Shown: in pieces, positions 1 through 42,799 of the stretch | Numbering within the stretch: the first letter of the stretch is position 1 | How the letters are laid out: the number at the start of each line of letters is the position of its first letter | DNA from: an uncultured bacterium | GTDB taxonomy: Bacteria > Patescibacteriota > Gracilibacteria > Absconditabacterales > Absconditicoccaceae | Assembly (NCBI GenBank): GCA_937872535.1 | Contig: CALMTC010000005.1 | Location: 1-42,799, forward strand | DNA length: 42,799 nucleotides | Direction: 5' to 3' | Notes under the pieces: generated by a model | What the model was told of the DNA's origin: nothing | Databases searched by the model: none | The model's input: the letters and a program-made list of their open reading frames with translations, nothing else | Program-made: the position numbers and the translations under genes

Positions 1-34
1 TTTGATATTTTTCATACAGATTTTGTAGTTTCAT
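1..34 (-). CDS. Partial CDS, repeated gene start (left end)
   Basis: An ATG at 34 (minus) opens a frame translating as MKLQNLYEKYQ before running off the window. It is identical to the start at 42766 on the plus strand. A purine-rich stretch precedes the ATG and could serve as a weak ribosome binding site. Too little is visible to name a family. Conservation through both the upstream region and the coding start suggests a repeated gene or mobile element. Confidence 0.4.
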   Translation of the reverse strand, partial: MKLQNLYEKYQ

Positions 35-92
35 TTCTCTCTTTTATCTATTTAAGAATCTTTGTCAATATGTTTTGTTTGTGTTTTTTGTT
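1..92. repeat. Contig-terminal inverted repeat, left copy
   Basis: The first 92 bases are the reverse complement of the last 92 bases of the window (42708-42799), apart from a few substitutions just after a TTGACA motif (AGATTCT here, ATATAAT on the right, read outward). The repeat holds an A/C-rich stretch, a promoter-like region and the first 34 bases of a gene reading outward. Both copies stop at the same base, as expected when an assembly breaks at a multi-copy sequence. A physical terminus of a linear replicon is less likely because the gene is cut mid-codon. Confidence 0.8.
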
Positions 93-136
93 AATATTGC
101 AGCAATTAGGTTTACAGAATAGAAATGTATATAGTG

Positions 137-153
137 GTAGATAATTTATCTAC
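137..153. repeat. Perfect palindrome
   Basis: GTAGATAA and TTATCTAC flank a single T, giving a perfect 8-bp inverted repeat in otherwise non-coding AT-rich DNA between the terminal repeat and the epimerase relic. It could be an operator or a small hairpin; nothing else supports a role. Confidence 0.35.
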
Positions 154-222
154 TAAGAAAAATTTAAATGATAATATGTAATCAAATGGTACAACTATTT
201 AGTATTTATATAAATTAAAATA

Positions 223-405
223 ATGAAATATACCATAGTAGGATTACCAGAAACAATTATTAACGATAAACCGATAGAAATCTATAATAACGGAGATATG
301 TTAAGAAATTTTACATTTATTGATGACATTGTCCAAGGAATACTTAAAGCCATAGATTATAACTGAGTAGAGAGAATATTTAACTTATTCAACCTCTTTA
401 TTTAA
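223..405 (+). pseudogene. NAD-dependent sugar epimerase fragment
   Basis: With TGA as Gly, this 60-aa frame contains [20 protein letters not shown] followed by a matching [11 protein letters not shown] stretch. This is the signature found past the middle of UDP-glucuronate 4-epimerase/dTDP-glucose dehydratase-type SDR enzymes, which normally run to about 310-350 aa. The N-terminal Rossmann GxxGxxG region and catalytic YxxxK are absent, and the frame ends in TAA shortly after the conserved block. It is a relic next to the repeated contig end, suggesting that a surface-sugar gene was broken by rearrangement. Confidence 0.6.
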
Positions 406-462
406 AAAACTTTGTGCATACTTTGGAGTATACACTATGAAAAGAATCAATTAAAAAATACA

Positions 463-494
463 TAAAAAACGAAAAAGCAGGTTATGGTTAACCT
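463..494 (-). terminator. Terminator of the surface operon
   Basis: Read on the minus strand, AGGTTA-ACCA-TAACCT forms a 6-bp hairpin followed by a T-rich run (GCTTTTTCGTTTTTT). It lies just beyond the TAA of the bactofilin-like gene at 521 and fits a Rho-independent terminator for the three-gene minus-strand operon. Confidence 0.55.
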
Positions 495-520
495 ACCTTT
501 TAGTGAAAAAGAGAATTTTA

Positions 521-1675
521 TTATACTAGTTTATCTTTCAATATTTTCCAGTTATAAGTAGCCACCGCACCAAGAGCAAAGAATCCAGCTAATAAATCAA
601 CGCCATTAATAAGAGTAAAAATGATGCTCAAAACAGTAATAACAAGAAGTTGTAGCAAAATAGTGACAGTTCATGGGTTTCTTGTAGAAAAGAAACGATT
701 TCGAATCATATGAGAAAAAAGAGCTACACAGACAAGTTCATAGAGAAGAATAAAAAATAAAAACCAAGCAAAAAAGAGACCAGCAAAAGGTAATCAGATG
801 AGTGTAATTCCCAAGAAAATACAAGCTATTGGTAATAAAACAAAGATGAGAAGTCATTTTAGTCACATGCTTCGAGTATTATGAGAGAGGATTGTTCAGA
901 CTTTTCTCAGATAACCAGGGAAAAGATAAAAGAAAATAATTCCAAAGACAAAGAGAAAAAGAAAGTGATATCAAGCGAATGCAGCGACAACTCACCAAAA
1001 TATTTTTTGTGTGTCAGCACTAGTAAACATCTCTTTTCATAGATTTTTTCTTGTCATAGACCCTGCAGTAAATTCCTTAGTGCCCTGAGTGATAAGCTCA
1101 AGTCCTTGATTTTTTTCAGGAAGCGTATAATTGATATTGCCCTTGATCTGAGTATTTGTCCCAAGAGTAAGTTTTTCAGCTTCCAGAGTGACAGCACCAC
1201 CAATAACGCTATTGAGAAACACATTCCCTCAATAAATCTCTACATCTCAGTCGACATTCCCAGCAAGTTTAATATTTCATCCCATAATAATCAAATCTCA
1301 TTTAATAATTACTCATTCTGGTATTTCCACATTTCCACCAGCTACGATCAAATCTCATCAGATTGTTTTACTAAGAATATAAACATTGCCACCAGCTACT
1401 CTGAGGTCATCACCGATTGATGCTCTGATAAATAGAGTTCCTCCAGCAACAAATGCATCTTGTTTTACTTCATTATTGAGCGAGAGAGTGCCCCCAGCTC
1501 ATAAGAAATCTCCACCAAGTACTGTAGAAATATCAAGAGTATCGCCAGCTACATAGAGATCTTGATTGATAGGCTGAGAAATTGAAACTGTTTCATCAGC
1601 AAATTTTTCAAGTGCAAAAGTCTGAGTTGTTAAAAGGACAAGAGCCAAAAGGAAAGATCAAAGAATTTTTTTCAT
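521..1675 (-). CDS. Bactofilin-like surface protein with C-terminal membrane domain
   Basis: This 384-aa protein has an N-terminal signal-like segment (MKKILGSFLLALVLLTTQTFA). Residues of roughly 30-190 form short beta-strand repeats such as DLYVAGDTLDISTVLGGDFL, VAGGTLFIRASIGDDLRVAGG and similar units. These resemble the right-handed beta-helix of polymer-forming bactofilin-type domains (PF04519). After about residue 215 come several hydrophobic helices. Many repeat glycines are UGA. It is the last gene of a minus-strand operon, 21 bp after a paralogue of the same architecture. Likely role (inferred): a membrane-anchored scaffold outside or under the envelope. It resembles CPR 'polymer-forming' proteins more than classical soluble bactofilins of 110-180 aa. 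Confidence 0.75.
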
Positions 1676-1696
1676 AATTGAGAAGAAGTGATAAAA

Positions 1697-2830
1697 TTAG
1701 TTTTTGAGACGAGATAGTCTGAGTGAATCAACTATAAGTAGAAGCGAGGCTCAGAGAGTAAAGAGAGAAAAAAATCGATCAATTCGCATTATAAAAGTAC
1801 TTAATCAGGCTAAAGTTATAATACAGAGAGTCTGAGAAAACTTGTGCTGCCAGCCAGTGCCATTAAAAAAGCGAATGCTAACAAGATAGGTAAGAGTCAG
1901 AACCAAGAAAATTTCAGAAGAAAGGACTACAAGCCAATACAGAAAAAAGAGGGGTAGTGCCACAGGAATTCAAACTATGCTAAGTGTGAGAATGAGAATC
2001 ACAAAAGGTATACCAACAACAAAGACAAATCCAGCTAAAAAACTTTTCCCAGGATGAGAAAGAGTGGTGTCAGTAACTTTTTTCCAGAAAGCTGGTGCAG
2101 AAAAATAGAGGATGACGCACAGTAAAGAAACAAAAATAATATTCCAAGCAACTAAATGTTCCAGTATTCCCTGTCAAATAGCAGTAATATTACTATAGTC
2201 TACAGGTCTGATTTCAGATGTTCCATCCACGATAGATTCTAGTTCAGAAAGTTTCTTATTAGTGTAGTAGGTAAGATTTCCTTTGATGCTTGCTCATTGT
2301 CAAAGAGTGATCTCTTTCGCATTGATAATTGCATTTACATTCACAAGACCATTGAAAATAAGCTGCTGCACATTGATTCTGGTAGTTCCATTAGCTGTTC
2401 CATGAAAAGTAAATTTCTGGGCTGTAATTACCATATCTCAGCCAATTGTGACGCCATTAGAGATTTCTACTTCTCTTGCTATTATAATTGCGTCACCTTT
2501 TATTTGACCAAATATTTTTACCGTATCAGCGACAACAATGAGATCGTCTTCAATATCTCCCTGTACCGTTAAAGTTTTGCTGAAACTATGTAAATCTTGG
2601 TTTACAAGTCATCAAATAGTAATATTATTTCAAAAAATATTTAAATCCCCATCGATTGTGGTTGTTGTATCAATATCCTTTCAAGCTATGTAGCTATCGT
2701 CATTGATTGGAACTGTTAAATTGATAAGTTCATCAGACATTGATGAAAAACCATAAGAATAATCTCAGAAAAATCACGATACAAAGAGAATCAAGATCAA
2801 AACAAAAGAGGAATAGAGATTTTTTTTCAT
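1697..2830 (-). CDS. Bactofilin-like surface protein, paralogue
   Basis: This 377-aa protein has the same plan as its downstream neighbour: an N-terminal hydrophobic segment (KKNLYSSFVLILILFVSRFF), a block of beta-helix-like repeats (for example DGDLNIFGNNITIGGLVNQD, then IEDDLIVVADTVKIFGQIKG) to about residue 175, and then four or so membrane helices. Repeat glycines are partly UGA. It starts 28 bp after the stop of the PKD/7TM gene and ends 21 bp before its paralogue, so the three are probably co-transcribed. The pair looks like an old tandem duplication, and two non-identical subunits might co-polymerise (inference). Start chosen: the ATG at 2830, giving the signal-like N-terminus. Confidence 0.75.
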
Positions 2831-2858
2831 TTGTGTTATTGTTTTGCAGAGTAAAAGT

Positions 2859-4346
2859 TTATTTTGATAATTTTTTGAATTGCCAAGTGATAAGAGGCAT
2901 AAAGCGTATGAGTTCCATAATTTGAAGCCCAGTATATTTTCAGACGAGGATGAGAATAACGAGAAAGAGTAAAACAGTTTCTGGATAGATGAGGAGAAAA
3001 TTACCTAGTCTATCAGACTGTAAAATAGCGGATAAAATAAATGAAAATACAAGAAAGTGTCCAGCAGAAAAAAGTGTTTTACGAGGAGAAAAAATAATTT
3101 TGTTCAAAAAAAGTTTATGAGCTATTGTCAGAACATAAAGATGAGCAACTAAGATAAGAGGCTGAGAAAAGATAGAAAAATCGGCAAAGATACCAAGTTT
3201 TTTCGACAGACCCAGTAAAGCAAAAGTCAGGAGAAAGTAAAGGATAATAGTTAAACTGATTTTTGAGCTATAAAGAAAAGTAATTGTGCTGGAAAGAGTA
3301 GAAATTAATAATACGCTTAAAAAAGCGACGAACATAAAAAAAAGTCAGACATCAAATCCAGCGAGATGGCAGATAAGTGCAAAGATGATAGGCTGATAAA
3401 CCGCAAAGGAAGATAGACCAATAACTTGTTTGATGACAGTAACTATCACAAGTAAGAAACAAACCATCAATAGGATCTTTATTGAATTGAGAGGAAATCA
3501 ATGGTATACAATGTAATCAATAATCCAAGACACACTATAAAAAGCTCATCTTCCAGAAAAGGAAACCTGTTGTAAAAGAACATCGGGATTATGAAAAACA
3601 TCTTGTCCTATAGAAAGTCCAAAGAGAATGCTTTTAAATTCTTGGCTAGAAATGATATAAAAATCATTGATTCAGTGTTGCTTGAGAAAAGAAGCCATAA
3701 TTTTTTTGAGCAATCATTTGTCCACATCGCTTACCAAAAAGAGTGGTTTTTTTTGTAAAAGACTACCGCTGTGTACTCTTTCAATCTGATTAAGCCCCTC
3801 AAAAATAGTGCTATATTGTTCAGTATGAATGAAAGTAGCTTTTGTAGAAGCGAGAAGATGAGAAATATCACGAACGCTTTGTCAGAGAGTTTGAAGATTG
3901 GATGCGCTAATTCTTTGAAATCAAACCATATTATTGGCAATATTTTTCTCCAAAACAGGACTAAAATACTGATCGCTATCTCCCAAAAAAAGATATAAAT
4001 CCTGGTAAACAACCACAGTAATTGTGCTTTGGGAAGGGCATTTTCTTGATGATGAAGCCAGGGTAAGAGAGTAAGTGCCAGGAGTAGAAAAAGTATGGGA
4101 AAAACGTTCTCCAGCCACTGTCTTTACGAGAGTGGAATTTCTTTTTAGTGTTCGAGAAAGGGAATTGGGTTGGGCTATTTGACCAGAAGCAATATAAGAT
4201 TCGCTAAAATTTTTGAGGGTAATTTGTTGTCCGATGATTGCAAGACTAGCAGGACAGCTATCTTGTCAAAAAGTATATCAGCTCATGAAGAAACCAATGA
4301 TCAAAAAAGATATACTTAATCAGCGAGATCGATTGAAAAAACGCAT
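2859..4346 (-). CDS. PKD-like domain protein with 7TM-type C-terminal domain
   Basis: This 495-aa protein has an N-terminal membrane/signal segment (residues 10-30), a PKD-like beta-sandwich ending in ERFSHTFSTPGTYSLTLASS (about 75-110), a mixed region to about 270, and then about seven hydrophobic helices. The stretch KQVIGLSSFAVYQPIIFALI and a later SPRKTL motif recall the seven-helix domain usually fused to an inactive transglutaminase (PF14402); this match is from memory of the family. The start is supported by AAGGA about 5 nt upstream of the ATG. It heads the bactofilin-like operon and diverges from tgt with only 35 bp between starts, so the two promoters must overlap. Its function is unknown; a membrane partner for the beta-helix proteins is plausible. 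Confidence 0.65.
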
Positions 4347-4381
4347 CACAATCCTTATAAGTAAAAAACTTTTAACAACCT

Positions 4382-5539
4382 ATGAAAAAAATGAGTAAAC
4401 TTCAGTTTAAAATACTCAAAAAAAAGTGAAATGCAAGAGTATGACAGATTACCTTGAATGGAATTACATTGACAACACCAGTTTTTATGCCAGTTGGAAC
4501 GAGAGCTACAATCAAGGGTTTGATTCTAGATTTGCTTCGTGATCCGAAATATATTGGTGCTTTACCAGCTATCAATCTTATATTAGCAAATACTTTTCAT
4601 CTTTATCTTCGTCCAGGAGATGAAATTGTCAAGCAAGCGGGCTGACTTCACCAGTTTGAAAATCGAGATCAGCTTATCTTGACCGATAGCTGATGATACC
4701 AGGTTTTTAGCCTTTGATTAGGTCAAAAAGATCGCCCAAACAATACATCTCAGAGACCTTTTGCCAAAGTGTCAGAGCAGTGAGTAAAATTTAGATCTCC
4801 TTATGATGGTTCAGAGCATCGATTTACGCCTGAAAAAGTGATCGACATCCAAGCAAATCTTTGATCGGATATTATGATGGTTTTAGATGTCTGTTCTCCA
4901 GCGTGAATCTCAGCCAAAAAATACTACCAGCAAATGCAGCTTACTCATCGCCGAGCCAAGAGAGCTTTCGACTATTTTTTGCCTCAGTACGACAGCATCA
5001 GATGAGTCCTTTTCCCAATTGTTCAGTGAGGAACAGATCACCAGCTTCGTAAAGAATCTCTAGACTATCTCAAGCAGTTTGCTATCGACTGAATCGCAGT
5101 CGGAGGAGTCAGCGTCTGAGAATCAAAAGAGCTTGTCAGAGATATAGTTTCGTTTATTGGGCCACAGCTTCCTGAAGATAAACCAAGATATTTGATGGGA
5201 GTTTGAACGCATCAAGATATTGTTCACGCAGTAGCCAATGGTTTTGATATGTTTGACTGTGTTTTACCGACCAGACTCGGCCGTCACGGTCTTGCTATGA
5301 CCTCTCAGTGAAATATCAAACTCTCCAATGCTCAATACAAAAATGATTTCACTTCACTTGATCCTGAGATCGACTCATTCACTTCGAGACACTTTACCAA
5401 AGCATATCTTCATCACCTTATTCGCACCGATGAAATTCTGGGTGGGATTCTTCTTAGTCTTCACAACATCGTCTATCTTCATCATCTTGTCAATAAACTT
5501 CAGCAACAAATTCTCGACGATAAAGAAATAATCTGCTAA
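4382..5539 (+). CDS. tgt: tRNA-guanine transglycosylase (TGT)
   Basis: This 385-aa protein exchanges the guanine at the wobble position of GUN anticodons for a queuosine precursor. It carries [15 protein letters not shown], the nucleophile region LTDSGGYQVF (Asp102, with both glycines UGA), GGVSVGE, and the LPTRLGRHG loop. The C-terminal zinc site is altered. The family motif CxCxxC with a His 26 residues later is here IDSFTS (Ile330, Ser332, Ser335), with only His361 kept, although flanking residues and spacing match. The enzyme therefore probably lacks its structural zinc. It is followed 29 bp later by miaA. No strong Shine-Dalgarno is seen; a second Met at codon 4 is an alternative start. 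Confidence 0.9.
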
Positions 5540-5544
5540 ATTTT

Positions 5545-5561
5545 CAAAAATTTTTATTCTG
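5545..5561 (+). promoter_or_regulatory. AT-rich TATTCTG motif before miaA
   Basis: AAAAATTTTTATTCTG precedes the miaA ATG, with TATTCT (5555-5560) a plausible -10 box. Only 8 bases separate it from the ATG, which would give an essentially leaderless mRNA. The same motif precedes clpP and the DUF1801 gene at 18492. No good -35 element is visible. Confidence 0.4.
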
Positions 5562-5568
5562 AAAACTG

Positions 5569-6525
5569 ATGAAAAAAGAAGAAATTGTGAAAAATGCTAA
5601 AACTAAAATAGAGCAATTCTATGAGAAAAATAGCCAATGAGTTGTTTTGATTTGGTGACCTACTGCTACAGGGAAAAGCGATTTATCTCTTCAGCTCACA
5701 GATTTTTTTGATAGTGAAATTATTTCTTCTGATAGTAGACAAATATTTCGTAATATGGACATCGGTACAGATAAAGTCTCGGTTGAGACCAGAAAAAAAA
5801 TCCCCCACCATCTCATCGACATAGTGAATCCAGATCAACACTATACTGCTGGGCAACGAAATTCAGATGCTAAAAAAATCATCTCTCAGATTGTAGATCA
5901 AAAAAAAATTCCTATTGTCGTCTGATGAACAGGACTTTATATCGATACTTTGTACAAGAATTTTTCTATGCCAGAGGTTTCACCAGATTATGAGCTGAGA
6001 GAAAAATTATACGCTGAGGAAGAAAAAAATCCAGGCTCATTACACGAAAAACTTGCCAAAGTAGATCCTACTGAAGCTAAGAACCACCATCCCAATTCTA
6101 TAAGATTTATAGTCAGAGCCTTAGAGATTTTTTACAAGACTTGAAAACCAAAGGCTGAGTCTTTTTTTCAGCAACCAGTAGAGAGACCTTTATTAATGAT
6201 TGGACTTTGGAGAGAAAAAGAGGATGCTAACAGGAGAATCGATACTAGAATTGATTGGATGTTGTCTCATGGACTTATAGAAGAAGTTCAGAGCTTGCTA
6301 GCGAGCTGATACAGTCCAGATCTTCAGTCTATGCAGTGAATCGGTTACAAAGAAACAGTCGCTTATCTTCAGAATAAGATCTCTTTTGAAGAGCTTTCTG
6401 ATCAGATAAAAACAAATACTCATCATTTCGCCAAGAGACAAAGAACCCGATTTCGTCGCTACCTTCACGATAGTATATCATCTCCAAAAAAAGATGTCAA
6501 CTATGTAAACTACGATCTTAGTTAA
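5569..6525 (+). CDS. miaA: tRNA dimethylallyltransferase MiaA
   Basis: This 318-aa enzyme transfers dimethylallyl to N6 of A37 in tRNAs reading UNN codons. The P-loop GPTATGKS lies at residues 30-37, its first Gly encoded by UGA. It is followed by SSDSRQIFRNMDIGT, the HHLID motif, AGQRNSDA, GGTGLYID (first Gly UGA), an IRFIVRALEI region and a C-terminal KRQRTRFRR. Length and motif order are normal for the family. It follows tgt by 29 bp, so two tRNA anticodon-loop modifiers are clustered, and it converges with truB, a third tRNA modifier. Confidence 0.93.
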
Positions 6526-6559
6526 CTAAACTTCTTATCGTCATCGTATCTTTTTTTGG

Positions 6560-6580
6560 TCCCTGAGCCTGTCGAAGGGA
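6560..6580. repeat. Dispersed hairpin repeat (copy 1)
   Basis: TCCCTGAGCCTGTCGAAGGG plus a final A. The arms TCCCT and AGGGA pair, with a GA/GA internal mismatch. It sits between the convergent genes miaA and truB. Exact or near copies occur at 7446, 23781, 34849 and 41916, all intergenic. Confidence 0.7.
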
Positions 6581-6603
6581 AATATGAGTTTTTCGAGATA
6601 TAC

Positions 6604-7302
6604 TTAAAGAAAAATTTCTTCATAAGCTAAATTATCTCTATCACTCGACTTACAAATATCTCATATAGACCATTTATCGATACTTATTCTTCTGAGAGTT
6701 GTCAAAATACCTCCCATGCCGAACTCGCTTCCGAGCCAATGAGCTATAGATCTTATATAAGTTCCAGATCAGACGGTCAGTTTGACAGTAAGGATTGGAA
6801 ACTCATAAGAAACTATCTCAAAAGACTGTGTCGACATTATTTTATTCGTGGAAATAATATTTCATTTTCTGGCTTCTTCATAAAGTTTTTTTCCTGCTAC
6901 TTTTTTAGCACTAAAAGGAGTAAGAGGTAATTCTTTTTCAGGAATTAGTTCTTGTAGTTTTTGCTCTATCTCTTTTAGGCTGGGAAGAGAGATTTTCTGT
7001 CATTGCTTATTGGTTCGTCAGTCGCTCGAATGAATCAAAATACTTTCGAGATAGTCTCGATAGTCAATATCTCGAGTATCTGAATCCTGACTAAAGTCGA
7101 TAGTAGTAATGTAGCTTTTGTCTTTTCAGGTAAGCTCAGTGAGTCTTTTGGTGTCTTTTCCAATTCAAATCAGCATAGCTCCAGTAGCGAGAGGATCAAG
7201 TGTCCCAGCATGTCAGATTTTTTCTCAAGGGAATTTTTTCTTCAAAACTCTGATAATATCATAGCTTGTAATTCCAGTTGGTTTATCGACGAGTAATAGC
7301 AT
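6604..7302 (-). CDS. truB: tRNA pseudouridine-55 synthase TruB
   Basis: This 232-aa protein makes pseudouridine 55 in the T-loop of tRNAs. It begins MLLLVDKPTGITSYD, has the catalytic-loop motif HAGTLDPLATG with nucleophile Asp36, and later GSGTYIRSIAHWLG and the GGILTTLRR segment typical of the family. It lacks the longer C-terminal PUA extension of E. coli TruB (314 aa), like shorter homologues. The start at 7302 gives the usual N-terminus. It is transcribed with or after hemW, from which it is separated by about 190 bp of repeats. Confidence 0.9.
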
Positions 7303-7373
7303 TTTTTACAATAAGTATTAAATTCTGGAACACCAAGAGAACTTCAATCGCTGAGTGACTGACTTTCCTCTGG

Positions 7374-7422
7374 CGTCATTGCCCCGCAGGCAGGCTTCGT
7401 CGTTGCGAGGAGCCACGACGAG
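7374..7422. repeat. REP-like GTCATTGC element
   Basis: CGTCATTGC followed by CTTCGTCGTTGCGAGGAG and CCACGACGAG forms an imperfect inverted repeat. A related element lies at 34879-34960 and a shorter part at 41844. It occupies the spacer between hemW and truB together with the hairpin repeat at 7446. Confidence 0.55.
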
Positions 7423-7445
7423 TTTTGCCTATCTCATCTTTCCGG

Positions 7446-7466
7446 TCCCTGAGTTTATCGAAGGGA
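7446..7466. repeat. Dispersed hairpin repeat (copy 2)
   Basis: TCCCTGAGTTTATCGAAGGG plus A, a variant of the repeat at 6560 in which the central CCTGTC is TTTATC while both arms are kept. It lies between hemW and truB. Confidence 0.65.
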
Positions 7467-7495
7467 AAGGAGAGTCTGACTTTTTCAGTATTTAC

Positions 7496-8764
7496 TTAAA
7501 GAAGAAGTTCAGAAATGATTGAGTTATAGACATCCATTCACTTGTCTGTCAAAGTAAGTTTATTTTTTGAGTACTCAATAAAACCATCACGATTGAGTCA
7601 AGAAAGTTTTTCTTCATAGTCTGGAATCAAAATATCTTCAAAATCAGCTATATTACGGATTCACTGATTCGTTCTCAGCCTCAAAAAAAATTCTTCAAAC
7701 AGCATATTTTTAGCATCGAGTTCAGAGAAGGAATTTTTTTTGATTCGCTGATTATCTGATTTTTCAGCAGCCAGAATATAATTTTTTAAAGATTGAGTAT
7801 TTGAGAAACGAGCTCATAGAGTAGTTGATTGGATCTCAAATCAGCTTTTCCCCAGTGTTTCAGCCTTGAGAAATGAGGAAGCGCTTGGTCAGAGTCAAAG
7901 ATAGTCTCACATTTCTCGGTAGACACAGTTATGAATGCTTTTTCCTTCTTTCAGAGCATAGTTTGATAGCTCATATCTTTGATATCAAGCTGACTGGATG
8001 ATTTTTTTGAGCTCTTCAAATTCCTCATAAACTGCATCATCGCTGCCATATTTTCTCAGTCCAAATCATTCTTTGGCTCTTAGCTGTTCTCCATCTTTTT
8101 TACTCGTAAGTTCATGGTATCGCTGACTTCCTTCAAAAAGTTCCAGAGTATAGAGAGAAAAACTATCTGCTAATTTTTTCTCCACCAAATCTTTAAAAAA
8201 AGATATTTTCTGATAATCTCGTACTTTTGCTCCATTTTTTCAAAAAGCAATAAAATCAAAATTATACTTGAGTCAAGGTTTTTTTAAGTGTTGTAACTGC
8301 TGGAAAAATCAAAGAAGACCAGTGAAATTATAAGTTCTTCCAGATTCTTTTAAAATCTCATCATCAAAACTTTGAATTCCATAGCTGATTCTAATCGATG
8401 GAATTTTTTTATGAAATGTTTCATAAAGCTGTTCAGTGATGAAAAAAGTTTCATCAAAGGGATTAGGGTTGAGTTCGATTCAGAGTTCTTCTATCTCAGA
8501 GCAGTCAAACGATGTGAGAACCAGATGAATGATTTTTTTTAGTTTTTCGATTCAAAGCTTTCAGGGCGTTCCTCATCAAAAATAGAGAGTCTTAATTTTT
8601 TTTCAAGAAACAAGATTGCTCCGCCATTTGATCTCTTTTTCGAGAGATATGGTATACTGTCCTATGAGATTTTTTAATCCATCAGATCACTCTGGTACGA
8701 CAAAAAAACTACAATAAGAGCATTTTTTATCACAAAAGGGAACATGAATATATAATGAAAGCAT
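7496..8764 (-). CDS. hemW: HemW-like radical SAM protein (coproporphyrinogen oxidase-like)
   Basis: This 422-aa protein carries the radical SAM cluster motif CDKKCSYC (Cys11, Cys15, Cys18), the GGGTP region, a HemN-type SYGIQSFDDEIL block, YELSNYAL and a C-terminal LRLRTNQGI region. These features place it in the HemN/HemW family. HemW members act as heme chaperones rather than as coproporphyrinogen dehydrogenase, and the CxxxCxxC spacing with a Tyr between the last two Cys does not settle which this is. No other heme genes are in the window. The start lies 33 bp after the prepilin stop, suggesting co-transcription. Confidence 0.82.
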
Positions 8765-8797
8765 CGGCAAAAGGGGTAAAAAATAGTCTAGTGAATT

Positions 8798-9979
8798 TTA
8801 GTACTGAGATTTAACGCGAAAGCTTGTTTGCAGAGTGATGTTTTGATTTATTAGTCCTCAAAGAAACTGCTTTCAAAGTTTTTTTCAATAGGGATGGAAA
8901 GTTATAATAACAGTTAAAAATGGCTGTATCTGAGATTCTTGATGATTGTTTGCAAGGAGGGGGTCTTTAAGCGGACTAAGAGAAATACTTCGAGAAGAAA
9001 TAGTTATATCTCAGTTAAAAAATGAGACCCATCCATCATCACCATTGACAGGCAGTCTATAACCAGAAAAAAGTCAGCCAATTGAATTTCAGTTACAGAT
9101 AAATCACTGTCAAAAATCACAAGCCCAAGTGTCAATCTGTCAGTCATAAACACCAGAGCTATTAGTGAGAGAAAAATCGTGATTATCTCAAGCATCAAAA
9201 GATTTGAGTTTCAGTATCTGAAGAGCATAGAGATTATCAACAGGACTATTTCAGACGATTCAATCTCAATTTCGATCTCAGCTCTCAATAAGTTTTCTTC
9301 TTAAAAAAACTCTCTGTTTTTTATCTTGAGATATGAGGTAAAGTTCCTGAGCACCAGATTGTCAAAGAATAGTAGCCATAGGTCAGTTTCAAATGAGAGC
9401 ATCGTCATCATCTCAAACAGATCAAGCTTCTCCATCTGCATCATCAGCTACATCCAAAAACTGCAAAGCATATTGTCCAAAAGATTGCCATCAAGTATTC
9501 ATCGACGCAGTGACACAGCCATCTCAAGACAAAACGGTTGGATTCTCATTGACTTGTTGGGGAGATATTTGAGACGGCCCTATAGAACTACAATAATAAA
9601 GCTGGTGACGGTTAGTGTCAGATGAAAAATTATTGAAATTTCCATAAGAACTAAAAACATCACAGCTTCAGTCTTTCTCTATGAACATCACATTCCAGGA
9701 AAAAAAAGATGGGTTTATTTTATCACATCAGACAATTGATCTATTGAAGTACTCTTCATAATCTATCGTATAGTCCTTAAAAAATTGATTTATCTGTTCT
9801 ACGATTTTGTATGAGTTCTGGACCAATAATTGTTTGATCTCTATGTCTCTCTTCACTTGAAAAAAATTTCTATAAAGCGAAAGACTCACTGCCACCAATG
9901 AAAAAAAAAGGACAGCAGCGATAATAATCTCAAGCAATGTAAAGCCCTTATATTTTTTCTGATGGTGCGATTGAGCCAT
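8798..9979 (-). CDS. Type IV prepilin-like protein with large C-terminal region
   Basis: This 393-aa protein has a class III signal peptide. A basic N-terminus is followed by KGFTLLEIIIAAVLFF, with cleavage predicted after Gly12 and the conserved Glu5 of the mature protein at residue 17. The rest is a long polar domain, much larger than a major pilin (about 150 aa). It includes a stretch rich in DDAD and several Cys, suggesting a minor pilin or pilus-tip adhesin (inference). UGA glycines are frequent (for example SFDAGDNHDF). It precedes hemW on the same strand. No other pilus genes are in the window. Confidence 0.75.
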
Positions 9980-10010
9980 GATTGACCAAGAAATAAAACC
10001 ACTTAACCGG

Positions 10011-10041
10011 TCCCTGAGTCTGACTGCTTTCCGAAGAGATG
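10011..10041. repeat. Degenerate hairpin repeat
   Basis: GGTCCCTGAGTCTGACTGCT followed by TTCCGAAGAGA resembles the dispersed TCCCTGAG...CGAAGGGA repeat with an insertion and substitutions. It lies between the prepilin start and the stop of the next minus-strand gene. Confidence 0.4.
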
Positions 10042-10047
10042 GCTAAA

Positions 10048-11640
10048 TTAATGACTTTGAAGATACTGAGAAAAAGCTTCTTGGATATGTTTGAGGAGAA
10101 CTATTTTTTTCTGAGGAAGACGGGTAGTAAGGAGCGTGACGATTTTTTCTTGAGCAGTTTTGAGGCGGTCAGTAAATTCAGTTTTTGAACGATAAGTTGC
10201 TCAGATTTTTTCAAGAGCTGCCAAGATGCTGTCTATAATTTTCTGATCAAAGCGGAAAACTGAATCGGCTTGAAAAAAAGTTACGCTTGTATCTCACAGA
10301 GACTGTAAAAAAGTCACAATTTGATTTTTCTGAGTGATAGTTGGAGCTTGAGGGATAAGAAGTTTACAATTTTCTATGATAGACAATCTCGTTTTTTCTT
10401 TTCCTCCGGCTGAAACTCTTGGGTTTTCTAGTATGCTTTTTCTAGCCACCTGTTCATCAAAAAGTTTTTGTACTGCTTCTTGTTGAGTTACTATCAAGCT
10501 TCTGCGTTCAGTAATTTTTTTGATAAGTTTTTGAGAAATTTCTTCACTTGTTGTAGTATGAAAATTTTTCAAAATTGTGTTCGAATTTTCAATCAATTGG
10601 TTGATTGTTTCTATATTGTTGAACTGAGTAGTATTATGGTTGAGTGAAGCGATGAGTCCGTCAAATCAAGCTGATATGCTGCTCAAAAGATTTGTTAATT
10701 CAGTTTTTTTATTGAGAATGCTTGTACAGTTGATGACACCAGAATTAACAAATCCAGTCTGAAGAGAGATCATTTGAGATTTGATGCTCGCATAGAGTTT
10801 CTGATCCACAAATCCATCGAGTAAAGTCGCGACTTGTTCTTGGAAACGATTTTGATATTCTTTAATAAGAATTTGAGTATAGGTATCCATCTCAGCATAA
10901 AGTCAAGGAGTTTGGATAAGTTCAGAATAATAAGTTCCTAAAATTCCAGTAATTTGTTTTTTGAAAGTAAGAACTGGAAGTGATTGAGTTGCGCTGAGTT
11001 TTTGAGAAAATTCTTTGTAGTTTCCAGATAAAAAATTTTGGACACCAGATTGAAATGCAGAATTTTGAGCATAAGCAGATTCTATACCAGTTTTGAGAGT
11101 TCTCATTTCAGTCAATAAATTTTTATTGGTAGAAATATAGTTGATAATATCATTTTCAAAAGAATTGATCTGAGCAGTATTTTGGAGAGTTCGCTGAGAT
11201 ATGCTACTCGAAAGGCTTTGTTCATAGTGAGTAAGCTGCTGAACAAGTCAATTCATCGTGTTTATCTTTTCAGCGTCGCTGAGAAGTCATAAAGAAACCT
11301 TATTTTCATAAGTAGAGAATGCAGTCTGAAGAGTAACATATTGTTCCAAAATAGTAGTGGTAAGCTGCTGGATGCCAGAGCTTGTGTTACCAGAGAGCTG
11401 GTCGAGCGATGAGATCCCGAGACAGTGAAGCGTCTGATAATCAGCATTTGAGTTATAAGTTTTGTTTACTCCAGCCACTTTTGTCTGAAGTGTCACACTT
11501 GCTCAGCTGAGCGTTTCAAGTAAGCTATTTTTCTTATCAAAAAGACTCGTAGTGAAACTATCTCCACTCTGGGCAGCAAAAGTTTGAGCACTAACTGATG
11601 CCAAAACTCCAAGCAAAACGGTAAGAAATTTTTTTTTCAT
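10048..11640 (-). CDS. Secreted coiled-coil protein of unknown function
   Basis: This 530-aa protein starts with a clear signal peptide (MKKKFLTVLLGVLASVSAQTFA, predicted cleavage near residue 22-23). The mature part is almost all alpha-helical, rich in Gln, Asn, Ser, Thr, Leu and Lys. Heptad-like stretches such as TQQEAVQKLFDEQVARKSIL occur, with no obvious enzymatic motif. Few Gly and few Cys are present. It is a single gene diverging from clpP. I do not recognise the family. An export-dependent periplasmic or cell-surface structural protein is the safest reading. The ATG at 11640 was preferred to an upstream frame extension because it gives the signal peptide. Confidence 0.7.
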
Positions 11641-11747
11641 TTTGTACAAAAAAATAAACGAATCTACTCGCTTATCCTTTATATTTCCAAAAGATAATTT
11701 CAAGTTGAAATGCTCATTGTGATAACTACTATACAAAAAAATCATTA

Positions 11748-11763
11748 AAAAATTTTTATTCTG
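11748..11763 (+). promoter_or_regulatory. Putative clpP promoter (TATTCTG motif)
   Basis: AAAAAATTTTTATTCTG lies 18 bases before the clpP ATG, with TATTCT (11757-11762) in -10 position. This would give a leader of roughly 12 nt. The motif matches those before miaA and the gene at 18492. Confidence 0.45.
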
Positions 11764-11780
11764 CTAAGCTACAAAAACAA

Positions 11781-12359
11781 ATGGTACTAATCCCAACGGT
11801 CATTGAAAAAACGAGCCAAGGAGAAAGAGCATACGATATTTATTCTAGAATGCTCGAAGACAGAGTCATTTTTGTCGGTCAAGAAATCGAGCCTCACATG
11901 GCCAACAATATCGTCGCTCAGCTTTTGTATCTCGAAAAAAAAGACCCAGATAAAGATATCATTATGTATGTTAACTCTCCAGGAGGTCATGTTACTGCTG
12001 GTTTTGCTATCTACGACACTATGCAGTATGTCAAATGTGATGTCGCTACAGTTTGTATGGGACTAGCCGCTTCTTTTGGAGCTATGCTTCTCATGGGTGG
12101 AGCAAAAGGTAAAAGATTTGCTCTCCCAAACGCTGAAGTTATGATCCATCAGCCTCTCTGATGAGCTCAAGGTCAAGCCACTGACATCGCTATCGTCGCT
12201 GAGCACATCCTTGCTACGAGAGACAGACTCAATAAACTCATCTCAAAGCACACTGGTCAAAAACTTTCTCAGGTCGAAAAAGATGTCGAAAGAGACAACT
12301 ACATGATGCCAGAAGAAGCTCTCAAATACGGTATCATCGACAAAATTATCTGAAAATAA
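11781..12359 (+). CDS. clpP: ATP-dependent Clp protease proteolytic subunit ClpP
   Basis: This 192-aa serine peptidase forms the tetradecameric chamber that degrades proteins fed by Clp ATPases. The catalytic Ser98 is in [11 protein letters not shown] and His123 in MIHQPLGG; the Asp lies in the [15 protein letters not shown] block near residue 173. Numbering matches the E. coli mature enzyme closely. The two glycines after HQPL are both UGA, so the standard code would truncate the enzyme right after its catalytic His. It has its own putative promoter and is followed by a strong terminator shared with the convergent toxin gene. Confidence 0.96.
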
Positions 12360-12385
12360 TCTCAAAAAAATATTATTCTGCTCAA

Positions 12386-12413
12386 AAAAACTGCTCAAGC
12401 TTGGGCAGTTTTT
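12386..12413. terminator. Bidirectional terminator between clpP and toxin gene
   Basis: AAAAACTGC and GCAGTTTTT flank a short loop containing AAGCTT, giving a 9-bp stem with A-runs on one side and T-runs on the other. It can terminate both clpP (plus) and the RelE-like toxin operon (minus). A TATTCTG motif sits just before it. Confidence 0.85.
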
Positions 12414-12415
12414 GT

Positions 12416-12697
12416 TTAAAAATCATCATAAGCATCTTTTCTCTGGAGAATTCTATGAACTATCATAATCTGGTTTCCTGTATCGATTGAAAAAATGACT
12501 CTATAAAATCAGACTCTTAGTCTAAAAATATTTTTTTGCTTAGGTTCAAGTTTCTTGATATCACCAAGAGTTTGAGGATAATGTGAGGCAAACTGTTCTA
12601 CAGAGTTTTTTACTTTTTCAGCATATTTTTTCTGTTGCTTGATATCCTGAAGATCTTTTCTAAGACTGTGGGTATTATCATACAAAATCCTAAGCAT
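12416..12697 (-). CDS. RelE/ParE-family toxin
   Basis: This 93-aa protein has the C-terminal signature FRLRVGFYRVIFSID...MIVHRI, followed by RKD, of RelE/ParE/YoeB-type toxins. In this family RelE-type members cleave mRNA on the ribosome and ParE types poison gyrase. The Gly of LRVGFYR is UGA. The start at 12697 overlaps the antitoxin stop by 8 bases, typical of translationally coupled toxin-antitoxin pairs. An in-frame ATG at 12715 would add six residues. The Arg-rich active-site pattern favours an RNase, but the target cannot be fixed from sequence. Confidence 0.8.
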
Positions 12698-12980
12698 TTT
12701 CTCGGGCAGTTTCATGAGAAATAAATGCAGATTTATTTTTTGTACGATAATGTTTGTGAGATTGTTTTATCTGTTTTTGTAGATCGCTTCACAAGTCAGT
12801 GAGATTGATTTTTTTTACATCTCGATCAGTAAGATTTGGTTCGATAGCTTCGATGATGACTTTACCACCCACCAGCGATGCTTTGACATTTTTTTTATCA
12901 ATATTAAGAAAAATTCTCCACTCCTGAGGTATGGTGATTTGTCAGTTTCAGATTGGTTTTAAAATGGTTTCAGTTGTCAT
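12690..12980 (-). CDS. AbrB/SpoVT-family antitoxin
   Basis: This 96-aa protein begins with a swapped-hairpin AbrB-type DNA-binding domain. GNGQITIPQEWRIFLNI, with both glycines UGA, matches the 'G..TIPKE.R..LGI' motif, followed by VKASLVGGKVIIEAI. The charged C-terminal half (residues 55-96) is the probable toxin-neutralising segment. It overlaps the toxin start, so it is the first gene of a two-gene toxin-antitoxin operon. In this family the antitoxin normally represses its own promoter. It diverges from the ArfB-like gene 135 bp away. Confidence 0.8.
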
Positions 12981-13059
12981 TTTGAAAGATAAAGCGTGAA
13001 TTAAATTAATTAAATTGATACCGATAAAAAATAAAAATACAAGCAGAAAATGTCAAAAA

Positions 13060-13088
13060 TTGACTTTCCGAGCTTTTTCCACTACAAT
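13060..13088 (+). promoter_or_regulatory. Sigma70-like promoter of the ArfB-like gene
   Basis: TTGACT (13060-13065) and TACAAT (13083-13088) are separated by exactly 17 bp, 27 bp before the chosen ATG at 13115. This is the best canonical promoter in the window. Confidence 0.75.
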
Positions 13089-13114
13089 ATTTTTTTAGCT
13101 TCTCAGCTTTTCAG

Positions 13115-13525
13115 ATGAGCCAACGAGATCAGATCATGAGTCAAGAAATCCAGATCAGACATAGTAAAAGTGGCTGACATGGAGGTCAAAATGTAAACAA
13201 AAGAGAAACCAAGGCAGAGCTTTATTTTTCTATCAAGAACTCTCAGTTTTTGGATGAAAACCAGAAAAAAATTTTTTATGAAAAAGCCAAAAATCACATC
13301 AGCGATGAAGGTGTTTTGAGATTGACAGCTCAGGAGCAAAGGTCTTTGGGAGCCAATATTCAGATAGTGAAACAGAAATTTCTCAGACGACTAGAGAGCA
13401 TAAACCAAGAATCCAAGCAGAGGATCCCGACTGTGATTCCGTTTGCGATTCATCAAGCTCGTCAGATTAGTAGGAAATACCATAGTGTTCTCAAAAAACT
13501 CAGACGCGAAAAAAATTTTTCCTAG
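13115..13525 (+). CDS. arfB: ArfB-like peptidyl-tRNA hydrolase (ribosome rescue)
   Basis: This 136-aa protein has the release-factor catalytic loop SGGHGGQNVNKRET, with GGQ at residues 23-25 and the preceding Gly21 encoded by UGA. It has no codon-recognition domain, and it ends in a basic Lys/Arg-rich tail (RKYHSVLKKLRRE) like ArfB/YaeJ, which plugs the empty mRNA channel. It should hydrolyse peptidyl-tRNA on stalled ribosomes independently of stop codons. That role is notable in an organism where UGA no longer terminates. ArfB is usually about 140 aa. An alternative start is the ATG at 13136. It has a strong promoter of its own. Confidence 0.85.
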
Positions 13526-13528
13526 AGG

Positions 13529-13723
13529 ATGATAAACTCGAACACCATGAAAATTGAGAAAGAATTTGAATGGATGAAAGAGTTAATACCGATGATTTTA
13601 GACACTTTAGCTTCAAGTGAAATGAAGAAGATAAAGATAAATTGGACCAGCAATAAAATCAAAAAAGATTTTATGATAGGTCCAATTATATGCATCTACC
13701 AAGCTACCCTTTCGGAAGCTTAG
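13529..13723 (+). CDS. Small hypothetical ORF
   Basis: This 64-aa frame begins 3 bp after the ArfB-like stop and ends in TAG. It is charged (KIEKEFEWMKEL...) with no family I recognise. Its second half is built on the long inverted repeat at 13640-13687, so it could equally be non-coding read-through of a hairpin. It contains no UGA codons. Treat it as tentative. Confidence 0.3.
   Translation: MINSNTMKIEKEFEWMKELIPMILDTLASSEMKKIKINWTSNKIKKDFMIGPIICIYQATLSEA
13640..13687. terminator. Long inverted repeat between arfB and DUF1905 gene
   Basis: AATTGGACC with ATAAAATC pairs with GATTTTAT and AGGTCCAATT across a six-A loop, forming a stem of roughly 17 bp with a small internal bulge. It lies between convergent genes and may stabilise 3' ends or terminate transcription, though no long T-run follows on either strand. 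Confidence 0.5.
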
Positions 13724-13753
13724 TACAAAGCATTTCTAAAACTATCGGTATAG

Positions 13754-14080
13754 CTAGCACAAAATATCCAGATAGAGGAGTACCTCGTCATCGGCTTGGA
13801 TATGAAGTTCATGACGAACTTCAGCCTTGATCGGCAGTAAATAAGTCCCAGTCTTGCCCTCAGGAAATATGCTCGTCACTCGCGAAAAAAATCAGATTCT
13901 GGCTCTTATTTTCATTGATCATCGTCACTTTTTCGGCATCGTAGCTGAGATTTTTTTGATCTGCTGAGAAATATCCCTCGGTACATTCACAAAGTGCCAG
14001 GAAGCTGGAGATTTTCCATTATTCCACAGCCAAATCTTCGCAGAAAATTCAAAACTTCCTGAAAGTTTTTTTTCTGGCAT
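13754..14080 (-). CDS. DUF1905-domain protein
   Basis: This 108-aa protein matches the DUF1905 pattern. FEFSAKIWLWNNGKSPASW is followed by FVNVPRDISQQIK, KKGRGSMKIRARIG and GTYLLPIKAEVRHELHIQADDEV. The family is a small beta-barrel of unknown role, often next to DUF1801, PhnB-type and YdeI-type genes in stress-related clusters, as here. The glycines in KKGRGS and RARIG are UGA. Its start lies 84 bp from the structured RNA element on the opposite strand. Confidence 0.75.
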
Positions 14081-14163
14081 ATAAATTTCTAAAAAATAAA
14101 AATAAGTAACAAATAATCTCTAAAAAAGAAAAGTTTCCTAGAAGAAGATAACTATTAGTCAAC

Positions 14164-14310
14164 GCCAACGCAACCTTGTCTGAGGTCCAACCTCATGGTA
14201 GAAAAAATTGAACGAGACGATCCTTTGATGGTGAGTCGGTAGAACCAAGAAAAAACATAGTGAGTAGTCAAGGAGCAAGAAGGAGAGTAAAGACGAGAAT
14301 TTGCGTTGGC
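14164..14310 (+). ncRNA. Candidate structured RNA, copy 1
   Basis: This 147-nt element is closed by GCCAACGCAA at its start and TTGCGTTGGC at its end (10 bp), followed by TAGATTTTTTT, a terminator-like U-run. Inside, CTTGTC can pair with GACGAG next to the closing stem, and TGAGGT-CCA-ACCTCA forms a hairpin. A second copy at 41592-41739 is nearly identical. Differences inside that hairpin turn G-C and U-A into G-U and U-G pairs, so pairing is kept. No plausible protein is encoded on either strand. It does not resemble RNase P RNA, tmRNA, SRP RNA or 6S RNA in any motif I know. Confidence 0.5.
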
Positions 14311-14321
14311 TAGATTTTTTT

Positions 14322-14374
14322 AAGGTGAGAATTTATTTTTCAAGCGAAGAGAAGAAAAATAATTTACTCACCTT
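14322..14374. repeat. Large hairpin specific to RNA-element copy 1
   Basis: AAGGTGAG plus ATTTATTTTTC pairs with GAAAAATAATTTACTCACCTT around a GAAGA-type loop, a stem of about 19 bp with small defects. It lies in the roughly 130-bp segment present in the copy at 14164 but absent from the copy at 41592. It is followed by another inverted repeat, CCCGCA...TGCGGG (14420-14472), enclosing a TATAAT. Confidence 0.55.
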
Positions 14375-14455
14375 ACTTACGAAGTGTTTGGTTTCTTTTC
14401 GATTGCCAGTGTTTTCGATCCCGCAAAAATAGTAAATATAATTTTATGCGGGGTT

Positions 14456-14530
14456 TGTAGCAATGATAAAAAAGAAATGCCAACCCGGCCGAGGGTTGAA
14501 AAAATGTGATAAGAATCTTTTCTATTGTAG
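14456..14530. repeat. Module B of the two-copy element, copy 1
   Basis: GCAATGATAAAAAAG is followed by a small hairpin (CAACCC-GGCCGA-GGGTTG) and an AT-rich tail with ATAAGAAT and CTATTGTAGG. The same series, diverged, follows the second structured RNA at 41765-41840. It marks the outer limit of a shared element rather than just a shared RNA. Confidence 0.5.
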
Positions 14531-14599
14531 GTGAGTTTTACTTATAAAAGCGAACCTTTTGTTGTAGAATAAAATATTTTCAGTATAATTAGAAACTTA

Positions 14600-14869
14600 C
14601 TATTTCCATCTTTTCAGTCTCGGGATCTGATACCAAGCCATCATTCTCATCGGTCGTCGAAATCATTTTTCTTTCATTTTCTCCCAAACTAGCTCCTGCA
14701 TCCCTTTCACCGTCGCATCTGGTCGACAAAACTTCCCATCTTTGTAACACAAACTACAGTACATCGTACTTTTGCTACCATCTTTCTCCGTCCCTCCTTT
14801 CTCAGAATCCTGATCAAAAGGCATTCCACAAGACTGACACTGTCGTTCACACGGTAGTGATTTTTTCAT
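14600..14869 (-). CDS. Putative zinc-ribbon protein
   Basis: This 89-aa protein has a Cys-rich N-terminal part: CQSCGMPF followed by YCSLCYKDGKF. It gives CxxC...CxxC knuckles that match the 'putative zinc ribbon' family (PF12674 type), with MQELVWEKMKEK and a C-terminal basic IPRLKRWK stretch as seen in homologues. That C-terminal part is only recovered by reading one TGA as Gly. Zinc binding is very likely; the biological role is unknown. A duplicated 23-bp sequence lies between it and the AlkZ-like gene upstream. Confidence 0.75.
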
Positions 14870-14904
14870 CGTTTCTCAAAAAAATAAATCTCCCGGATTC
14901 TACA

Positions 14905-14950
14905 AAAAATCTGCTTGATTTCCAACCAAAAATCTGCTTGATTTCCAACC
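14905..14950. repeat. Tandem duplication of 23 bp
   Basis: AAAAATCTGCTTGATTTCCA plus ACC occurs twice in direct tandem, ending 2 bp before the stop codon of the AlkZ-like gene. It is perfect, so probably a recent replication-slippage event. Confidence 0.8.
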
Positions 14951-14952
14951 AA

Positions 14953-16032
14953 TTAGTCTGTGATCTGAATTTTCTCTACTCCCCAAAATCCTGCATATTT
15001 CTCAGCTTCTGCATGAATAGCGTCTTTATCAAGTTTTACTCACGGCAAAGCTGTAATTGTGAAAACTACAGTATCTTTTTTCCAAGCACGCTTCCAGACT
15101 CCAGCCACTTTCCCATCTACTACGATCAGCGGGAAAAATATCCCATTACTGGTGAAAAGTTTTCCATAATGTTCAGTGTCTGCGACTATGGATCTATCTT
15201 TATATCACAAAAAATATTCATCAAATCCTCACAATAAAAAAATTTTTCATTCTGCTTTTTTTTGTCAGCTTACGAGATCACCAGAAAAATAATATTTTTT
15301 ACCGTTATATTCAAGAAATTCAAACTGATCTTCCACGAGCGAGATAGCTTTTTTGCAGTCGGTTTTGCTAAGTCCAGATCGTCGAGCGAGATCATCAGCC
15401 GTCGCTGGTCAGTGCCCAGTCAGATAAAGAGTCGCCAGCTTTGCGAGCTGCTCATCACGATTCAGGCTTTTTATATCGGCTGGCACCCACTCATCGAGTA
15501 AGACAAAGGTCTCTTCTTTCTCAGTCGGAGCTCAGAAACAAATCAGTCCGAGAGTCGCAGCATAGCAAGCCAGATGATAGACTCGCTGACTCTGCATGGG
15601 GATTCATCACTCTTTGAGGGTCTCACCAAGCTGTGTACGAGTCAGATTTTTTCATCATTTGAGAGCTTTCGACATAATATCGAGAGCTTTCTCAGCATGT
15701 TTGCTGTCCATTCAGAGATAATCTCTGCGTTTCTCAAATCATCCCAAAGTCTTGGAAGCACATAGATCGAGCATCCATCTGACATTCTCAGGTGCCAAAT
15801 AATGCAAAGTCCCTCTCATCGGTCGAGTACGCACGATCTCTCAGCTTCTCAATGCATTGACGATAGTTTCTTTGGTCGCACTTTTCATACGCGATCCCAC
15901 ACACCAGATCGCCTGACCTATATCCTGAGCCTGCATCGCCCCCATCTGAGAAACGACCTCATACACACTCGTGTGGCGAGGTGAGATCAGTCAGTGAGAT
16001 TGAAGACGAAGCGAGATTATGTGTGATTGCAT
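14953..16032 (-). CDS. Winged-helix DNA-binding protein, AlkZ/YcaQ-like
   Basis: This 359-aa protein matches the HTH_42 family (winged-helix repeats, related to AlkZ/YcaQ DNA glycosylases that unhook interstrand crosslinks). Visible hallmarks are an N-terminal SVYEVVSQMGAMQAQD, a REIVRTRPMRGTLHYLAPE-like block with a Gly read from UGA, GHGPATADDLARRSGLSKTD (winged helix), and GGFDEYFLGYKDRS. The catalytic QxQ/QxD motif of AlkZ corresponds to 'MQAQD', which is present. About 15 UGA codons encode Gly, showing the gene is fully adapted to the local code. Activity on DNA is an inference. Confidence 0.75.
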
Positions 16033-16156
16033 GGGAGAAGGAGAAATAAAAAGATTTTAGTTGTTAGATAATGATTGTTTTTCAAGAAATTCTTTGTCGT
16101 AAAACTTATTCATTCAAGAACAATAATGATCAATTCAAAAAACTCACGGAAAAATT

Positions 16157-16387
16157 TTAACCTCATAATCAAGCTATCTTACTTAAATATTCTAAAGATT
16201 TACTTATTATAGAGAAACAATCCTCTTGAGTTATTTCGTACGATTTTAATGAATTATGCACTAATGTATTTCTTTTTTTTCTCAATCAATCTAATATTAT
16301 ATATTCTTCATTACTAATTTTTCATAGAAATTTTTCTGGTAATATAAAGAATCAGAAATAATTTTTTCATCAATTTACAGCCGTCAT
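16157..16387 (-). CDS. Small HEPN-like protein
   Basis: This 76-aa frame contains ILDGLRKKRNTLVHNSLKSY. RNTLVH (Arg39-Asn40-x3-His44) is the catalytic RNxxxH motif of HEPN ribonucleases and HEPN/MNT toxins. A helical segment EDCFSIISKSLEYLSKIAGL follows. The frame is short for a HEPN domain (about 110-140 aa). An in-frame TAA lies just before the ATG, so an N-terminal helix may have been lost to decay. No MNT nucleotidyltransferase partner is adjacent. Several glycines are UGA. Confidence 0.5.
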
Positions 16388-16497
16388 TAGTTAATTTATT
16401 TTTTTTATGTAAATCTAAAATTATATACATTTGAATTTTTCGTATTTTATAATTCATTCTAACAAAAGTTTTTCATTGCTCAATGAGCTAAGTTTTT

Positions 16498-17385
16498 CTA
16501 CTCTCCAGCTCTCCTCAACGCTTCCACATCCAGCTTCACCATCTTTAGCATCGCTTGCATTACTTTTTCGACTTTGGCAGGATCTTTTTTGGTCATGAGT
16601 TCTCCTAAAATTTCAGGGATAATCTGCCAAGTCACACCGTACTTATCCACAAGTCGGCCACATTGTTGAGCTTGTCAGCCTTCGAGAAGTGCGTTTCGAT
16701 ATTTGTCAATTTCTTGCTGATCTTTACAATTTACGAGAAACGAAATTGCTCAGTTCATAGCGAATTGGTGAGCATAAGTGCTTTCCAGCGCTCCAAATTG
16801 ATAGCCATCGAGAGTAAATTTTGCGTGTTTGATCAAGCCAACTTTATCACCATCTCACTCTTCGTAGCGGGCGATCAGATCAGTTTTTGAATTTGGGAAA
16901 AGCTGAGTATAAAAATTTACAGCCTCTTCGACTTTCCCAGCTTTGTCTCAGATAAACATCATAAACGGAGTGATTTTTTGTTTCGCAGGAGCCAAGCTCA
17001 CCTGTCGAGAAACTCCATATTTATCAGAAACTCGGCCAAATTTTTGGCTAAACGGATACTGCTGATATGGCATCATGACCACTCATCCATCAGATAATTT
17101 CGCTCGAAGCGCATCGATTTCCTCTTCACTCTCGCAGTTCACAAAAAACGATGTCGCAGGCGTGAAACTCATGTAAGGTCCACCATTGATCGCCGTAAAT
17201 TCCTGCCCAGCCAGCTCAAAATCAATGGTCAAAATTTTTCATTCTGCAATCCCAGAAACCTCAGCTCCAGACTTACCATAGCGAGCAGTATAAGTAATTT
17301 TTGAACCCTTAAAAAGTGAAACATAAAAGTTCACTGCTTCCTCGATATTTTTTTCAAATCGGAGATTAAGAACGATCTTTTGCAT
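16498..17385 (-). CDS. Tandem VOC (PhnB/3-dmu-9_3-mt type) protein
   Basis: This 295-aa protein has two consecutive vicinal-oxygen-chelate domains. The first is at about residues 1-140 ([20 protein letters not shown]...[18 protein letters not shown]), the second at about 150-270 ([20 protein letters not shown]...YQFGALES). Each carries the 'W/KYGVSWQI' type C-terminal strand ([20 protein letters not shown]). This matches the 3-demethylubiquinone methyltransferase-like/PhnB family, whose members are mostly of unknown function despite the name. It clusters with other small DUF genes and a second VOC protein at 19214. Confidence 0.8.
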
Positions 17386-17490
17386 TGTTATATTTTTGAA
17401 ATGATAAAAACTTAATAATTTCCAGTATTTTAATTTGCATTTTAAATATTTTTGATTATCATGGAGTCACTTTTGGGGCTACCCACCGAT

Positions 17491-17508
17491 CTCCGGCATA
17501 CGTCGGAG
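17491..17508. repeat. Short GC-rich hairpin
   Basis: CTCCG-GCATACGT-CGGAG forms a 5-bp GC-rich stem in an AT-rich spacer between the MazF-like and VOC genes. It may be a degenerate repeat or a weak terminator of the MazF-like transcript's neighbour. Confidence 0.35.
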
Positions 17509-17520
17509 TGATAATATGAT

Positions 17521-17913
17521 TTAAGGAAGTTCAAGTAAATACTTGAGCTTTTCTTTTACTTGAAAAAAATCTTTATCATCCAATGTTGCAAGACGACGCT
17601 GAAAGCGATTTGTACTCATCATGCGAATTTGGTATAATAATGCCCAGCTTTTCTCGTCGTGAATTGTGATTTCACTAAACCATGAACCATCTTTTGGCTT
17701 TGAGGTCAGAGGAATAGCTATACAGCTTGTTCCAGAAAGTTTTTTTATAATTAGTACTGGACGACGAAATGTTTCTCATTTACCACAAGACTCTGAACCA
17801 ATATTAAGTCAAATAGCTGTTCGCCAGATTTCTCATTCTTTAAAAAATATTTTTCCATCTTTTATCTCCAAATCTTTTTTATGGCTATTCCATTTATCAA
17901 ATTCTTTAAGCAT
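17521..17913 (-). CDS. PemK/MazF-family toxin, orphan
   Basis: This 130-aa protein shows FFKEGEIWRTAIGLNIGSES, then GKGETFRRPVLIIKKLSGTS, IPLTSKPKDGSWF and ALLYQIRMMSTNRF. This is the order of motifs in MazF/PemK endoribonucleases, which cut mRNA at short recognition sequences. No antitoxin-like gene is adjacent: the gene upstream on the same strand is a DUF1801 protein 50 bp away, as often seen for orphan PemK genes in CPR bacteria. Function as a toxin without a neighbouring antitoxin is uncertain. Confidence 0.75.
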
Positions 17914-17963
17914 TAAGTTGTTATTATAAAAATGCAAAATCAATACATCATTTCATGAAAAAC

Positions 17964-18341
17964 TTATTCTGACTTTCAACCACTCTTTTTCTCCCCATTT
18001 TCTCTCACTCTAATCTGTACGATCTTTTTCACCAATCCTGCTGATAAAGGTTTATCCACTGGAAAACGAATAGTTCATTTTGAAACATCATATTTTGCCA
18101 GCTCATCACCGAGTTTATCAACGAGTGTCTGAGTCGTACCATATAAAGCACAGTGTTTTTTCGCCGCCCCCAGTCAAATCAACATACCGTGATACGAAAA
18201 CATAATCACCCCCCAGCTAATCTTAGCAGTCGCTTCTTTTGGCACTGCCGCTCTGATCATCTCATAAACTTTCTGCACCGTCTCGCGTTGTCCATCTTGT
18301 AGAAATAAAATATATTCATCTATTGTAGCTGGTTTTTTCAT
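17964..18341 (-). CDS. DUF1801/YdhG-like protein
   Basis: This 125-aa protein has TIDEYILFLQ, VYEMIRAAVPKEATAKISWG, ALYG and the C-terminal GTIRFPVDKPLSAGLVKKIV, matching the DUF1801 family (B. subtilis YdhG, proposed iron chaperone). The basic tail KKSGGKSE is typical of Gram-positive homologues. It lies upstream of and on the same strand as the MazF-like gene, and it diverges from a second DUF1801 gene at 18492. Biochemical role unknown. Confidence 0.75.
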
Positions 18342-18458
18342 CGGAACTTTGTTTTAGTAAAAAATCAGCTCTTGTAATTGGTAATTCGTTCAATAATCTG
18401 AAGATATAACTGTTTTCAATATAGTATCAAAATCTTCAAATATTACAACTTAAATAAG

Positions 18459-18476
18459 GAAAAAATTTTTATTCTG
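18459..18476 (+). promoter_or_regulatory. TATTCTG motif before DUF1801 gene
   Basis: AAAAAATTTTTATTCTG, with TATTCT at 18470-18475, lies 16 bases before the ATG at 18492. It is the same element as before miaA and clpP. Confidence 0.4.
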
Positions 18477-18491
18477 ATAAAACCTCAAAAT

Positions 18492-18905
18492 ATGAATATG
18501 TTCAAATCGGTAAAGGCAACTACCGTAAAAGAATACTTAGAATCTATACCAGCAGATCGCAAAGACACGATTTTATTTCTTCATGATTTTATTCAGAAAA
18601 TATCTCCAACATTCAAAAGTCACTTTGCAGCAAACATGCTTGGTTATTGATCATTTCCTTATAAAGGCTACAAAAAAGAAATGCTAGAACGACCTATTAT
18701 CTCACTTGCCAACCAAAAAAATTACATCAGCCTCTATGTCTGCTCTATCGAAAACAGTGAATATTTAGCCGAAAAAAACAAATCAAAACTAGGCAAAGTC
18801 AGTGTATGAAAAAGCTGTATTCGCTTCAAAAAACTTGAAGACCTAAATTTACCAGAACTCAAAAAAGTTTTAGAAAAAGCAGCAAAAAGCCCAGGATTAG
18901 TTTAG
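18492..18905 (+). CDS. DUF1801-domain protein
   Basis: This 137-aa protein starts MNMFKSVKATTVKEYLESIP and carries HFAANMLGYGSFPYKGYKK, ISLYVCSIENSEYLAEKNKS and GKSCIRFKKLEDLNLPELKK, the arrangement of DUF1801 proteins. It is less similar to the neighbour at 17964 than expected for a recent duplicate. Glycines in GYGS and SVGKS are UGA. A start at the second Met (18498) is also possible. Function unknown. Confidence 0.75.
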
Positions 18906-18980
18906 AAATTTATAAAATCACATCTCCATGTCTCCGCGCCTAAACATTCCCATGCCTCCATGATCTCCACGTCTGCATGT

Positions 18981-19190
18981 CTACCCTCTCCACCAGTTCC
19001 ACACAAAACCCACCACAAACCAAGGAAAAATGACATATCCGCCATAAAATCTCGTCAATGCAAAAAAGACCTCTTTACCTGTAACTCATGGCTGATCAAA
19101 AGCAAATGGTACGACAAAAGGCAAACTAAGCACGCACAGAAAAAGTATGACCGCTATAAATTTCATGGTTTTTGTGAGTATTTTTTTCAT
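18981..19190 (-). CDS. Small membrane protein
   Basis: This 69-aa protein has a hydrophobic N-terminal helix (FIAVILFLCVLSLPFVVPFAF) and a second hydrophobic stretch (YVIFPWFVVGFVWNWW), so it is probably a two-helix inner-membrane protein. It ends at a TAG right after WWRG. Beyond the TAG, the same frame continues with a Gly/Met/Arg-rich stretch (GDHGGMGMFRRG) that looks like the tail of related small membrane proteins, so the stop may be a recent nonsense mutation. An alternative start is the ATG at 19166. Confidence 0.5.
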
Positions 19191-19213
19191 AGTCTAGCAT
19201 AGCCAAAATAAAA

Positions 19214-19630
19214 CTACGCAGCTTTTGGCTTATCCCAATTCAAGTACCAGCACACCCCAAACTTATCAGTGAAACCAGCAAATTTAGCTCACCAGAAGGT
19301 GTCCTGCAGAGCGATTCAGATTTTTTGAGCATCAGCCGAAAGTTTAGTGTACAAGTCTGTGATTTCAGCATCGCTAGTGCAGTTGATTGAGATGTAGTTG
19401 TTTGTTCAAAAGGCGACATCACTGCCTTTCACATCAGAAAACATCAGCTCATTTTCTCATCGTCTGATATACGCATGCATGACTCGATTTCCCATCTCTC
19501 AGTCGACTGGATATTCAGGAGTTTCGCTATATCTCTGGAGCATCACCAGCTCTGCGTGAAATATTTCTTTGTAAAACGAAAGTGCGTTTTCAGCTGTACC
19601 GACGAAGTGGAGGTAAGGTGCGATTTTCAT
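19214..19630 (-). CDS. VOC family protein (PhnB-like)
   Basis: This 138-aa single-domain VOC protein begins MKIAPYLHFVGTAENALSFY, continues with GNRVMHAYIRRGENELMFSD and ends FAGFTDKFGVCWYLNWDKP. This is the layout of PhnB-like glyoxalase-fold proteins, which usually dimerise to form metal-binding clefts. Substrate unknown. It is unrelated in close sequence to the tandem VOC gene at 16498 and closes the accessory block. Confidence 0.8.
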
Positions 19631-19725
19631 TGTTGATATGTGGGTAGAAGAGTAAAAAACTACTTAATCAAAAAAATTTATAATTATTATTCTGACTACT
19701 TCCACCGCAAAAATTTTTTTTCCAA

Positions 19726-19753
19726 CAAAAAAAGCGGGAGAGGACTCCCACTT
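19726..19753 (-). terminator. Terminator of the T9SS-tailed gene
   Basis: On the minus strand, AAGTGGGAG-TCCT-CTCCCGCTT forms a 9-bp stem (one G-U pair) followed by TTTTTT, 10 bp beyond the TAG at 19764. Confidence 0.88.
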
Positions 19754-19763
19754 CATAAAATAC

Positions 19764-22472
19764 CTAATATATAAAAAGTTTTTTTACTACAGTAGTCTCA
19801 TAAGAGGCTACCGAAACGATAAATAATCCAGCCGGTAGAGAAAAATCTCTCATAGTATGATCTTCCAGGAGAATTTTTTCCTCACTTACTTTTTCACCAC
19901 TGACCGAATAAATATCGACCAGTAGTTCAAGTTTTTCAGCGCTTTTGTTTTGAAAAACTAGTTTATTACCAGAGCTATAGAAATCCCAAGTTTTTTGACT
20001 CTGAATTTCTACGACTTCTGTATAATTTATGGTGCCATCAAGGTCAATAGCTGCGATACGATAGTAGCAGCGATCAACTTGAGTACTTGCTGTGATAAAC
20101 TCATAGTTCATTCTAGGAAAAACTTTCCCCAAAGCTACGAAATTGTAGCCGTCAATACTTCTCTGTACTTCAAAGTGAGTAAGTTTTTCTTCTCGTTCTG
20201 TACTCCATTTTATTTTGTCTTCAAGATTGTCTCGAGAGACAGTAAATGAAGTAAATTCTACAGGCAGAGGAGTACTTCCAAGCACAGCAAAGGGAGAAAA
20301 GTTTGTAATGCCAGCTCGAGTCCTTTGAAAGTAACCAGAGGTAATTGTCGATGCACCAAGTGCTTGACTATCCCATGTTGGTCCGTCAAAGTGGCTCACA
20401 TAGCACTGAGCTCTATTAAAGCTAGGAAGCTCCTGAGCTGTTTTCCAGCGTAAAGCCATAGCGATAATAGATCCGCCAAGAGTTTGTTCGTCAAACATCC
20501 AGGTAGCATTTACTACTCCAGAAGTATAAGCAAATCCACTCGTCCCAGCTGTAAAAACCTGATCAAATACTCTAGCACCAAAGTGATCTCTCGTCCCAGT
20601 ATTGATGACTGAAATCGGCAAACAAGCCGTCAGTGTGCCAATGGGATAGAAAACAGCAGTACTCAAACCACCAGGTCCAACCTCTCTTTGAATGAGTCGC
20701 CCCATTCCGTTAGTAATGACATAACTTGGAGTAGGATCTGCTGCTGCAGTGATCGAGTATATATGTCTATCGTTTCTGATCGTAAGATCAAAATTCCCGA
20801 TTTGTATATACCCAGCACTGAGTAATAAACCACCTCTACCAACAATAACATTACATTCTAAAAAAAGTTTTTTTCCTGTTCCATTCATCCCCAAAGCTCT
20901 AATGACAGGTATCCCATCACTTCTTAAGGTAATGTTTTTAGTCACAATAGAACTCAGAGTATCAAAAGGTGCTACGCTACTCAATGGTTCATAGTAACCG
21001 ATTGAAGATCCACCGCTTTTCACATTGAGTATCCAGCCATCCTGACATTTAGCCAAGACTCTATTGATACTAGGAAAAGTTGTATTCGCAAAGCAGCTTC
21101 CACAAGAGAAAAAACTATTGGGAGTGATATAGGCTTGATTGTCAGTTACTTCGACAAATCCAAATCCAACTTGTGTGTCAGTCCAGTGAAGAATGAGATC
21201 TTCCACTTGGTACATATCAGTAAGATTTGTTCCATTTACTCTCCAAGTATTCCCAGTAGTCGCATCGATATCTCCCGTACTAACCGACTGATTGACGATA
21301 AATAAGTTCTGAGAAGCAGGAGAAATAACTCCTGTTAACTCAAAAATAGTATTTGTCATAACCAGCGGTGTTGCTGGATTGATAGTTGGTGTACAGCTCA
21401 AGTAAGTCCCTATATCATTGAAATAGAAACAAGCTCGAGTTCTGCCATCAGCTAGTCCATTGCTAACGAAGTGATTGCTATCGACCAAAATCTGAGCCAC
21501 ATCAGTGTAAGAGGTAATTCGAAATGGTGTAGCAGGAGCTCCATCATAGCCAGGAGCAGCAGGATTGACCCCCCAGGTTCCAGAAATTATATTGTTTTTT
21601 ATTACCATCTGCTGAGCAGGGAGGAATGAAAAAACATAAGTTGTGGGACCACAGGGCGGTGTTGTATTGCCATTATCCCAGCCTCTTAGATGAAGACCAA
21701 TGCCGCCATCTCCACTCGAAATGGTGTTTTTTTCGATATATGCTCTGCCGTTGTAACGGAAAAACATAATATCTCCAAGTCCCATTTGAATATCAGAGCC
21801 ATTAGACTGAAACTGAGAATTTTTTAATGCTACAGAATCTAAATCTACTGGATTCTTAGTGGGATGTCCACAAATACTTACTCCATTGAACGCATTACTT
21901 GTAAAAGTGCAGCTATCAATGGATATTCTTTGTAACTTCGTCACAGGAATGTTACTAAAGTTACCAAATCCAATGCTATTGTTGCTTAGATCTGAGTGTT
22001 TTACCACCAGATCAGTGACGGTACTATGAGCAGCATAGCCAACACCGATACTGCAGCCATTAGCTGAGATGCTATCGATGAAGATTGCTGAAACAGTGCC
22101 TGTCGTGACGCAGCCATAACTAGCAGCAGCACCAGTCAATCTCAACTTTTTCACTAAGATTGGTTGAGATAAAGTTCCACTTGCTGTTATAGAAATAGCT
22201 GGAGTACCTGTTCCAGGAGGATCAATGATCGTGCTGTTTCCAGCGCCGATTATTGTGAGTTTTTTACTTACAGTCACAGCTTCTGGATAAGTTCCAGTAG
22301 CTATGCTGATTGTATCACCATCGACAGCTTGCCCTAGAGCATAGCTGATAGTTTGACAAGGAGAACTGAGACAGTTTCCTGTATTAGTCCCCGTAGTTGC
22401 TACCAGTCTTTGCTGGCAAAGAGCAATGCTAGTCATGGAGACTAGAAATGCCAAAATTACAAGATGCTTCAT
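19764..22472 (-). CDS. Beta-helix surface protein with T9SS-type C-terminal tail
   Basis: This 902-aa protein has a signal peptide (KHLVILAFLVSMTSIALCQQ), then a right-handed parallel beta-helix region (about 30-450) beginning with a 'PCQTISYALGQAVDGDTISI' repeat typical of pectin-lyase-like folds. Next comes a domain with LPVEFTSFTVSRDN...IKWSTEREEKLTHFEVQRS, the fibronectin-like segment common in Bacteroidota secreted proteins. It ends in a type IX secretion tail (about 830-902: IYSVSGEKV...PAGLFIVSVASYE...KKLFIY). About 82 glycines are all GGN; not one UGA occurs, unlike the genes around it. This argues for recent transfer from a standard-code Bacteroidota. Export by T9SS is impossible unless that system exists here. 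Confidence 0.85.
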   Translation of the reverse strand: MKHLVILAFLVSMTSIALCQQRLVATTGTNTGNCLSSPCQTISYALGQAVDGDTISIATGTYPEAVTVSKKLTIIGAGNSTIIDPPGTGTPAISITASGTLSQPILVKKLRLTGAAASYGCVTTGTVSAIFIDSISANGCSIGVGYAAHSTVTDLVVKHSDLSNNSIGFGNFSNIPVTKLQRISIDSCTFTSNAFNGVSICGHPTKNPVDLDSVALKNSQFQSNGSDIQMGLGDIMFFRYNGRAYIEKNTISSGDGGIGLHLRGWDNGNTTPPCGPTTYVFSFLPAQQMVIKNNIISGTWGVNPAAPGYDGAPATPFRITSYTDVAQILVDSNHFVSNGLADGRTRACFYFNDIGTYLSCTPTINPATPLVMTNTIFELTGVISPASQNLFIVNQSVSTGDIDATTGNTWRVNGTNLTDMYQVEDLILHWTDTQVGFGFVEVTDNQAYITPNSFFSCGSCFANTTFPSINRVLAKCQDGWILNVKSGGSSIGYYEPLSSVAPFDTLSSIVTKNITLRSDGIPVIRALGMNGTGKKLFLECNVIVGRGGLLLSAGYIQIGNFDLTIRNDRHIYSITAAADPTPSYVITNGMGRLIQREVGPGGLSTAVFYPIGTLTACLPISVINTGTRDHFGARVFDQVFTAGTSGFAYTSGVVNATWMFDEQTLGGSIIAMALRWKTAQELPSFNRAQCYVSHFDGPTWDSQALGASTITSGYFQRTRAGITNFSPFAVLGSTPLPVEFTSFTVSRDNLEDKIKWSTEREEKLTHFEVQRSIDGYNFVALGKVFPRMNYEFITASTQVDRCYYRIAAIDLDGTINYTEVVEIQSQKTWDFYSSGNKLVFQNKSAEKLELLVDIYSVSGEKVSEEKILLEDHTMRDFSLPAGLFIVSVASYETTVVKKLFIY

Positions 22473-22497
22473 ATTTTTTTTATTGTGGTCCTTTTGA

Positions 22498-22514
22498 GTC
22501 GGTATTGAGCCGAC
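22498..22514. repeat. Hairpin upstream of T9SS-tailed gene
   Basis: GTCGG and CCGAC flank a 7-base loop 26 bp before the start of the 902-aa gene, within its probable leader. It is GC-rich for the region and may have come with the transferred gene. Confidence 0.35.
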
Positions 22515-22597
22515 AAATGCCTTATAGATAAGTTTTTAAAAAAGTCAAGTCCTGGTTGGTGTATTCTGATTATAAGCCAGAAAAATATTTTTAAAAA

Positions 22598-23731
22598 TTA
22601 GTTTCCGTCATAGTTTTTCCTCGTATACGAAGAAATCCAGTTTTGCTGACCAATTAATTGATTATCGAAAATACTATAAACAAATTTAGTAACCTCAGCA
22701 CTTTTTACACCAGTTTGTTTCCTTTCGATGACCACTTTTTTCGTTGAAAGAGCTGGTGAGATTCAGATCAGATATTTTTCGTTTTGGCCGTCTCGAGTCC
22801 TGAGATAAACCTCTTGAGATCAGTTATTTTTCACCTCGAGCTGTTTGTTCATTTGATAAACCGCCGCATCATCACCAAAAATATAATCGCTGTAATATCT
22901 CACATATCGCTGAGAGTGTCAGCTTCTTTTCGTTACTTCCATATCCGGCATCAGTAGAGAAAGTCTAAAAAGCTGCGTACTTGCACCACAAACTCCACCA
23001 TAAAACATTAAATCCTGCTTGGTCTGGCCAGTACAGTAGTCGTCGATTTTATCGAGCGTTTTGTTGATATTAAAATATTCTCATGGCTGGATGAGAATTC
23101 CATCCAGAGAGCCAATAGCCAGTAGATAATTAGTTTTTGAGCATCTTCACCAGTTTCTCATATCTCTTTTGACAGCATATCGAGATAGTTCACCGAGTTT
23201 TTCATAGGCAAAAGTTTTTTTATGAAGTCTGATAGAATATCCCAGAGATTGCAATAAATTCATCAGAAATTTAGTTTCGAGTCTTTTTTGATACAGCATA
23301 TCAATACTATTTTTTTGCTTCGATAAAATTGGCCTAGTCGACTGGTATTCAAACTCCTGAGCCGACATATCATAGCTTTCTTCAAATCATTCAATATCGT
23401 TCCAGACCAGATCAATAGCTCTTTTATAGTCAAAATCCAGCTTCATCGAACTCAAAAAACACAGCGGACTCATGATAATAAAATCTCCATCATGGCGATA
23501 ATGACAAATCTCTTGACTATTTTTTTTCTGCAACATCAAAAGTTTTTTTTCTGAAATACGCGACTGCTTAGTCTGTACCTCTCTAATCATCGCTTCAAGT
23601 TTCTCGCTCACTTGCTCAAAACTCACCACCTTCTCAGCCCACACCCTTCCTCCCACACCAAAAAATTCCAGCAACAACACTGTCCAAATGCACCAGAAAA
23701 TAATTTTTTTTCAGATTCATATTTTGATCAT
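22598..23731 (-). CDS. VanW-family protein
   Basis: This 377-aa protein has an N-terminal membrane anchor or signal (residues 7-30, KKIIFWCIWTVLLLEFFG), a helical middle, and a C-terminal VanW domain. The domain shows SLDGILIQPWEYFNINKTL, FYGGVCGASTQLFRLSLL and RYVRYYSDYIFGDDAAVY, followed by LEVKNN. VanW domains are common in cell-wall-associated proteins but lack an agreed function. The start at 23731 was chosen because it gives the membrane segment, which needs two TGA codons read as Gly. It diverges from clpB. Confidence 0.82.
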
Positions 23732-23780
23732 AGCAACACTCTACTGATTTTTCAGATTTTTTGCAAAAATTTGCTCCCGT

Positions 23781-23801
23781 TCCCTGAGCCTGTCGAAGGG
23801 A
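23781..23801. repeat. Dispersed hairpin repeat (copy 3)
   Basis: An exact copy of TCCCTGAGCCTGTCGAAGGG plus A, as at 6560. It lies in the spacer between the divergent vanW-like and clpB genes, so it is not acting as a shared terminator here. Confidence 0.7.
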
Positions 23802-23830
23802 CAACCAGAATGAAATTTTTTATAAAAAAC

Positions 23831-23858
23831 TTGAAATCTAAAAAATTTTATCTATAGT
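23831..23858 (+). promoter_or_regulatory. clpB promoter
   Basis: TTGAAA (23831-23836), a 16-bp spacer and TATAGT (23853-23858) form a sigma70-like promoter whose -10 end overlaps the CIRCE-like operator. The expected transcription start lies inside the operator, as in other HrcA-controlled genes. Confidence 0.65.
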
Positions 23859-23883
23859 AGCACCAATCTAAATCAAGTGCTAT
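23857..23883 (+). promoter_or_regulatory. CIRCE-like HrcA operator upstream of clpB
   Basis: GTAGCACCA, nine bases, and AAGTGCTAT match the CIRCE consensus TTAGCACTC-N9-GAGTGCTAA at the core TAGCAC and AGTGCTA with the correct 9-bp spacer. It is 23 bp before the clpB ATG. CIRCE is bound by the heat-shock repressor HrcA, so clpB is probably heat-induced through HrcA. hrcA itself is not in this window. Confidence 0.75.
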
Positions 23884-23906
23884 TTTACTCTCAAACCAAA
23901 ACAACA

Positions 23907-26630
23907 ATGAACTTCGAAAAATTTACAATCAAAGCTTCTGAAGCTGTAGAATCAGCTCGTCAGCTAACCCTTTCGTACCAAAATAGTGCAATAGATGTCT
24001 TGCACTTAGTTTTTGCAATTATCGATCAAAAAGATGGCTACGGACCTTTGATTATGAAGAAACTAGGCATCGAGCTACAGAGCTCGCTCAATACCTTGAA
24101 GCTCAAGTTGTCATCGCTTCCAAAAATTCAGTGATCGACTCAGATCGGTATCACTCAGGATCTTAATCAAGTTCTTGGCCAAGCTCTTTTTATAGCTCAG
24201 TCGATGCAAGACGAGTTTGTCACTACCGAGCATCTTTTGCTAGCTTTGATCAAACACAAGTCAGCTTTACATCAGGCTTTTTTTGATGTGTACGGAATTT
24301 CTTATGATGCAGTCTTGAAGATTATTCTCGAGATCAGAAACGGAGAGAAAGTTACCTCTCAAGATCCAGAAGTTTCACTTGATGTGCTCGAAAAATACGG
24401 TAGAGATTTGACTCAGGACGCTAGAGATGGTAAGATCGACCCCATCGTCGGAAGAGAAGACGAGATCACCAGAACCATCCAGATTCTGTCTCGTAGAATA
24501 AAAAATAATCCAGTTCTAGTTGGAGATCCGTGAGTCGGAAAGACGGCTATTGTCGAAGGTCTAGCCCTCAAGATCGTCAAAGGTCAAGTTCCAGACTCTC
24601 TTTTAAATAAAAAAATTTTTGAGCTCGATATGGGAGCTTTGATGGCGTGAACCAAGATGAGAGGCGAGTTTGAAGAGAGATTAAAAGCTGTCCTGAAAAC
24701 AGTCGAGAAATCAAATGGTTCGATCATCATGTTTATCGACGAGCTTCATACCATTATCGGAGCTGGAAAAGCTGAGGGGAGTATGGATATGGGAAATATG
24801 CTCAAACCAGGTCTTGCAAGAGGTCAGATGAAAGTTATCGGAGCTACGACTCTCAACGAGTACAGAAAATATATAGAAAAAGATCCAGCTCTCGAGAGAA
24901 GATTTCAGCCAGTGCAGGTCGACGAGCCGTCCAGAGACGATGCGATCAGCATTTTGAGAGGTATCAAAGGCAGCTACGAAGCTCATCATGGAGTAAAAAT
25001 TTCTGATGCAGCTGTGGTCTCGGCTGTTGATCTCGGTATCAAATATATTTCCGACAGAAATCTCCCAGATAAAGCCATCGATCTTATGGACGAAGCGACT
25101 GCTTCAGTAAAAATGTCGATCATTTCTATGCCCGATTCTATCGTAAAAATTGAGAAAAAAATTTTAAATCTGGAGGTTGAAAAAGAAGCACTCAATATCG
25201 AACGCAAAGATTCAAAGTCATCAGACGAAAAAATTTTAATGAGATTGCAGCAGATAGAAAAAGATCTTTCTGAACTGAAAGAGGAGTATAATACGAAAAA
25301 AAATAATCGAGAACAGGAGAGAAAACTGCTTGTCGACTCGAAAGAGATCAAAGAAAAGCTCCAAAAACTCGAGCACGAAGCAGAGCTCGCAGAAAAAGCT
25401 ACCGACTACAACAAAGTCGCCGAGCTCAGATATGGAGAAATTCCAAAGCTAGAAAACCAAGCTCTCGAGCTAGAAAATAAAATTCAGCAAGCGAGAAACG
25501 ACTGAAGTCTGATCGTGAAAGATGTAGTTGGTCCAGAAGATATCGCCAAGATTATTGCCAAGCGAACCGGAATCCCAGTCTCCAAACTCATAGAAACCGA
25601 CAGAGAAAAATTAGCTCACCTTGAAAGTTACCTCCAGAAAAAAGTCATCGGCCAAGATGAGGCGATTCACAGCGTATCAAACGCGATCAGAAGAGCAAGA
25701 GCAGGTCTCCAAGACCCTCACAGACCGATCGGTTCATTTATTTTTGCTGGTCCGACGGGAGTCTGAAAAACAGAGCTAGCAAAAAGTCTAGCAGAATTTC
25801 TCTTCAATGATGAAAATGCGATGGTCAGAATTGATATGTCGGAGTACATGGAAAAACATTCTGTCGCGAGACTTATCGGCTCTCCTCCAGGGTATATCGG
25901 CTACGATGAAGGTGGTCAGCTCACTGAAGCGGTTCGTAGAAAGCCTTACTCGGTCATACTTTTTGACGAAATCGAAAAAGCTCATCAGGATGTGTTCAAT
26001 GTCCTGCTTCAGGTTCTCGATGACGGCAGACTGACTGACAGTAAAGGAAAAACAGTAAACTTCAAAAACACGATCATCATCATGACAACCAATCTTTGAA
26101 GTGATCTCATTATGGAAAAATTATCTTCTGGAAACTCCTCAGAAAAATCAGAAAAACAAGTTTTTGTAGAAGAAATTCAGAAAAAAATTTCCAAGAAAAA
26201 AGTTTCAGAGAAAAATTCTGATACTCACTCAAAAGAAAAAAATTCTCTGATCAGAAAAGAACTAGAAAATGAACTTTTAGCTGTTTTCCAGAATTTTTTC
26301 AGACCAGAATTTTTGAATAGAGTCGACGATCTCATTGTTTTCAACCCTATCTCAAAAGAAGTTCTCAGAAATATCGTCTCGATCCAGCTCCAAGTCCTAG
26401 CTCAGCTCCTCAAAACCGAGAAAGAAATTACTCTCATCGTCACCGACGAAGCCAAAGACTATCTCGGTTCTATAGGATATGATCCTCTCTTTTGAGCTCG
26501 CCCTCTCAAAAGAGCCATCCAGAAAAATATTCTCGACCCTCTCGCTCTCGAAATCATCAACTGAAAAATAACTGAAAATTCTACAGTGACTATCGATTTT
26601 TCCTCTTGAAAACTTACAATCTCCTCTTAG
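23907..26630 (+). CDS. clpB: ClpB disaggregase
   Basis: This 907-aa HSP100 ATPase works with DnaK to extract proteins from aggregates. It has an N-terminal Clp-N repeat domain (1-150) and NBD1 with Walker A GDPGVGKT (about 206-213, the Gly at 209 being UGA) and Walker [17 protein letters not shown] coiled-coil middle domain (about 400-530) follows, then NBD2 with Walker A GPTGVGKT (615-622, Gly620 UGA) and Walker [12 protein letters not shown]. An insertion of about 50 charged residues (near 735-785) before the PEFLNRVDD sensor region is unusual. The NBD1 start and both P-loops would be destroyed under the standard code. Regulation by the CIRCE-like operator is likely. Confidence 0.96.
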
Positions 26631-26729
26631 TAGAAAAAAATTCTGGATATTTTACAAAATCACTTGCTAAAATAGGTTTTTTGTATATGAAAACGGTGTT
26701 GAAGTATTTATGTTTTCACCTTAAAATAT

Positions 26730-27431
26730 ATGAAAAAACTAATAATCCTTTTAGTGTTAGCAATAGCATGATTTTTGGGATATAAATTATATATAAATGA
26801 CTGAACTCTAAAACAATATATGAACTTTTTCTCTAATAATTCTTGAGAAATTATTACTTGATGAATAAATAAAATCGACTCTGGGGCTGTGATTGCTGAA
26901 ACATTGCATATAGATTATAAAATACCTGTCATACTAGACTCTGAAAGACAAGAAACATTCAATGTTAAAAGAGAAAACTGAGGAATGTGAATAGCTTGAG
27001 AAGTAATTGTAATCTGATACATAAAACCATTTGAGGGAATTGTGAATGAAACTATGGGTTGGGAATGTGGAGCAAAGATGTATTGAAAGAGCGGAGAGTT
27101 TATTTGAATTAATGAGTGTGGAAAAAAGGAATTTTACTGACTCGTGGTAATAGATTCATCAGATAAAGATATCTTTAATAAAGATTTCTACGCTTATTGA
27201 AAAGGTCGTATCGGGTCTATTTGCTTAAATGAATGACAACTTAACTTCAATGCGCCATATTGAAAAGCAAGTAAAGACTTTATTCTTTCAAAAGAAAAAT
27301 CCCAAAAGCTTCTTGATAGTTCAAAAGATAGACCACTAAAAATTAAGTTAAAATCTTCTGTCCCTGGATGATACGATTGATGATTTAATTATTGTCACTT
27401 CGCATTTAACGAAATTGAGATCATAGAATAA
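26730..27431 (+). CDS. Putative exported protein of unknown function
   Basis: This 233-aa protein has an N-terminal hydrophobic segment (KKLIILLVLAIAGFLGYKLY) and then a polar domain rich in Gly, Asn, Lys and Ile, with few Cys (ECGAKM, NECGKK, SICLNEG, NYCHFA). The Cys might form disulfides in the periplasm. Gly is encoded mainly by UGA here, so under the standard code the gene is invisible. I do not recognise the family. It follows clpB by 99 bp and has its own terminator. Confidence 0.6.
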
Positions 27432-27433
27432 TA

Positions 27434-27472
27434 GAAAAACCCCTCTCTTCCTTGGGAGGTTTTTTTCTAGTG
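27434..27472 (+). terminator. Terminator after the exported-protein gene
   Basis: AAAAACCCCTC and a complementary GGGAGGTTTTT arm form a stem of about 10 bp with one mismatch, followed by a run of seven T, right after the TAA at 27429. Confidence 0.75.
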
Positions 27473-27646
27473 AAAATTTATTTCTCCTTAGTAAACCAAT
27501 TATCGGAGGGAGAGAATTAGTCAGAATAAAAATTTTTAAAAATAAGTGTTTTTTAGTATTTTCCTCGAGTTTTAACCTTGATTGTTTAATGAAAAAAATT
27601 ATCATCCAACCAATGTAGTTTTTTAATTTTGCAGTACATAAAAATT

Positions 27647-28255
27647 ATGTCAAAAAAAACCACAGCTTTGCTTGTTATTGATATGCAAAATGATTTTGTG
27701 GAAGGAGGATCTTTAGCGGTAAAGTGAGGATTATCGATAGTTCGTCACATCAATGATCTCATGGATGAGTATGAAACTGTCGTAGCTAGCCAAGACTGGC
27801 ATCCAGCAAATCATCTTAGTTTTGCCTCTCAGTATTCAGATCATAAAGTTGGAGACTTTGTACAGCTCAATGGGCAACCACAAATTCTGCGACCAGATCA
27901 TTGTGTCCAAAAATCACACTGAGCAGATTTCGTACCTGAGTTAAATACAAAAAAAATTGACCATATTACTCGCAAAGGAACGAATCGTCAGATAGACAGC
28001 TACAGCGCTTTTTTTGATAACAATCACGAACAAAAAACAGATCTCCATGAGTATCTCCAGAATAAAAAAATTACTAATCTGGTGATTTGTGGAATCGCTA
28101 CGGACTATTGCGTCAAAGCTACAGTAATCGATGCTTTGCAATTGTGATACGCTGTTGCAGTGGTATCAAAAGCTTGTAAAGCAGTGAATATAAATGAATG
28201 AGATGAGAAAAAATCTTATGAAGAAATGGAAAAAAAATGAGCAATGGTGATATAA
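27647..28255 (+). CDS. pncA: Nicotinamidase PncA
   Basis: This 202-aa enzyme hydrolyses nicotinamide to nicotinate in NAD salvage. It has ALLVIDMQNDFVEGGSLAV (catalytic Asp and start of the isochorismatase fold), SQDWHPANHLSF (metal-binding Asp/His), the ITRKGT lysine, and the nucleophile Cys155 in GIATDYCVKATVIDA. Length is normal. It suggests the cell recycles NAD precursors rather than making them, consistent with a reduced genome (inference). No clear Shine-Dalgarno; the start at 27647 gives the standard N-terminus. Confidence 0.93.
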
Positions 28256-28339
28256 TTATAAAAAGCTATTGACATAATTGTAAAAAACATTAAATCCGCA
28301 AAATAAAATAATTTAACCACTATCAAAAATACGAAACAA

Positions 28340-31090
28340 ATGGCAACAAAAAAAAGCTTTATGGTATGAATAGCTCTTACAGCGCTATTTTTTGGTTCAT
28401 TAGCGAGCCAGACCACTTTTGCGAGTCCAATAATGTGGTTGACGACTGGGGCTCAACTAGATAATATAGAAGAAGCGGTCGATGTAGTCTCAGATTCAGC
28501 AGGTAATACTTATGCTGCTTATGTTTTTGGTACAGCTACTACGATCTGAGGGACTACAGTTACTGCTATTTGAGATGTAGATTCTCTCATAGTGAAACTC
28601 GACTCACAGGGAAATGTAGTTTGGACTACTAGTATGGCAGGTATAGGAGAAGATAGACTAAATTCTCTTGCTATTTGAGATGATGGAAATCTTATTGCAT
28701 GATGAAGATTTACTGATACAACAAACGCTTTTGGTACGACTCTTACGAGCGTGGCAAGTTCTGACATTGTAGTAGCTAAAATCGATGCAACAAATGGAAT
28801 GTGACTTATGGTGACGGCTCACGGTTGAATTTGAGCTGATACTATTTGAGAAATGAAAGTAAGTTGATGATTCGTTTATATCGTGGGGCATTTTGATGGT
28901 ACGAGTCAAATCTTTGGAAGTTCATTAACGACAGTTTGAGGTTCTACAGATATTTTCTTTGCAAAAGTAAGCCAATCAGATTTCACGACTGCTGTGTGGG
29001 TTAAAACAATTGCTGGAGTTCAATTAGATCCTTTTGATCCACCAGCAAATTGACACGAAATCTGAAAAGATATAGGGGTAGATTCAAATGGAAATGTTTT
29101 TATTCTGGGAACTTTTACTGATAATTATATCGAACCAGCAACAGGTTTTCTTTTGACGCTTAATGGAGCAGGATTTTCAGATTCTTTCGTAGCTAAATTT
29201 GATCAAAATGGTGATGGAGTACGAGCTACTAAGCTTCACTCTACATCTTGGTACGACGAAGGAAGAAGGATTGCAGTGTCTCCAAGTGGTGAAGTTTTTG
29301 TAGTTGGTTATTATGGTGGACGCACTGTACCAGTTTCTATTGCTTGATTTACACCATTTTTTGCTGTAGCAGAAAGAAACTCATTTTTCCAGAAACTAGC
29401 AAGTGACGGTTCAGTTGTACTAACAAATCTCTGAGTTGGTGCAAATACAACAGCAGGATTCGAATATTTGGATAATTTTGGGCAGTGAGTAGAAATTGTA
29501 TGAAATTATGTCTATCTCTTAGGAAATTTTGGTGGAACTATGGATTTTTTATGAACCACTCTTTCTGGATTTGCAGTAAGACACTGATTCATGGCTAAAT
29601 TACAGCTTGATGGAACTCCAATCCGAGTCAAAGAAATTTGATGAACAGGAACTGAGCTTAACGGAATTGAATGAAAGGCACTGACTAGTTTTTCAGATGG
29701 TACGCTTGGTTTGGTAGGGCATTTTGGTTGACAATCTTGGCTATTTGATCGCTCTTTAGCAAATGATGTTACCTTTTTCAATAAAAAACCAAATGTCGAT
29801 GCATACATTGCAAAGCTTTGTTTTGATTCAGATCTACAGGTTTCTATTTCGGTGGCAAGTTGAGTGATGACAGGTCAACTTGTTCCAGTTCAGTTCTCAT
29901 TTTTTAATAGCGGTTCTTGTTTCGTAGAAAATAGCGATCTGTCATGGACATTATGAACTTGATTTTCTGGTGGGTTTACCACAGGAATGACAGTTTCATT
30001 TGCTCCTATGAGTGGCTATACTTTTGTAGTGACAGGACTAGTGGATGCGTCTTTACTATCTTGAGATTTAGTGTATCTTGGAGCATCAGTTGGGACTGGC
30101 GATCTACGACTAGATACTAATATGGCTAATAATACTGCTACAGCTACAGCAATAGTCTCAGCAACTACGGGATGATGAGGATGAGGATGATGAGGATGAG
30201 GATGATGAGGATGATGAGGATGAGGATGATGAGGATGATGAGGATGATGAGGTTGAGGATCTACATCAGGATCAACAGTTTCCACAGGATTTATAGTTGG
30301 TAGTTGAGATGTTCTTACATGATTGAGGGAACAAATTATTGCTCTAGAAAATGTAATCAGTGACTGTGCTTACTCAGATCTCAAATATAAAGATATCGTT
30401 TTTGCAGATATTGAAAAACACACTCAAAGACCAGAAATTCAAACTCTTCTTAACTATTGTATTGTGCAGGGAAGAGCTCCATTGCAGTTTGTTCCAGAAG
30501 GGGAAACAACTCGTGCTGAGCTTATAAAAGTAGCTATAAAGCTTGCTTTATCGAATCAAAGATTCAACTTTAAAGAATTCAATCCAAAATCAACATATGT
30601 TGATGTGTCACAAGATGATTGGTATTTGCCTTATATTATGAAAGCAGATGAACTTAATCTTCTCGGACCACTAGCAGAAAAACAAGCAGATGGCTATCAT
30701 ATAAGACCAGACGATGCCATCAAGACGAAAGAAGCTTTGATTATTCTCGGTAAGGCAATTAGTTTTCATGACAAATCAGTAGATTTCAATACTATGATTA
30801 AAGACATTAATCAAGACCTGCCGTTTACAAGATCGATGATGTCAACGATCTCAGTAAAAGGATTTAATCTCAGTTATGATATCTGAATGTCAATGAGATC
30901 AGACAACTACACGCTTTTGAGAGTTCTTTTTAAAGCTATTAGAGATAAAAACTTTGAAGATCAGGTTAAATTTATTAATCTGCTTATCGCAAAAATCTCA
31001 CCAATTGATGATGAAACTCTCCTTACAAAGTATAATATCTATAAAAAAGGTCTTATAGAAGTACTCACTTCGACACTTGAAGGAAAGTAA
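28340..31090 (+). CDS. Surface protein: beta-propeller repeats, poly-Gly linker, SLH-like domain
   Basis: This 916-aa protein has a signal peptide (about 1-31) and an N-terminal domain of SBBP-like beta-propeller repeats, with recurring units such as 'DGNLIAGGRF', 'SNGNVFILGTF' and 'SGEVFVVGYY' (about 35-500). A CARDB-like segment (LQVSISVASGVMTGQ) is followed by a run of 30 glycines (611-640), and from about 662 there is an S-layer-homology-like region: DIVFADIEKH, EGETTRAELIKVAIKLA and STYVDVSQDDWYLPYIMKADELNLL. Many glycines are UGA, so the standard code shows only fragments. Probably a cell-surface protein anchored through the SLH part, with the poly-Gly as a flexible stalk. Confidence 0.85.
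30170..30259 (+). repeat. GGA/TGA microsatellite encoding 30 consecutive glycines
   Basis: Thirty in-frame codons are all GGN or TGA (18 TGA, 11 GGA and 1 GGT, in a mixed GGA-TGA-TGA and GGA-TGA pattern). Under code 25 all are Gly, forming a linker in the surface protein between its beta domains and the SLH-like region. The simple repeat is prone to slippage, so length may vary between strains without breaking the frame. Confidence 0.9.
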
Positions 31091-31126
31091 ACTCGATTAC
31101 CATTAAGTCTTATCGGTATAATAAAA

Positions 31127-31161
31127 AAAAGCTAACGAGCCATGAGTTCGTTAGCTTTTTT
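31127..31161 (+). terminator. Terminator after the SLH-like surface protein
   Basis: AAAAGCTAACGA and TCGTTAGCTTTT form a 12-bp perfect stem around a short loop, followed by a T-run; about 37 bp downstream of the TAA at 31088. Confidence 0.92.
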
Positions 31162-31263
31162 ATAAAAAAATATTATTCTGGTTCTCAACGAAGAGAAGAA
31201 AAAACAAGTAGGAGTTTATCTCGATATATACAGGGAATCTTACATATTGGATGAAATTCTTTT

Positions 31264-33453
31264 CTAATTTTTAATCAAATACCTCTTGTTGTAGTAGGTA
31301 ATATTTTTGAGATAGCCTCTGAGCCAGAGAATATCTTCTCATGTCGTAGCTCCCAAGATTTGTCACTGAGTTTTTCAGTCTGCGAAGAAGAGCCAGTTTT
31401 CTAGACCAATGTGGAGGAAATTTTTGTTATCGTCTGTTTCATTTCGAGCTTGTAAAAAAGGTAAGAAAAAGCGTTGAATCTCTTTAATGATACGAATAAA
31501 GAGAGGCTGAAACTGCTCAGAAATATTGAGAATATCACTGACATAAATGAATAGCAATGTTTCAAGGTGAGGAGTCATGGGCGACTGTTCCAAAAAAGTG
31601 AGATATAAAAGAAAACCAAAAAGAGTGTCCCTAGCACTTGCTAAAATTCCCATAATACTTTGCCCAGAATATTGAATGATTAATTTCTCTTTATCAGTAT
31701 TGAGTAATTCAACGAGATACTGGTAAATCCAAAAATCGAGTGTATAAAGACTTTCTTTGATATTTGAAATATCTTTCTCGTGTAGGTATTTGACGACATT
31801 TTCTAGGAAAGGAAGCTGATCACCTAGCGTCTCCTGAGTGCTTTCATAGACCTCCTTGACAAAGTGAGTATCTTTCTTTCCCAGCATGGAGCTGATTTTA
31901 TGTCAAAAGACATCTTTAAAGTGAGTTAAAATTTCTTTCTGTTTAAGGTAGATTTTTACATCTTTGGTATTGATATCTTGCAAGATCGTCGCCAAAAAAT
32001 TCTCATCAAAAAGTTTGAGAATAAAAATATTGGAGTAAACTTCTCTCAGCTGAGACTTGAAAGGAAGCTGAAATTTTTCCTTACCAGCTCTGACATTTTC
32101 ATAAGCAAATTTGTAGTAAAAAACATTTTTACTATAGCTATAAAGCAAACTTCCATAATAAAAAAGTGCATCCTGCTTTAAATGAGAAATATCAGCTTCT
32201 CAGACAATAGAAGAAACGAGTTCTGGTTTCATAAATCTGAGAAAAAAAGTATCTCCTCTGGAAATCCAAAAACCTCCCAAAAAAGTCAGATAAAAGTTGA
32301 TGAGTCTTTCAGTCACTTGAGATTCTTTTTTGATTCTCTCAGGAATTTTAACCTCATCAATACTTTCATAATCTCCAATCGAGGAAATAAAGTCATCTAG
32401 CTCCTGATCGATCTCGTAGTGAGTCGAGCTTTTAAACTTATTCATAATAAATTTCTGAACTCCTTTGAAAAAGTTTTTTTTATAGTGGCTGTAATCGGTA
32501 ATATACGAAATAAATTCCTCAAGTTTATCTCCATTTTTCAAGAAACTCATTGTAAACTCTTCGATCTTATGTTTATCAAAAATCTCTCAAACAATAGTTG
32601 AAGTAATCAGAAAAATATCTTTCCCCTCAAAAAGATATCTGATTAAAATATCAGCTGGTAAAATGAGATTGATAATATTTTTTTCAGTCGTCGAAAAAGT
32701 TTCGCTCGTGGTATAAGCCTGATAGTTTTCTACAAAATCAGTGACGAGGTTTTTATAAGTTCACTTTTTAAGTTCATCGTAGAAAAGCCATTGATAGAAC
32801 TCTTTTTGAAGCGACCCATCTGCTTTAAATTCCAAAGATAACTGTTGGTAAGTGTAAAAGAGAGTGAAAAAAATCTGAATATTACTCAATAAACTTTTTT
32901 TAATCTGCTGAAAATATTTTTCATCAATATTTTTTGCGCTTTGTTCAAAAATCAGACGATAAAAATTGAAAAAAAGATCAATAAATCGTTTATAATTTTT
33001 TTCCTGATTCTCGTAGGGAAATACCTTGATCTGAGCGGCAAACAAAAAACCAAGGAGATTGATAGCAAACAAGAAGTTCATGAAATAGTAATGCGGATAC
33101 TGAGAAAAGAGAGGAGCTGCCGACATACTGAGAGCAATAGTGAGACTGTTAGTAATGTTTGCTGGACTCAAAAATCTATATCAGTTGAGATTCGCAACAG
33201 CACAGTAGCCATAATAGAAATCAATATCTTTCACCTTGATAGAAGGATTCTCACCAAATCAGACTTTCACTTCAAAAGGATCGAGAGAAATATCAAACAA
33301 ATTCAGCTTATAGTTTTCGACTATTTTTCTATTAATCACAGAAAAAAATTGCTTGGAAGAAATAAGTCCTACAAACATCGAAGCAGGATTGATCTGCTGA
33401 TTGATCATCTCATCAGGAAAAAGAGAAAGAAGAATCCTTTTGAAAAGAGTCAT
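31264..33453 (-). CDS. Large protein of unknown function
   Basis: This 729-aa protein is mostly alpha-helical and rich in Phe, Ile, Leu, Lys, Tyr and Gln. It has no clear signal peptide. One hydrophobic stretch (FMNFLFAINLLGFLFAAQIK, around residue 120) could be a membrane or buried helix. Gly is scarce, so only a few UGA codons occur. No enzymatic motif, repeat or known domain stands out. It is a single gene between two terminator or repeat regions. It may be a lineage-specific protein of the kind common in CPR genomes. Confidence 0.7.
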
Positions 33454-33524
33454 CCTAGAGTTAGTATGCTAAAATAAACGGTTCGTCATAGGGAGGAGTG
33501 CGGATTTGCTTACCTATCTCTCGC

Positions 33525-33553
33525 TCCCTGAGTTTACCTATCGCAGACAGGCT
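33525..33553. repeat. Degenerate hairpin repeat
   Basis: TCCCTGAGTTTACCTATCGC followed by AGACAGG resembles the dispersed TCCCTGAG repeat, with the right arm replaced by a CGCAGACAGG module also found at 38056. It separates the FKBP gene from the 729-aa gene. Confidence 0.4.
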
Positions 33554-33561
33554 GTCATAAT

Positions 33562-34119
33562 TTAGTTTTTATCACGAATAATGACTTCAAAAACTACTGA
33601 CTGACCAGCCAAAGCGTGATTTGCATCAATGATTGCCAGCTCGTTATTCTCTCCTGTCAAAGCTACTACTTTTTTCAGACCATTGCCATCATTGATTTCA
33701 ACACCAGGTTTGATTTCGATGCCAAGAGGAGCCAAGAACGCTACAGGTATAGTCTGTAAAGCCTGATCTTTTCTAGATCCATAAGCTTCTTCAGTAGCCA
33801 AGCTGATAATCTGGTTGTCTCAGACTTTTAATCCTACGAGTTTAGTTTCAAGACCCGCTGGAAACATTCCAGATCAGAGCGTAAAAGAAACTGCTTGATA
33901 AATTTTTTTTGGATCATAGTTTATAGACTCAGGAGCTAGTTTAGGGTCTGTTGTATCAAAGATTTTTCCATCTTGAGTTCTGATTGTGAAATCCATAGTT
34001 ACGCTGTCTCCTAGAGAAAGAGGTTCTGAAAGAGATTTTTTTGACCACCATCGTCATAAAATAATGATAGCGATGAGCAAAACAACCAGTCGTATTCGTC
34101 CAGAATTATTTTGTTTCAT
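33562..34119 (-). CDS. FKBP-type peptidyl-prolyl isomerase, membrane-anchored
   Basis: This 185-aa protein has an N-terminal membrane helix (RLVVLLIAIIILG) and a SlyD-like FKBP domain: GDSVTMDFTIRTQDGKIFDT, GMFPAGLETKLVGLKVGDNQ, ATEEAYGSR, and a C-terminal IIDANHALAGQSVVFEVIIRD, which corresponds to the 'NHPLAGK.L.F.V.V' signature of SlyD. It should assist folding of exported proteins at the membrane (inference from the anchor). The insert-in-flap region is present. It lies 33 bp downstream of a second FKBP gene on the same strand, so they are probably one operon. Confidence 0.85.
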
Positions 34120-34152
34120 TTTAATTTTTGTAACTTAAACAGGTAAAGAAAA

Positions 34153-34701
34153 TTACTTAATAGCTTTTACTGTGATCTCAAAAATAAGTGTCTCACCAGC
34201 AAGAGGATGATTGGTATCAAGAAGTACAGATTCTTTTTTAGCTCCAGTAAATCCAACGACCGTCGCAGGCTGTTGCATCTGGTTGTAGAAAGTCATTCCT
34301 ACTTTGATTTCTTGATTAAGTCCGCTAAACTGGCTCATTGGAACAGAAATGATAGCTTGAGGATCTTTTGGTCCATAAGCATCTTCTGGCTTGATAGTAA
34401 CAGTTTTCGTTTCACCAACTTTCATTCCCACCACACCTTTATCAAAACCAGGAATCATTTGCCCAGCTCCTACAGTAAATTCAAGAGGTTTGTACTCTCT
34501 CTGAGTGCTATAGTTCTTAGATTTTTTCGCTTCAGCTTCGATACTCGAGTCAAAAACATCACCACTAACCAATTTCCCTACATAGTCCACAGCAATCGTT
34601 TGTCCAGAAGCTACTGCATCTTTTCAAACAATCTCAGATTTGCTACATCAAGCTAAAAAAACAAGACTAAGACACAAAGCTATCAAACCCAATTTTTTCA
34701 T
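34153..34701 (-). CDS. FKBP-type peptidyl-prolyl isomerase lipoprotein
   Basis: This 182-aa SlyD-like protein begins with a lipoprotein signal, KKLGLIALCLSLVFLAGCSK, whose lipobox LAGC ends at Cys19; the Gly is encoded by UGA. The FKBP domain follows: DYVGKLVSGDVFDSS, GQMIPGFDKGVVGMKVGET, PEDAYGPKD, and LLDTNHPLAGETLIFEITV. It is predicted to be lipid-anchored outside the membrane and to catalyse prolyl isomerisation of exported proteins. It is the first gene of a two-gene FKBP operon. The start at 34701 was chosen to include the lipobox. Confidence 0.9.
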
Positions 34702-34848
34702 TCACAATCAATAAAAAAATAAATTACCAACATATACATTTTTTCCAGCCACTATGCAACACTTTCCTTGCCTTTCTGTAACCAATTTTCATCTTTTTTT
34801 ATAAAAAAATTATTATTCTGGTTATTCCGTAATTGCTTAGCTTCAGGG

Positions 34849-34869
34849 TCCCTGAGCCTGTCGAAGGGA
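34849..34869. repeat. Dispersed hairpin repeat (copy 4)
   Basis: An exact copy of TCCCTGAGCCTGTCGAAGGG plus A, immediately followed by the REP-like element at 34879. The 34702-35080 spacer (379 bp) holds a TATTCTG motif near 34813, this repeat and the REP-like element, with no gene seen. Confidence 0.7.
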
Positions 34870-34878
34870 ACCACCAAT

Positions 34879-34960
34879 CGTCATTGCGAGACGAATGGAA
34901 TGAGTAGTGGCAATCAAATATTTTATAGATTGCTTCGTCGTACCTCCTCGCAACGACGAG
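34879..34960. repeat. REP-like inverted repeat
   Basis: CGTCATTGCGAG at one end and CTCGCAACGACG at the other form an imperfect inverted repeat with an internal GTGGCAATC/GATTGCTTCG pair. The type is a palindromic intergenic repeat related to the one at 7374 and to a fragment at 41844. Confidence 0.65.
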
Positions 34961-35080
34961 ACTTTTTTATCAGTAGTCAGAAATAGAAACTTTTAATGAG
35001 AGATTTTTACAAAGAATAATGCCGTTTTTTTGCATTTTTTTGAAAAAACTCATATACTCAAAAAAATTTACTTTTTTTAA

Positions 35081-37243
35081 ATGAAAAAAATGGGAGAAAA
35101 AATCTCAGAAGCAGAAAAATTATCAAAAGAGGAGGCAAAAAATCTTTTCAATGAAAACAAAACTGCATATTTTGATAAAATTCATGCAGAGACTCAAGAA
35201 TTGAGATCAAAAAACACAGAAGTAGATTCTCTTCTCAATAAGTATAAAAATAAATTAGATCCGAAAGAGCGAGAAACCGATCGAGATAATTTTCAGAAAG
35301 AAGTAAAAAAACTCGATGATTCACAAGAAAAAGAACTTGTAGCTACGATTAGAGAATCAAAAAAACAAGTCGACGAGCTTCGTAAAGAAATTTTAGCTCA
35401 AGCAAGCAAAAAAGAATTTTCAGAAGGAGATCTTACTTTGGCAGCCATTGATGAGAAATGAGGTCCTGCATCGTACAAAATATTTCTAGAGACAAAAGTT
35501 CAATATGCTGGTATGTCAGAAGATTTTTCACCAAAGGATTTTTTTGATCATCAGTTGGACCAGGTTTTAGCTCTTCAGACAGAAGATCCAAGCAGAAAGG
35601 ATCAATATCTCCATATTTTATTAGAGTCTATGCCAGCAGAGCAGAAAAAAAACGCTTCAGAAAGACTGCTCAAAGAAAAATGATCTATGGGGTCAACTGC
35701 AGAGGCTGTCGATAAAACAGCTCAGGAGCTAGCACCAGTTTTGACTGATGAACAAAAAGCAAAAATTCAAGAAACCAAGAAAAATATGGAAGTTGCTCAA
35801 AAAATGGAAAAACAGATGGAGGTGATTTCAAAAGGGAAAAACAAAGAAGCAGCACTCAAACAGATGATGGAAACCAAAGGTTGATCGCTTCTTAGATTGA
35901 CAGAAAATATATTCAATGTTCCATCAGATCTATCTAACCTAGAAAAAAATGATGAAGAAAAATATAAAAAACTAAATCCACTTGTCAAAATGATCCATTT
36001 TTTTCTCAAAATTCTCTATGGTCCTAGAGGGCTTGATGCAGCAAGAGAAGCTATTTTTGGACTTGATGTGAAGCAGAAAAAAACATTTGATAAAATTATA
36101 GCAGATTATGGTACTCAGGAAAGAGATGAAACCACTGGAGAATATAAAAATACTCTAGAAAATCCTGCAGATACAAAAGAGAAAGAGGAAATTGAGTTGG
36201 TACTTTGATATAAACCAGATATAAATCTTACTGAGTATAAAAAAGCTCTTCAGTCGTGAGAAAATCTTTTGAATTTTAGACCATGAGTGATATATAAAGC
36301 ACTTACTGACGAGAAAATCGATCCAAAAAGTTTTTTTGATACCAAAACACGAACGCTCAAAAAAGACCTTACTGAAACTCAAAAAAGTCAAATTACTGAT
36401 GCTCTCATAAAAAATAAAGACATGCGAGAATTTATAAAATGAAGACAGGAACAGTACAGAGAAAATAAAGATGCAGAAAAAATGTTCTCACAAAGTGATA
36501 TTATTACACCGCTTACAGCTTACATGATAAAAGGTGAAGATGGAATTGATTGATGTTTTAGAGGTCTTGTCGAAAGAGAAAGGTCAATAGCCGAGCTTCA
36601 AGCCAGTATCAAAGAAATAGACTCTAAAATAACAGAGAAAGATGCTGAATCAAAAAAACTACTAAGCTCAATAAGTGATGCAACATATTCAGGTTCTGAT
36701 GATGTCGTTAAGACTGATATTAAAGGGCGAAAAGATAAAGCAACAGATATTTTTAACCAAAAAATAAGTTCAGCTGGAAAAGAATTAAAACTAGAAATTA
36801 CAGCTGGACAGAAAGATACAAAAACATCTACGGTGTTGGATTTAGAGTGAATGAGTATCGCTGATGCCAATAGAGAGGTAAGAATAAGAGAAAAATCTTT
36901 CAATCAGCTTCTTTCATGAATTGAAGATCTAGAACAGATTAAGCAAAAGCTAATAGTTCTTTGAGCAATTGCTGGTAATGAGAAAAAAGAAAATAATATT
37001 CAAGCCACTACTGAACAAAAACCCAAAACAGCTACAACAGACCAAAAATCAGAAAATCAGACTGAAAATCAGCAAGAGAACGCAGGAGAGGATGCCAACG
37101 AGGAATTTGGAGAGGAAGGAGGAGAAGTTCAAGAGGCTAAACAAGCAGAAACTACATGAGAAAATAAAGCAGAAAGTGTCGTTGTGACAGCAGAAGTTGC
37201 TAAATGAGAAGATGACGTAGAAGAAAGCGATGGAGAAAAATAA
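35081..37243 (+). CDS. Charged coiled-coil protein of unknown function
   Basis: This 720-aa protein is extremely rich in Glu, Lys, Asp and Ala. Long helical, probably coiled-coil stretches occur, such as KKLDDSQEKELVATIRESKK and SIAELQASIKEIDSKITEKD, with a Gln/Asn/Glu-rich tail. It has no signal peptide or membrane segment and no motif I recognise. Two short hydrophobic spots (MIHFFLKILYGPRGL; FFDHQLDQVL) may be helix packing sites. Several glycines are UGA. It converges with the PAP2 gene. A cytoplasmic structural or assembly protein is possible; nothing more can be said. The second Met (35090) is an alternative start. Confidence 0.7.
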
Positions 37244-37284
37244 AACCCTAAATTGAAATTACTGTTTTGAGTATCAAATGACTT

Positions 37285-37944
37285 CTAGTTCTGCTTAATA
37301 CCAAAAACTGTCCTAAAAATATTTTTTTCTAGCAAAATAATCCAAAAAAATATCTTATTTTTCAAAAATAAAAAAGTTTTTTTCTGGATAAACCAAGAGG
37401 CAACTAAAACTCAGACACAAATCCCAGCTAAAATATCAGTCGGCCAGTGAATCCCTCCAATGACTCTTGAAATTGTAGTGATAAAGCAAAATATCCAGAG
37501 CAGATAAGAAAGTTTTATGAAAAGTTTATCTTGATTATGTTTTCATCGTAGCCAAGTAGCCATCGCAATAGCTGCCGTCATCGCTGCATGGTCAGATGGA
37601 AAGGGATTGGTAGGTAGATGGCTCATCATCAATCTATTCTGAATAGCAAGTGTAGCTTCAGGTCTTGTTTTGAAAGCTATGAGCTGGATAGTTAAATTCA
37701 CAGCTATCGCTCCGACTCCTGAACTGAAAATATACAGCGCTGCATTTTTATAGTAATCGAGTTTTTTCCAGACTCCTCGTAAATAAAGCCCTACCAAATA
37801 AACAGGAAATGAAAAAAGGAAAATATCTGCTGTGTAAGGCACGATAGCTCTGACAAAAACTCGTTGAGTATAGAGCGAATTAAGCCCTGATAAAACCCAT
37901 TTTCATCGTTGTGGTTCGCTGAGCATAATCAATTTCAGAGACAT
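37285..37944 (-). CDS. PAP2-family membrane phosphatase
   Basis: This 219-aa membrane protein has the three PAP2 phosphatase motifs: KTRPEAT (motif 1), NPFPSDHAAM (motif 2, PSxH) and SRVIGGIHWPTDILAG (motif 3, SRxxxxxHxxxD), set between about five hydrophobic helices. Members of this family dephosphorylate undecaprenyl diphosphate or phosphatidylglycerol phosphate. Undecaprenyl-diphosphate recycling for peptidoglycan would fit (inferred). The start at 37944 adds an N-terminal 34 residues upstream of the ORF visible under the standard code. The Gly after WLR is UGA. Confidence 0.85.
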
Positions 37945-38055
37945 GGTTACTTCGTGTAAAAAATAAAATTCTGATTTTTCTTAAAACATTTTCTTCATAA
38001 TTCTTTTCTACTCGAAATGCAAGATTTTTTAGTTAAAAAATTCCCATCACTTCGT

Positions 38056-38082
38056 TTCCTGAGCCTGCTTATCGCAGACAGG
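38056..38082. repeat. Composite repeat fragment
   Basis: TTCCTGAGCCTGCTTATCGC followed by AGACAGG combines the left arm of the TCCCTGAG repeat with the CGCAGACAGG module at 33541. The 37945-38189 spacer otherwise shows no gene. Confidence 0.4.
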
Positions 38083-38189
38083 TTTACTAGCCATGGTTGG
38101 CTTCTTTTCAGTTGCAACGAGGAGATTTTTTCTTGAAAAAATCTTTTTTTCATATAAGGATCTTAATTTAGAATCTAATAAAGATCTAT

Positions 38190-38386
38190 ATGCTGGTAAA
38201 AGAACAATGTATCTCTGTCACTGATCTCAAGAGTAGAGTCAATAGTCTGCCCAAAAATCTGTCTAAAGCCAAATATATTTTTGTTAACAATAAGTCAGTA
38301 GCTGTTCTTATAAATATTGACCACTTATAGAAGAGTTTGATTTTGGACCAGAAGGAATGGAGCTATGAAAACTTTTAGATGAATAG
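38190..38386 (+). pseudogene. Decayed Phd/YefM-like antitoxin
   Basis: The frame starts MLVKEQCISVTDLKSRVNSL and continues KYIFVNNKSVAVLINIDH, the opening of Phd/YefM-family antitoxins. It then hits TAG at 38328. One frame shift later the sequence resumes with EEFDFGPEGMELGKLLDE before another TAG, a plausible antitoxin C-terminus. So one small indel, and probably an internal loss, has broken the gene. Downstream DNA has a possible toxin remnant. Confidence 0.6.
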
Positions 38387-38434
38387 TATAATTAATCTAT
38401 CTGAGTAAAAACTCTTCGCGATACACTTCGTAAT

Positions 38435-38541
38435 CTTATATACTGCTCGAAAACATCAAGAAAAACAATCTTCTTGAATACGATGTAAAATCTCTACAAG
38501 GCTTCAAAAATACCTTCAAATATCTTGAAAAAAGTAGATAA
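38435..38541 (+). pseudogene. Possible RelE-type toxin remnant
   Basis: A stretch reading KNNLLEYDVKSLQGFKNTFK resembles the 'KPLKG..NTFRLRIG' core of RelE-like toxins but has no complete frame: upstream is interrupted by stops and downstream ends quickly in TAA. Its position just after the decayed antitoxin supports a dead toxin-antitoxin cassette. Weak evidence. Confidence 0.3.
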
Positions 38542-38568
38542 TAGAGGGAATGTTTATTAGTCAGAGAT

Positions 38569-39261
38569 TTACTTCAGACCTTTAAAATAGCGACACATCG
38601 AGCTTAGCGGACAAGTTTCACACTTTGGTTTTTGAGCGGTACAGTGGTATCTACCAAACAAAATCAGAGCATGATGAGCAAAGGTTTTATACTCTTCAGG
38701 TACTTTTTTTTCAAGAATATCAGAGGTTTCTTCAGGAGTTTTGGTAGTGACGATGCCAAGTCTATTAGTCACTCTATGAACATGAGTATCGACAGCAATC
38801 ACCGGTAAATCCCAGAGCACATGACCGATCACCTTCGCAGTTTTGATGCCAATCCCTGGTAATTCAGTCAATCAGTCTATAGTTGTCGGCAGCACATAGC
38901 CATATTTTTTTCACATTTTTTGAGCATCGAGATTTTTTTCAGCCAAGATATTTTTCTGAAAATCAGCATCGACTAGCACATGAGCCAGCTTAAAAATATT
39001 ATTCGCCTTATTACGAAAAAAATTCACCGAGTTAATCGCACTCATTAGCTTAGGAAGTCAGAGCTTGAGCACATCAGCGGGACCACTTACTTTTTGAAAA
39101 AGCTTGTCTGTCACCTTGTTAACTTGCTTGTCGGTCGTCTGAGCACTCATAATCACAGCTATCGTCAGCTGAAACGGCGTCTCATAATGAAGCTCCGTCT
39201 TCGGATCTGGATACATTTTTTCCAGCATCTCAAAAATTTTTTTGATCGTTTCCTTAGTCAT
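38569..39261 (-). CDS. nth: Endonuclease III
   Basis: This 230-aa DNA glycosylase/AP lyase removes oxidised pyrimidines in base-excision repair. The helix-hairpin-helix ELPGIGIKTAKVI carries catalytic Lys140, and Asp158 lies in AVDTHVHR. The 4Fe-4S cluster Cys are 207, 214, 217 and 223 (C-x6-C-x2-C-x5-C). The substrate-recognition segment IAVIMSAQTTDKQVNKVT is present. Length is normal. The gene needs one or two TGA codons read as Gly in the middle. The ATG at 39261 was chosen; a GTG one codon upstream is possible. Confidence 0.94.
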
Positions 39262-39279
39262 CACTTTAAAAAAATAAAA

Positions 39280-40389
39280 CTATCTTTTCCAAAAAAATGA
39301 TATTATTCTTTCTAAAATTTTTTCCACTGTACCAAATGTTTGTAGTCCCGTGAAGATTTTCAGATTGAATCGGAACGGGATTCTGGCTACTCTCAAAAGT
39401 TTAAAAACCAAGTACAAAAAACGATTAAAAACCAGATCATAACTACCAGAATATTCGATTTTGGTGCCACCAAAAGATTCTTTAAAACTGCTAACAGTCG
39501 CAAGAGAATGGTCTGGAAAACCAGTTGGAGCTCCACCAAACAGATCAAAAAACCAGTAGCCGTTTTCTTTGGCTCGTTTTGTGATCTCATGTAATAAAAA
39601 CTGATGTCCTCAGATATTTCAATAATGTCTATCAGCAGCTCCATACAAATAAATCAGCGAAGAGTGGTCTTTGATACAGATCGTACCAGCTACGATTTCT
39701 TCTCACTTTTTCGCTAAAAATAAATCTCAAATCTGGTTTTCAACGACATATTCCTTAAATTTCTGATAAGTTTTTTTCCCCATGATATGAAATCATTTTT
39801 CTAGAGAAATTTCTTTCCATTTATCATAAAAAATATCTCGCTCATCTTTTTGAGCTATCGAGAAAAAAAGATTGTGTTTGCTTGCTTTTCTTACTCTTTG
39901 TCTGCAGCTTTGGTTCATGCCAGCCTCGAGCTGTTCTATACTTTTACTCAGATCAAGAACGATAGTTGATGGTGGGAGATTTTCTCTAAAAGCAACCAGA
40001 AAATGAAGTTTTTGAGTGATGTTTTTCTCGACCTCGCAACGGAGTTTTTTAATAGTCTCGCTAAACTGTTCTTCCTTGATCTGTTCAGATGGGAAAGTAG
40101 CAATAGGATCAATGATTCAAAGCTGTAAAAACAGACACTTTCGATCGCTTGCCAGTTTTTTTTTCAGTTCAGTAAGTTCTTGACGCAGTTTTTTCAAATT
40201 TCAAAGATCCGCACCAAACTCTACCCCTAAGATTTGAAACCACTTAAAGACAAAAGGCCCTCGTTTCTGTTCTTTGATAACTCATCGATAATTTTTTCAC
40301 AGCAAAACTGCCTGAAAGATCTTATTTCAGTAAACAGTTTCATTAAGATTTTTTCGCACGGTTGACTGAAAGAAATTATGAGATTGCAT
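39280..40389 (-). CDS. FemAB/FmhB-like peptidoglycan bridge aminoacyltransferase
   Basis: This 369-aa protein matches the FemAB family of GNAT-fold enzymes that add amino acids to lipid II side chains from aminoacyl-tRNA. It begins QSHNFFQSTVRKNL, has QILGVEFGADLGNLKKLRQE, a central ESIEQLEAGM-like helix (SKSIEQLEAGMNQSCRQRVR), and the C-terminal AGTICIKDHSSLIYLYGAAD, then GYWFFDLFGGAPTGF. Which amino acid it uses cannot be told. It starts 111 bp downstream of the PLD gene on the same strand and ends 19 bp before nth, so the three form a likely transcription unit. Confidence 0.8.
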
Positions 40390-40503
40390 TGTATCAGTCT
40401 TGCTCAAAGTTAAAAAGTTTTTTACTGTTTTGTAGGGACGACGACTTTGCCTCGTATCCATAGTAAAGAATTTTTAGCTTTTTAGAAAAGATTTTCAATG
40501 GTT

Positions 40504-41547
40504 CTATGAGTTCCAGTCAGAATAAAAAATTTTCTTAAAAGAAGAAATAAGTGTTGGATCAGTAAGAATGATGCCAATTTCTCTATTGTTATCCATTGAA
40601 TTAGCAGAAAAGTTGATGCTCGATAAAACGAGAAAACGATCATCAACCAGTATCATCTTAGCATGAATCCTCATTTTTTTGATGAGCTTGATAATTTTTT
40701 CACCAAAATAGTCGAGTAGTTTTTGATTGTCATCATCGTCAGTGAGAATAATATTTATCGGCAGATGAGTCTTGGTTTTTATGATTTCCAGAAGACGATC
40801 ATCAGTGATGTACTGGTTGTAAATCAAAATGCTTTTTTGAGCAGACTGGAGGAGTGTTTCGATTTTTGCTCTACAGTCTATCGGACAAAAAAGGAGATTC
40901 GGATGGATTTCTTCAGGTTTAAGTGTGGTTCCGTTCCGATCTTGAGCAAAAAGTTCTTCCAGATTTTTTTTGATAATCGGGTTTTTCGACACGAAAAAAA
41001 ACTCTCTATTATTTTCAAAAGATGAATGGGTGAGATTGGCAGTCTGAATAATAAAATCCTGATCTCAGATAAAAGTTTTTGCATGGACAAAATTAGTTCC
41101 AAGTGCATCATCGCTGCGATAGTCGATTCCAGCTTTTTCAAAAAAATCCACCAACTTTTTCGCCTCTTTTTTACTTCACTGATAAATTTTATTTTCTGCA
41201 ATCAATCTAATGCCATTTTTTGAAGCTACCATCTGAAGTGTTTTTTTGATTTTATCATCAGTGATCGAGTAAATCCAGCCATCGAGATGATTTTGTCTGT
41301 TGACGATTTCATTTCGCCTCGGAAAACTTTTTTTTGGCGAGCTCAAAAGCTCTCAAGTAACGATAACTAAACCACTCAAATACTCTCAGCTCAGCTGGTC
41401 AGTAGTGACTATTTCAGTATGTCAGTTTGCCTCTCAGCTTTTCAGCTCCAAGGAAGCCAGCTGAAAAAAATCGATCACTCGCAAAACACAGCCAGCCAAA
41501 AAAATCAAGCCAGTCGGCCTTCGCCATTTTTTTCCAAAAAATTTCAT
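40504..41547 (-). CDS. PLD-family (HKD-type) membrane protein
   Basis: This 347-aa protein has an N-terminal hydrophobic segment (LIFLAGCVLRVIDFF, residues 14-28) and two half-motifs of phospholipase D. The first is VHAKTFIGDQDFIIQTANLT followed by HSSFENNRE, the second IHAKMILVDDRFLVLSSINF followed by SANSMDNNREIGIIL. Each is HxK(x)4D with an N/S-rich follow-up. Two HKD motifs normally make one active site. Cardiolipin-synthase-like enzymes, nucleases and phosphatidyltransferases share this layout, so the substrate is open; membrane anchoring favours a phospholipid role. Its start lies 44 bp from the second structured RNA element, on the opposite strand. Confidence 0.85.
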
Positions 41548-41591
41548 GGGAGGAAAAAGATTGAAGAAATAAAAGATCACTAGATATCCTC

Positions 41592-41739
41592 GCCAACGCA
41601 ACCTTGTCTGAGGTCCAACTTCGTGGTAGAAGAAAAAAAACGAGACGATCCTTTGATGGTGAGTCGGTAGAACTCAAGAAAAAATATGGTGAGTAGTCAA
41701 GGAGCAAGGAGGAGAGTAAAGACGAGATTTTGCGTTGGC
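41592..41739 (+). ncRNA. Candidate structured RNA, copy 2
   Basis: This 148-nt element is almost identical to 14164-14310: the closing stem GCCAACGCAA/TTGCGTTGGC is the same, and so is the block ACGAGACGATCCTTTGATGG with the GTGAGTCGGTAGAAC that follows. Differences fall in A-rich joining regions and at positions that keep pairing. It ends in TAGCATTTTTTT, again an apparent U-run terminator. As with copy 1, a minus-strand gene (here PLD) starts close by upstream. The 41548-41969 spacer holds only this element, its module B, the hairpin at 41753 and repeats. Confidence 0.5.
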
Positions 41740-41752
41740 TAGCATTTTTTTG

Positions 41753-41785
41753 CATACTTTTTTGTGGCAATGACAAAAAAGTATG
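41753..41785. terminator. Perfect 13-bp hairpin after structured RNA copy 2
   Basis: CATACTTTTTTGT and ACAAAAAAGTATG pair perfectly around GGCAATG. It may act as a second terminator. The loop and right arm belong to module B, also found near 14456, whereas the left arm is missing from copy 1. Confidence 0.6.
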
Positions 41786-41840
41786 GCCACCCGGAGAGGG
41801 TTTTAAAGAATTATAAGAATACAAGATTTTATTGCCTACA
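41765..41840. repeat. Module B of the two-copy element, copy 2
   Basis: GTGGCAATGACAAAAAAG, a CACCCGGAGAGGGTTTT hairpin and an AT-rich tail with ATAAGAAT and TTGCCTACAATAG align with 14456-14530. The shared tail means the duplicated unit is larger than the RNA itself. Confidence 0.5.
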
Positions 41841-41843
41841 ATA

Positions 41844-41872
41844 GATCGCTTCGTTTCACTCGCAACGACGAG
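41844..41872. repeat. REP-like fragment
   Basis: GATCGCTTCGTTTCACTCGC followed by AACGACGAG corresponds to the right half of the REP-like element at 34879-34960. Confidence 0.5.
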
Positions 41873-41915
41873 TTTTTAGTAGCCTTGCTTGTGGATCTCT
41901 GAGTTTACCTACCGT

Positions 41916-41936
41916 TCCCTGAGTTTATCGAAGGGA
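41916..41936. repeat. Dispersed hairpin repeat (copy 5)
   Basis: TCCCTGAGTTTATCGAAGGG plus A, the same variant as at 7446. It lies 33 bp after the sod stop codon in the direction of sod transcription and could help end that transcript. Confidence 0.65.
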
Positions 41937-41969
41937 TAGTCAGTAAATTATGACCTTCCTAGTACTTCC

Positions 41970-42569
41970 TTACAGTCTAGAAGCTACAAAATCCCAGTCG
42001 ATCACATTCCATCGAGCTTCGAGATAATCAGCTCTGCGATTTTGATGCTTGAGATAGTAAGCATGTTCCCATACATCTACTCCAAGAAGCTCAGTATCTC
42101 ACTTGCTGATCGGCGAGTCTTGATTTGGTGTAGAGTAAATCGCTAATGAACCATCAGCTTTTTTCACGAGCCAAGTCCATCAGCTCCCAAAAGTCGCCAA
42201 CGCTGTATCATTAAAAAGTTTTTTCATCTGCTCAAATCCACCAAAACTCTCAGTGATTTTTTCCAAAAGTGGAGAACTTATCTGAGAACCACCTGGTTTC
42301 ATCATCTTTCGAAAAAGACTATGATTATAGTGTCCGCCTCAATGACTTCTCACCGCTCATCTGATATTTTCAGGAATCTGATCTAGTTTTTTCAGCAAAT
42401 CTTCCAAAGCTCAGCTCGCAAATTCGCTTTCTTTAAGAGCGGTATTGAGCTTATCAATATAAGTTTGATGATGTTTAGTATGATGAATACTCATTGTCTC
42501 CTTATCAATAAACGGTTCGAGACCATCATAACCATAACTAAGTTCTGGTAATACAAATGTCATTTTCAT
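41970..42569 (-). CDS. sod: Superoxide dismutase, Fe/Mn family
   Basis: This 199-aa enzyme converts superoxide to hydrogen peroxide and oxygen. Ligand motifs are all present: [17 protein letters not shown] (first His), [13 protein letters not shown] (second His), and [20 protein letters not shown] (Asp and third His). The segment FGSGWTWLVKK is also typical. Length is usual for the family. Metal choice (Fe or Mn) cannot be settled from sequence. It indicates exposure to oxygen. Several glycines, including that in the GGHYNH block, are UGA. No Shine-Dalgarno is obvious; the start at 42569 is normal for the family. Confidence 0.95.
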
Positions 42570-42707
42570 ATAATCAAAAAATAAATTTCCTGCCCCACCA
42601 TACTCATAAAAAATTTTTTTTCAAAGAAAAAAACAGGAAAAATTTTTATTCTGCTTTTTTATGCAGATGAGTAGTGGAGAAGGGTAAACAAATAACAAAA
42701 AAACACA

Positions 42708-42799
42708 AACAAAAAACACAAACAAAACATATTGACAAATATAATTAAATAGATAAAAGAGAGAAATGAAACTACAAAATCTGTATGAAAAATATCAAA
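42708..42799. repeat. Contig-terminal inverted repeat, right copy
   Basis: The reverse complement of 1-92 with only a few changes near a TATAAT (42740-42745) that is GATTCT-like in the left copy. It carries an A/C-rich stretch, a putative -10 box and the first 34 bases of a gene. A TATTCTG motif precedes it at 42647-42653. Confidence 0.8.
42766..42799 (+). CDS. Partial CDS, repeated gene start (right end)
   Basis: An ATG at 42766 opens MKLQNLYEKYQ and leaves the window. It is 20 bp after TATAAT, a workable -10 box, and is identical to the partial frame at the left end. The family cannot be assigned from 11 residues; a multi-copy gene or transposase-like element is the simplest guess. Confidence 0.45.
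   Translation, partial: MKLQNLYEKYQ

Follow-up and report, generated by a model that had tools for sequence, protein, structure and literature searches.

Bacterial MITEs such as ERIC and RU-1 to RU-3, the closest described systems, are about 100–250 bp long, intergenic, multi-copy and palindromic, have no coding capacity and are non-autonomous. The element described here resembles them in each of these respects. Unlike in ERIC and RU elements, however, conservation is highest in an asymmetric inner module of the element, composed of CTAG, a T-run and a GGCAATG hairpin, and this module is common to differing ends and differing cores in two phyla. The BOX elements of Streptococcus share its modular build of exchangeable hairpin units, but our element has no boxA/B/C order, and its variable part is enclosed by a closing stem of free sequence. 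REP/REPIN elements and their RAYT partners likewise involve dispersed hairpins with a conserved tag beside the stem, whereas the element lacks a GTAG-type tag at the hairpin foot, has no Y1 gene beside its copies and shows target duplications in the clear cases. IS66-type ends carry GTAA with an 8-bp duplication, and IS1595-type ends carry GG with 8 bp. The GTAACTGCTCACAAG ends with 8-bp duplications in genome G025 and the GGGCCTGCTGAAAAAG-like ends in Cytophagaceae are similar to these, although such ends were seen in the copies of relatives and not in those of the window genome. In its mode of action the element would resemble the MITE-type repeats, but its highly conserved asymmetric inner module, found with several unlike ends in at least two phyla, sets it apart.

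The DNA stretch under study (the window) is the whole of contig CALMTC010000005.1, positions 1–42,799, from assembly GCA_937872535.1 of an uncultured member of the Absconditicoccaceae. As in Gracilibacteria and SR1, long reading frames in the window are open only under table 25, in which TGA encodes glycine. A two-copy structured RNA with a terminator-like end had been predicted here from the sequence alone. We found both copies in their predicted places, at 14164–14310 and 41592–41739. They probably belong to a non-autonomous, MITE-like mobile element that bears a polar structured domain and has at least 12 dispersed copies; the dispersed, mobile-element character had escaped the original prediction.

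Architecture of the two window copies

The two copies differ at 11 of 148 aligned positions. Each is closed by the predicted perfect 10-bp stem GCCAACGCAA/TTGCGTTGGC (14164–14173/14301–14310 and 41592–41601/41730–41739), and each contains the expected inner helix CTTGTCT/AGACGAG with one G-T pair (14175–14181/14291–14297 and 41603–41609/41720–41726). A variable hairpin, ACYYC/GARR, had been thought to keep its pairing despite the differences between the copies. Read by eye, it indeed pairs fully on the plus strand in some copies, among them the one at 41.6 kb, but the 14.2 kb copy has C/A mismatches, which would correspond to G-U pairs on the minus strand. The predicted 3' end is too short: the conserved unit extends about 50–190 bp further, and the hairpin downstream of that end, which had been overlooked, is the most conserved part of the element. 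Nor does the U-run directly follow the stem, as TAGA or TAGCA (4–5 bases) separates the last stem base from the first T.

Copy 1, on the plus strand, begins with a weakly conserved 5' flank (14150–14163, consensus ATCACTAGTTATC), followed by the closed core domain (14164–14310) and a segment at 14310–14321 comprising CTAG (14310–14313), an A and a T-run (14315–14321). Its expanded 3' module (14322–14480) has an extra AAGGTGAG..CTCACCTT hairpin and then hairpin 2, which itself holds an inserted CCCGC..GCGGG hairpin. The terminal mini-hairpin AACCCGGCCGAGGGTT (14482–14497) is overlapped by a minus-strand terminator-like site. Copy 2, also on the plus strand, consists of the conserved 5' flank TAAAAGATCACTAGATATCCTC (41570–41591), the closed core domain (41592–41739), a segment at 41739–41751 with CTAG (41739–41742), CA and the T-run (41745–41751), hairpin 2 (41752–41786), which has GGCAATG in its loop and is part of a compact 3' module, and the terminal mini-hairpin CCCGGAGAGGG (41790–41800).

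Dispersed copies in the window's genome

In the window's own genome, which measures 1.25 Mb and is 98.8% complete, we located not two but 12 dispersed core copies, all intergenic, on nine contigs: C2, C4, C5 (two), C8, C10, C11, C12 (three), C15 and C16. The C11 copy is truncated and lacks the 5' part; the complete ones measure 147–179 bp and occur in several modular versions. As predicted, no protein appears to be encoded, with no gene overlapping the core copies in a codon-usage scan. The 12 core copies are thus short, multi-copy and dispersed, with no transposase gene inside, as expected of a bacterial MITE.

Modules are exchanged between copies. A CCCCGCAG..CTGCGGGG hairpin stands in place of CAACCTTG in four of them. 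Three full copies share the insertion of a CCTGCCCTCGAT..ATCGGG hairpin at one site, and the truncated copy has this hairpin too. The closing stem of the C2 copy is altered on both sides (TCCACCGC/GCGGTGGA), while the stems at C12:38438 and C15:24850 are broken because these copies carry only the changed 3' arm. Four copies have the compact 3' module, GCATACTTTTTTG-TGGCAATGA-CAAAAAAGTATG or a GGTTTC variant of it; in other copies the module is expanded by additional hairpins. At C13, C9, C7 and C3, a second core (type II), unlike the first (type I), lies between the same flanking modules and is closed by the stem GCCGTTTATA/TATAAACGGC, with one mismatch in the C7 copy. A diverged type I core is located at C8:41446.

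We also noted another repeat family (..AAGATGAGCATTTATTTTTC..GAAGAAAAATAA..GATGGA), present at 31182–31272 of the window, at L021–L024 and at L017:1162–1557. It forms a 67-bp tandem array at C15:22170–22412, and one of its hairpins also occurs in copy 1, within the expanded 3' module. A CCCTGAGCCTGTCGAAGGG-type palindrome is a further dispersed hairpin, found in the window at 6558–6582, 23774–23804 and 34836–34886.

Conservation of base pairing

The order of parts on the plus strand is a short AT-rich 5' flank, the closed domain with its highly variable content, CTAG, the T-run, the GGCAATG hairpin and often a mini-hairpin. Among 71 distinct elements, the 66 with at least 120 bases upstream were used for the stem count and the other five were left out. 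The closing stem, taken as the ten bases ending in the C of CTAG, has a perfect upstream partner in 37 of the 66 elements and at most one mismatch in 54, compared with 0.02% and 4.4%, respectively, when arms were swapped between unlike elements (12,456 trials). Elements with at most two mismatches in this stem carry 27 distinct 3' arms. The closing-stem sequence differs between elements yet nearly always pairs, and the fold is real. The domain that it closes can be as small as a hairpin of fewer than 30 bases or as large as about 170 bases.

Hairpin 2 bears the loop GGCAATG in 57 of 66 elements, and its loop-adjacent pair is G-C in 36, T-A in 16, A-T in 7, C-G in 5 and T-C in 2. For covariation, we used the 23 ungapped modules of equal length out of 48 aligned. 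In the 12-pair helix, 98.9% of the cells are paired, five pairs are changed on both sides, and the covariation score is 0.333 versus 0.070 for shuffled and at most 0.042 for slid alignments. Covariation in homologues, which the original prediction had named among its tests, is strong in both the closing stem and hairpin 2. The length of the T-run tracks that of the hairpin's inner T-tract (Spearman 0.73, 50 distinct modules).

Compensatory changes alone do not separate RNA from single-stranded DNA. Wobble pairs do not decide the folding strand either because their counts conflict: closing stems have five G-T and three A-C pairs, the outermost counted pair of hairpin 2 is G-T or T-G in six cases and C-A in two, and, read by eye, the window genome's variable hairpin points to the minus strand and a G025 stem to the plus strand. 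A pseudoknot between the loop and the bases after hairpin 2 (TGGCA/TGCCA) was dropped, as it would be sterically unlikely across a 12–13 bp stem without a linker, and it is also missing in several relatives. An attC/integron reading was likewise dropped, since the sites are not in arrays and the R' box of the attC consensus, as generally described, is missing. At L222 (G018:C10:1400–3800), the small core hairpin is swapped for another closed domain and the 5' and 3' modules are kept, in a cassette-like manner.

Distribution among relatives and other phyla

A search of 58 relatives did not recover the core: its sole match there comprises 26 bases in G043 and is apparently coding, and other matches start at query position 169 at the earliest. 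Among the 49 family genomes, 17 carry the 3' module pattern of CTAG, T-run and hairpin, with 75 occurrences in total and none in the reversed control. This pattern, which is stricter than the covariance model described next, was absent from all 304 class genomes outside the family (17 of 353 in the class). The covariance model R1, built from the 3' module, matches copy 2 at 41739–41787 with 53.7 bits and has matches in 27 of the 49 family genomes, with up to 28 per genome, where weak opposite-strand matches to the same palindrome can count twice.

A fixed form of the 3' module was found at 28 loci in genome_contigs, including Cytophagaceae, Saprospiraceae, Lewinella, Carboxylicivirga marina and Patescibacteria, and five Bacteroidota genomes have 1 to 11 pattern matches each. 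The exact core pattern was found in neither genome_contigs nor viral_contigs, and the 3' hairpin patterns were not found in viral_contigs. The plasmid search gave weak partial matches only (E-values 2–7). The phage search returned two "Bacteriophage sp." records without annotation, with E-values of 3e-4 and 5e-2, which both match R1 at 36 bits; judging from their reading frames they resemble bacterial chromosome, and they are possible distant relatives only. In two such records from human faeces, an analogous module with a hairpin, a T-run, a CATACTTTTTG hairpin and a CCGGAG mini-hairpin is located at L161:2960–3050 and L162:2960–3050.

In agreement with the prediction that no known RNA class is involved, Rfam at the gathering cut-off had no matches for the window and 12 relative loci, and relaxed thresholds produced chance-level matches and one unrelated tRNA only. 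No description of the element was found in titles and abstract openings, a body of literature with few subscription journals and preprints. Among these texts, four longer module strings were absent and an 11-letter one occurred in unrelated papers only.

Evidence for transposition

The C. marina copy sits in a kinase gene with HisKA and HATPase domains (L117:3726–5320). The 5' frame ends with ..YVKNTII and then leaves the alignment, and the 3' frame resumes with TIIKQRN... The G367 orthologue reads uninterrupted, ..YVKNTVIKQRN.., in one frame; this comparison used one of five orthologue loci, as only L195 gave our script a readable frame. A 9-bp target duplication, TACAATTAT, is located at L117:4352–4360 and 4591–4599, and the 230 bp between the duplications have imperfect terminal inverted repeats (TIR; 17 of 21 positions by eye). 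Comparison of eight related copies in G025 revealed 15-bp TIR ends, GTAACTGCTCACAAG/CTTGTGAGCAGTTAC, with 8-bp duplications that are exact in L213 and L216 and match at 7 of 8 positions in L212 and L219. Contig ends truncate three copies (L214, L215 and L217), and the diverged L218 lacks TIR ends of this kind. Among the Cytophagaceae copies with GGGCCTGCTGAAAAAG-like ends, one has both TIR and duplication. The element ends noted across G000, G025, C4_MAG_00041 and C. marina are GTAACTGCTCACAAG, GGGCCTGCTGAAAAAG and AGAGGTCGGTAG/CTGAGCTCAGTAG.

In a blind scan of the ends of 67 elements, with minimum values of 11/14 for the TIR and 7 for the duplication, four elements passed, one of them (L108) doubtful, against 0.05 expected from shuffled flanks. 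The 16 copies scanned in the window genome had no TIR or duplication above shuffled flanks. Relatives that share the 3' module have thus transposed as DNA, and the window copies presumably moved like them, with transposases supplied in trans. The transposases would act on whichever terminal repeats the element carries, the element itself being a passenger. When the presence of Y1, TnpB and reverse transcriptase was compared with that of the element, no convincing partner emerged among the 49 family genomes.

Gene setting and possible role of the fold

Copy 1 is flanked by two minus-strand genes, zinc-ribbon and DUF1905, and copy 2 by those for superoxide dismutase and a PLD-like protein. The predicted position upstream of a minus-strand gene is therefore correct for both (DUF1905 gene, 13754–14080; PLD-like gene, 40504–41379), but other copies in the genome adjoin genes in different orientations. 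Seven of the 12 core copies are antisense to both neighbours, and the rest vary or lack a neighbour. Gene contexts come from a codon-usage gene caller of our own, for which 12 window ORFs served as the training set, and are not an annotation. The context set comprised 52 elements, four of them from the window genome, and 44 had both neighbours: 17 convergent, 14 same-sense tandem, 7 antisense tandem and 6 divergent. The convergent and same-sense tandem cases together place 31 of 44 downstream of a co-directional gene.

Being intergenic and mostly downstream of a same-strand gene in relatives, the plus strand of the element would usually lie within 3' untranslated RNA. The inner domain may fold when this strand is read from the upstream gene, giving a compact transcript end, and the folded domain would most likely be inert or mildly stabilise that end, making the insertion tolerable. 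The pairing itself is shown by covariation in the aligned sequences; that RNA is the folded form, that transcription takes place and that the transcript is affected is what we infer.

Alternative explanations

The MITE-like reading draws on the dispersal, the compensatory pairing, the occurrence in two phyla and the insertions with duplication in relatives. Against it count the 16 window-genome copies without TIR or duplication, the small share of clear ends, the conflicting wobble counts and the antisense position of most window-genome copies, contrary to the trend in relatives. The original prediction would have been abandoned for a transposable element without structure; the element is transposable-element-like, but its structure is conserved. 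A multi-copy functional RNA gene family, such as a small RNA or RNP component under selection and secondarily spread, is an unlikely though serious alternative. It would account for the compensatory changes, for the strong conservation of some core sequence and of the GGCAATG loop, and for the clustering of core changes, in which 43 of 147 columns vary among 11 copies (permutation p 0.0005). However, the longest invariant run in these copies is not unusual (p 0.36), the core differs wholly between genera and even within the genome (type I and type II), presence is patchy (27 of 49 family genomes), and a kinase gene is interrupted in C. marina. We regard as somewhat less probable again a SINE-comparable, transposase-independent cassette of structured nucleic acid, whose 3' module (CTAG, T-run and GGCAATG hairpin) would be recognised, as RNA or single-stranded DNA, by a factor common to Gracilibacteria, Bacteroidota and perhaps gut Firmicutes, and which would travel within unlike transposon ends. 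The closing stem would then be free to evolve while pairing and may serve as an identity tag, and the T-run could compete with the T-tract of the hairpin in strand exchange or form a triplex.

HUH elements are not known to make target duplications. The clear-ended copies do show them, which makes it improbable that the element consists of REP/RAYT-type DNA hairpins moved by a Y1 (HUH) transposase on single-stranded DNA, even though it is polar and hairpin-rich and most copies lack TIR. Y1_Tnp is present in 15 of 49 family genomes, including 11 of the 27 module-bearing ones, but it is absent from the window genome, and none of 20 Y1 loci examined had an adjacent strict-pattern copy. Only marginally poorer are the prospects of a Rho-independent terminator family, which could explain the T-run 4–6 bases after the stem and the frequent position downstream of a co-directional gene. 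The predicted terminator-like end was not borne out: neither in the window copies nor in L108 did the terminator scan call a plus-strand site at the closing stem, the mini-hairpin yields minus-strand calls instead, and the most conserved part lies beyond the T-run. A role as guide RNA for a nuclease of the TnpB type, or as a retron RNA, is highly improbable, despite the closing stem around a variable domain, the multiple copies and the link to transposons. Of the 49 family genomes, 2 have the TnpB domain PF07282 (one of them over the cut-off) and 16 the reverse transcriptase PF00078. The window genome has neither, and for it this reading is already contradicted unless the partner lies in sequence missing from the assembly. 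Altogether, the terminator, riboswitch, retron, omega-RNA and REP/RAYT readings each lack support or are contradicted.

Significance

The MITE-like element would represent an undescribed folded mobile family common to a recoded, reduced-genome family of Patescibacteria and to Bacteroidota, and could therefore mark gene flow into lineages of this kind. It would also provide a natural test of why a MITE retains its inner fold while its sequence and ends change. In practical terms, the element breaks assemblies, as several G025 contigs end inside or just past copies. As a separate observation, the ends of the window's contig (1–92 and 42708–42799) form a 92-bp inverted repeat of 96.7% identity, which may be a true terminal repeat or else the beginning of a repeated gene.

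Follow-up and report, generated by a model that had tools for sequence, protein, structure and literature searches.

Bacteroidota-type T9SS cargo genes free of UGA on UGA=Gly Gracilibacteria chromosomes, possibly kept readable in the standard code

In a family of Gracilibacteria that reads UGA as glycine, genes for secreted proteins ending in a T9SS sorting tail exclude this codon as a class and over long residence, and they combine this exclusion with native promoters, mostly native codons and export signals of the host type. The gene from which this analysis started lies in a window of 42,799 nucleotides, the whole stretch of DNA analysed, and is itself a UGA-free gene for Bacteroidota-type T9SS cargo in a recoded CPR genome, as had been proposed from the sequence alone. 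It is a member of a family-wide class of such cargo genes on UGA=Gly Gracilibacteria chromosomes. Selection may have kept this class readable in the standard code, the products acting in or through T9SS-bearing Bacteroidota hosts, an explanation that we regard as a serious possibility and hold tentatively. None of the literature searched was found to describe T9SS tails for Gracilibacteria.

In these genes the reassigned codon serves as a natural tracer for the place of reading, or for the reader. Were the exclusion selective, an episymbiotic or predatory CPR lineage would be keeping a set of genes meant for a standard-code cell; this would point to T9SS-bearing Bacteroidota as the hosts of the Gracilibacteria family and make both host identity and molecular exchange testable from sequence. 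If it results instead from gene flux, the same genes would provide a measure of unusually intense and selective host-to-parasite gene flow.

Architecture and relatives of the window protein

The gene is read from the minus strand, with an ATG ending at 22472 and a TAG at 19766-19764, the plus strand of 19764-22472 holding no coding frame; its features are collected in Table 1.

Table 1. Features of the T9SS-tailed gene and its flanks (positions in the window)
Feature	Position	Strand	Remarks
T9SS-tailed secreted protein gene, 902 aa	19764..22472	-	82 GGN glycines, 0 UGA, stop TAG
Signal peptide, residues 1-19	22416..22472	-	Gln at +1 (ALC/QQRL, Bacteroidetes Q-rule); cleavage site inferred by eye
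Beta-helix-type repeat segment, residues 44-109, NosD-like	22146..22343	-	short NosD match; Bacteroidota matches to residues 4-138
Middle module, residues 547-735	20268..20834	-	matched in Bacteroidota T9SS cargo
'LPVEFTSF' linker and Fn3-like segment, about residues 735-835	19966..20270	-	many Bacteroidota matches to 705-835
C-terminal type A T9SS sorting domain, residues 841-901	19770..19952	-	detectable, under curated cut-offs
Sigma-70-type promoter	22521..22548	-	TTGACT (22548-22543), 16-nt spacer, TATAAG (22526-22521); read by eye
A-rich translation leader	22473..22492	-	A at 11/17 positions of -20..-4, without strong Shine-Dalgarno
Intrinsic terminator	19731..19754	-	10-pair stem, T tail, directly 3' of stop codon

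An N-terminal Sec signal peptide, as carried by T9SS cargo, is recognised both in the sequence and by a simple script score. The sorting tail recognised in the sequence-only reading is confirmed, though weak against curated standards: it scores 18.2 bits with Pfam PF18962 (cut-off 27) and 19.4 with TIGR04183 (cut-off 23), unlike those of other members of the class, which exceed the curated cut-offs. This weak tail is backed by the homology of residues 513-900, linker and tail included, to Bacteroidota proteins annotated as T9SS type A sorting domain-containing. The proposed beta-helix likewise survives only as the short NosD match, TIGR04247 giving 28.2 bits against a cut-off of 300. Single-sequence structure models of the tail and beta-helix are of low confidence and match only general Ig-like folds, and a comparison with PDB sequences returned one marginal match.

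The Bacteroidota relatives resemble the protein module by module, not along its full length. The best match reaches 34-40% over residues 513-889, within one Bacteroidota order; identity is 42% over residues 547-735 and at most 56% over short N-terminal stretches. Neither a full-length close homologue, in an incomplete sampling of 395 + 398 Bacteroidota genomes, nor a close donor was found, the best candidates among these ~790 genomes giving 31-42% over the C-terminal part. Compared with T9SS type A cargo of Bacteroidota (PF18962/TIGR04183), the window protein shares the signal peptide with Gln at +1, the modular beta-rich body, the 'LPVEFTSF' Fn3-like linker and the tail; it differs by its sub-cut-off tail, its native-type promoter and its location in a UGA=Gly CPR genome of a family where SprA was not found. 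Carriage by a virus or plasmid was considered and rejected: there was no viral or phage match, and the plasmid-borne relatives, whose annotation reads T9SS type A sorting domain-containing protein, are ordinary Bacteroidota cargo.

Absence of UGA and the question of transfer

The recount bore out what had first drawn attention to this gene, namely that none of its 82 glycines is encoded by TGA, as well as the 15 UGA codons reported for its AlkZ-like neighbour. The benchmark of 10% UGA used at the time was too low, as UGA makes up 0.344 of glycine codons in 282 kb of the same genome (G000; 1.25 Mb in 23 contigs), a baseline of 15 stretches and 243 genes picked without regard to tail genes. Across the 99 baseline genes with at least 20 glycines the UGA fraction ranges from 0.11 to 0.82 and is zero in none; only four genes with at least 10 glycines are UGA-free, all small (10-18 glycines each). 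Based on this baseline, the probability of 0/82 is ~1e-15 at the mean fraction and ~1e-8 at the lowest-decile fraction, which places the window gene far from chance.

Recent transfer from a standard-code Bacteroidota had been offered as the simplest explanation. The window gene does show what such a transfer predicts, the reassigned codon being absent (0/82), and a transfer at some date is likely, which may even have been recent: the gene has no close homologue by which to date it. It also lacks a syntenic orthologue, and the evidence for long residence comes from syntenic members of the class. As a general explanation, recent transfer is not supported: the UGA-free class is family-wide, spread over many contigs and often found at conserved loci, its synonymous sites being saturated or about as diverged as those of native genes while UGA never appears. 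The class resembles recently acquired foreign genes of recoded genomes in its foreign protein type and missing reassigned codon, but differs from them by its old conserved loci, native-like codons and promoters, and turnover of glycine codons without UGA. That transfer alone can yield UGA-free genes follows from two that do not encode cargo, one for a UPF0182 protein and one AsnRS-like. Both the 1009-aa UPF0182 membrane protein gene (L063 6395-9421) and the AsnRS-like gene (L086 2014-3306) lie in UGA-rich surroundings, and they look like recent imports unrelated to secretion.

The tail-gene class in the genome and the family

The PF18962 profile marks seven places in G000, of which six are convincing and lie on six contigs, window gene included. 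Four of these six tail genes are without any UGA; each of the other two, on contigs C15 and C8, holds a single one, which coincides with the last position of the tail (L048 8628-10055 and L051 10109-10897; reading them in code 25 adds up to 58 residues). At the genome level (E <= 0.001), such tails are present in 31 of the 49 genomes surveyed in the family of the window organism. A wider draw of 288 genomes of the class gave 43 with a tail, 30 of them in this same family, and the few clearly readable tail loci from other families use the standard code.

Among the 67 tail ORFs fetched together with their neighbourhoods, 55 contain no UGA, that is over 2,866 glycine codons in 27 genomes. In four more, UGA occurs only at the end of the tail, the position expected for a standard stop, and in two only upstream of the likely start. 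The remaining six contain real UGA; five of them are without a convincing signal peptide and none has a strongly A-rich leader. These UGA-containing proteins with tail-like C-termini (L105, L107, L111, the second tail ORF of L102, L093 and L062) may represent native proteins in which the tail fold has been reused. In the genes adjoining most tail genes, UGA accounts for 10-88% of glycine codons. Close homologues with UGA, named in the earlier reading as its refutation, were not encountered, relatives of the tail class being UGA-free as well. The search for T9SS genes suggested by the earlier reading was carried out for the pore SprA, which was found in none of the 30 family genomes tested and in 4/4 control Bacteroidota. 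The sample consists mostly of fragmented assemblies with mechanical ORFs as gene calls, the calls of signal peptides and leaders come from a simple script, and the Bacteroidota comparison refers to sampled genomes.

Native-like and host-like features

The promoter of the window gene is outside the list of the automated scan, whose rule demands a T at the last -10 position, but it is of the type enriched upstream of the class. Native sigma-70-type promoters precede 26/48 tail genes where 8.8 would be expected, and the Bacteroidota -7 motif is not enriched upstream of tail genes (6 vs 5.6 expected); Bacteroidota controls give the reverse pattern. Expression in the host from host promoters was rejected for lack of this -7 motif.

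Codon usage had been named as a check on foreign origin, and it did not reveal any for the window gene. UGA set aside, the codon model of its own genome ranks first of 23, against those of 22 other Gracilibacteria genomes, and beats 20/20 Bacteroidota sample models. Across 58 tail genes, the non-glycine codon families follow those of native neighbours, with none clearly shifted. A Gracilibacteria codon model beats every sampled Bacteroidota model for 40/51 tail genes, to be compared with 186/192 native genes and 10/161 Bacteroidota genes in the controls; the other 11, about a fifth, fit Bacteroidota codon usage better.

The signals for translation and sorting are of another kind. Gln at +1, a feature of Bacteroidota secreted proteins (PMC5837995), is found in 75% of tail-class proteins, vs 28% of native secreted and 69% of Bacteroidota proteins, and the canonical sorting-tail consensus IYPNP...G.Y...K..K is kept in the class. 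Leaders are A-rich at 0.63 in the tail class vs 0.36 in native genes and ~0.4 in sampled Bacteroidota. Work in Flavobacterium established that upstream nucleotides, including adenine at -3, tune initiation in Bacteroidota devoid of Shine-Dalgarno sequences (PMC6847099). As the leaders of the class are more A-rich than those of the sampled Bacteroidota, to consider them a host-like feature is suggestive only. A Shine-Dalgarno-like motif stands upstream of only 4% of native genes in the family.

Conserved loci and the case for repeated import

Many tail genes recur at equivalent loci from one genus to another: locus A next to the rpsL/rpsG block in genera g3, g13, g15 and g21, locus B adjoining an 800-aa gene in g3, g13 and g19, and locus C in three g19 genomes, among them the single-contig G026. 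Locus A of L079 and its relatives holds three UGA-free genes for secreted proteins, a cassette flanked by UGA-using genes. The cargo genes of L079 and L081 diverge at fourfold (third-position) sites by 0.55 vs 0.50 for native genes; of 154 shared glycines, 85 differ in their synonymous codon, and ~40 UGA would be expected from the behaviour of native genes where none is observed. Similarly, 34 are expected and none is observed in L063/L075, where the cargo protein is conserved at 69% vs 54% for native neighbours. The high protein identity combined with near-saturated synonymous sites shows that purifying selection acts on the well-conserved syntenic pairs, and the conserved loci show that many members of the class are old residents. 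Turnover takes place as well: with a d4 of 0.71 vs 0.41 for native genes, the L070 allele shows that some alleles at a conserved locus predate the species split.

Steady re-import is the main rival to selection and a real possibility in its own right. Bacteroidota cargo genes would repeatedly enter from a host or prey cell, settle at favoured loci or displace the alleles already there, with native promoters ahead of them, and disappear or be replaced in turn before UGA can accumulate; the window gene would be one of them. This would account for the host-like features, all tail-class proteins being Bacteroidota-like, and for the four genes, two of them in G000, that still end in a UGA working as a standard stop; the allele turnover at locus A, the UPF0182 and AsnRS-like imports and the 11/51 genes with Bacteroidota-like codon usage point in the same direction. 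It does not account for the L079/L081 cassettes, which keep the same order and a native-like neutral divergence with many synonymous glycine changes and no UGA, nor for the native codon usage of most genes. Besides, no close donor was found among the 395 + 398 sampled Bacteroidota genomes, including for the L079 gene, and UGA stops are rarer in tail genes than in Bacteroidota (4/62 vs 42/222, p 0.02).

Selection for readability in the standard code

Selection for standard-code readability, the explanation tentatively preferred here, would keep the tail ORFs decodable because a Bacteroidota cell using the standard code has to make the product, or at least be able to make it. There, the host Sec/SPase-I pathway would handle the Q-rule signal peptide and the host T9SS would recognise the C-terminal tail, bringing the protein to the host surface as a possible adhesin or receptor supplied by the parasite. 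Candidate routes into the host would be RNA transfer, cytoplasmic continuity or a regular alternation of the gene between both kinds of cells. We know of no case in which DNA or RNA passes from a Gracilibacterium to a host. Transcription by the host following DNA transfer is disfavoured by the native promoters and by the absence of promoters of the Bacteroidota type. In the most specific version, the genes would be transcribed by the parasite from its own promoters and their messages (or the genes) translated inside the Bacteroidota host, with ORF, leader, signal peptide and tail in host format and the product displayed on the host by its T9SS; as a whole, this chain of events is improbable and is proposed as speculation. 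The six UGA-containing tail ORFs, the fifth of genes with Bacteroidota-like codons and the turnover at L070 count against selection in general, as do the missing Bacteroidota promoters, the leaders richer in A than those of the sampled Bacteroidota and the UGA-free UPF0182 and AsnRS-like genes.

A cause inside the Gracilibacterium, either heavy translation or a phase of life with little UGA-reading tRNA-Gly that disfavours UGA, is unlikely. It would fit the native promoters, the strong A-rich leaders, which the same reason would produce and which are distinct in the class, and the low UGA content (5-18% in several genomes) of some ribosomal-block genes in genus g13. Against it, ribosomal-block genes of G014, G020 and G024 read 62-68% of their glycines from UGA, where tail genes read 0/344, the S12/S7 leaders are not A-rich, and the cargo genes show no clear shift in any other codon family. 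UGA is abundant in native secreted genes, and the Q-rule peptide and the tail would be left unexplained. High-expression codon bias was rejected on account of the free use of UGA by the ribosomal-block genes of these three genomes. The gene at 28340-31090 of the window, for a 916-aa secreted protein with a long poly-glycine stretch, differs from the cargo genes in its 50 UGA and encodes a native surface protein.

Bacteroidota pieces joined into Gracilibacteria contigs by assembly or binning, which mostly fragmented genomes and hosts perhaps abundant in the same samples might favour, are a very improbable source of the class given tail genes on six separate contigs of G000, UGA-using genes on both flanks, synteny across independent genomes, two tail genes in the single-contig G026 and native-type promoters.

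Related systems and neighbouring observations

Phages of Gracilibacteria/Absconditabacteria that avoid TGA and are readable in both codes have been described (Liu et al., 2023, PMC10746230) and are the nearest precedent on record. The tail genes share with these Code 11-compatible phages the lack of both in-frame TGA and TGA stops, and differ from them as single chromosomal genes among UGA-rich neighbours that encode only secreted proteins of the host type.

Next to the cargo gene, positions 13754-19630 of the window hold a cluster of accessory cytosolic genes of small size (DUF1905, AlkZ-like, two VOC/PhnB-like and two DUF1801) in which UGA is present; these are possibly older acquisitions, contrasting with the adjacent UGA-free gene. 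In another genome, a nearly UGA-free stretch (L106, G064 C55:77510-89671; UGA at 3/109 glycines) carries repeated GIY-YIG-like genes and is possibly a mobile element of the code-compatible kind, or else a contig of foreign origin.
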